A DNA stretch of 38,337 bases from an uncultured Gammaproteobacteria bacterium (GTDB lineage Bacteria; Pseudomonadota; Gammaproteobacteria; Pseudomonadales; Pseudohongiellaceae), in NCBI GenBank assembly GCA_913031035.1, contig CAJWGN010000017.1, positions 1-38,337 of the forward strand, given 5' to 3'. Position 1 is the stretch's first letter. Each line of letters starts with the position of its first letter. Below, in pieces: positions 1 through 38,337 of the stretch. A program made the translations under genes and the position numbers. The notes under the pieces are model-generated. The model was not told the origin of the DNA. It made no database searches and saw only the letters and a program-made list of their open reading frames with translations.

Positions 1-149
1 TTTTAGGCTTTTGGCGCTATGGATGGCTTAAGTCCCTAATATCATAGCCGATATTGTTTAAGTACGTTTACAGATTTGTAAAATCTAGACTTTGCGATTA
101 GCAGATCCTTGGTCGGACAATTTAAGCAGCCTCAGGAGATGCTCAGCTC

Positions 150-317
150 ATGAGTTTCGACGAAGATGACAACAAAGACACAAGCAGCAAAAATGGCGAC
201 GATAAACCCAAAACATTTTTCGGGTTTGAAATTGCTGATTCGCTTACCTACGTTGTTGTTATAGTGCTTACAATAATATTTATTTATCAAGCTGCCGGAG
301 TGATAGCGGTTCTTTAG
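150..317 (+). CDS. Small single-span membrane protein, 55 aa
   Basis: I do not recognise a family. The reading frame starts at ATG 150 behind an AGGAG about 12 bases upstream and ends at TAG 315-317. The first ~22 residues are very acidic and polar (Asp, Lys, Ser, Asn), followed by a linker with FFGFE, then one hydrophobic span of about 20 residues (roughly 34-53) rich in Val, Ile and Leu that ends the protein. This is the shape of a tail-anchored or single-span inner-membrane micropeptide with a charged cytoplasmic head. It lies 201 bases upstream of leuB on the same strand, with nothing to tie it to leucine synthesis. An inverted repeat AGATTT-GTA-AAATCT at 72-86 lies in its upstream region. 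The composition is protein-like, but I cannot test conservation. Confidence 0.55.
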   Translation: MSFDEDDNKDTSSKNGDDKPKTFFGFEIADSLTYVVVIVLTIIFIYQAAGVIAVL

Positions 318-518
318 CTAAGATTCGAGCTTTCGCTATAGATAGAGCCTCATAATATTTTCCCCAAGATTTTTCACATTAACGGCATTGCAAATGAATC
401 TTTTGCGAGAGTTTTTCACCGTGCCTGTTCAGTTTTTGCCTAGCGTGTTAAATTACTCCTCCTAAAATTTACTCTGAAAACTCACTCAAAGGGTGAGCCC
501 AACCCCGAAGGAATCGGT

Positions 519-1616
519 ATGCCCAAATACAAAATAGCTCTTTTAGACGGTGATGGTATCGGTCCGGAAATCATGGCCGAAGCAGTCAAGGTACTGGATT
601 TAGTTGCCGAGCGTAATGACTTGGAATTTGAGCTAGTCCATGGGTCATTTGGCGCTAGCGCCTATTTTGAACATGGCCATGCATTCCCTGACGCCACTAA
701 AGCGCTCTGCGATGAAGCTGATGCCATTTTAAAAGGGCCTATTGGTCTTAGCCATGAAGAGTCAAAGAAAATACCTATCGATATGCAGCCTGAACGTGGC
801 GCCCTGCTACCCCTGCGCCGGCGCTACAACACCTTCGCCAACATCCGGCCGGTATTTTTACCCAAAGAATTGGCTCATTTCTCACCCTTGAAGCCCGAAA
901 TAATTGGAGATGGAATCGATTTCATCATTATTCGTGAACTAGTGGGCGGCCTTTACTTCGGCAAGAAAGAAACAGGCATCAACGCTGATGGCAAACGCTA
1001 CGTAAGCGAAGCACTCGAATACGATGAAGATCAAATCGCCAACATCGCCAAAGTTGCCTTTGAAACTGCGCAGAAGCGTAAGAAGGTCTTACACAACATT
1101 CATAAAAGTAATGTACTGAAGTCCAGCGTACTTTGGAATGAGGTAATGAGTGAGGTGGGAGCTAATTATCCGGATGTGCAAGTTGTACCCATTTTAGTCG
1201 ACGCTGCAGCCACCTATTTATGCTTAAACCCAGGTCAGTTCGATGTCATGGTGATGGAAAACATGTTTGGCGACATCCTAAGCGACCAGTGTGGCGGCAT
1301 CTTAGGCTCGCTAGGACTCATGCCATCAGCCTGTTTAGGCCCAGAAAAAGCTTACTATGAACCTTCCCATGGCTCTGCACCTGATATAGCTGGCCAGCGC
1401 ATTGCCAACCCATACTCAATGATTGGCTCTGTCGCTATGATGCTTGAAATGAGTTTCAACATGGAAAAAGAAGCTCGGAACGTATGGCAGGCCATGCAGA
1501 GTGTCTTTGGCCAAGGGTTCTCGACTCCCGACCTTTCTAAGCCAGGCAAAAATGTGAAGATGATCAGCACCGATGGCTTCGGTGACTTGGTTGTTGAAGA
1601 ACTAGCGAAGCTTTAG
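519..1616 (+). CDS. leuB: 3-isopropylmalate dehydrogenase
   Basis: NAD-dependent oxidative decarboxylation of 3-isopropylmalate to 2-oxoisocaproate, the third step of leucine synthesis, in the cytoplasm. At 365 aa it has the normal family length. Visible signatures are the N-terminal GDGIGPEI (res. 10-17), the substrate arginine segment PLRRRYNTFANIRP (near res. 97-110), the RELVGGLYFG segment, the HKSNVLKSS catalytic-lysine segment, the metal-binding MVMENMFGDILSD segment and the EPSHGSAPDIAG cofactor loop. The start is supported by AAGGA just upstream of ATG 519. A small hairpin (CTCAC/GTGAG, 481-497) lies just before the ribosome-binding site. leuC and leuD are not in the window; leuA lies next door, convergent. 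Confidence 0.95.
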   Translation: MPKYKIALLDGDGIGPEIMAEAVKVLDLVAERNDLEFELVHGSFGASAYFEHGHAFPDATKALCDEADAILKGPIGLSHEESKKIPIDMQPERGALLPLRRRYNTFANIRPVFLPKELAHFSPLKPEIIGDGIDFIIIRELVGGLYFGKKETGINADGKRYVSEALEYDEDQIANIAKVAFETAQKRKKVLHNIHKSNVLKSSVLWNEVMSEVGANYPDVQVVPILVDAAATYLCLNPGQFDVMVMENMFGDILSDQCGGILGSLGLMPSACLGPEKAYYEPSHGSAPDIAGQRIANPYSMIGSVAMMLEMSFNMEKEARNVWQAMQSVFGQGFSTPDLSKPGKNVKMISTDGFGDLVVEELAKL

Positions 1617-1626
1617 ATTGGCTGAA

Positions 1627-1663
1627 CTAGATCGGCTTTTGCGCCAAGCGCAGGCCGATCTAG
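1627..1663. terminator. Bidirectional hairpin between leuB and leuA
   Basis: A perfect 10-base inverted repeat, CTAGATCGGC and GCCGATCTAG, flanks a nested small hairpin (GCGC-CAA-GCGC). It lies exactly between the convergent stops of leuB and leuA. Neither flank has a long U tract, so it is a weak intrinsic terminator or an mRNA 3'-end stabiliser for both genes. Confidence 0.6.
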
Positions 1664-1685
1664 CCTGATTTATGCCTCAGCTAAA

Positions 1686-3233
1686 CTAATCTGCCATCTC
1701 GGAGGCTTGATGAAGCAAAATATTAATCATCCGCATAGTCGACTTAACTGCCGCCAGAACTTGGTTAGCGTCCACGCCCCGAGTTTTGAACTCGTGACCA
1801 TTATCATTCCAACTGATTACACATTCAGTCAAGGCATCGGTTTTGCCTCCCCGAGGGATGTGCACTTCATAATCCGTTAGGATTGGCATCACAAAATCTC
1901 TTTCATGAAGTAACGTCGAAATAGCTGCCATAAACGCGTCGAATCCGCCATTTCCAGAGCCTGAGCTCTGCAATTCCTTCCCTTCTAATTCCACCCGAAT
2001 ACTAGCTGTACTATCAACATTGAGACCACTGTTGATGTAGCAGTTGAGCAAGGTGATATAGTGAATATCCTTGCTTTGCATGACGTCCGCTATGATAAAC
2101 GGCAAATCTTCTGCGGTGATGTTTTGCTTTGAATCCCCAAGCTGAACCACTCTTTTAAGAACCTTCGCCTGATCCTCTTCTGAAAGACTTATGCCTAACT
2201 CGTCCAGATTATTAATCAGCGATGCTTTCCCGCTCATTTTGCCAAGGGCATAGGTGCGCTTTCGAGCAAAACGCTCTGGGCCTAGATTGGTGACGTACAA
2301 ATCCCCTTTCATATCACCATCAGCGTGGATACCCGCTGTTTGAGTAAACACGTCCGCACCCACAATCGGAGTATTCGCTGCAATCCATTTGTTTGAAAAA
2401 TTCTCTACCATTCGACTAAGAACAGCTATCCGTGACTCATCAATACTGAGAGTCATATCTAGCTTATCGCGCAATGCCACCGCCACTTCAGCCAAGGATG
2501 CGTTACCCGCCCGCTCACCCAGACAATTAATAGTGCAATGGATCGTATCGATTCCAGCGGTGACTGCTGCGAGGGCATTTGCGGTAGCAAGGCCATAGTC
2601 ATTATGGGGATGGAAATCGAACACTTGCTCAGGAAAGCTGCTCATCATGTCAGTTAAGGCTGAGGCAACTTCTTGAGGTGACATTAATCCTAAGGTGTCG
2701 GGCAGCAAATAGTGCCCTATGCCTAAGTGCTTTGTCGCATTAACCAAACCGAACACATAATCCTTGCTGTCGTTATAGCCATTAGACCAATCCTCTAAAT
2801 ACATGTTGGCTCTTAGCCCTTGGGATTGCGCGTACTCAACAGTTCTGGCGATATCTGCAGAATGACTTTCTAATGTTTTCCCTAATTGCTGCCGGCAATG
2901 CTTTTCACTGCCCTTCGCCAACAAATTAATTACTTTCCCACCGGCCTTCACAATCCAATCAACGCTTCGTTTATAGTCCACAAAACCAAGCACTTCAATT
3001 TGATCAACGAATCCAGCTTCAGATGCCCATGCGGTAATCTGCGCTACAGCCTTTTGCTCTCCTTCGGAAACGCAAGCCGACGCCACCTCAATGCGATCAA
3101 CTTTAAGGGACTGCAACAACGCCCGAGCAATATTCACTTTTTCATTCGCTGAAAAAGAGACACCCTGTGTTTGCTCACCATCTCTAAGAGTGGTGTCCAG
3201 TAAAGATATATGCCGCGGCTTCGCCGTACTCAT
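1686..3233 (-). CDS. leuA: 2-isopropylmalate synthase (compact type)
   Basis: Condenses acetyl-CoA with 2-oxoisovalerate to give 2-isopropylmalate, the committed step of leucine synthesis. The N-terminal HMGL-like TIM barrel shows DTTLRDGEQTQGVSF (res. ~13-27), the metal-ligand motif HPHNDYGLATANA (~206), and NCLGERAGNASL. A linker with HADGDMKG follows, then a C-terminal allosteric dimer domain (about res. 385-515). The sequence style resembles the ~500 aa LeuA seen in Bacteroidetes rather than the classic E. coli LeuA; this is my recollection of the family, not a search. Homocitrate or citramalate synthase are alternatives, but adjacent leuB favours IPMS. An extended -10 element lies about 65 bases upstream. 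Confidence 0.88.
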   Translation of the reverse strand: MSTAKPRHISLLDTTLRDGEQTQGVSFSANEKVNIARALLQSLKVDRIEVASACVSEGEQKAVAQITAWASEAGFVDQIEVLGFVDYKRSVDWIVKAGGKVINLLAKGSEKHCRQQLGKTLESHSADIARTVEYAQSQGLRANMYLEDWSNGYNDSKDYVFGLVNATKHLGIGHYLLPDTLGLMSPQEVASALTDMMSSFPEQVFDFHPHNDYGLATANALAAVTAGIDTIHCTINCLGERAGNASLAEVAVALRDKLDMTLSIDESRIAVLSRMVENFSNKWIAANTPIVGADVFTQTAGIHADGDMKGDLYVTNLGPERFARKRTYALGKMSGKASLINNLDELGISLSEEDQAKVLKRVVQLGDSKQNITAEDLPFIIADVMQSKDIHYITLLNCYINSGLNVDSTASIRVELEGKELQSSGSGNGGFDAFMAAISTLLHERDFVMPILTDYEVHIPRGGKTDALTECVISWNDNGHEFKTRGVDANQVLAAVKSTMRMINILLHQASEMAD

Positions 3234-3540
3234 TGCTCATCCTTTGAATGTTGAATAAGACGTCTAAAAAAGTCTTAAAATCGTAAATGGGGTCGCATTC
3301 TAGCAAAATCTTTGCCGCTACGGATAGCCGTAGGCCAGCCATCTCAATTAGGAGCCGCAAGTTAAGCTCCATTTGGTCTGAGTTAAGCACTCACTAGGTG
3401 CGTCTTCAAAGCCCTTGACTAGCTCTCAGATTATGGGCTGCAGTGAGCTACAGGGCCGTTACAAAAAGCTATCGGGATGGTTAAAAGCGGCAATATACCC
3501 TACAATTGCGCTCTCATAATTTGAATAATGACGACACAAA
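3234..3540. other. Divergent intergenic region leuA / RDD gene
   Basis: About 307 bases without a convincing gene. It holds a likely leuA promoter on the minus strand (3297-3305) and probably the promoter of the plus-strand RDD gene, which I could not pin down. An inverted repeat TAGCTC...GAGCTA lies near 3420-3451. A 68-codon minus-strand frame overlaps the leuA start; it has no family resemblance and was not called. Confidence 0.4.
3297..3305 (-). promoter_or_regulatory. Extended -10 element, leuA promoter
   Basis: On the minus strand the sequence reads TGCTAGAAT: a TGn extension followed by TAGAAT, one mismatch from TATAAT. No good -35 hexamer stands 17 bases upstream, which extended -10 promoters tolerate. 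Transcription would start near 3290, giving a leader of about 57 bases. Confidence 0.45.
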
Positions 3541-4023
3541 ATGGAAACTCTGCACTACGCCGACTTACCTCGCGCCAAGCTAATGCGCCGCCTTGCAGCG
3601 TTGCTTTATGATGGTTTTTTGGTATTCGCAATATGGATGTTAATTGGATTTATTTTGCAATTAGTAGTGGGGCCTGACACCAACGAACTAGTCGACGGGG
3701 TTGTCAAAACTGACCCTATTACCAGCGCTCTTCTTTTCACACTCATGGTGATTAGCGCCTCAGGTTTTTACTTATGGTTTTGGCAAAAAAATGGCCAGAC
3801 TCTTGGCATGATGTCATGGCGTCTAAAGCTCGTGACAACAGACAATCAGTTAGTGGGTTTGAAAGATGGGCTAGTGAGATATTTCTTGGCTTGGCCATCA
3901 TTCTTTTGCGCTGGTATCGGTTACTTATGGCTTTACCTAGACAAAGAAGGGGATGCGCTACATGACAAACTTTCGCACACCAAGGTTGTTGTTGTACCCA
4001 AATCTCACCGGCCTTTGAAGTAG
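3541..4023 (+). CDS. RDD family membrane protein
   Basis: Integral inner-membrane protein of the RDD family; the family's role is mostly unknown, with some members linked to ion transport or stress. At 160 aa with three hydrophobic spans (roughly res. 26-44, 62-80 and 118-134) it has the usual size. The N-terminal RRLAALLYDG gives the Arg and first Asp. The central WQKNGQTLGMMSWRLKLVT is the typical core motif. The C-terminal end DALHDKLSHTKVVVV carries the last conserved Asp and the hydrophobic tail. It stands alone between leuA (divergent) and the convergent NIPSNAP gene, so context does not suggest a substrate. Confidence 0.85.
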   Translation: METLHYADLPRAKLMRRLAALLYDGFLVFAIWMLIGFILQLVVGPDTNELVDGVVKTDPITSALLFTLMVISASGFYLWFWQKNGQTLGMMSWRLKLVTTDNQLVGLKDGLVRYFLAWPSFFCAGIGYLWLYLDKEGDALHDKLSHTKVVVVPKSHRPLK

Positions 4024-4094
4024 AACCTCACCGGCCGTTAAACGAGAGCCTCAGCCTACCGGTTTAGCGTCATGCAAAGTGCCGCACTAATCAA

Positions 4095-4400
4095 CTACTT
4101 TAAAACCGGCTTTAAAAAGCTTCTTTCAAATCTCAGTATGCATCCGCTTTCGTCCGCATAAGCAAATGCTGCTTTGCATTTTTCATCTTTGAAAGACTTT
4201 TTTCTATAGACCTCATAATGAGCAAGACTAGCAAAACTAAAAAGTGCTAGAGCGATATCATTGGCACCTTCCGACGGCAAAAAATATCCATGATGCTGCC
4301 CCCCAAATTGCTCAACTAAAGGAATCCAAAGCTTGGCATATGTCTCAAATTCCTTTGTTTTCTTTGGATCTATCGTATATTTCAGGTAACAGGTGATCAC
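4095..4400 (-). CDS. NIPSNAP family protein
   Basis: A 101 aa single-domain protein of the NIPSNAP group (ferredoxin-like alpha/beta barrel). Evidence is the opening strand MITCYLKYTIDPKKTKEFETYAKLW, typical of the family, then a central GGQHHGYFLP segment and the C-terminal strand ILRFERSFLKPV. Bacterial members are small cytoplasmic proteins without an established reaction; some relatives of the fold are monooxygenases or aldoxime dehydratase-like. It follows the plus-strand RDD gene in convergent orientation and sits 131 bases upstream of the lptG stop on its own strand. Confidence 0.8.
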   Translation of the reverse strand: MITCYLKYTIDPKKTKEFETYAKLWIPLVEQFGGQHHGYFLPSEGANDIALALFSFASLAHYEVYRKKSFKDEKCKAAFAYADESGCILRFERSFLKPVLK

Positions 4401-4531
4401 AATTTTATCCTAAGAATTAGCTTCGCTTGACTCATATTTAACGGTAGGGGCTGCGCTCATGGATTTTATTTGCGCTGGCAAAGTATTATTAGTCAGGCTT
4501 ATTTTCAACAACTGAAACTAAAATACCGTTG

Positions 4532-5608
4532 TCAACGCACGCGCCGAATAAGAACAACGCCAAGTATCCCACACAGCAGGATCGGAAAAAGCACAGCAAA
4601 CAATGGATTGAGACCGTATATCAAACTTGCAGGCTCCATCATTCGTTGAACAATAGTGAAAACTAAGCCGATAGACAACGATATAAAGACTCGAAATCCC
4701 GTAGTCGATTCTCGTAGTGGCCCAAACACGAACGAGATGGCTAACACCACCAGTGCCAACGTCGCGATAGGCTGAGTAAGCTTTTTCCAAAAGGCTAAAT
4801 TATATTTGGCGCTATCAAGCCCCTCGGATTCGAAATATTTTGCTAGTCGATAAAGCCCCGTTATGGATTGCTCGTCAGGCTTAACCAACAAGACACTGAG
4901 CAATTCAGGAGAGAGCTCCACGACCCAGTCTTCCTGTAAGTAATGATTGCTGGAAATGGTTCGGTCTCCCAAAATCGACTCGTCTATATTCTCAAGAAGC
5001 CAGTAATTACCACTGTTTGATTCTATGTATTGCGCGGTTTCAGCAAATTTCGCCGAAATCAGACGACGGTCTTCACTTACCGTATATCGTGTAACCCCAA
5101 ACAGGCTAGCGCCGCCTGGGGCGATTGCATTAATGTGAATGAAGTCGTTTCCTATTCGCTGCCAGTTACCCTGTTCTGAGCCTATGGATGCATTGGCACT
5201 TTGTTGCACCGCACGATTACTTTTCGCGGTTTGCTCTAAAGGCGGCGAAACGTATTCGCCAATCAGCAAGCTCAACCCCATGACAAGGAATGTTGGTTTG
5301 AGCACTGCGAGAATTATTCGGCCGGTTCTAATTCCAGCTGCCTGCATCACTACCAACTCATTGTTTGATGCAAGAATACCCAAACCGATCAACGCCCCTC
5401 CCAAAGCTGTAAAAGGTAGCATTTCATACAAACTGGTCGGGGTTGTAAGCAGCACATAGCTTATAGCATTAAGCAGACTATAATTCTCATCGGTGTTGGC
5501 TATTTGATCAAGCAAGCTAAAAATTAGATCCAGTGTCCCCATCAGCCCAATAACCACCGTCATGGAAAGGAGCACTGTCCGACTTATATGCTGGTCAAGA
5601 ATTTTCAT
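4532..5608 (-). CDS. lptG: LPS export ABC permease LptG
   Basis: Inner-membrane permease subunit of the LptB2FG transporter that pulls lipopolysaccharide out of the membrane and passes it to LptC. I chose the internal start at 5608 (protein MKILDQHISRTV..., 358 aa) because it overlaps the lptF stop by four bases (ATGA), the typical translational coupling; a longer frame reaching 5695 would overlap lptF by about 90 bases. Length matches E. coli LptG (~360). N-terminal spans (res. ~10-35, 60-80, 95-115), a large periplasmic beta-jellyroll middle and three C-terminal spans are visible, along with the EMLPFTALGGALIGLG segment. Confidence 0.93.
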   Translation of the reverse strand: MKILDQHISRTVLLSMTVVIGLMGTLDLIFSLLDQIANTDENYSLLNAISYVLLTTPTSLYEMLPFTALGGALIGLGILASNNELVVMQAAGIRTGRIILAVLKPTFLVMGLSLLIGEYVSPPLEQTAKSNRAVQQSANASIGSEQGNWQRIGNDFIHINAIAPGGASLFGVTRYTVSEDRRLISAKFAETAQYIESNSGNYWLLENIDESILGDRTISSNHYLQEDWVVELSPELLSVLLVKPDEQSITGLYRLAKYFESEGLDSAKYNLAFWKKLTQPIATLALVVLAISFVFGPLRESTTGFRVFISLSIGLVFTIVQRMMEPASLIYGLNPLFAVLFPILLCGILGVVLIRRVR

Positions 5609-6717
5609 GAAGTAGACTTTTTCAACAGCAGCATCAGACCATGGGGCTGATAAATGATGACTCCTAGCATGATAAATAAAGCATGCACCCACCATAAGCC
5701 AAGCATTGGATTAATCTCCCCCTCAGCCACACCATCGCGAGAAAATTGCAAAAGGAAAAAATAAACCGCGTAAAGCAGCGCCGCCGGGATTAACTTGCTA
5801 TAGCGCCCCGCCCGAGGGTTCACTTTAGACATTGGTACTGCGATCAGCGTTATGATCGGAATGAGCAAAATGATCGAGAACCGCCACTGCAACTCCGCCT
5901 GCCGTTCCAGTGAATTGGAGCCGAACAACTCCGTTGTTCTTAAGGCGGCCTCCTCAACGAATTCTTCAAACTCCGGCGCATCGGGCAGCAAAATTGATTG
6001 GACATCAAACTGACCAACCGAAAAGTCTTTCTGACCGGGGCGTCCTTCGTATTGCAACACGTTTTCCAAGCGCATGAACCGCGCCCCGGAATCGGGATCT
6101 ATCTCTGGAATCGCTGATTCAGCAATGACTATTCTGGGAGCCCTGCCGGCACCAGAACCTGTATCTGCGGTGCCGCCGGCTGCGACAAAAACCCTTTCCA
6201 AACGTCTACCTTCCCCTCTCGCCGACAAGCTCTCCGCATAGGTAACGCGCTTACCGTCTGCAAAAGACTGGAACTGACCCGCGACAATAAGGTCGATTTC
6301 GGTCAATTGCGCCTGATCCAGCTTTAACAGCTCAGTATTACGAACCCCCCAAGGCGCCAGTGACAAACTAACAAAGGACATGACTACAAATACCAGTAGA
6401 GTAGCCCCTTGAGTCAGCCCTAAAAGCCTTAGCTGACTCATTCCTGATCCAAGCAAAACGACCATTTCATTGTCCGCGTACATGCGGCCATAAGCCAACA
6501 GAATCCCTAAAAAGAGGGCCAAAGGCACGATAACTAAAAAAAAGTCTGGCAAGCGGTAAAGCATTAAAAGAAGCAGAACATCAGACGCCAACTCCCCAGC
6601 AACCGCCTGACCCAAATACTGAATAAAACGGCTGGTGAGGGCCACCACCATAAGAATTAGTGAGACCGCAGCCATGGTTTGCAGAATTTGTTTACTAAGA
6701 TAGCGAAAAATTATCAC
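5605..6717 (-). CDS. lptF: LPS export ABC permease LptF
   Basis: Partner permease of LptG in the LptB2FG lipopolysaccharide exporter. 370 aa, normal length. It has the classic N-terminus MIIFRYLSKQILQT, three N-terminal membrane spans, the coupling segment RLPDFFLVIVPLALFLGILLAYGR, a periplasmic domain (about res. 120-270) and C-terminal spans with the PMSKVNPRAGRY loop. It is the first gene of the lptF-lptG pair. The lptB, lptC and lptA genes are not in this window, which is normal. Confidence 0.94.
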   Translation of the reverse strand: MIIFRYLSKQILQTMAAVSLILMVVALTSRFIQYLGQAVAGELASDVLLLLMLYRLPDFFLVIVPLALFLGILLAYGRMYADNEMVVLLGSGMSQLRLLGLTQGATLLVFVVMSFVSLSLAPWGVRNTELLKLDQAQLTEIDLIVAGQFQSFADGKRVTYAESLSARGEGRRLERVFVAAGGTADTGSGAGRAPRIVIAESAIPEIDPDSGARFMRLENVLQYEGRPGQKDFSVGQFDVQSILLPDAPEFEEFVEEAALRTTELFGSNSLERQAELQWRFSIILLIPIITLIAVPMSKVNPRAGRYSKLIPAALLYAVYFFLLQFSRDGVAEGEINPMLGLWWVHALFIMLGVIIYQPHGLMLLLKKSTS

Positions 6718-6887
6718 GCCTGAGGTTCACCCTTTTGTTGTCGTACCGTCAAATACAAAGACAGAGCTTTATAGGTGATACGAAACTTGAGCTGTAGTGT
6801 ACTAGAAGCGAGAAGCAGAATCAGCCAATGCTGGAGGTTGTACTGTGGATTGCGCTTTTCAGCTAAACCGAGCCAAACTGAGCAACG

Positions 6888-7331
6888 CTAAGCAACCTTA
6901 GCGTCGTCATGACCGAGCAACGATTTAAAAAGTGCCGGTATCTGGCTTATCTGATGAAGATCAAAATCGAAAAGGACGATGCCGAATTTAGCGCTGCACA
7001 CAACAGACCCCGACGCACTATTGGTGACCTGCAAACCAATATCGAAGCCATAGCGGTTAAAATCACTCACACCAACATCGATGATTAGCTTATCGTTCGC
7101 GAACGATTCAGATCGATAATCAATTGCCAGATCAGTTACCACCATACCCAAGCCATAAATATTGCCTTCGGTAAAACCCAGACTAGCGAGAAACTGAAGC
7201 CGTGCCTCGTGAAGTATATTAACCATCGCCACACTGTCTAAGTGCTTTGCGTAGTTAACATCGCTTATACCGACGGTGCGCTCCATACTAAACAGGAACT
7301 GTGGCGGGGACTCAACTTTTACTCTAGGCAT
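6888..7331 (-). CDS. Hotdog-fold acyl-CoA thioesterase
   Basis: 4HBT/FadM-like single-hotdog thioesterase, 147 aa, cytoplasmic; such enzymes hydrolyse acyl-CoA or acyl-ACP. The start at 7331 (MPRVKVESP) is chosen over an upstream ATG at 7394 because GGAG stands five bases before it. The helix region GISDVNYAKHLDSVAMVNILHEAR has the layout of the family's 'D-x-N-x-H-x-N' entrance: D then N-Y-A-K-H. The later FGIVLFDFDLHQISQIP matches the usual C-terminal strand and tail. It lies between lptF and the divergent pepA; in E. coli these two genes are direct divergent neighbours, so this gene is an insertion relative to that order. Confidence 0.78.
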   Translation of the reverse strand: MPRVKVESPPQFLFSMERTVGISDVNYAKHLDSVAMVNILHEARLQFLASLGFTEGNIYGLGMVVTDLAIDYRSESFANDKLIIDVGVSDFNRYGFDIGLQVTNSASGSVVCSAKFGIVLFDFDLHQISQIPALFKSLLGHDDAKVA

Positions 7332-7570
7332 GGTGTCTCCAAAACAAAGCGTTAAACATCTACTGTGAGACAGCAACAGTCTCATTTGGTTCAAATGCGA
7401 CTAACTTTAAAATTTTTAGCGTAGTCTTATCCTCAAGCAATCTCTCTGAAAAATGGATAGCCAAATAGCAAAACCTGACTCATATTTAGTATCTATTGCT
7501 TAAGCTATTGAATAACTTTAGGATTGTCGTCCTCTTCAATTTACATTCTAAATCGACGCAGCCATATACA

Positions 7571-7586
7571 TGTGATCGAGATCAAA
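7571..7586 (+). promoter_or_regulatory. CRP-like palindrome before pepA
   Basis: TGTGA-N6-TCAAA matches nine of ten bases of the CRP/Vfr half-site pair TGTGA-N6-TCACA. It overlaps the AAAGGAG ribosome-binding site of pepA, so it would act as a roadblock or is a chance match. Confidence 0.22.
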
Positions 7587-7602
7587 GGAGTTATCGAATC
7601 TG

Positions 7603-9090
7603 ATGAAGTATTCAATCAAAGCTGGGGCCGCCGACAAGATTAACTCAGAGTGCGAGATCGTATTCGTTTGGGCTAAGGGCATTCTTTCAGATGAAGCTAA
7701 GCTGCTAGACGCCGCTGCAAATAAGGTAATCAGCAAAGTCATCAAAGCCGGAGATTTCAACGGCAACCTTGCCGAAACCTCCCTTATCCACCAGCCTCAA
7801 GGACTCAGCGCCAAGCGCGTTCTATTAGTCGGTGCGGGACTCAAAACAAAATTCAATGGCAAAAGCGCAATCAAGGCAATTCGAGCAGCCTACCGGGTTA
7901 CTCAAAGCCTACCGGCAACTGGCTTACACTTCGCCATTGCCAGCGTGACTGTGACCGATAGAGACAGCAGCTGGCTCACCTCCAGATTGGCCGAAGAAGG
8001 CGAAAGCAGCTATTACCGATACACAGCAACAAAAAGTAAGAACGCAAAAGCCCCCGCTACAAAAACAGTCTCCATCTCACCAATTAATGGAGGCCAGCGC
8101 AAATCGTTAGATAGCGCCTTAAAGCGTGGCTTTGCGCTCGGCAAAGCGATCAATGTGGCCAAAGAATTAGGCAATTTGCCAGGCAATGTATGCACACCTA
8201 GCTATCTGGCCGAACAAGCCAAACAGTTAGGAGATAAGAATAAAAGCATCACCACTCAAATTCTGGGTGAGAAACAAATGCAGCGATTGGGCATGGGGTC
8301 ACTGCTGTCAGTATCAGCAGGGTCCGCAGAAGAAGCTAAACTCATCGTCATGCAGTACAAAGGAGCAAAAGCGGACAGTCGTCCCTATGCCATCGTCGGC
8401 AAAGGCGTCACCTTTGATACCGGGGGAATAAGCCTTAAAGGTGGCAACGGCATGGATGAGATGAAATACGATATGTGTGGTGCTGCAAGCGTCGTAGCAA
8501 CCATGGGATGTGTCGCCGAACTCAAATTACCAATTAACATCGTTGGTATAGTCGGGGCTGTTGAAAACATGCCCGGCAGCAAAGCCACGAAGCCCGGAGA
8601 CGTAGTCACTAGCATGTCCGGCTTGACTATCGAAATACTTAATACTGATGCTGAGGGCCGCCTAGTGCTTTGTGATGCCCTCACTTATACGGAACGATTC
8701 AATCCCCGCAGTGTTATCGACATTGCGACGTTGACTGGCGCCGCAGTTGCCACTTTCGGCTCTCATGTCACCGCACTGCTTAGTAACAATGATGACCTTG
8801 CCAGCGAAATAATCGGATGCGGCACGGACTGCGCTGACCCTGCTTGGCAGTTGCCAATGTGGGACGAGTATCAGAGTCTGTTAAACAGCAATTTTGCAGA
8901 CATCGCCAACATTGGCGGACCTCGCGCTGGCACCATAACGGCGGCCTGTTTTCTGTCCCGCTTCGCTGAAAAATTCAATTGGGCCCATTTAGATATCGCT
9001 GGCAGCGCTTGGGTTTCAGGAGCAGAAAAAGGGGCTACAGGCAGGCCAGTGCCTCTGCTTGTTGAGTACCTTAGCAATCAAAAAGCCTAA
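7603..9090 (+). CDS. pepA: Leucyl aminopeptidase (M17)
   Basis: Cytoplasmic dinuclear-metal aminopeptidase releasing N-terminal residues from peptides; in E. coli PepA is also a DNA-binding regulator and Xer accessory factor. 495 aa, normal length. The N-terminal macro-like domain spans about res. 1-170 and the catalytic domain follows. Metal and catalytic motifs are visible: KGVTFDTGGISLKG starting at K267, the KYDMCGAASV segment, and the signature NTDAEGRL at res. 347-354 with D349, E351 and catalytic R353. An AAAGGAG lies about 12 bases upstream of the chosen ATG. holC follows after 12 bases, so the two are likely co-transcribed. Confidence 0.95.
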   Translation: MKYSIKAGAADKINSECEIVFVWAKGILSDEAKLLDAAANKVISKVIKAGDFNGNLAETSLIHQPQGLSAKRVLLVGAGLKTKFNGKSAIKAIRAAYRVTQSLPATGLHFAIASVTVTDRDSSWLTSRLAEEGESSYYRYTATKSKNAKAPATKTVSISPINGGQRKSLDSALKRGFALGKAINVAKELGNLPGNVCTPSYLAEQAKQLGDKNKSITTQILGEKQMQRLGMGSLLSVSAGSAEEAKLIVMQYKGAKADSRPYAIVGKGVTFDTGGISLKGGNGMDEMKYDMCGAASVVATMGCVAELKLPINIVGIVGAVENMPGSKATKPGDVVTSMSGLTIEILNTDAEGRLVLCDALTYTERFNPRSVIDIATLTGAAVATFGSHVTALLSNNDDLASEIIGCGTDCADPAWQLPMWDEYQSLLNSNFADIANIGGPRAGTITAACFLSRFAEKFNWAHLDIAGSAWVSGAEKGATGRPVPLLVEYLSNQKA

Positions 9091-9102
9091 AGGGCTAACT
9101 CG

Positions 9103-9537
9103 ATGGCCAGTGTCCACTTTTACACTTTGAGCGCCCAGCGCTATGAAAGCGCTGGTGACGTTCTGAATGTAGTGTGCCGACTGACCGAGAAAGCGGTCGG
9201 TCATCAGCATGAAGTCTATATTCATACCTCTTCACCTACCCAGTCACAGCAACTAGACGACCTGCTATGGCAGTTTCGTAGCTCATCGTTTGTGCCTCAT
9301 AGCCAAATGGCTGGTTCTGGCAGTCACCATGACCAAGTCATATTAGGCGACTCACCTCCCCCCAAAAGCTTTAAGGGCATGCTCATTAACTTATCCAGCG
9401 CTCCGGTAGGCTCTGTGGCTCAGTTTAGCCGTGTTAATGAATTTGTAGGCCCCCATGAAGCAAGTTTGATTATCGGTCGAGAACGCTACCGTCACTATAA
9501 AGCTCAAGGCATTGAGATTGTCACCAACAAGATCTAG
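9103..9537 (+). CDS. holC: DNA polymerase III chi subunit
   Basis: Chi links the clamp-loader complex (through psi) to SSB on the lagging strand. 144 aa, family length. The N-terminal VHFYTLSAQ, the CRLTEKAVGHQHEVYIHT segment, LDDLLWQF and the FVPHSQ stretch are characteristic, and the C-terminal RVNEFVG and RERYRHYKAQGIEI close the Rossmann-like fold. Position directly after pepA and before valS is the conserved gammaproteobacterial order. The gap of 143 bases to valS holds a separate valS promoter. Confidence 0.92.
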   Translation: MASVHFYTLSAQRYESAGDVLNVVCRLTEKAVGHQHEVYIHTSSPTQSQQLDDLLWQFRSSSFVPHSQMAGSGSHHDQVILGDSPPPKSFKGMLINLSSAPVGSVAQFSRVNEFVGPHEASLIIGRERYRHYKAQGIEIVTNKI

Positions 9538-9634
9538 AAGAACTCGTCGTCGATCAATCCTCGCAATATACTGTTAACTTAAAAATCAGTGCGTCTCGAG
9601 CTGCCGAAGTCCGGCAAAACCCCGTTTCATCATG

Positions 9635-9640
9635 TATAAT
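9635..9640 (+). promoter_or_regulatory. -10 element of valS
   Basis: A perfect TATAAT stands 40 bases before the valS ATG, preceded directly by TG. No strong -35 hexamer is seen at 16-18 bases. The start site would be near 9647, with a short leader and no T-box-like structure recognised. Confidence 0.5.
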
Positions 9641-9680
9641 CACGCCTCCAATTTAGACAGCCGAGCCAAGCCGCAACATT

Positions 9681-12452
9681 ATGGAAAAGACTTACCAACC
9701 ACAGCAGCTAGAAAACCATTGGTACAAGACCTGGGAAGAAAGAGGATATTTCGAACCTCAAGGTGACGGCGACCCTTATTGCATCGTAATCCCACCTCCC
9801 AACGTCACTGGCCGTCTGCACATGGGCCACGGCTTTCAAAATGCCATCATGGATGCGTTGGTTCGCTACCATCGTATGCTAGGCAGACAGACTCTCTGGC
9901 AGGTAGGCACCGACCATGCCGGTATAGCCACTCAAATGGTTGTAGAGCGCAAGCTTAATGCGGCTGGCACAAACCGTGAAGAAATAGGCCGAGAGGCTTT
10001 TCTTGACAAAGTCTGGGACTGGAAAGAAGAGTCAGGCGGAATTATAACGCAACAGATTAGACGCCTAGGGTCATCGATAGACTGGTCTCGCGAACGCTTC
10101 ACAATGGACGATCAGATGTCTGCGGTGGTGGAAAAAGCTTTTATCCAACTTTATGATGAAGGGCTTATTTACCGTGGCAATCGACTGGTGAATTGGGACC
10201 CCAAGCTACTGACTGCAATTTCTGACCTGGAAGTCGTGGCCGAAGAAGAAAACGGTTTCATGTGGCATTTTCGTTATCCTATTGAAGGCAGTGACGACTG
10301 CGTTGTCATAGCAACAACCCGCCCAGAAACACTTTTAGGTGACTCCGCCATTGCCGTTCACCCAGAAGACGAACGTTATCGCGCCTTGGTTGGCAAAATG
10401 GTCAACCTTCCCCTGTGTGACAGAAAAATTCCGATCATTGCAGATGAATATGTCGACCCTGCATTTGGAACTGGCTGTGTGAAAATCACCCCAGCCCATG
10501 ATTTCAATGACTATGAAGTTGGCAAACGCCACGACCTTCCTGTTATCAATATTTTTACAAAAAATGCCAGCATCAATGATGAAGCGCCCGCAGATTACCG
10601 CGGCTTAGACCGGTTCGAAGCTAGAAAGAAAATCGTGGAGGATCTAGAAGCCCTTGGGCTGGTTGAAAAAATTGAGCCTCACACCCTTAAAGTGCCGCGC
10701 GGAGACCGCAGCGGCGCTGTTATCGAGCCTTACCTCACACACCAATGGTATGTTGCCATTCAGTCTCTTGCCGACCCCGCCATTAAAGCGGTCGAGAATG
10801 GAGACATTGAATTCGTACCAAAGAATTGGGAAAACACTTACTTTGCCTGGATGCGCAACATTCAAGACTGGTGTATTAGTCGCCAACTTTGGTGGGGACA
10901 TAGAATTCCTGCCTGGTACGACGACGAAGGCAAAATCTACGTAGCCCCCACAGAAAGTGAAGCTCGGCTGAAATACGGTTTGGCTGACGATTTAAATCTT
11001 CAACAAGACCCAGACGTATTAGACACTTGGTTTTCCTCAGGCCTCTGGACGTTCTCGACTTTAGGCTGGCCAGATGACCGTGAGTTTTTTGACAAGTTTC
11101 ATCCTACCGACGTGCTAGTTACCGGTTTTGACATCATTTTCTTTTGGGTTGCTCGAATGATTATGATGACCTTAAAATTTACCGGTGAAATACCATTCAA
11201 AAAAGTCTATATCACTGGTTTGGTCCGCGATGAGCAGGGCCAGAAAATGTCTAAGTCCAAGGGCAATATACTTGACCCTATCGATTTAATTGACGGCATC
11301 GAACTTGAAGAGCTGGTTGAGAAACGTACCGCTGACATGATGCAGCCCCAGCTAAAACAAAAGATTGATAAAGCGACGCGCGAGGCTTTTCCAGACGGCA
11401 TCGCCGGTTATGGCACTGATGCACTTCGCTTCACTTTTTATTCATTAGCCACCACGGGTCGGGACATTAAATTCGATTTAGGCCGCACCGAAGGCTTCAG
11501 AAACTTTTGCAATAAAATTTGGAATGCCGCTCGCTATGTATTGATGAATACAGAAGAAAAAGAGATCGCAAGCAGCCTTGAGAGCGCTAAGCTGTCGGTT
11601 GCTGATCGCTGGATCATTAGTCGTTTCGACAAAGCTAACGTGGCCGTGCAGGCAGCAATGAATGACTTTCGATTTGACCTTGCCTCTCAAACTCTTCACG
11701 AATTTATCTGGAATGAATACTGTGATTGGACTGTAGAGCTTTCCAAGCCGGTGCTCTGGGACGAAGAAGCAAACCCAGAGAGTGCAAAGATTACCCGTTT
11801 AGTTTTACTATCCATATTGGAAAAGAGCCTGCGGCTTTTGCACCCGTTTATGCCATTTATTACCGAAGAAATTTGGCAAAAAGTAGCCCCGCTCACAGAT
11901 CAGGCCCACAGCAGTGAAGCGAGCATAATGCTAGCGCCGTACCCTGAGCTTAATGAAACCAAAGACGAAGAAGCAGAGCAGCATGTTGAGTGGATAAAAG
12001 GTGTGATCATCGCCATCAGAAATATTCGAGGCGAAATGGATATCTCACCGGCGAAGAATATTAACGTCTTTTTAACAAGCCAATCTGAAGCTGACCAACT
12101 GAGACTGGAAAGTTACCGCCCTTATCTCGAAAAGCTAGCCAAGCTCGAAAGCATTCACTGGCTTGACGATAAAGCCGACGCTCCGAAAGCAGCGACCGGA
12201 ATTTATAAAGATTTAGAGATATTAGTACCGCTAGCTGGCCTTATTGATGTGGATGCTGAGCGAGCACGGTTAAGCAAAGAAATCGAAAAGCTAACAACCG
12301 GGCTTAAATCTGTGAGCGGCAAACTCAACAACGCTAAGTTTGTAGACAACGCACCTGATGCGGTTGTTGCTAAAGAGCGCGGGAAAGCCGAACAGATGAC
12401 CAGCACCTTAGAAGCACTGAAGGGTAAGCTAGAGGAGTTAGACGAACTCTAA
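9681..12452 (+). CDS. valS: Valyl-tRNA synthetase
   Basis: Class Ia synthetase charging tRNA-Val in the cytoplasm, with editing of mischarged threonine. 923 aa, typical for gammaproteobacteria. The signature HMGH is at res. 47-50 and KMSKS at res. 522-526; between them lies the CP1 editing domain (about res. 190-330, with [10 protein letters not shown]). The [10 protein letters not shown] segment and the [15 protein letters not shown] segment are typical of ValS. After the anticodon-binding domain, the C-terminal ~65 residues form the ValS coiled coil (heptads around [11 protein letters not shown]). It ends 31 bases before the convergent ispH stop. Confidence 0.98.
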
Positions 12453-12458
12453 AACCAA

Positions 12459-12492
12459 CTGCGCTAGTGAGGGGAAACTTAACCTAGCGCAG
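12459..12492. terminator. Hairpin between convergent valS and ispH
   Basis: A perfect 9-base inverted repeat CTGCGCTAG / CTAGCGCAG with a 16-base loop lies at the junction; the right arm includes the ispH stop codon. On the minus strand it is followed by TTGGTTTT, so it can serve as a modest intrinsic terminator for ispH, and less clearly for valS. Confidence 0.6.
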
Positions 12493-13473
12493 CTCTTTAG
12501 GCATACTGAAGACAATATCTTCCTTTACACCACCTAATTCAGCCGCATCAACACCAGCCAAATCCTCTAGTTTAGCGATTACCTGTTGAACAAGTATTTC
12601 AGGGGCAGATGCTCCAGCAGTAACACCGAAGCGATGCTTTCCTGCCAGCCATTGCTCGTCGATATCTTGAACACTGTCGATTAAGTAAGACTCACAGCCT
12701 AGCCTTTCTGCAAGCTCTTTGAGTCTGTTTGAATTTGAACTGTTAGGCGAACCCACCACAAGAAGTAAATCGCATTCCAGAGCCAACTGCTTAACAGCGT
12801 CCTGTCGATTTTGGGTAGCGTAGCAAATATCTTTTTTACGGGGACCTTCAAGGCCAGGAAATCTTTCCCTTAAAGCATCAATCACTTTCGATGTGTCATC
12901 CATCGACAGCGTAGTTTGCGTGACATAAGAAAGCTTTTCTGGATAATCTACAGTCAGATTTAACACGTCTTCCACCGATTCAACCAGGTATATCTTCCCA
13001 CCTAAAGAATCATCATACTGCCCCATGGTGCCGTCTACTTCAGGATGATTCTGATGGCCTATCAGGATGCATTCTCGTCCTCCTTGACCAAACTTAATTA
13101 CTTCCAGATGAACTTTTGTAACCAAGGGGCAAGTGGCATCAAACACTTGAAACCCCTTTACGCGAGCATCATCTTTAACTGATTGAGCGACACCATGAGC
13201 ACTAAACACGACAACTGATTTTCTGCCGGTACGGTCGATTAAAGGAATGTCGCTTAGCTCTTCCACAAACACCGCGCCACGAGAACGAAGCGTCTCAACG
13301 ACGAATTTGTTGTGTACAACCTCATGACGAACGTAGATTGGTTCGCCAAAAATATCTAGCGCCCGATTGACGATATCAATCGCTCTATCAACTCCAGCAC
13401 AAAACCCTCGCGGGTTAGCTAGCCGAATGGTTTTCACTTCTATGGAAGCTTCTTGTTTGGAAGTGTCTGACAT
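12484..13473 (-). CDS. ispH: 4-hydroxy-3-methylbut-2-enyl diphosphate reductase
   Basis: Last step of the MEP isoprenoid pathway, reducing HMBPP to IPP and DMAPP with a [4Fe-4S] cluster; cytoplasmic. 329 aa. The three cluster cysteines are seen in [11 protein letters not shown] (C25), [12 protein letters not shown] (near res. 109) and [14 protein letters not shown] (near res. 206). The HEVVHN, HGV and HQNHPEV histidine motifs and SSNSNRL substrate motif are present. The last gene of ribF-ileS-fkpB-ispH; 42 bases separate it from fkpB. Confidence 0.97.
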
Positions 13474-13515
13474 ATTGACCCAAGTAGTGAGCTAAACGGT
13501 GACCTGAATAATGAC

Positions 13516-14010
13516 CTAAAGTCTTACCTGAAGGGTTTCGACGTTCGCAGGCATGACCGCTAGGATACTCGCTTTAAATACAATAGGCTTGCCGGCAAGC
13601 GGGTGATTAAAATCTATAGTAATAGTATCTTTATTTATCCCGGCTACAACCCCTGGCAAATCAAATCCGCCAGGATCTTTAAATGAAACAACACTACCGA
13701 CTTCCGTTGGAACAAGGTCATCTTCAAATAAGTGCTGAAATTTTGCTATAGGAAATGATTGTTTATTTTTGGGGTTTTTCTCCCCGAAAGCCTCTGCTGG
13801 AGCTAAAGTCACAGCAAGCTCACTACCGGGCTTAAGTCCAATCAAAGCATCTTCGAACCCCGCCAGCATGCTGCCGTCGCCTAAGCGAAAGCTGGCTGCA
13901 GGTCCTTCGTAATTACTGTCGATTGTTTCCCCGGATACAAGCTTTAAAGAAAAGTGCAAACTTACCAGCGAGCCCTCTTCAATAGTGTTTTCGATTTCTG
14001 CTTGCGTCAT
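13516..14010 (-). CDS. fkpB: FKBP-type peptidyl-prolyl isomerase (SlpA-like)
   Basis: Small cytoplasmic FKBP with an inserted-in-flap domain, catalysing prolyl cis-trans isomerisation and acting as a chaperone. 164 aa. The opening GSLVSLHFSLKLVSGETIDSN and RLGDGSMLAGFEDALIGLKPGSE are characteristic of the SlpA/SlyD group. The AFGEK segment begins the IF insertion, and DFNHPLAGKPIVFKASILAV closes the FKBP domain. In many relatives this gene follows lspA; here it follows ileS directly with a 47-base gap. Confidence 0.93.
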   Translation of the reverse strand: MTQAEIENTIEEGSLVSLHFSLKLVSGETIDSNYEGPAASFRLGDGSMLAGFEDALIGLKPGSELAVTLAPAEAFGEKNPKNKQSFPIAKFQHLFEDDLVPTEVGSVVSFKDPGGFDLPGVVAGINKDTITIDFNHPLAGKPIVFKASILAVMPANVETLQVRL

Positions 14011-14057
14011 TTTTAGACCTTATCTTCTATGTTCGCACTTACTACGCCTTAAATAGT

Positions 14058-16886
14058 TTAAGCGAAGTGCCGTGTTTCACCTGTTCCATCAATATTATCT
14101 ACACAACGCTGACAAAGGGTAGGATGGTTCTCACTAACCCCAATATCGCTAGTAAAATGCCAGCAACGCTCACACTTCTCATGAGCAGAAGCGATGATCT
14201 CCAATTTCAATCCTGAAAGCTCGGTATCTGTTGCACCAGCGGGCGCACCGGTCAAAGGCTTAACAGTTGCTCGAGAAACAATTAATACAAACCTTAGCTC
14301 TGACTCTAACCGCGCAAGGGATTCAACTAGTTCCGGAGCGCAATACAAATCAACTTCGGCGCTTAAACTTGAACCGATACTTTTATCAGCTCGTTTAGCT
14401 TCCAACGCTCTGTTCACCGCTGTTTTGATTTGCAAAATTTGATCCCAGAAGGCATCGCTAAAATTTTCATGCTCTGCCAATAATCCAGTGGTCTCACTGA
14501 AATTTGACAAGAATACCGACTCAACTCGCTTGCCCGGAATATGCTGCCACAGCTCATCAGCGGTAAAACTTAACACCGGCGCAATAAGCCTGCTCAATGT
14601 CTCTAAAATCTGAAACATAGCGGTCTGAGTAGACCGTCGCGCCAAACTATCCGATGCAGTGGTGTATTGGCGGTCTTTTATGACATCCAAATAAAATCCA
14701 CCTAATTCAATAACACAAAAATTATGTATTTTTTGGTACACATTGAGAAATTCGTAGGCATGGTAATGTTCTATGATTTCTTGCTGTAGCAGCTGACTTT
14801 TACGCACGATCCAATAATCCAATTCCATCATCTTTTCAGGTTCAAGTTGATCAGTCAGAGGATCAAAGCCGTTCAAATTAGACAGCATGAATCTGGCAGT
14901 ATTTCGAATCCGGCGATAAGAATCTGCAACCCGTTTAAAAATCTCATCCGAGACCGTCATCTCGCCACGGTAGTCGGTAGCGGCAACCCATAATCTTAGT
15001 ATATCAGCTCCGTATTGCTTATAAATCTGACTGGGCGCCACCGTGTTACCCACCGACTTAGACATCTTTTTGCCCTCGGAATCAACGAAAAACCCGTGTG
15101 TTAACACTTCTTTATACGGGGCGGTTCCATTCATTGCGACGGCCGTTTTGAGAGATGACTGAAACCATCCACGATGCTGATCCGATCCTTCCAAATAAAG
15201 ATCTGCAGGGTACTGTAACACTCCTCTTTTTCGCAGGACCGATTGATGCGTCACCCCAGAGTCAAACCACACGTCTAAGGTGTCGGTTACTTTTTCATAC
15301 TCAGATGCCTGCTCTCCTAATAGCTGGGCTGGCTCCAATTCAAACCACGCCTCGATGCCCTTCTCTTCGATCATCAGAGCAACTTCTTCCACAAGTCTTT
15401 CCGTCTCTGGATGAAGCTCCTGAGTCTCTTTGTTAACAAAAAGCGTGATTGGTACACCCCAGGTTCGTTGTCTGGACACGCACCAATCAGGACTACCTTT
15501 AAGCATTAGTTCTATTCTGGCTTGGCCCCATTCAGGGATCCATTTCACATCCTTTACAGCGTCTAGCGCAGAACCGAGTAAGTTCTTCTTTGTCATACTA
15601 ATAAACCACTGGGGAGTAGCTCGATAAATCAGTGGCGTTTTCGTGCGCCAGCAATGGGCGTAGCTGTGCGTTATTATTTCGTGGGCGACCAGCGCATTTT
15701 CTTGTTTTAGAGTTTCAAGAACTTGCTCGTCAACTTTATAGACATGCGCGCCGGCAAATTTTCCGGCCGCGGAAGTAAAGATTCCGTTTTCATCAACAAG
15801 ATTTAAAGTGCCTAAGCCATATTCGCGGCCAACATTAAAATCGTCCACGCCGTGATCTGGAGCGGTGTGAACTGCGCCAGTTCCCGCATCGGTTGTCACA
15901 TGACTCCCGAGAATCAGTGGCACATGACGTTCAAGAAAGGGATGCTGCAGGGGCATGTTCTCTAAGCTCTCGCCCGTGGCCTTGCCGAGAACTTTAAAAT
16001 CGATGCAGCCATAGCGAGACATGATCCCTTCGACCATTTCGTTTGCCACCACTAGAATTTCTGTGCCTTGACCTATATCGCATTGCACCAAAGCATACTC
16101 AAACTCCACGTTTAAACTAACCGCTTGATTAGAGGGCAACGTCCATGGAGTGGTCGTCCAAATAACGACTGATAGCGGCTCACTGAACGAGCTTAGGCCT
16201 TCTCCTTCAAATGTCGCCAGAAACTCATCTCGATTCACGACAGGAAAACGCACATCAATCGCGAAGGATTGCTTATCTTGGTACTCAACTTCAGCCTCGG
16301 CCAGTGCTGACGCCCCTACTACGCTCCAATAGACCGGTTTATATCCTTTAACAAGGTGACCATTAGCGGCAATTTTACCAATTGAGCGAACTATATCCGC
16401 TTCCGTGTCGAAATCCATTGTCAGGTAAGGGTTATCCCAATCACCCAACACGCCTAGCCTGATAAACCCAGCCTTCTGAATCTCAACCTGCTTAGCTGCA
16501 TATTCGCGACAAGCTTTTCGAAAATCTGCGAAGGATATTTTCTGACCCGCTTTGCCTTTTTTCTTTTCTACATTGTGCTCGATAGGCAAGCCATGGCAAT
16601 CCCAACCAGGGATGTAAGGCGCATCGAAGCCGCTCAACTGACGAGATTTAACGACGATATCTTTAAGCGTTTTATTAATGGCGTGGCCTAAATGAAGATC
16701 CCCATTAGCGTAGGGAGGACCATCGTGCAGAATGAATTTTGGCTTGCCTGCATTTTTCTCACTAATTTTTTTGTAGAGATCTAACTTATTCCATTTCTCC
16801 AGAATAGCAGGCTCTCTTTGAGCCAAATTAGCTTTCATAGGGAAATCTGTCAGTGGCAGGTTTAGAGTGTCTTTATAATCAGTCAT
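14058..16886 (-). CDS. ileS: Isoleucyl-tRNA synthetase
   Basis: Class Ia synthetase charging tRNA-Ile with CP1 editing of valine; cytoplasmic. 942 aa, the usual eubacterial IleS length. HLGH lies at res. 65-68 within [17 protein letters not shown]. The editing-domain [10 protein letters not shown], the [12 protein letters not shown] segment, [10 protein letters not shown] and KKMSKSVGN are present. The C-terminal zinc finger is visible as CERCWHF followed by CQRCVDN, which marks the bacterial zinc-type (mupirocin-sensitive class in general). It starts just 5 bases after the ribF stop, so the two form a tight operon. Confidence 0.98.
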
Positions 16887-16891
16887 AGGTT

Positions 16892-17845
16892 TTATACTTC
16901 TGCGATTTTTTGCTTTTTATCCAATAAGTCACGTACCTGAGCGACATCGATTGCTATCTGTTTTTTCAATGACTCGAGGCCATCAAATTTAATTTCGTCG
17001 CGAACCTTTTCCTTAAAAATTATTTCAATCGTGCGGCCATAAATTTCCTGATCGAAATCTAGTATGTGGGCTTCCAAAACAGCTTCAACACTGTCAGTTA
17101 CGGTAGGCCGGTATCCAATGTTTACGACTGCGGGTAAAAACACGTCCACCAATCTAACCTCGCACGCAAACACACCCTGCAGCGGCAAAGTTTGCCGTTG
17201 GGGGTTAACATTGCAGGTAGGGAAACCAATAGTTGAACCCAATTGCTGGCCTTTCACTACTTCGCCCTTTATGGAATACGGGCGACCCAACAGCTGCTCT
17301 ACTAAAAAGAAATCGCCTGTGGCTAGCTGCTCTCGTATAAATGTACTGCTTATCCTTAGCCCATTACGCTCATAAGCAGCGGTTTCTAATACTTCAAAGT
17401 TATGCTTCGCGCCCCAGGCCTGAAGCATCGCAAAATCCCCTTTACGCTTGTGCCCAAAACGCCAATCATTTCCAACAATGAAACTAACAACGCCTAGGCC
17501 ATCAATAAGGATATCTTGGATATATTCTTCTGCTGTTAATTTGGACAGCTTTTCATCAAACTTAAGCTGAAACACGTAATCTATTCCGAAGCTTTCCAAA
17601 AGTTCGAATTTTTCTTTAAGTGAGGTAAGCCGAGCAGGAGCGCGACCGCCAACACCCGCAAAATATTCTTCCGGATGAGGTTCCAAAAGAATAACCAGCG
17701 AAGGCAAATTGAACTGCTCTGCTTTTTGCTTCAATTGATCAAGAATCAACTGGTGCCCTAGGTGCACACCGTCGAACTTACCAATAGTTGCTACGCAGCT
17801 TTGCTGAAACTGGGAAAACCGGTCAGTGTCGTCAAAAATGATCAT
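16892..17845 (-). CDS. ribF: Bifunctional riboflavin kinase / FAD synthetase
   Basis: Converts riboflavin to FMN and FMN to FAD. 317 aa. The N-terminal nucleotidyltransferase domain (res. ~15-185) shows [27 protein letters not shown] and [14 protein letters not shown]. The C-terminal flavokinase domain shows [27 protein letters not shown] and the downstream GIGYRPTV-like NIGYRPTV. First gene of the ribF-ileS-fkpB-ispH block. murJ, which often precedes ribF, is absent here; the upstream neighbour is a small membrane protein of a different operon. A perfect TATAAT on the minus strand stands about 34 bases before the start. Confidence 0.96.
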
Positions 17846-17878
17846 GGGGTTTCTGGGACCGAATCATAAAAGCGCGAG

Positions 17879-17884
17879 ATTATA
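17879..17884 (-). promoter_or_regulatory. -10 element of ribF-ileS operon
   Basis: The minus strand reads GAGTATAATCTCGCGC, with a perfect TATAAT ending 34 bases before the ribF ATG. No clear -35 hexamer is seen. Its position gives a short leader of roughly 27 bases, without an FMN riboswitch. Confidence 0.5.
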
Positions 17885-17970
17885 CTCTTTTCTCAGCAAA
17901 CTTTGGAGGATTAGCGTTGGATTGGGCTCGGTTCCCCGGGAAATAAAAACACGGCGCCCCGAAGCTCAGC

Positions 17971-18228
17971 TTAACTAGCTTGATCTGAGGAATTTGAGCC
18001 TTGAGAAGGCGTTGGTGCCTCTTTAATTTTCGCCATCGCCTTTCCAAACAATACTCGCGCAAGGGCAAAAAAGGCAATAATCAGGACCCCTTGGCCAATA
18101 ATAGCGTTAACAACAGAGATTGTTTCCGGTCGCTGGCTAATGAGTACAAGGTTGATTAGTGTCACGAGCCCAATTATTGCGCATGACAGGGCAAGTAATA
18201 GCTGAGTGTAAGCAGTTAGTTTTTTCAT
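17971..18228 (-). CDS. Small two-span membrane protein, 85 aa
   Basis: I do not recognise a family. The start at 18228 (MKKLTAYTQ) is chosen because GGTGG precedes it and the extra upstream 30 residues of the longer frame overlap the preceding acyltransferase gene. Two hydrophobic spans (about res. 8-30 and 42-62) are joined by a short QRPETISV loop, and a hydrophilic tail of about 20 residues rich in Lys, Ser, Gln and Pro follows. It begins 34 bases after the acyltransferase stop on the same strand, so it is probably the last gene of the ATP-grasp/OlsF-like operon. A membrane accessory role is only suggested by position. Confidence 0.6.
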   Translation of the reverse strand: MKKLTAYTQLLLALSCAIIGLVTLINLVLISQRPETISVVNAIIGQGVLIIAFFALARVLFGKAMAKIKEAPTPSQGSNSSDQAS

Positions 18229-18262
18229 TCCACCATTATACGCAATCTGGCGCGCCTGTGAA

Positions 18263-20008
18263 TCAGGCAGAGTCTTGCAATGTGTGAAAAGACATAAAGT
18301 AATCATAGCCCTTGGCACCTAAAAACCGCGTGAGGGTCTTACGACTGGTTTGCCGCGCGTCGACTATAATGAGGCCTTCGAGGGAATCATTGAACCCGGA
18401 ATGAACATTAAAGCAGACCATTTTGCCATTTAATGACAAGTAGTGCCTGAGCAAAACAGGAACAGCTTTGCCAGGATCGCAGCGCCCAATCAGCTTGCCC
18501 AGCATTTTCACATTGGCCAGCTCAGAGAGCATTTCAAGAGTCCAAACTCTGTTACGTACTTCTAATGGCGTAATAGGCTTGACTAAAGAGGCAAAATCTT
18601 TCGCCTGAAAATTCGTTAATAGAGTGTCAGAAATAAGTGAGCGCGCTAAATCACTGTATTCTCGGGAAATGCTAACGGAGCCAAACAGCGTGTGATACTT
18701 GGGGCGCTGAACCAATATGGCACCAATGCCTCGCCATAAAAGATTAAGGGATACCGGTCGGCGCTGATAGTCCGGGTGGATAAACGAACGGCCCATTTCA
18801 ATAGCCGAGCCAAGCTTAGTGATAAAGCTTTCGTCGTACTCATACAACGAGCGGCTGTAAAGTCCCTTTACACCGTGGGCGGCTACTATTTCATCTACCA
18901 GCCCAACGCGATAGGCCCCTGCTATACGACTCTCACCTTTGTCCCAAAGGAAAAGATGCAGGTAGTGAGGGTCAAACTCATCAGAGTCTTTCGACAGACC
19001 GGTGCCTTCTCCCACCGCCCTAAATGAAAATTCCCGCGCTATTGCGATTTGGTCCATCATGTTGCCAAGCTTGTCGTAAGGCGCACAATAAACATCAAAC
19101 TCTTCATGCTCGATAAGCCGGTATTGCTCCAATGAGGCCAAAGTCTCATGCACCGCAATCAAACTATAATCGCTGTCAATGTGATCAATCCCCTGAGGCG
19201 ATGCGGCCTTCATTTTGACTGGCTCCTGAGCCAACGCATCAGTGCTAACCCGTATGTATTCAGTAACGGCTTTCGGGCTTTTCAATAATCGAAGCTCGGT
19301 AGCGGGGATTGGTCGCCCGATCGACAATGGTAATTTGTAATTCTGTTTGTTCGCCAGCTGCCTTGGCAGCAGCATCGTGCGCAGGCGCGGATGTATTCGG
19401 CCCGCTGTGTAAAAATAATTACTGTTTCTGCCCCCAACATATACGGGAACACAGGGGCATTCATGGCGCTTAATTAACTGGCCCACCAAGCGAGACCACG
19501 GCCTGTCTTGAACGCGCCTATGCTTATGCTCATAAGCGGAGACCATCCCAGCCGGAAAAATCAACATGGCACCGTCACTTTTTAAATGCTGATGAACCTG
19601 TTTGATACCGCCCACATTGCCAGACGCGCCCGTGGACGACAGAACATCAACGCCAATGAACATCTCTAACAATTCTGGGATGCGACGTAAAAGCTGATTA
19701 GTGAGAACGCGCAAATCTGGACGGTACTGAGCTATGACTTTAGCTATCGCGACACCTTCCAAGCCCCCCAAGGGGTGATTCGCAACAATAAGAACCGGCC
19801 CAGTTTTGGGGATTTCTAATAATTGTTCCCCATTTTCAATCTGCAGAGTAATCCCAAGCGCGTTCAGCGAATGGTCCAGAAATTCATGGGCAGAGCAATT
19901 GGGTGGACGCTCTTCATAGATATAAGCGAGTCTAGCTAAGCCTAGCGCCTTCTCTAAAACACTGGCTAAAAATCTAGGCTTTATGGGCAGCCAACAAGGA
20001 TTAGTCAT
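18263..20008 (-). CDS. OlsF-like bifunctional acyltransferase
   Basis: 581 aa, two domains. The N-terminal half (res. ~60-260) is a PlsC/LPLAT-type O-acyltransferase with NHPLGGLEG (res. 77-85) and FPAG (res. 151-154); the acidic residue of the motif is Glu where many relatives have Asp. The C-terminal half (res. ~300-560) resembles OlsB-type N-acyltransferases (GNAT/hemolysin family) with AREFSFRAVGEG, SRIAGAYRVG (360-369) and EMGRSFIHPDYQ (404-415). This domain order is that of OlsF of Serratia and Flavobacterium, which makes ornithine lipids from ornithine. The acceptor here could be ornithine, glycine or another amino acid. It overlaps the upstream ATP-grasp gene by eight bases, so the two are translationally coupled. 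Confidence 0.82.
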   Translation of the reverse strand: MTNPCWLPIKPRFLASVLEKALGLARLAYIYEERPPNCSAHEFLDHSLNALGITLQIENGEQLLEIPKTGPVLIVANHPLGGLEGVAIAKVIAQYRPDLRVLTNQLLRRIPELLEMFIGVDVLSSTGASGNVGGIKQVHQHLKSDGAMLIFPAGMVSAYEHKHRRVQDRPWSRLVGQLIKRHECPCVPVYVGGRNSNYFYTAGRIHPRLRTMLLPRQLANKQNYKLPLSIGRPIPATELRLLKSPKAVTEYIRVSTDALAQEPVKMKAASPQGIDHIDSDYSLIAVHETLASLEQYRLIEHEEFDVYCAPYDKLGNMMDQIAIAREFSFRAVGEGTGLSKDSDEFDPHYLHLFLWDKGESRIAGAYRVGLVDEIVAAHGVKGLYSRSLYEYDESFITKLGSAIEMGRSFIHPDYQRRPVSLNLLWRGIGAILVQRPKYHTLFGSVSISREYSDLARSLISDTLLTNFQAKDFASLVKPITPLEVRNRVWTLEMLSELANVKMLGKLIGRCDPGKAVPVLLRHYLSLNGKMVCFNVHSGFNDSLEGLIIVDARQTSRKTLTRFLGAKGYDYFMSFHTLQDSA

Positions 20009-21170
20009 TTTTGGGATATTGTTTTACTAGTTTATTTTCATAGCGCCATGCTTTTAATAGCGCCAGTATTCCGGGTGGCTTATGACCTAGTCGCCGGTTT
20101 TTTTCGCCAAGTGTAAACAGCGTACTGTATTGCTGCAATAGTGTTTTGAGCGCACTGCCTAAACTTGCATCCCTATCCCAGATATTAATCGATTCTGAAC
20201 TAGCCCCATTAATCTCGATAATCTCAAAGTCTGTTCCTGCACTTAGGCTAACGGGATCTTTAAATTTAAGGTCAAGCCGTCCGTAATGAAAACCTGGAAT
20301 ATCAGCGAAAATTCTATCCAAGGACTGTGACAATTTAGTGTTAATTAGCTCTTGCGCGTCGCGAAACACAGCACCGCGACAATGGCTGGCAGAAAACACC
20401 AGTCGATAAGGTTCTCCATCTGCTAAGACACTATCCCAAACCTGTGCATGCCTCTCCTTGTAAAGATGCAGCAACTCGCCGGCTCTAGGATCAGACGCCA
20501 CCAGCTGAGCCAGTGTCTCGCGGCCATTGCCGACGACATAGGGTGTGTACTTTAATGTAAGCGAGGTGACTATGCCGGCTTCTGCGTCTGGGTGTTTGAC
20601 ATAAAAAACACCGGCCTCTGCTTCCCATTGACTGAGCTGCTGGAACTGGACCACACCCAAACAAGGAAACTCACTAATGTAATTCAACACGGCTTTACTG
20701 TCCTCGAGGAGCTTTACCCCAGCTCCTCGACAACCAACATTGGGCTTGCCCACAATTGGAAGCGTAAAACCTTGCTGATCTAAAAGCTGAAGCACCGCTT
20801 TAGTTTGAACAGTTGCATCTTCAGCACTGACCTCATAGAGCATCCAAGGTAGAATCCACTGCCGCGCCGTTTCTCCCGCGACATCAAAAACAGCAGATTT
20901 AGCGACCCCAACCATGCCCGATAACGGGATTGCGGGATTAGCCAGCAATGGCAAACTCAAGCTCCTGTAACGAACAGAAAGAAGAATCCATTGCACTACC
21001 ACAGGAAGATAAACCAGCCAGATAGGCCAGAACTCAAAAAAAGATGTGGACCTCCCACTCAGGTCGAGGGGGGGCATTCCTGGAGGTACGTACGGAGGCG
21101 CGCTTGCTGCCTTTAAAGACAGGGAAGATTCAGCTGGAGTATTACTCAATTGGCTATAGTTCCTACTCAT
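20001..21170 (-). CDS. Membrane-anchored ATP-grasp ligase
   Basis: 389 aa. After a Pro/Ser-rich N-terminal 40 residues comes a hydrophobic span (res. ~46-66, WPIWLVYLPVVVQWILL), then an ATP-grasp domain (res. ~110-340) of the D-Ala-D-Ala ligase/carboxylate-amine ligase style. Supporting residues are K142 in GKPNVGCRGAGV (glycine-rich loop), the acidic D290 in GRLDLKF and the metal pair E309 and N311 in EIIEINGASSE. Such enzymes activate a carboxylate as acyl phosphate and couple it to an amine. Coupling to the OlsF-like acyltransferase by an eight-base overlap suggests a lipid or amino-acid-lipid substrate. The exact substrates are unknown; the annotation stops at the fold and mechanism. Confidence 0.78.
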   Translation of the reverse strand: MSRNYSQLSNTPAESSLSLKAASAPPYVPPGMPPLDLSGRSTSFFEFWPIWLVYLPVVVQWILLSVRYRSLSLPLLANPAIPLSGMVGVAKSAVFDVAGETARQWILPWMLYEVSAEDATVQTKAVLQLLDQQGFTLPIVGKPNVGCRGAGVKLLEDSKAVLNYISEFPCLGVVQFQQLSQWEAEAGVFYVKHPDAEAGIVTSLTLKYTPYVVGNGRETLAQLVASDPRAGELLHLYKERHAQVWDSVLADGEPYRLVFSASHCRGAVFRDAQELINTKLSQSLDRIFADIPGFHYGRLDLKFKDPVSLSAGTDFEIIEINGASSESINIWDRDASLGSALKTLLQQYSTLFTLGEKNRRLGHKPPGILALLKAWRYENKLVKQYPKND

Positions 21171-21369
21171 GGCTATATGACCGTAGCCATGACCGTTTTG
21201 TTACGGCTAAGCTATTCTTTTTATGCCTCGCACAATAGCACATTTTCCCAGCTGGACTTCTCAAAGAACTTATTTCTCAAAGAAGCCAAAATCTCAATTG
21301 AGCACCTAAAACTCCAACAATCTGTCGGCTTAAGGCCCAAGTAAGTTCCAGCGGTGCCGCTATACAGCT

Positions 21370-21783
21370 ATGTTTAGTAAATTTATCATCACTGTTTTTG
21401 TCATTGCTGTCGCTGTTATAGTTCTGCGGCAGAGAAGCTCCAATCAGGGTAAGAACAATCAGCGGGCTAAGACTTCCCAGACACCGAAACCAAACGGGGC
21501 TATTTCCAAAGGCCCTGAAAAAGGCCAGTTGTCTAAGGATATGCAGCTCGGAGCCTACCTATTTTTGCTGTTAACCGCCGGCATCGGTGGCGCAATGTAC
21601 TATTTCCAATGGCAAGACGATCACAGCGTCCTCACCATTAACCTATATCGAGATAGTCAGATCGAACCGGTCAGCTACGACGTCTACAAATACCAGCTAC
21701 GTGAAAAATCTTTTATCACTATTGGAGGACTATCCGTTGCCGTTGCGAGCAGTGAAAGAATGGAAATAGTAGGTCTCGAATAG
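21370..21783 (+). CDS. Uncharacterised two-span membrane protein, 137 aa
   Basis: Family not recognised. An N-terminal span (res. 4-19, FIITVFVIAVAVIVL) is followed by a basic, Lys/Gln/Pro-rich hydrophilic linker (res. 20-55), a second span (about 60-78, LGAYLFLLLTAGIGGAMYY) and a 58-residue soluble tail with strand-like segments (SVLTINLYR, VSYDVYKYQL, ITIGGLSVAVASSERMEIVGL). The tail could be a small beta domain in the periplasm or cytoplasm. No good ribosome-binding site precedes the ATG. It is divergent from the ATP-grasp gene, 199 bases away; the shared region probably holds both promoters. Confidence 0.65.
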   Translation: MFSKFIITVFVIAVAVIVLRQRSSNQGKNNQRAKTSQTPKPNGAISKGPEKGQLSKDMQLGAYLFLLLTAGIGGAMYYFQWQDDHSVLTINLYRDSQIEPVSYDVYKYQLREKSFITIGGLSVAVASSERMEIVGLE

Positions 21784-21821
21784 CTTATCAGGAGGCCTTT
21801 GGTAGTTCTTTGTTAGCGTGT

Positions 21822-21865
21822 TGATAGCCATTGCTCTGCAGTCGCCGCTAGCGAGGGGGCTATCA
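21822..21865. terminator. Inverted repeat after the 137 aa membrane protein
   Basis: A perfect 8-base repeat TGATAGCC / GGCTATCA encloses 28 bases, which contain a smaller TCGC/GCGA hairpin. A short TTT follows on the plus strand. It may end the plus-strand transcript and also the minus-strand transcript reading through the DUF4252 remnant. Confidence 0.4.
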
Positions 21866-21913
21866 TTTAAGAGGCCTTAGAAGCCGCTAAATCTTCCATA
21901 AACCCAAACAAAC

Positions 21914-22445
21914 TCAACCCGCGCGGCTGTCATCGCGACGCCCATGGGCTGATTCCAAAGCGTAGTTCATCATCTTATCGATGTCGCCGCCGATGCTTAT
22001 CAACACTAATTCGTCATGCTCCATGACAAACACAGATATAGCCTCCAAGCTATTCCTTGCCAAATCCAAGCCCGCAAACACCCATACGTTTTGGCCATCA
22101 TCCCTGACTCGAACTATTTGCTCCCATCAAAGGCTGGCATCTTTTTCTAGCAAACTGTCTTGGAAGGTTTGGCGGGAAAAATTCCTATCTGTTTCTAGCC
22201 CGTGCACTTTATAAGCGGCCATGTGAACTCTATCGATTTCAGATAAACCTTGACCACCCAAACTCAGTACATCTAGAACGTTGAACATTACCCCCCCACC
22301 CAACATTAACGGCGACTTCCTTTTCCAAAGTAATGCCAGGGTTTTGTTCAAGTATGGCGTTTCTTATGAGGCGCAGTGGCCGGTCAGAGAAGGACATGCA
22401 GCCTGTCGACATAACCATGAATAACGCTATCCCTAACCTTTTCAT
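21914..22445 (-). pseudogene. Frameshifted and interrupted DUF4252 paralogue
   Basis: Reading minus from ATG 22445 gives a lipoprotein-like leader MKRLGIALFMVMSTGCMSF and about 50 residues, up to a G7 run (22291-22297). One extra G shifts the frame; removing it continues as VMFNVLDVLSLGGQGL... to an in-frame TGA at 22127-22129. Translation resumes after the TGA with WEQIVRVRDDGQNV and HDELVLISIGGDIDKM, which line up with GWERVVRVREDD and REIVLVNIVGDIS in the intact neighbour. The TGA sits where the intact gene has the Gly codon before Trp, so GGA to TGA is the likely change. The true stop is TGA 21914-21916. Two independent lesions argue for a genuine pseudogene rather than a single read error. 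Confidence 0.75.
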
Positions 22446-22467
22446 AAACTGGCGCCCGCCGATTAAC

Positions 22468-23028
22468 TTAATCTATTTCTATTTCTATGTCGGTAAGCTC
22501 AACTATGTCAAAACGGCGGCCAAGAGCGCTAATATCATCAGTGCTGATATCACCCACTATATTCACTAAAACAATCTCTCTAGGCTCAGCCACCATTATC
22601 GCGACTCCGTGAATCCGCTCAGCGTTTTCCGAAAGTCGGAAGTAAATATCAACGTGGCTGTCATCTTCACGCACTCGAACCACACGCTCCCAGCCTTTCG
22701 CATCCAACTCCTTTGCTGTCTGATTCATTGATGCAGATATTTCATCTATATTAATCGCATCACTTTCGAAAACATTGACCGTAACCCGCAGCAATTTGGA
22801 AATGAACTCTGCTGCCTGCTCATCCTCAGTCCGTATTAAATTTGTCATCATATTCAACAACGGCGCTTTAAGGCTCACTTCAACCTTAGGCTCAACGTTT
22901 GCTATGGACGTCAGCGTGGAGAAATCTACGAATCCGGGGTGGTTGTCAACAGACCTATCTGCCGCAACTGCGAAGGGAGCAAAAGCGCAGATGATTAATG
23001 GCACTAGTACTCTTTTAATAATTTTCAT
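22468..23028 (-). CDS. DUF4252 exported protein of a sigma/anti-sigma locus
   Basis: 186 aa. The start at 23028 is chosen because GAGGT lies seven bases upstream; a longer frame to 23121 would overlap the anti-sigma gene. A signal peptide is seen (KRVLVPLIICAFAPFAVAA, cut likely after AVAA). The mature part has the DUF4252 layout: FVDFSTLT at the start, a middle helix segment with LLRVTVNVFESD, then GWERVVRVREDDSHVDIYFR and the closing REIVLVNIVGDIS. The protein ends in an acidic DIEIEID tail. Function of the family is unknown; members are usually encoded with an ECF sigma factor and anti-sigma factor, as here, and may be envelope-stress outputs or sensors. Confidence 0.85.
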   Translation of the reverse strand: MKIIKRVLVPLIICAFAPFAVAADRSVDNHPGFVDFSTLTSIANVEPKVEVSLKAPLLNMMTNLIRTEDEQAAEFISKLLRVTVNVFESDAINIDEISASMNQTAKELDAKGWERVVRVREDDSHVDIYFRLSENAERIHGVAIMVAEPREIVLVNIVGDISTDDISALGRRFDIVELTDIEIEID

Positions 23029-23053
23029 ATTGATACCTCGTTTTCTGGCGGAA

Positions 23054-23097
23054 CCGATTAAATCGGCAAAATAATTTAAATCCGATCTAAATCGGAT
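23054..23097 (-). terminator. Twin hairpins between anti-sigma and DUF4252 genes
   Basis: Two related palindromes stand 14 bases apart: ATCCGAT-CTAA-ATCGGAT (23080-23097, perfect 7-base stem) and CCGAT-TAA-ATCGG (23054-23066). On the transcribed minus strand the first is followed by an A/T-rich stretch ending TTATTTT, as in a leaky intrinsic terminator. Its stem overlaps the anti-sigma stop codon. It could reduce DUF4252 expression relative to sigma/anti-sigma, or the pair may be operator sites. Confidence 0.4.
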
Positions 23098-23743
23098 CGT
23101 TTCGCAATACCCGACTCCCAATACGTCGGTTTAAGCGCGGGCGATCAAACGATGCATTAAGTGATTCTTGCAAAGGTGTAACCACAAAGCGCTCACCAAT
23201 CATGACCTCAGTGCGCTTGCTGACGTCATTTAAATACTCAATTGCTAAATTCAGATCCAGTAAAGCTTTTTGGATTTCCTCTGAACTGTAACTATCGGCA
23301 GTCGTATTCGCGGCTTGCTGACTCGGTAATGCAACATCGGTCTCCAGCAGTTGACCACTCATTGACATCACTACTACGGCGAATGCCAAAGCAGGAACCG
23401 CGAATCGCAGTGATAATGGCATAGCTGACAACCAATCATTAACTGGCTGCCAAAAACTCCCCGGCGACCGCATGGGTAAAGGTTCTGGTTGGCGCTCATG
23501 CTGCGAAATTCTATGGGCCGGCTCTAATGCCAGGTCACTGCAATCCATCATTGGTAGATCCATCACCGCATCGTGCAAATTACGAGCAAAATGCAGTTCC
23601 TTGGCACAAGCTGCGCAGGAATGAACATGCCCCATGAACACCTCTAACTGGGCAACCACAAGCTCTCCGTCGAGAAAGCTATCGATCTGCAGTTGAACGA
23701 AATAACATTGGGAATCAGGAGATGTCTGCATAATTTTGCTCAA
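23087..23743 (-). CDS. Zinc-finger anti-sigma factor, membrane-bound
   Basis: 218 aa single-pass protein that should hold the ECF sigma factor encoded just upstream. The N-terminal ZAS zinc motif H39-x3-C43-x2-C46 (HVHSCAACAKEL) is visible inside a helical sigma-binding domain. A hydrophobic span follows at about res. 110-130 (LRFAVPALAFAVVVMSMSG), and the rest is periplasmic, with EEIQKALLDLNLAIEYLNDV, which resembles a helical sensor stalk. Its ATG overlaps the sigma stop (ATGA), so synthesis is coupled. The signal it senses is unknown. Confidence 0.88.
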   Translation of the reverse strand: MSKIMQTSPDSQCYFVQLQIDSFLDGELVVAQLEVFMGHVHSCAACAKELHFARNLHDAVMDLPMMDCSDLALEPAHRISQHERQPEPLPMRSPGSFWQPVNDWLSAMPLSLRFAVPALAFAVVVMSMSGQLLETDVALPSQQAANTTADSYSSEEIQKALLDLNLAIEYLNDVSKRTEVMIGERFVVTPLQESLNASFDRPRLNRRIGSRVLRNDPI

Positions 23744-24297
23744 TTGGCTGTTCCATGAACGTAACCGGACTCTGCTGTCCCGGGCACTGAACTATTAAAT
23801 AAATCTCTTAAAGCCGTATCTTCTCTCAGTTTTCGTCTGGCGCGATGCAAATAAACCTTCACCTGACTTTCGCTGATATCCAAACTCTCTCGAATATCCA
23901 TATAGCTAGCCCCTTGTATGTCGCGCATGATGACGATGCTTTTAAACGGATCTTCCAAAGCGTGTATAGCCTTCATTATTTGAACTCTGCAAACTTCTTG
24001 ATCAAGTTCAGCCCCCTCTACACTTTCCGATGCCTGTTGCTCAACTTCGGCATAGCTGTCCACCCCATCATCGCGAGGCTTTTGACGCCTGACGTGGTCA
24101 ATGACTGCATTATGAGCGACTCGCATAAGCCAGCCCCCGACTTTCAAGTGATCGATCTTCTGCCAGTTTTGCCAGAGCTTGACAAAAACCTCTTGAGTCA
24201 CATCCTCCGCATCGGCTTTAACGCGCAGGCTGTAGTAGGCAAAAGAGAAAACCCTTTGCCTGTGCTGATTCATGACTTGTTGGTATTGCGTTAACAT
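23740..24297 (-). CDS. ECF-family RNA polymerase sigma factor
   Basis: 185 aa if started at ATG 24297 (MLTQYQQVMNQ); a frame from 24360 is longer but runs through a C8 tract and has no family resemblance there. Region 2 is visible as FAYYSLRVKADAEDVTQEVFVKLWQNW followed by GGWLMRVAHNAVIDHVRR, and region 4 as EDPFKSIVIMRDIQGASYMDIRESL with the helix-turn-helix SESQVKVYLHRARRKLRE. It is co-expressed with the anti-sigma factor through a four-base overlap. A plausible ECF-type promoter stands directly upstream, which suggests autoregulation. If that promoter is real, the functional start might be M9 (24273). Confidence 0.9.
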   Translation of the reverse strand: MLTQYQQVMNQHRQRVFSFAYYSLRVKADAEDVTQEVFVKLWQNWQKIDHLKVGGWLMRVAHNAVIDHVRRQKPRDDGVDSYAEVEQQASESVEGAELDQEVCRVQIMKAIHALEDPFKSIVIMRDIQGASYMDIRESLDISESQVKVYLHRARRKLREDTALRDLFNSSVPGTAESGYVHGTAN

Positions 24298-24304
24298 TGT
24301 ATAT

Positions 24305-24332
24305 AAAGACGGGGGGGGTGAAAGAAAGTTAC
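24305..24332 (-). promoter_or_regulatory. Candidate ECF autoregulatory promoter with C8 spacer
   Basis: On the minus strand GTAACTT (24332-24326), 15 spacer bases and GTCTTT (24310-24305) resemble the RpoE-type GGAACTT-N15/16-GTC pattern. Eight of the fifteen spacer bases are one C tract (24311-24318). Transcription would start about 1-3 bases before ATG 24297, hence leaderless or starting at the next Met. Confidence 0.35.
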
Positions 24333-24429
24333 AGAACACTTCGATTTTTTCGAAAAACAATCAAACTGAAAAATCAAACTGGAAAAAACGTTACTTTATC
24401 TCATTAGGTGAGGTGTGTTTTAGTCATTT

Positions 24430-24438
24430 TGATACACT
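24430..24438 (+). promoter_or_regulatory. Extended -10 element of hydrolase gene
   Basis: TGATACACT reads as TGn plus TACACT, an extended -10 with two mismatches to TATAAT, about 38 bases before the hydrolase ATG at 24476. No good -35 is seen. Confidence 0.25.
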
Positions 24439-24475
24439 AATAGTAATCAACTAACTTGCCAGCAGCCCCAGATTA

Positions 24476-25159
24476 ATGCGAAACCTTAAAATCTTCTTCT
24501 TTCTCCTACTATTGCCTCTGTTTGCAACTAGCCAAGCAGCGGAAGAAACAGTGTTCATCAATGATGACGTCGCCATCAAACTCTATTATTTTGCCCCTGC
24601 AGCAGAATTTGAAACCCCACGACTGGCAATACTGCTCTCGGGAGGCTCAAATGACGAATACATGGCTCAAGCTCAATATTGGATCGGCAAGGAAATGGTC
24701 AGTAGAGGCTGGGCTATAGCAGTGCCAATTTCTCCGAAAGGAAGAAAGTATTTTGTTGAGAACTCGCCTGCCCTACCCAAGCTCGTTGATTTCATCCATA
24801 CCAGCCATAACCTCGATCCTCGCAAGCCACTCTTAGTAGGGGTGTCTGGTGGCGGCAGTGCCGCTTTAGCGATAGCGGCCCAGTCTCCGTCTCTTTATGC
24901 GGGAGTGATTGCGACACCTGGGCGTATTTGGAACCCATCAAAGTTCAAAGATCTCGATGGACTACCCATTTACCTTAGAATTGGTGAAAATGACAGCTTC
25001 CGATGGAACAAGCAGCTTCCCACCATGGTGGATGTGCTTCATAGCGCTGGCGGCAACGTTGATGCTGCACTGATGCCTGGCGAAAAACACATATTTGAGT
25101 TGGATTGGGAGAACTTTGATGCCTGGCTGGGAAAGTTGCAACAGCCCTCAGCTAAGTGA
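24476..25159 (+). CDS. Exported alpha/beta hydrolase
   Basis: 227 aa. A signal peptide (MRNLKIFFFLLLLPLFATSQA, cut near res. 21) directs it to the periplasm. The nucleophile elbow G122-V-S124-G-G126 lies in LLVGVSGGGSAA, with the likely acid D173 in IGENDSFRW and the base H205 in GEKHIFELD, a complete Ser-Asp-His triad. LLSGGSNDEYM gives the oxyanion-hole region. The short length resembles dienelactone hydrolase/phospholipase-carboxylesterase relatives or feruloyl-esterase-like enzymes. The substrate cannot be told. It is divergent from the ECF sigma gene, 178 bases apart. Confidence 0.8.
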   Translation: MRNLKIFFFLLLLPLFATSQAAEETVFINDDVAIKLYYFAPAAEFETPRLAILLSGGSNDEYMAQAQYWIGKEMVSRGWAIAVPISPKGRKYFVENSPALPKLVDFIHTSHNLDPRKPLLVGVSGGGSAALAIAAQSPSLYAGVIATPGRIWNPSKFKDLDGLPIYLRIGENDSFRWNKQLPTMVDVLHSAGGNVDAALMPGEKHIFELDWENFDAWLGKLQQPSAK

Positions 25160-25189
25160 CGACTGTTGCGGCTTGAAAAAGTTTTTACG

Positions 25190-25549
25190 CTAGTAACGAA
25201 CTTCCTCAACCCAGTAATTGCTTACCAACCCGTCCAAAAACTCGATTGACAAGGTTTCGACTCGCTCTGATTCAATATCCACTGAGAACACGAGAAAAAG
25301 ACCAACTTCCATATCTTTTTCGGATCGATTTCGATATTTCCAAATTTCAGATCCATCAGCATAGTTCAACTTGGACACTGGCTCCCCAAAAGAATTTTGC
25401 ACCCATTCTTGGTTACTGCTGCCTAACTCAAGCCTAGTAATATCGCCGTCATCCCAAACAGTATGGATTGGTCTTGAATTTGAATCGACCGTAACCAAAC
25501 ACCCGGTGAGCGTTAAACCCATCGCAACTGCTATTATGCTTTTAATCAT
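25190..25549 (-). CDS. Small lipoprotein, BamE/SmpA-like fold
   Basis: 119 aa. A lipoprotein signal peptide ends in the lipobox LTGC (C17), followed by LVTVDS, so it is likely anchored in the outer membrane (no Asp at +2). The mature part contains the pattern VQNSFGEPVSKLNYADGSEIWKYR, which is the loop-strand arrangement of the SmpA/OmlA (BamE-like) small-domain family, where 'xxxGxPxxxxxxxxGxxxWxY' is typical. It is shorter and more divergent than BamE itself, so it is a paralogue-like envelope lipoprotein and not BamE. AAAGGG stands directly before the ATG. Convergent with the hydrolase gene. Confidence 0.72.
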   Translation of the reverse strand: MIKSIIAVAMGLTLTGCLVTVDSNSRPIHTVWDDGDITRLELGSSNQEWVQNSFGEPVSKLNYADGSEIWKYRNRSEKDMEVGLFLVFSVDIESERVETLSIEFLDGLVSNYWVEEVRY

Positions 25550-25777
25550 CCCTTTTATCCCTCGTTGACCTTATCAAGTAGCAAACTGAAAAAGCTGGAT
25601 CTGCCAGCCTATCTCTATAGAGACGCTGCACTGCGTAAATAGTTACAGTTCAGACAGAACACCATAACCAAGTTTTTCTGAATCAAAGCTTAACGAAAGC
25701 CGCTTACTGTCGAAAACATCATATAATCAAAACCAAGACGCCCCTATAGCTGATAAAAAACCATCCAATGGACTCAC

Positions 25778-26731
25778 ATGCTTTCTAAATTCAACCAACT
25801 TTTTCCCCTTATGGCAGCCTTGCTTTCAGTCGCAGCATTCTTCTCAAGCGGATTCTTCTCAGCTTTCGAATCCAGCATTATTCCTTTGTTAGGGCTAGTT
25901 ATGTTTCTAATGGGGTTAAATCTTAAAACAGATGACTTTCTACAAATCATTAAAGAACCCAAACCAGTACTGGTTGGGGTGGCACTGCAGTTTGTCTTAA
26001 TGCCGGTACTCGCTCTGACTTTGTCCGCTATGCTCCAGCTCTCAAACCAGTTGACCGTGGGCATGGTTTTGGTTGGCTGCTGCGCCGGCGGCACTGCCTC
26101 TAATGTGATTTGCTATTTGGCCAAAGGTGAGCTTGCCCTATCCATAAGCATGACCTTAGCATCTACCTTGGTTGGCGTTATCCTCACCCCTGCGCTAGCG
26201 GCCTTTTATCTCTCTGAGTCGGTCAGCGTTGATGTTCTTGGCATGTTACTGACGATGCTTAAGATAGTCCTACTTCCTCTAATCATAGGAGGTGCTCTCA
26301 ATCACTTTGCCCCAGCCAAAGTAGCGACTATTGAATTCCTTCTTCCTACGATTGCCATCGCCTTAATACTTATGATTATTTCGATCATAGTTGCACTCAA
26401 CGCCGAGCGGCTCACCGACATCGGAATGGTGACTATGTTGGCGGTAGTTTTACATAACGTAGGCGGCCTGATGGGCGGCTTTTATATTAGTAGGTTGTTC
26501 GGATTTGACTTAAGAAGAAGCCAAACCATTGCCATAGAAGTTGGTATGCAAAACTCAGGCCTGGGGGTAGCGTTGGCTCTTCAGTATTTCTCTGCCACGG
26601 CCGCCTTGCCTGGTGCTCTTTTCAGCGTTTGGCATAATATTAGCGGCTCGTTATTGGCATCACACTGGAGTAAAAAAAGAAGCTCTCTGGAATATATTTT
26701 GCAAGATGAGATCGCCCCAACTGAACAGTAA
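25778..26731 (+). CDS. BASS-family sodium-dependent transporter
   Basis: 317 aa integral membrane protein of the bile acid:Na+ symporter superfamily; bacterial members carry bile acids, pantoate, 2-keto acids or other organic anions. About nine or ten spans are apparent. Family-like stretches are LMGLNLKTDDF after the first spans, GCCAGGTASNVICYLAKGELALSISMT (the crossover region with sodium-binding residues), and EVGMQNSGLGVALALQYF near the C-terminal end. The ribosome-binding site is weak. It is divergent from the lipoprotein gene, 228 bases away. Context gives no substrate. Confidence 0.9.
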   Translation: MLSKFNQLFPLMAALLSVAAFFSSGFFSAFESSIIPLLGLVMFLMGLNLKTDDFLQIIKEPKPVLVGVALQFVLMPVLALTLSAMLQLSNQLTVGMVLVGCCAGGTASNVICYLAKGELALSISMTLASTLVGVILTPALAAFYLSESVSVDVLGMLLTMLKIVLLPLIIGGALNHFAPAKVATIEFLLPTIAIALILMIISIIVALNAERLTDIGMVTMLAVVLHNVGGLMGGFYISRLFGFDLRRSQTIAIEVGMQNSGLGVALALQYFSATAALPGALFSVWHNISGSLLASHWSKKRSSLEYILQDEIAPTEQ

Positions 26732-27657
<926 letters not shown>

Positions 27658-27673
27658 AAGAGTAGTGTAATCG

Positions 27674-28978
27674 ATGAACAATAAAACCAAAGTATTGACG
27701 TTATTGGGTTTAGCTTTAGCACTGCTGCCTTCACTGGCATCGGCTCAAGATGGGCTATCCGGAGCAAACACCGCCTGGATCCTCACCTCAACCGCGCTCG
27801 TTCTTTTCATGACGCTCCCTGGCCTTTCGCTGTTTTACGCAGGCTTGGTAAGAACTAAGAACGTATTATCTGTATTGATGCAATGTTTTTCCGTGGCGGT
27901 TGTCATTTCACTGCTGTGGCTCGTTGTTGGCTATAGTATTGCGTTCGGCCCATCCGAATCCGCTTATTGGGGTGGCCTGAGTAAAATGTTTTTCAACGGC
28001 GTAGTCGTCGATTCCATGACTGGTGATATTCCAGAAACGGTATTCGCCTCTTTTCAAATGACATTTGCCATTATTACTCCGGCATTAGTCGTGGGTGCCT
28101 TTGTCGAACGTATAAAGTTTTCTTCAATGCTTATTTTTAGCGTGCTGTGGACTTTAATTGTTTATTTCCCAGTTGCAAATTGGGTATGGGGCGGCGGCTG
28201 GCTAGGACAACTTGGCTTGATAGATTTTGCCGGCGGCACAGTAGTCCATATCACCGCTGGAGTCGCCGCGTTAGTATTCGCAATTGTTCTAGGGCCTCGA
28301 GATGGTTTCTTGAAAACGCCTATGATGCCTCACAATCTGACCATGAGCTTTACCGGCGCGGGCATGTTGTGGGTTGGTTGGTTTGGCTTTAACGCAGGTA
28401 GCGCACTTGCAGCTGACGGCGCTGCAGGAATGGCGATGCTTGTCACTCACCTCTCAGCGGCCACAGGCGCGCTTACTTGGATGATCATCGAATGGCGCAA
28501 ATACGGCAAGGCAAGTGGTCTTGGTGCTATCACCGGCATGGTTGCCGGCTTAGCGACAATTACTCCAGCCTCTGGCTCAGTTGGGCCCGCCGGCGCCCTA
28601 ATTATTGGTCTTACTGGCGGCATTATTTGTTATATCTGCACTAATTATATAAAGCAAAAGTTACGCGTTGACGACTCGCTGGATGTTTTCCCAGTGCATG
28701 GAGTTGGCGGAATTGTTGGCACCTTTCTCGCAGCTATTTTAGTCTCTGATAGCCTGGGAATATTTAGCGGAAATGGCTATGCACAAGGCATGACTATGGG
28801 GTCTCAACTGGGCGTTCAAATTCTCGGGATTGTCGTAGTAGCACTTTATACAGCCGTGCTTACCTATTGGTTGATTAAGTTAGTAGGCTTAATGACTAAC
28901 GGCATACGTGTCACTAAAGATGAAGAACAGATTGGTTTGGATATCACCGACCATGATGAGCAAGGTTACTCTATGTAA
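27674..28978 (+). CDS. amtB: Ammonium transporter AmtB
   Basis: 434 aa trimeric ammonium channel of the inner membrane. A cleavable signal peptide (LLGLALALLPSLASAQ) precedes eleven spans. Twin-histidine pore residues appear in GGTVVHITAGVAAL and FPVHGVGGIVG; the Amt signature is visible as FAGGTVVHITAG and LSLFYAGLVRTKN. GWFGFNAGSALAADGAA is also typical. The C-terminal cytoplasmic tail (about res. 400-434) can engage GlnK. A strong intrinsic terminator follows at 29008. Confidence 0.97.
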   Translation: MNNKTKVLTLLGLALALLPSLASAQDGLSGANTAWILTSTALVLFMTLPGLSLFYAGLVRTKNVLSVLMQCFSVAVVISLLWLVVGYSIAFGPSESAYWGGLSKMFFNGVVVDSMTGDIPETVFASFQMTFAIITPALVVGAFVERIKFSSMLIFSVLWTLIVYFPVANWVWGGGWLGQLGLIDFAGGTVVHITAGVAALVFAIVLGPRDGFLKTPMMPHNLTMSFTGAGMLWVGWFGFNAGSALAADGAAGMAMLVTHLSAATGALTWMIIEWRKYGKASGLGAITGMVAGLATITPASGSVGPAGALIIGLTGGIICYICTNYIKQKLRVDDSLDVFPVHGVGGIVGTFLAAILVSDSLGIFSGNGYAQGMTMGSQLGVQILGIVVVALYTAVLTYWLIKLVGLMTNGIRVTKDEEQIGLDITDHDEQGYSM

Positions 28979-29007
28979 CCTTTATGCATCCTTTAAAGCA
29001 GGTTAAT

Positions 29008-29033
29008 AAAGGCCGGGGTTTCCCGGCCTTTTT
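29008..29033 (+). terminator. Intrinsic terminator of glnK-amtB
   Basis: AAAGGCCGGG-GTTT-CCCGGCC followed by five T: a GC-rich stem, four-base loop and U tract, 30 bases after the amtB stop. Confidence 0.92.
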
Positions 29034-29151
29034 ATGTCCGCAAAAAAAAAGTCTACGCGGACTTCTCCAACCACATGAGAGTCGCTGGTGTCTGCGATTA
29101 ATTTTTCCCACCGCCTGCATTTTTGTTCTCCGTCCAAACTCATCACATCGA

Positions 29152-29586
29152 CTATAGCGCTTTCTTAAGAGTCGTAATTGCATAGACCAATTTGTTTCCC
29201 TCCATATCCGTAAAATGTGTCGCAACTAAGCAGGTGCTCCGGCCGTCTTTGATCAGCTCACCTTTGAGGAGAAAACGCGGACCTAGAACCGGCGCAAAGT
29301 AGTCGATCCGCATATTCACAGTCGAAGACCATTTGAATTCCGAATTCTCCGTGAAAAGCGTTTGAACCGTATAGATTGAAATCATATCTACATAGGTACC
29401 AGTAAACCCCCCAAAAAGTTGATCCCTAGGATTACGTAAGTGATCTGGCAGATGCACATCAACTTCCACTAACCCTCGCTCTTCAGTTAATACCTTCCAT
29501 TTAGATGATTCGACTAGGTCACCTGCACTGTGACCTGGTTTCATAAATATAGGCGTCTCTTTATCTACCTTAATTTCTCCCGACAT
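29152..29586 (-). CDS. PaaI-like hotdog thioesterase
   Basis: 144 aa single hotdog domain. The pattern LRNPRDQLFGGFTGTYVDMISIYTVQ corresponds to the PaaI/YbgC-like central helix (the 'NxxGxxHGG' region, here N-x-x-D-Q-L-F-G-G). The later strands VNMRIDYFAPV and LVATHFTDMEGNKLVYAITTLK complete the fold. Likely an acyl-CoA thioesterase in the cytoplasm; the substrate is unknown. Convergent with amtB. The gene is alone in its transcription unit. Confidence 0.78.
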   Translation of the reverse strand: MSGEIKVDKETPIFMKPGHSAGDLVESSKWKVLTEERGLVEVDVHLPDHLRNPRDQLFGGFTGTYVDMISIYTVQTLFTENSEFKWSSTVNMRIDYFAPVLGPRFLLKGELIKDGRSTCLVATHFTDMEGNKLVYAITTLKKAL

Positions 29587-29943
29587 TTCAGCTCCTTTGA
29601 GGGATAAAATAGTTTAGAGAAGCTTAACACGGCGGGAGTTTAAACTGCTGTATCCACTGCCGCGCTCATTTCTAATGCTGCAATGCAAACCGCTGAACTA
29701 AACGTTCAATGGCTAATCAGTCACATCAACTTTTGCAGACTAAAAACCCAATTTTTTCGTGGTTTTCACCAACAAGGGTGGCGAGAAGCTTTAGCCTGCC
29801 TTCAGTGATCGTCTTCATTATTAAATTAACCCATTGATAAATAACGGTAATATTAGTTGGCAAGCTTATTGCTTCGGTCTAATAAGAAGCAAGATTATCT
29901 AGGGCTAAAACCCAAAACTGACAAAAGATAAAAGAGGGGCAAC
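29587..29943. other. Intergenic region before the solenoid gene, 357 bases
   Basis: Divergent region with no gene seen. At 29865-29892 two perfect inverted repeats overlap and exclude each other: CTTATT/AATAAG (loop 10) and TTGCTTC/GAAGCAA (loop 10). They lie 52-79 bases before the solenoid ATG at 29944, and RBS GAGG follows near 29934. Confidence 0.45.
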
Positions 29944-30615
29944 ATGCACACAACAAATCACACCGTTCGGCTTGGTGTCGCATCAGCACTAGCAATTTTA
30001 CTAAGCAGCTATTTATTGGACGCAAATGCCGATGAGACTGAAGTTCAAGACATTTCAAAAATCAATAGCGGTATTCGTGTTGAAGAAAACAAGCACGTCG
30101 GCAATGTATCCTCAGTCAATGGTGGAATCAGAATTCAACGTGGGGCAATCGCGTCTGAAATTGGCACAGTAAATGGCGGTATTGATATCGAAGATGACGC
30201 TGAAATAGATACGGCTGAATCCGTAAACGGAGGCATCGATGTTGGCGAAAATGTGACTATTAATGGCTCACTGAGAACAGTGAGTGGAGGAATTAAAACC
30301 AATCCAGGCACAGTCATTCGCGACCACGTGGTAACGGTCGGTGGCAAGATACGCCTACGAAACACGGTGGTAGGATCAGATGTTCAAACCTCTAATGGTG
30401 ATATTGAAGTACGCTCTGGTAGCACCGTCGAGGGCGACATTATTGTTAAATCGAAATCTTCCTGGCTTGCCGGGCTATTTAACAGCAACCGCACACCTAA
30501 CAATCTTATTATTGATGCCGACTCAATTGTCAAAGGGGATATCCATCTCTACAGAGAAGTAAACCTTAGGATAGATTCAGGCGCGCAAGTGGGCAACATC
30601 ATCGAGCACTTTTAA
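29944..30615 (+). CDS. Exported beta-solenoid repeat protein, 223 aa
   Basis: A signal peptide (GVASALAILLSSYLLDANA, likely cut near res. 29) leads into seven imperfect repeats of 18-19 residues beginning about res. 40, each starting V/I-N-G-G-I-x-V/I (for example VNGGIRIQRGAIASEIGT). The rhythm of alternating hydrophobics with Gly turns is that of a right-handed beta-helix, as in bactofilin or polymer-forming proteins and DUF4097-like adhesin domains. A non-repeat end with LLINADS-like LIIDADSIVKGDI and DSGAQVGNIIEHF caps it. Function unknown; an envelope or periplasmic scaffold is a reasonable guess. The GAGG stands before ATG. Confidence 0.78.
   Translation: MHTTNHTVRLGVASALAILLSSYLLDANADETEVQDISKINSGIRVEENKHVGNVSSVNGGIRIQRGAIASEIGTVNGGIDIEDDAEIDTAESVNGGIDVGENVTINGSLRTVSGGIKTNPGTVIRDHVVTVGGKIRLRNTVVGSDVQTSNGDIEVRSGSTVEGDIIVKSKSSWLAGLFNSNRTPNNLIIDADSIVKGDIHLYREVNLRIDSGAQVGNIIEHF
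30061..30447 (+). repeat. Seven 18-19 residue protein repeats
   Basis: In-frame repeat array inside the solenoid gene; units begin with an NSGI, NGGI, SGGI, GGKI or NGDI turn. Nucleotide identity between units is modest, so the array is old and held by protein structure. Confidence 0.7.
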
Positions 30616-30778
30616 CAAACTAGGCGTCGGCACTAAAAGGCATAAGTAGAGATGAAATAAGCGATAGTAAAAATGAACAAAGAAAGGAGAAAAAATTATC
30701 GGTCAGATGCCAGCGCCAACAAATACAAGCTGGCACCTAACCTTTGCTACCGCAAACGCAGTAAAGCCGTAGCGCAGC

Positions 30779-31381
30779 TTAATCTTCTTTTTGGTAATGA
30801 CCCATAAGCATTCCCGTTGCAAGAACATGACCGCCTATAGCCTCCAGCATCTCTTCTTTATTTAGGCCCTCTGGTAGAGCTAGCGCAGCATCCAAAGCAT
30901 ACAATCTAAAATGGTAAGCGTGAAGCTTGCCGTCAGCAGGTGGACGGGGACCAAAATACCCTGCCCGGCGCAAACCATTGAGACCATTTATCATGCCATC
31001 TAGCCCATCAACATCAGTCACTACCGCATCTTTAGTCAAATTGCCTGGCAGACCACCGGCATCCGCAGGAATATTGTAAGCAACCCAATGAACAAACGGT
31101 TGTGGCATTGGCACTACCGGGTCATCGGCTACTAATGCCAATTGGACTGTACCCTCTGGCAGGTTAGACCAAGCTAGATCAATTGATTCGTTGTCCCCAT
31201 ACGCACTGTAATGTTCGGGAACAGTCCCGTGATGATCAAATGCGCTACTACTTACAACTATAGTATCTTCCATTTCAGCTGCATCTAAAGTTATCGCCGT
31301 TAAGCAAGTCGCAAAATATAGCGATGCTATAACCAATAGTCTTGACCTTGTAGGTATGGCACTCTGATTTCTAAGGTTCAT
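30779..31381 (-). CDS. Exported PEBP family protein (YbhB/YbcL-like)
   Basis: 200 aa phosphatidylethanolamine-binding-protein fold. A signal peptide (RLLVIASLYFATCLTAITLDAA, cut near res. 35) makes it periplasmic, like YbcL. The ligand-pocket motifs are visible: VADDPVVPMPQPFVHWVAYNIP (DDP...HW) and YFGPRPPADGKLHAYHFRLYALD (GP-PP...H-Y-F). The C-terminal HVLATGMLMGHYQK segment matches bacterial members. The natural ligand is unknown; it closes the minus-strand gene set after the acyl-CoA synthetase, 40 bases from its stop. Confidence 0.9.
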   Translation of the reverse strand: MNLRNQSAIPTRSRLLVIASLYFATCLTAITLDAAEMEDTIVVSSSAFDHHGTVPEHYSAYGDNESIDLAWSNLPEGTVQLALVADDPVVPMPQPFVHWVAYNIPADAGGLPGNLTKDAVVTDVDGLDGMINGLNGLRRAGYFGPRPPADGKLHAYHFRLYALDAALALPEGLNKEEMLEAIGGHVLATGMLMGHYQKED

Positions 31382-31421
31382 ATGTCAATGTGTCCTTATC
31401 GTTAATAAATTTATGCATGAG

Positions 31422-33077
31422 TTAACTCTTCGCCTTGCCGCTTACGTAGTCCGCAAGCTCTGCTCGCTCGCGCAGCAGGAATTTTTGTACTTTACCGGTA
31501 GAGGTTTTATCAATAGGGCCAAACACGACTTTTTTGGGTATTTTAAATCCTGCCAGCTCTTCTCTGCAGTAAGCCACTAGCTCAATGGCATCGAGTTCTT
31601 CACCGCTTTTGAGACTAACAAATGCACAGGGCACTTCTCCCCATTTTTCATCTGTACTGGCGACCACTGCCGCCTCAAGAACTTTTGGATGTTTGAACAA
31701 TACTGACTCCACTTCCAACGAAGAAATATTCTCTCCACCAGAAATTATAATGTCCTTAGAACGATCCTTAATCTGAACATAGCCATCAGCATGCCATACC
31801 GCTAAATCCCCAGAGTGAAACCAACCACCCGCAAAAGATGCCTCTGTAGTCTTTGGGTTTTTTAGATAACCTTTCATTACCAAATTACCGCGCATGAAAA
31901 TCTCTCCCATTGTAGTGCCATCTTTTGGCACCGGCTTCAGCGTTTCAGGATCCGCTACCATAAGCTCATCTTGCAGCGGTGCTCTCACTCCCTGCCTAGC
32001 CAATAGTTCAGAACGATCATCGATGCTGAGATCTGACCAACTATCCTGCGGCGCACAAACTACACAAGGCCCATAGGTTTCAGTTAGACCATAAACATGG
32101 GAAACACTAAAGCCCATTTTTTCCATACCAGCAATTACTGCTGCCGGCGGCGCTGCCCCTGCAGTCATGGCTGACACATGGTGCTCAATACCCGCTTTTA
32201 GGTCGTCAGCTGCATTGATCAAGGTATTTAATACAACCGGCGCCCCACAAAAATGAGTGACCCGATGCTTTTTAATCGAATCAAAAATAGCCTCGTCCCT
32301 TACATGCCTTAGGCATACGCTTGTGCCAACCATAGCGGCTAAACCCCAAGGAAAGCACCAGCCATTGCAATGAAACATCGGCAATGTCCAAAGGTAAGTG
32401 GGATGAGCAACCATATTCCAGCACAGTGCATTTGAAATAGCGTTTAGGTAAGCACCCCGATGGTGAAACACCACACCTTTTGGGTCACCAGTTGTTCCCG
32501 ACGTGTAGTTCAGCGAGATCGCCTGCCACTCGTCTTTGATTTGAAAGCAGCGATAGTCCGGATCACCATTGCTGATGAATTGCTCATAATTTGTATCGGC
32601 TAACAATTCACCACCCTCAAAATATGGGTCGTCAATATCGATCAGCAATATTTCATGCCCAACTAGCGGTAACGCAGCTTTTACAGTGTCGCTGTACTCC
32701 CGATCCGTGAACAGTACTTTAGTTTCAGCATGCGCCAAAATAAAAGCGATTGCCTTGGCATCCAAACGTACATTAAGCGCATTAAGTATTGCACCGGTCA
32801 TCGGCACGCCAAAGTGAGCTTCGAATGTTTCAGGGGTGTTCGCCCCCATAAACGAGACAGTATCCCCTTCCCCAATACCGGCTTTCATCAGGGCTGAGGC
32901 GAGCAAACAGCAGCGCTTGTAGGTTTCTCCCCACGTAAATTGAGTATCTCCGTGGATCAAGGAAAGCCTGTCGGGATAAACACTTGCAGCACGCTCAAGG
33001 AAGCTTAGCGGAGTCAAAGCAGCAAAATTTGCGTTGTTTTTATCTAATGATTGCTCATAAATATTATTGTCACTCAT
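31422..33077 (-). CDS. AMP-binding acyl-CoA synthetase
   Basis: 551 aa ANL-superfamily ligase making acyl-CoA from acid, ATP and CoA. The P-loop motif YTSGTTGDPKGVVF, A5-type YGLTETYG, A7 GWFHSGDLAVWHADGYVQIKDR, A8 IISGGENISSLEVE and the catalytic-lysine motif STGKVQKF are all visible. The style (NALNVRLDAKAIAFIL early on; DDRSDLSLLARQG insert-like region) resembles the short/medium-chain and DMSP-related (DmdB-like) group of marine bacteria, but the chain length cannot be told. It ends 40 bases before the PEBP gene and starts opposite the intergenic region before regB. Confidence 0.9.
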   Translation of the reverse strand: MSDNNIYEQSLDKNNANFAALTPLSFLERAASVYPDRLSLIHGDTQFTWGETYKRCCLLASALMKAGIGEGDTVSFMGANTPETFEAHFGVPMTGAILNALNVRLDAKAIAFILAHAETKVLFTDREYSDTVKAALPLVGHEILLIDIDDPYFEGGELLADTNYEQFISNGDPDYRCFQIKDEWQAISLNYTSGTTGDPKGVVFHHRGAYLNAISNALCWNMVAHPTYLWTLPMFHCNGWCFPWGLAAMVGTSVCLRHVRDEAIFDSIKKHRVTHFCGAPVVLNTLINAADDLKAGIEHHVSAMTAGAAPPAAVIAGMEKMGFSVSHVYGLTETYGPCVVCAPQDSWSDLSIDDRSELLARQGVRAPLQDELMVADPETLKPVPKDGTTMGEIFMRGNLVMKGYLKNPKTTEASFAGGWFHSGDLAVWHADGYVQIKDRSKDIIISGGENISSLEVESVLFKHPKVLEAAVVASTDEKWGEVPCAFVSLKSGEELDAIELVAYCREELAGFKIPKKVVFGPIDKTSTGKVQKFLLRERAELADYVSGKAKS

Positions 33078-33587
33078 AACTTCGTTCTATCCTTTTATGT
33101 TTCCTGAAGTCTATTGCCAGAATACTAGCATTATAAAGAAGGTTCACACTGCACGTCAGGGACTTTTTCAGTTCAACAATGGCACACACTTTAGCCCATT
33201 ACTGTCGGTTGGTTGTTTTTTCACGGCAAGCTCGACGACCCCTGCAGGATATATCATTAGCGCTTTAATGCTCAACTAGCTCCGCCATTTCTGTTTAGGC
33301 TCTTATATGAGCGACGTAAGAGAAGAATGGAAGAGTGAGGGAGAAGGTACTAGATAGATTGAGAAACAAAGAGAAGAAGAGATGAAAACTCATCCCGAGC
33401 ATCCATCAAGAACAACCCTTATTATAGAGTCAATTGCACACCCCAACCCCGCTAGGGCTGGCCATGAAGGCTATTATCATCGGCTCGCGCCTACCGCAAT
33501 TCAACTCCACTCAATTTACCTGCGGCAAATTGACTCATCACCATTCAAAATCAATCACTCCAACTAGGTTTGCGGTAGAATATTCAG
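33078..33587. other. Intergenic region before regB, 510 bases
   Basis: No gene recognised. A purine-rich tract on the plus strand (about 33308-33390, GA and AAG runs) is the opposite-strand counterpart of the pyrimidine tract before glnK. Small open frames at 33067-33279, 33382-33567 and 33434-33646 have no recognisable features and were not called. The likely regB -10 is at 33576-33581. Confidence 0.4.
33576..33581 (+). promoter_or_regulatory. -10 element of regBA
   Basis: TAGAAT (one mismatch to TATAAT) ends seven bases before ATG 33588. Transcription would start essentially at that ATG, so translation is leaderless or begins at the in-frame ATG 33630. No -35 seen. Confidence 0.35.
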
Positions 33588-34925
33588 ATGACAAAGATAC
33601 GAGACATATTGGCCTTCTTCAGAGACCTCATGTTGGTCAACCTTGATGAGCGCAGCTCAATGCGCCAAGGCTTGCAGCGGCTTCTGCTGCTGCGCTCCTT
33701 TGTGGCCGCCAGTGGCCTTATTGGTTTCTTACTATTTCAAACCCTCACTAATCTGCAAGGACCCGTGACTTTTATTTTGGGCATCGTGCTGACTGTATTT
33801 GCATCAGTGATGTTTGGCCTTTGGAGACTGCGGGCCGCCAGCTTGATTAGTAACGCCGAAGTTTTTGGACATCTGCTATTTGATGGCTTTTTCTTGGTTG
33901 TACTGCTGCTCAACACTGGCGGGGCTAGTAACCCTTTTATCTCCTATTTATTAGTGCTGTTGGCAGTTACCGCCACTTTGCTCCCAAAACCTTATGTAAA
34001 TAGTTTCGCCATAAGCGGTATCGCGATTTACACGTTTTTCATTTTTCTCGATTTTCAAAATGATCACCAGCCGGATATGAACGCAGCGGGTCAGGAAATG
34101 AGCTTCCAGCTGCACTTAATTGGAATGTGGGTGATTTTCGTAGTAAGCGCGATTCTCATCAGCGTTTTTATCACTCGCATGGCAAGCACGATTAAAGTCA
34201 GAGAAGCGACTCTTGCAACAGCTCGAGAATTTGAAATACGGAACGAGCAGCTGGTCGCCATTGGAACATTAGCCGCAGGCACCGCACACGCTTTGGGCAC
34301 TCCATTATCAACAATGGCCGTGCTCCTTACGGAGCTGGACCGCAGCGATCTAAGCGAAATGAACATTGAAGATGTAAAAGAAGATATCTCTTTGTTAAAA
34401 CAGCAAGTGACACGCTGCAAGAATTCCTTAGGGGAACTTACCCGCTACTATAATAGAGACAGCAACGAATCTGATCTTCCGGTGTTACTGTCGGTATTTA
34501 CCGATGAGGTCAAAGATTACATCATCAATATCCACCCTACCTCAGATATTAATTTTGGTACTAGCTGTGCACCCAACACAAAAATCGCATCAGATTTGAG
34601 CTTAAAACACGCCATTATTAATATAATTGAAAACAGCATAAAGGCTGCTAATAAAGAGGTTCAGGTAAAATTTAGTACACCAGAATCTATAAGCGGCCAG
34701 CTCGAAATAGCCATCAGCGACGACGGCCCAGGGATCCCATCTGAAGTCTTAGAAAAAGTAGGAGAGCCATTTATATCCATGCGAAAGGAAACCATGGGCA
34801 TTGGTATTTTTCTTGCTAATGCTGCAGTTCAAAAACTCAACGGCACCATAGAGCTATTCAATCTCAAGCAAGGCGGCGCTAAAACATTGATTAAGCTGCC
34901 GCTCTCTGATGTGACCACAACATGA
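33588..34925 (+). CDS. regB: Redox-sensing histidine kinase RegB
   Basis: Membrane-bound sensor kinase of the RegBA/PrrBA/ActSR family that senses respiratory redox state. 445 aa. Six hydrophobic segments fill res. ~30-200. The quinone-binding heptapeptide GGASNPF is at res. 111-117, matching the family's GGxxNPF. The phospho-acceptor H234 lies in GTLAAGTAHALGTPLSTM; the redox cysteine equivalent is C277 in VTRCKNSLGEL. N-box ENSIKAANK, G1 DDGPGIPSEVLEKVGEPF and G2 GIGIFLA complete the ATP domain. Start 33588 or, in view of the promoter, M15 at 33630. It overlaps regA by four bases; no senC lies between them. Confidence 0.93.
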   Translation: MTKIRDILAFFRDLMLVNLDERSSMRQGLQRLLLLRSFVAASGLIGFLLFQTLTNLQGPVTFILGIVLTVFASVMFGLWRLRAASLISNAEVFGHLLFDGFFLVVLLLNTGGASNPFISYLLVLLAVTATLLPKPYVNSFAISGIAIYTFFIFLDFQNDHQPDMNAAGQEMSFQLHLIGMWVIFVVSAILISVFITRMASTIKVREATLATAREFEIRNEQLVAIGTLAAGTAHALGTPLSTMAVLLTELDRSDLSEMNIEDVKEDISLLKQQVTRCKNSLGELTRYYNRDSNESDLPVLLSVFTDEVKDYIINIHPTSDINFGTSCAPNTKIASDLSLKHAIINIIENSIKAANKEVQVKFSTPESISGQLEIAISDDGPGIPSEVLEKVGEPFISMRKETMGIGIFLANAAVQKLNGTIELFNLKQGGAKTLIKLPLSDVTTT

Positions 34926-35473
34926 ACAAAAAGCAAAAGACGATATTGCTAGTGGAAGACGACGACGTATTTTCTCGCGTCATCTCTCGCGCTTTGGTTC
35001 ATCGCGGTTATGAGGTTTTCTATGCGGCGCAAGCGGACTCTGCAATAGTCCTTAACGAGACTGAGGCCTTGGACTATGCGATTCTAGATTTAAACTTGGG
35101 AGGACATACTTCTCTTAAGCTCATCCCGGTATTAAAAGAAAAAAACCCAATCATTAGGATTTTAATCCTCACCGGCTACGCAAGCATAGCAACCGCCGTT
35201 GAGGCCATTAAATTAGGTGCAGATAACTATCTTGCAAAACCCGCTAATGCCGATGAAATTGTGTCAGCGTTGGTTGAGAAACCAGCGGGCGAAGCACCCT
35301 CGCACGATTCGAACGCCACCATGGAACCCATGTCAGTACGTCGTTTGGAATGGGAGCACATACAAAAGATTCTGATGGAAAACGACGGCAACATTTCAGC
35401 CACAGCGCGGCAATTAAGAATGCACCGCCGCACCCTGCAGCGAAAACTCCAAAAGCGACCTGTCGCCAAGTAA
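34922..35473 (+). CDS. regA: Response regulator RegA
   Basis: 183 aa partner of RegB. Receiver domain: acidic pocket VEDDD (res. 11-15), phospho-acceptor D56 in AILDLNLGG, Thr in ILTGYAS, and Lys in YLAKPA. A Pro/Ala linker leads to a Fis-type helix-turn-helix at the C-terminus, NISATARQLRMHRRTLQRKLQKRP, which is nearly diagnostic of the RegA/PrrA/ActR family. In other proteobacteria the regulon covers respiration, carbon and nitrogen fixation and terminal oxidases; here the targets cannot be read from context. ATGA overlap with regB indicates coupled translation. Confidence 0.95.
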   Translation: MNKKQKTILLVEDDDVFSRVISRALVHRGYEVFYAAQADSAIVLNETEALDYAILDLNLGGHTSLKLIPVLKEKNPIIRILILTGYASIATAVEAIKLGADNYLAKPANADEIVSALVEKPAGEAPSHDSNATMEPMSVRRLEWEHIQKILMENDGNISATARQLRMHRRTLQRKLQKRPVAK

Positions 35474-35516
35474 AAGTTTATTACATTGGCGAGTGGGGCT
35501 GCTACTTGTGAATCAG

Positions 35517-36320
35517 CTAGCGGCGAGTCAACGGCGCCATCGTAAGATGACGACCGCCATCTAGCATCATTGTCTCCCCCGTAACTATCTGTGAACCTGT
35601 GATAAAGCTCAGAATACCGTCGGCGACGCTTTCTGGGGTAGCTGTAGCACCAAGGGGTGCATTGCTGATATTAAAGTCCATGACTTTTTTATACTGCTCC
35701 TCTCCCAAGCCTTCCAGCAGCCAATCACCAGCTATAAAGCCGGGGCAAACAGCATTAATGCGCATTGAGGGACCTAGGGCTCTAGCCAGTGACAGTGTCA
35801 TAGTCACCATAGCGCCTTTGGACGCTGCATAAGCTACTGAGCTGCCAATACCCGTCACACCCGCGGTAGATGCCACGTTGACCACCGCGCCACCGCCTTC
35901 GAGCTTTTTCATAGCGGGGGCAACAGCGCGAATCATTTGAAAGGCACCAATCACATTGACTCCGTAGATACGTTGAAAATCGGCAGCATCTAGCCCGTCA
36001 AGATCACTGTGCTCCACAAACTTAGTGGTTCCCGCGTTATTAACAAGAATATCGATACGCCCCCACTGGCTCAACGCCGCTTCTGCCATTGCACGACAAT
36101 CAGCATCCTCAGCAACATTACCTTTGACAATAATGTTCTCGCCTCCCACAGCTGCGCAAGCGGCGGCGGTCTTTTGGGCGCCTGCTTCATTGGAATTGTA
36201 ATTTATGAGTACCCGGCAGCCTTCAGATGCCAGCAGCTCAGCAGTTGCGGCACCTACACCGCTGCTGGAACCTGTCACAATAGCGACTCTATCCTGTAAA
36301 TTTTTCACTCTATGCTCCAT
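35517..36320 (-). CDS. SDR family NAD(P)-dependent oxidoreductase
   Basis: 267 aa classical short-chain dehydrogenase. Rossmann glycine motif TGSSSGVG (about res. 16-23), NNAGTT at the end of beta4, catalytic Ser in NVASTAG, YAASKG (Tyr and Lys) and the C-terminal PGFIAGDW segment. The INYNSNEAGAQKTAAACAA stretch after beta2 looks like an NADP-preferring enzyme (Asn/Arg rather than Asp). The substrate is unknown; FabG-like enzymes and alcohol dehydrogenases share this layout. Convergent with regA, 43 bases apart. Confidence 0.9.
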   Translation of the reverse strand: MEHRVKNLQDRVAIVTGSSSGVGAATAELLASEGCRVLINYNSNEAGAQKTAAACAAVGGENIIVKGNVAEDADCRAMAEAALSQWGRIDILVNNAGTTKFVEHSDLDGLDAADFQRIYGVNVIGAFQMIRAVAPAMKKLEGGGAVVNVASTAGVTGIGSSVAYAASKGAMVTMTLSLARALGPSMRINAVCPGFIAGDWLLEGLGEEQYKKVMDFNISNAPLGATATPESVADGILSFITGSQIVTGETMMLDGGRHLTMAPLTRR

Positions 36321-36690
36321 CTAGGTATATCAGTAATTAATAAAAATGGCTTATAAATTTGACCCGTAAAAGTACCACAGTTTAACTAAAAATCCTGCCT
36401 AGAAGGATCACCGTTAGCTGCTATGAGTCGATTGGACATAGTCGTTATATTCATTGCATTCATCCTTCAGATGGTTACAATACGTAACACTTTTAATAAA
36501 GCACTGCCCCTTACAAGCGTTATAATGTTTTTTGGCGCAATTCACGTAATCCGTTTCAATAATTAAAGCAAAATAGTCAATACGTTCTAGAATCTGACTT
36601 GTGGAAGATATCGTATTGGTAATCACTTATTTGATCAAAACACCTAAGATCTAGTGATTTTTAAAGAATTAGTATTACAAGGAGATTTGA
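36321..36690. other. Divergent intergenic region SDR / RND adaptor
   Basis: 370 A/T-rich bases. The only notable content is a possible Cys-rich micro-ORF on the minus strand (36414-36626) and the AAGGAG ribosome-binding site of the adaptor gene at 36679-36684. Confidence 0.4.
36414..36626 (-). CDS. Possible Cys-rich small protein, 70 aa
   Basis: Uncertain. The frame begins with GTG 36626, directly after an in-frame TAA, and lacks a ribosome-binding site. The translation has five cysteines at res. 30, 38, 42, 50 and 57 (spacings x7, x3, x7, x6), with helix-like residues between. The regular spacing is unusual for a random A/T-rich frame. No family recognised, no signal peptide. Confidence 0.25.
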   Translation of the reverse strand: MITNTISSTSQILERIDYFALIIETDYVNCAKKHYNACKGQCFIKSVTYCNHLKDECNEYNDYVQSTHSS

Positions 36691-37806
36691 GTGAAAAAGC
36701 AGCAATTGGTAGCAATAGCCATCTTCGCAGTGGTTATTCTTTGGATGATAGTCCCTAGAGAGACTGACCGCAGCAACGCAGATTTGAGCGGGCCAACACG
36801 CACCATTCAAGCGATCTCAGAAGGGCAAGCGGCCAGCGAAAGTCCCGATATCAGTACCGTCAGGGCAATCCGTGTTTTTCCTCAAAGCTACAATAAAAAA
36901 ATTCTTGTGCGCGGCCGAACCCAGGCTTATCGTCAGGTTGAAGTACGTGCCGAGGTTGCTGGACGTGTAGTCGGCGAGCCTATTCCCAGGGGCGCAAGGG
37001 TCAAAGCAGGCGACATTCTTTGCGAAATCGCGGAGGACAATCGTGGTGCTAATCTCTTAGAAAATCAAAGCCGCTTGGAACAAGCTCAATTCGAATACGA
37101 CGCTTCGGCGGACTTACAAAGCAGAAACCTTCAGTCAGAAGTCGCTGTTGCTCAATTTAAGGCGGCTCTCGATTCTGCCAAAGCTGGCGTCGCTCGCGCT
37201 AATCTCGCGTTGCGCAATACGAAGGTTGTTGCACCATTTGATGGCGTGGTGGAAATGAGAGCTGTCGAAATGGGCGATCTGTTAAACATTGGCGCTGTCT
37301 GCGCTACTGTTTTAGACGATAGCCCTATGTTACTCGTCGGACTTGTACCAGAGCAGGATATAGCCTCGCTCGCAGTGGGCTCACGGGTCAATGCCCAACT
37401 TCTAACAGGCGAGATGATAAGCGGGAAAATTACCTATATCGCGCGGAACGCGGATGATATTTCTAGAAGCTATCGCATCGAAGCGGAAATTGATGTGAAC
37501 GAGCACAATCTCCGGGCTGGGGTCACTACTGAAATTTTTGTCCAAGCTGAAAATCTTCAAGCTCACCTGATCCCTGCTTCAGCATTGAACCTCGATGATA
37601 ACGGGGCTATCGGCGTCAAGCTGATCGATGACAGAGGCAATGTTAGTTTTAGCAACGTCAGCATCGTTGGCGATAATACGGGCCTACTTAATCCAGGTAT
37701 TTGGGTTACCGGTCTCAACGGAAATGTCAATTTAGTAACGGTTGGTCAGGAAATTGTATTTCCAGGGCAGCAAGTTGAAAGTAATTTTGAGTGGTCTACT
37801 AACTAG
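36691..37806 (+). CDS. RND efflux periplasmic adaptor (MFP)
   Basis: 371 aa, GTG start with AAGGAG at 36679-36684. A single N-terminal anchor (QQLVAIAIFAVVILWMIVP) places the rest in the periplasm. The barrel-sandwich region begins RGRTQAYRQVEVRAEVAGRV and PIPRGARVKAGDILCEIAE; the hairpin is short (res. ~125-165, coiled coil with SRLEQAQFEYDASADLQ). ALRNTKVVAPFDGVVEMRAVEMGDLL is the second lipoyl half, and the beta-barrel and membrane-proximal domains follow. It is 32 bases upstream of its RND permease. Likely a multidrug or small-molecule exporter; an outer membrane channel is not in view. Confidence 0.93.
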   Translation: MKKQQLVAIAIFAVVILWMIVPRETDRSNADLSGPTRTIQAISEGQAASESPDISTVRAIRVFPQSYNKKILVRGRTQAYRQVEVRAEVAGRVVGEPIPRGARVKAGDILCEIAEDNRGANLLENQSRLEQAQFEYDASADLQSRNLQSEVAVAQFKAALDSAKAGVARANLALRNTKVVAPFDGVVEMRAVEMGDLLNIGAVCATVLDDSPMLLVGLVPEQDIASLAVGSRVNAQLLTGEMISGKITYIARNADDISRSYRIEAEIDVNEHNLRAGVTTEIFVQAENLQAHLIPASALNLDDNGAIGVKLIDDRGNVSFSNVSIVGDNTGLLNPGIWVTGLNGNVNLVTVGQEIVFPGQQVESNFEWSTN

Positions 37807-37838
37807 CCACAAGCCCCGAACCAGGAGTTATTATCACA

Positions 37839-38337
37839 ATGACAAGTTATATTGATGCAGCCATATCGAGAGCTAGAACAACGCTCAGTATATTTGTAGC
37901 AGTAATGCTGACAGGGTTTGTCTCATACCTATCTATACCGGTTGAGCTATATCCAGATGTTCAAGTACCCATTATCGTGACTACCATAATTCATACCGGT
38001 ATCTCTCCGGAAGATGCCGAGAGACTGCTGTCAAAACCTGCCGAACTTGAGCTTAAGACTTTGGATGGGATTACATCTATCAGCTCGTTTTCTAGTGAAA
38101 ATGCTGCAACCATAATTACCCAATTTGATATCGATTTTGAATCGCAGTTTGCTCTTTCCGAAGTGCGCGAAGCAGTTAACAGAGCAAAAGCTAGGTTCCC
38201 TCAGGAAACAGAGGAGCCCATTTTTCAGGAAGTATCAGCGGCTTCAGCTCCTGTCGTCACAATAGCAATCGGTGGCGAAGGCGTTTCGGAACGCACCCTG
38301 CTTCGTATTGCCGAGAATTTGCAGCGCGAAATAGAAA
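37839..38337 (+). CDS. RND efflux permease, 5' part (cut by window end)
   Basis: Frame open from ATG 37839 (AGGAG at 37823-37827) to the window edge, 166 codons. The N-terminus MTSYIDAAISRARTTLSIFVAVMLTG includes TM1, followed by PVELYPDVQVPIIV and GISPEDAERLLSKPAELELKTLDGI, the PN1 porter subdomain pattern of the AcrB/HAE family, then FDIDFESQFALSEVREAVNRAK and FPQETEEPIF. It is proton-driven and works with the adjacent adaptor. A full-length homologue would be about 1000-1050 aa, so about 84% is outside the window. Confidence 0.93.
   Translation, partial: MTSYIDAAISRARTTLSIFVAVMLTGFVSYLSIPVELYPDVQVPIIVTTIIHTGISPEDAERLLSKPAELELKTLDGITSISSFSSENAATIITQFDIDFESQFALSEVREAVNRAKARFPQETEEPIFQEVSAASAPVVTIAIGGEGVSERTLLRIAENLQREIE

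What the first reader, a model, noticed from the sequence alone, without database searches (positions are those of the whole stretch)
17971..21170. ATP-grasp ligase coupled to an OlsF-like acyltransferase: possible aminoacyl- or dipeptide-lipid operon
A membrane-anchored ATP-grasp ligase overlaps by eight bases a two-domain PlsC + OlsB-type protein, and a two-span membrane protein follows. OlsF-type enzymes alone suffice to make acyl-oxyacyl amino-acid lipids. An ATP-grasp partner could activate the lipid's free carboxylate and couple a second amino acid or amine, as in Gly-Ser dipeptide lipids, or supply an unusual amino-acid head group. I know of no characterised system with this gene pair, though I cannot search.
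Basis: partly seen in the sequence, partly recalled or inferred. Interest (0 to 1): 0.75.

Follow-up and report, generated by a model that had tools for sequence, protein, structure and literature searches.

The report
Conserved ligase beside ornithine-lipid synthase
A marine bacterium carries an uncharacterised amide-forming enzyme locked next to the enzyme that makes phosphorus-free ornithine lipids, and the same pairing recurs in other bacteria, which suggests an unrecognised step that modifies these membrane lipids.

Summary
On the minus strand an ATP-grasp protein (20001-21170) overlaps an OlsF-like PlsC+GNAT protein (18263-20008) by eight bases. The small membrane protein after it is real, but starts at 18228 and probably has its own promoter. 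The ATP-grasp protein has no Pfam match of its own; its family profile and a confident model (pLDDT 90.9) place it with cyanophycin synthetase, GshF and Ddl, and the catalytic residues are invariant in 37 of 37 aligned members. In the host family 66 of 69 ligase-positive genomes have an OlsF-like gene within 5 kb; among 30 loci outside the family, 13 have OlsF, 3 have separate OlsB instead, and 14 neither. The ligase also travels with VTT/DedA, DinB-like, NRDE/TANGO2, YHS and DoxX-like genes. A genome carrying V. cholerae VCA0646, a proven ornithine-lipid synthase, has the ligase gene in the same cluster. OlsF stays intact and under purifying selection in ten genomes without an intact ligase gene, so the ligase looks like a dispensable tailoring enzyme. 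Best reading: it activates the lipid's carboxylate and joins an amine or amino acid. The product is untested; ornithine-taurine (cerilipin) and Gly-Ser lipids are chemical precedents.

The parts
20001..21170 (-). ATP-grasp ligase of an uncharacterised family, 389 aa; hydrophobic N-terminal helix (residues 50-68), KPxxGxxGxGV loop at 142-152, R298/D300 and E319/N321
18263..20008 (-). OlsF-like two-domain acyltransferase (PF19576 O-acyltransferase + PF13444 OlsB/GNAT-type N-acyltransferase), 581 aa
   Evidence: 43.6% identical over 574 residues to the L150 protein that carries the VCA0646 primer site
20001..20008 (-). eight-base overlap ATGACTAA: olsF start inside the ATP-grasp stop, suggests translational coupling
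17971..18228 (-). small two-span membrane protein, 85 aa from ATG 18228; kept in the genus also where the ATP-grasp gene is lost, probably not part of the unit
18235..18262 (-). sigma-70-like promoter TTCACA-16-TATAAT before the small membrane gene
   Evidence: consensus match only; 5 sites found in the region, 4.7 expected; this is the only 11-of-12 match

Best explanation
The pair is an aminolipid synthesis-and-tailoring unit. Steps 1 and 2 (inferred for this host, shown for the relative VCA0646): the OlsF-like protein N-acylates ornithine or a similar amino acid with a 3-hydroxyacyl group and then O-acylates it. Step 3 (inferred): the membrane-associated ATP-grasp ligase phosphorylates the free alpha-carboxylate of that lipid, and an amine (an amino acid, taurine or a similar small amine) attacks, giving a head-group-extended, dipeptide-like lipid. 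In other lineages VTT/DedA, NRDE/TANGO2, DinB-like, YHS and DoxX-like proteins may assist by moving, trimming or otherwise handling the product; the window's genus keeps only the ligase-OlsF core at this locus. That ligase and aminolipid synthesis are functionally linked I hold at about 0.85 (lowered from 0.9 after the recount); the specific reaction at 0.5.
For: Linkage: 66 of 69 ligase-positive genomes of the family have an OlsF-like gene within 5 kb, 52 of the 66 at one identical spacing (63 of the 69 are one genus and the 69 include degraded ligase copies). In class and phylum samples 12 of 22 genomes with ligase matches over 100 bits do. Gene displacement: L093 and L094 have ATP-grasp followed by OlsB and OlsA, and Variovorax L115 has ATP-grasp followed by OlsB. 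Three of three tested OlsF-less genomes carry an OlsB homologue elsewhere (261-284 bits, below its cut-off of 350; 0 of 14 controls). Chemistry: profile and fold kin are cyanophycin synthetases, GshF and Ddl, and K142, E185, R298, D300, E319 and N321 are invariant in 37 of 37. Membrane context: the ligase is fused behind a VTT (DedA) domain in L044, L108, L109 and L114. Tailoring rather than supply: ten genomes lack an intact ligase gene yet keep OlsF at 65-72% identity, needing four changes on the tree, with dN/dS 0.05-0.14 in 7 of 7 pairs. Synthase function: VCA0646 makes ornithine lipid alone in E. coli (PMC12186959), and its cluster has VTT and ATP-grasp genes upstream.
Against: No assay, no lipid. 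In 14 of 30 loci outside the family (5.5-17 kb each) neither OlsF nor OlsB/OlsA was found, among them Salinivibrio, Paracoccus, Azospirillum and Komagataeibacter. In G074 the small membrane gene follows the ligase directly and OlsF is on another contig. OlsF-profile matches are much commoner than the ligase. Foldseek TM-scores are low (0.46 at best, normalised by the query), so the fold does not tell the acceptor. PMC12186959 reports plain ornithine lipid on TLC in the native host (plus radioactivity at the origin, not explained there); the LC-MS passage that I saw concerns E. coli extracts.
Confidence: 0.5

Rival explanations
1. The ATP-grasp enzyme acts on a non-lipid target (a protein, a peptide or a small molecule in a stress response), and OlsF/OlsB are only co-regulated with it in one membrane-stress cassette.
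For: DinB-like, NRDE, YHS, VTT and DoxX-like genes travel with it also without OlsF or OlsB (L043, L044, L095, L096, L103, L104, L117). In PMC7600106 (passages and part of one table seen) VCA0650-1, VCA0648-9 and VCA0646-7 fall together with msrB, copG, a copper ATPase and an ECF sigma factor in an iurV mutant.
Against: Pairing with OlsF and, separately, with OlsB; VTT fusion; three of three OlsF-less genomes still have OlsB, although OlsB may be common in such lineages and no matched background was measured.
Confidence: 0.27
2. The ATP-grasp enzyme makes the head group first: it joins two small molecules and the OlsB-type domain then N-acylates the product.
For: Gene order (ligase first) and overlap; that some ATP-grasp kin make free dipeptides is recalled.
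Against: OlsF is retained and under purifying selection in ten genomes without an intact ligase gene; VCA0646 alone yields plain ornithine lipid in E. coli (PMC12186959).
Confidence: 0.13
3. The ATP-grasp enzyme forms the fatty-acyl amide itself, through an acyl phosphate, as mentioned for acyl-histidines.
For: The aminolipid review PMC11631085 (passages seen) speaks of acyl-phosphate donors and cites a review of ATP-grasp enzymes there.
Against: The acyltransferase-linked loci already carry an OlsB-type N-acyltransferase, alone or as the C-terminal half of OlsF.
Confidence: 0.05
4. The ligase is a relic or inactive and the unit makes only plain ornithine lipid.
For: It is repeatedly lost in the genus.
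Against: Catalytic residues invariant in 37 of 37 members from alpha-, beta- and gammaproteobacteria; eight-base overlap kept in 33 of 37 loci.
Confidence: 0.05

Closest known systems
Gene cluster of Vibrio cholerae VCA0646 (OlsF homologue, PMC12186959; cell-death genes vca0646-0649, PMC11573629)
   Same: Same ATP-grasp family (45% identical to the window protein) and same OlsF type (44%) in one cluster; VCA0646 is a proven ornithine-lipid synthase.
   Different: VTT, DinB-like, NRDE and YHS genes lie in the cluster and three genes separate ligase and OlsF. In the passages read, neither paper mentions an ATP-grasp gene.
OlsF ornithine-lipid synthase of the Serratia proteamaculans type
   Same: Two acyltransferase domains in the same order; near full-length match to the NCBIfam OlsF model.
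   Different: 375.6 bits against a cut-off of 620, so the substrate cannot be assumed.
Cyanophycin synthetase (CphA1/CphA2) ATP-grasp domain, GshF, Ddl
   Same: ATP-grasp fold and catalytic residues; closest by profile and by Foldseek.
   Different: Hydrophobic N-terminal helix, much shorter protein, 16-18% identity to cyanophycin synthetases, and lipid-synthesis context.
Cerilipin (ornithine-taurine lipid of Gluconobacter cerinus) and Gly-Ser dipeptide lipids (flavolipins)
   Same: Product type expected if the ligase extends the lipid's head group.
   Different: Known as chemistry: PMC12493201 cites 'taurine transfer' with refs that include Tahara 1976 and name no enzyme in the passages read; PMC10191378 says the route to Gly-Ser lipids is unknown (passage). 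No link to this gene has been tested.

Membership tests
OlsF bifunctional ornithine lipid synthase | N-terminal PF19576 and C-terminal PF13444 domains in one protein | tested here: met
   63.8 bits (cut-off 27) and 73.9 bits (cut-off 22.4)
OlsF bifunctional ornithine lipid synthase | NCBIfam NF052615 equivalog cut-off (620 bits) | tested here: not met
   375.6 bits over residues 17-563; filed as OlsF-like, not as the OlsF equivalog
OlsF bifunctional ornithine lipid synthase | makes ornithine lipid in E. coli | not testable with these tools
   shown for VCA0646 and VC0489 in PMC12186959
ATP-grasp amide ligases | ATP-grasp fold | tested here: met
   top matches cyanophycin synthetase (2.7e-10), GshF, Ddl; model pLDDT 90.9
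ATP-grasp amide ligases | nucleotide/Mg residues (KPxxGxxGxG loop; D and E-x-N); the assignment of roles is recalled | tested here: met
   invariant in 37 of 37; aligned to CphA2
ATP-grasp amide ligases | ligase activity and substrates | not testable with these tools
   no assay
D-alanine--D-alanine ligase (public annotation of some relatives) | PF07478 match | tested here: not met
   0 Pfam families for the window protein at E 0.1; 10 of 37 members match, best 8.3e-5
VTT-ATPgrasp-DinB-NRDE-YHS-DoxX-OlsF cassette | ligase plus at least one other cassette gene in the same cluster | tested here: met
   ligase and OlsF adjacent in the window
VTT-ATPgrasp-DinB-NRDE-YHS-DoxX-OlsF cassette | VTT, DinB-like, NRDE, YHS or DoxX-like genes at the locus | tested here: not met
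   none in the 38-kb window nor in L035-L042 (tblastn, E 1e-4); the rest of the genome was not searched for them
Head-group-extended ornithine lipids (cerilipin type) | amide-linked second residue on the lipid | not testable with these tools
   needs lipidomics

The most novel reading that the evidence does not exclude
The ATP-grasp family is the missing ligase of head-group-extended ornithine lipids: it joins taurine or another amine to the ornithine-lipid carboxylate (the orphan cerilipin reaction), the VTT/DedA partner moves the product across the membrane, and the NRDE/TANGO2 partner, of a family that looks like a cysteine Ntn-hydrolase akin to bile-salt hydrolase, removes the residue again. 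The quorum-controlled vca0646-0649 'cell death' genes would then be part of a reversible lipid-remodelling pathway.
Probability: 0.2. Interest if true: 0.87.

Novelty: new variant of a known kind. Interest (0 to 1): 0.72.

Why it matters
Ornithine lipids are estimated to be formed by about half of sequenced bacterial species (PMC12493201, passage), and lipids with a second head-group residue have been reported since 1976, while the papers found here name no enzyme for adding it. A conserved ligase with intact catalytic residues, tied to both kinds of ornithine-lipid synthase, is a concrete candidate. It also joins two papers that do not meet in the passages read: one calls vca0646-0649 genes of unknown function that drive cell death (PMC11573629), the other shows VCA0646 to be an ornithine-lipid synthase (PMC12186959); neither names the ATP-grasp and VTT genes just upstream in the passages read.

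Tried and rejected
Considered and rejected: (1) Ddl: public records call some relatives 'D-alanine--D-alanine ligase', but the window protein does not match PF07478, and hhalign of the family against five Ddl sequences aligned only 55 columns. (2) The third gene as part of the unit: it stays beside OlsF in 10 of 10 loci that lack an intact ligase gene (L127-L136) and has a promoter-like site of its own. (3) Chance adjacency: not tenable. (4) ATP-grasp as obligate supplier of the head group: weakened by the loss lineages. (5) Single-sequence searches with the ATP-grasp protein gave nothing useful (Pfam, PDB sequences); only profiles worked. Literature: searches for ATP-grasp with OlsF and ornithine lipid, ATP-grasp with aminolipid, DedA/ATP-grasp/NRDE, the VCA locus tags and ornithine-taurine lipid found no paper that gives this ligase a lipid role; they searched an open-licence library only. 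Whether family f215, sampled, is Acetobacteraceae was not proved; one member is 63% identical to a Komagataeibacter protein. The first, shallow structure model (pLDDT 73.0) was replaced by the second.

Rows dropped or merged before counts: the family list of 79 OlsF genomes leaves out matches confined to one domain or a short fragment, takes in four partial ones (G007, G070, G089, G124), and enters the two pieces of G116 as one; for class and phylum only ligase matches over 100 bits were used (22 besides the own genome; the weaker ones, about 18-29 bits, look like other ATP-grasp enzymes). Of the three family genomes without an OlsF neighbour within 5 kb, G124 breaks off inside OlsF at its contig end (L023), G074 has the small membrane gene right after the ligase and OlsF on another contig (not explained), and G016 has only a truncated ligase at a contig edge. 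The 30 loci outside the family were those I had fetched, not a random sample. Two genomes without an intact ligase were left out of the ten: G116 (both genes split) and G070 (contig edge).
Full report
What is there. The window is one contig of a 3.96 Mb draft genome. The search tool's genus for it includes G084, whose contig C107 has the same length as the record titled Pseudohongiella sp. that holds L037, so the host is probably a Pseudohongiella-like marine gammaproteobacterium. On the minus strand an ATP-grasp gene (20001-21170) overlaps an OlsF-like gene (18263-20008) by eight bases, ATGACTAA. The OlsF-like protein carries PF19576 and PF13444 and matches the NCBIfam OlsF model over nearly its whole length, but below the equivalog cut-off (375.6 against 620 bits). 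The small membrane protein is an 85-residue product from ATG 18228, 34 bases after the olsF stop, with an 11-of-12 promoter-like site in front.

Is the first protein really ATP-grasp? From its own sequence the tools could not say. A 37-member alignment settles it: the profile finds cyanophycin synthetase 2 (8fxh, E 6.3e-12; 7ta5, 6.5e-11), cyanophycin synthetase 1 (1.2e-8), Ddl (2.2e-5) and GshF (5.5e-5) among solved structures. Of the 37 members, 18 match PF08443 and 10 match PF07478 at E 0.1, but the window's member matches none. An AlphaFold model built with 31 sequences has mean pLDDT 90.9 and pTM 0.87. Foldseek's best matches are cyanophycin synthetases (2.7e-10), GshF (7.8e-10) and Ddl (1.1e-8); the best TM-score normalised by the query is 0.46. 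K142, P143, G146, G149, E185, R298, D300, E319, N321 and E326 are among 23 columns invariant in 37 of 37. That these are the nucleotide- and magnesium-binding residues of ATP-grasp enzymes is recalled knowledge, in keeping with the CphA2 alignment. The N-terminal helix 50-68 is hydrophobic.

Is the pairing more than chance? In the host family 69 of 137 genomes have an ATP-grasp match, degraded copies included; 63 of the 69 belong to one genus. An OlsF-like gene lies within 5 kb on the same contig in 66 of 69, in 52 of the 66 at one identical spacing. Of the other three, G124 breaks off inside OlsF at a contig end, G016 is a truncated ligase at a contig edge, and G074 is a true exception on present data. 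At nucleotide level the overlap is exactly eight bases in 33 of 37 loci (at least four are duplicates). In samples of the class (369 genomes) and phylum (397), 22 genomes besides the own one have ligase matches over 100 bits, and 12 of these 22 have an OlsF-like gene within 5 kb. The reverse does not hold: OlsF-profile matches are commoner (55 of 369 and 115 of 397 genomes at E 1e-40, single-domain matches included).

Where OlsF is missing. Among 30 loci outside the family that I had fetched (5.5-17 kb each, not a random sample), 13 have OlsF, 3 have OlsB instead, and 14 have neither. In L093 and L094 the order is DinB-like, NRDE, ATP-grasp, OlsB, OlsA, YHS: the NCBIfam OlsB models match at 178-179 bits and the OlsA models at 160-172 bits, below their equivalog cut-offs. 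In Variovorax (L115) OlsB (175 bits) follows the ATP-grasp gene directly, then a major-facilitator transporter that I read as LplT-like. So the same ligase is tied to two arrangements of acyltransferases for the same lipid steps. Three OlsF-less genomes with the ligase (G763, G874, G777) each have an OlsB homologue elsewhere (261-284 bits; 0 of 14 control genomes); a matched background was not measured.

A wider cassette. In Vibrio sp. THAF191d the order is VTT, ATP-grasp, DinB-like, NRDE/TANGO2, YHS, DoxX-like, OlsF (L112). Subsets, some in changed order, recur in L092, L098-L102, L105, L110, L111 and L146-L148. Names rest on Pfam or NCBIfam: VTT PF09335, TANGO2 PF05742, YHS PF04945 and NF041384; the DinB match (PF05163) is below its cut-off, and the DoxX-like label rests on one member's PF13564 match below its cut-off. 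In L044, L108, L109 and L114 the ligase is fused behind a VTT domain. In family f215, 14 of 34 genomes have the ligase, with VTT beside it in 11 of 17 loci with 1.5-kb flanks. None of VTT, DinB-like, NRDE, YHS or DoxX-like genes is found in the window or in L035-L042.

The Vibrio cholerae link. VCA0646 is a 581-residue OlsF homologue that makes ornithine lipid when expressed alone in E. coli, and in its host at low salinity; it is the last gene of a putative operon VCA0649-VCA0646 (PMC12186959: abstract, sections 7 and 9, and passages read). Twenty-seven bases of its published primer match one of 148 genomes searched in the genus (G910, no mismatch). There the order is VTT, ATP-grasp, DinB-like, NRDE, YHS, OlsF (L150); the window's ATP-grasp and OlsF proteins are 45% and 44% identical to these. 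A table in PMC7600106 (passages seen) lists VCA0650-1 as 'D-alanine-D-alanine ligase' and a hypothetical protein, and shows VCA0650-1, VCA0648-9 and VCA0646-7 reduced in an iurV mutant. I infer that VCA0650 is the ATP-grasp gene and VCA0651 the VTT gene. PMC11573629 (abstract and passages) reports that vca0646-0649 are activated by HapR, that overexpressed vca0646 plus vca0647 raise cell death in a hapR mutant, that deleting the four genes does not change the pattern, and that the functions are unknown. A term search of PMC12186959 found no 'cell death', HapR or VCA0650 in its main text.

Loss of the ligase. Six genomes of the window's genus (L127-L132) have only pieces of the ATP-grasp gene (in L127 most of it, broken up), and four (L133-L136) have none found, while OlsF is full length at 65-72% identity to the window's. 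The small membrane gene follows OlsF in 10 of 10 and the divergent 137-residue gene lies on the other side in 9 of 10; L133 starts at a contig edge, so its loss is less sure. On a 51-row OlsF tree the pattern needs four changes, also when only well-supported branches count. OlsF pairs that both lack an intact ligase have dN/dS 0.05-0.14 (7 pairs); of four pairs with the ligase, two were saturated and two gave 0.085 and 0.196. These are draft genomes, so single broken copies could be assembly faults, but the agreement among relatives argues against that in general. OlsF is therefore kept without the ligase, which fits a tailoring step after lipid synthesis better than supply of the head group.

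Mechanism. Shown by computation: fold, invariant residues, gene linkage, fusion to VTT, and retention of OlsF without the ligase. Inferred: phosphorylation of the aminolipid's free carboxylate and attack by an amine. That cyanophycin synthetase extends a chain through an activated carboxylate is recalled. Product candidates are the ornithine-taurine lipid cerilipin, cited in PMC12493201, PMC4484230, PMC6669457 and PMC4929514 (passages; the 1976 papers themselves not seen), and Gly-Ser-type lipids, whose route is called unknown in PMC10191378 (passage). The NRDE partner belongs to the TANGO2 family; human TANGO2 looks like a cysteine Ntn-hydrolase and was compared with bile-salt hydrolase among others (PMC13044924, passages), whereas a Shewanella member was described as heme-trafficking (PMC10470608, passages), a role that is disputed for the family (PMC12782551, start of abstract in the search listing only). 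Its part here is unknown.

Verdict. I found no paper in the held library that gives this ligase a lipid role.

Noticed in passing
window 22468-24360 (-): ECF sigma factor (23740-24360), a putative anti-sigma factor with a sub-threshold zf-HC2 match (23087-23743) and a DUF4252 protein (22468-23121) in a row upstream of the pair. An ECF-like gene also lies directly upstream of the ATP-grasp gene in L110 and L111, and an ECF factor falls together with VCA0646-0651 in a table of PMC7600106.
   Followed up: partly
window 21370-21783 (+): A 137-residue protein with no database match above a cut-off, divergent from the ATP-grasp gene; found in L035-L042 and in 9 of 10 loci without an intact ligase gene.
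   Followed up: no
L141-L145: Stand-alone OlsF-like genes in five loci of the genus grouped with Vibrio, 52-54% identical to the L101 cassette copy, perhaps the VC0489 type; no ligase or other cassette gene beside them.
   Followed up: partly
L115 (Variovorax) and L116 (Komagataeibacter plasmid): In both the ligase is preceded by a methylase-like gene and another protein of about 300 residues, which may be related; 7 of the 28 plasmid records with the ligase are typed conjugative.
   Followed up: no
window genome (G000): PF07478 finds no strong D-Ala-D-Ala ligase in this draft genome (best 26.7 bits), while seven of seven other genomes in the same call have one over 139 bits; probably incompleteness (92% complete).
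   Followed up: no
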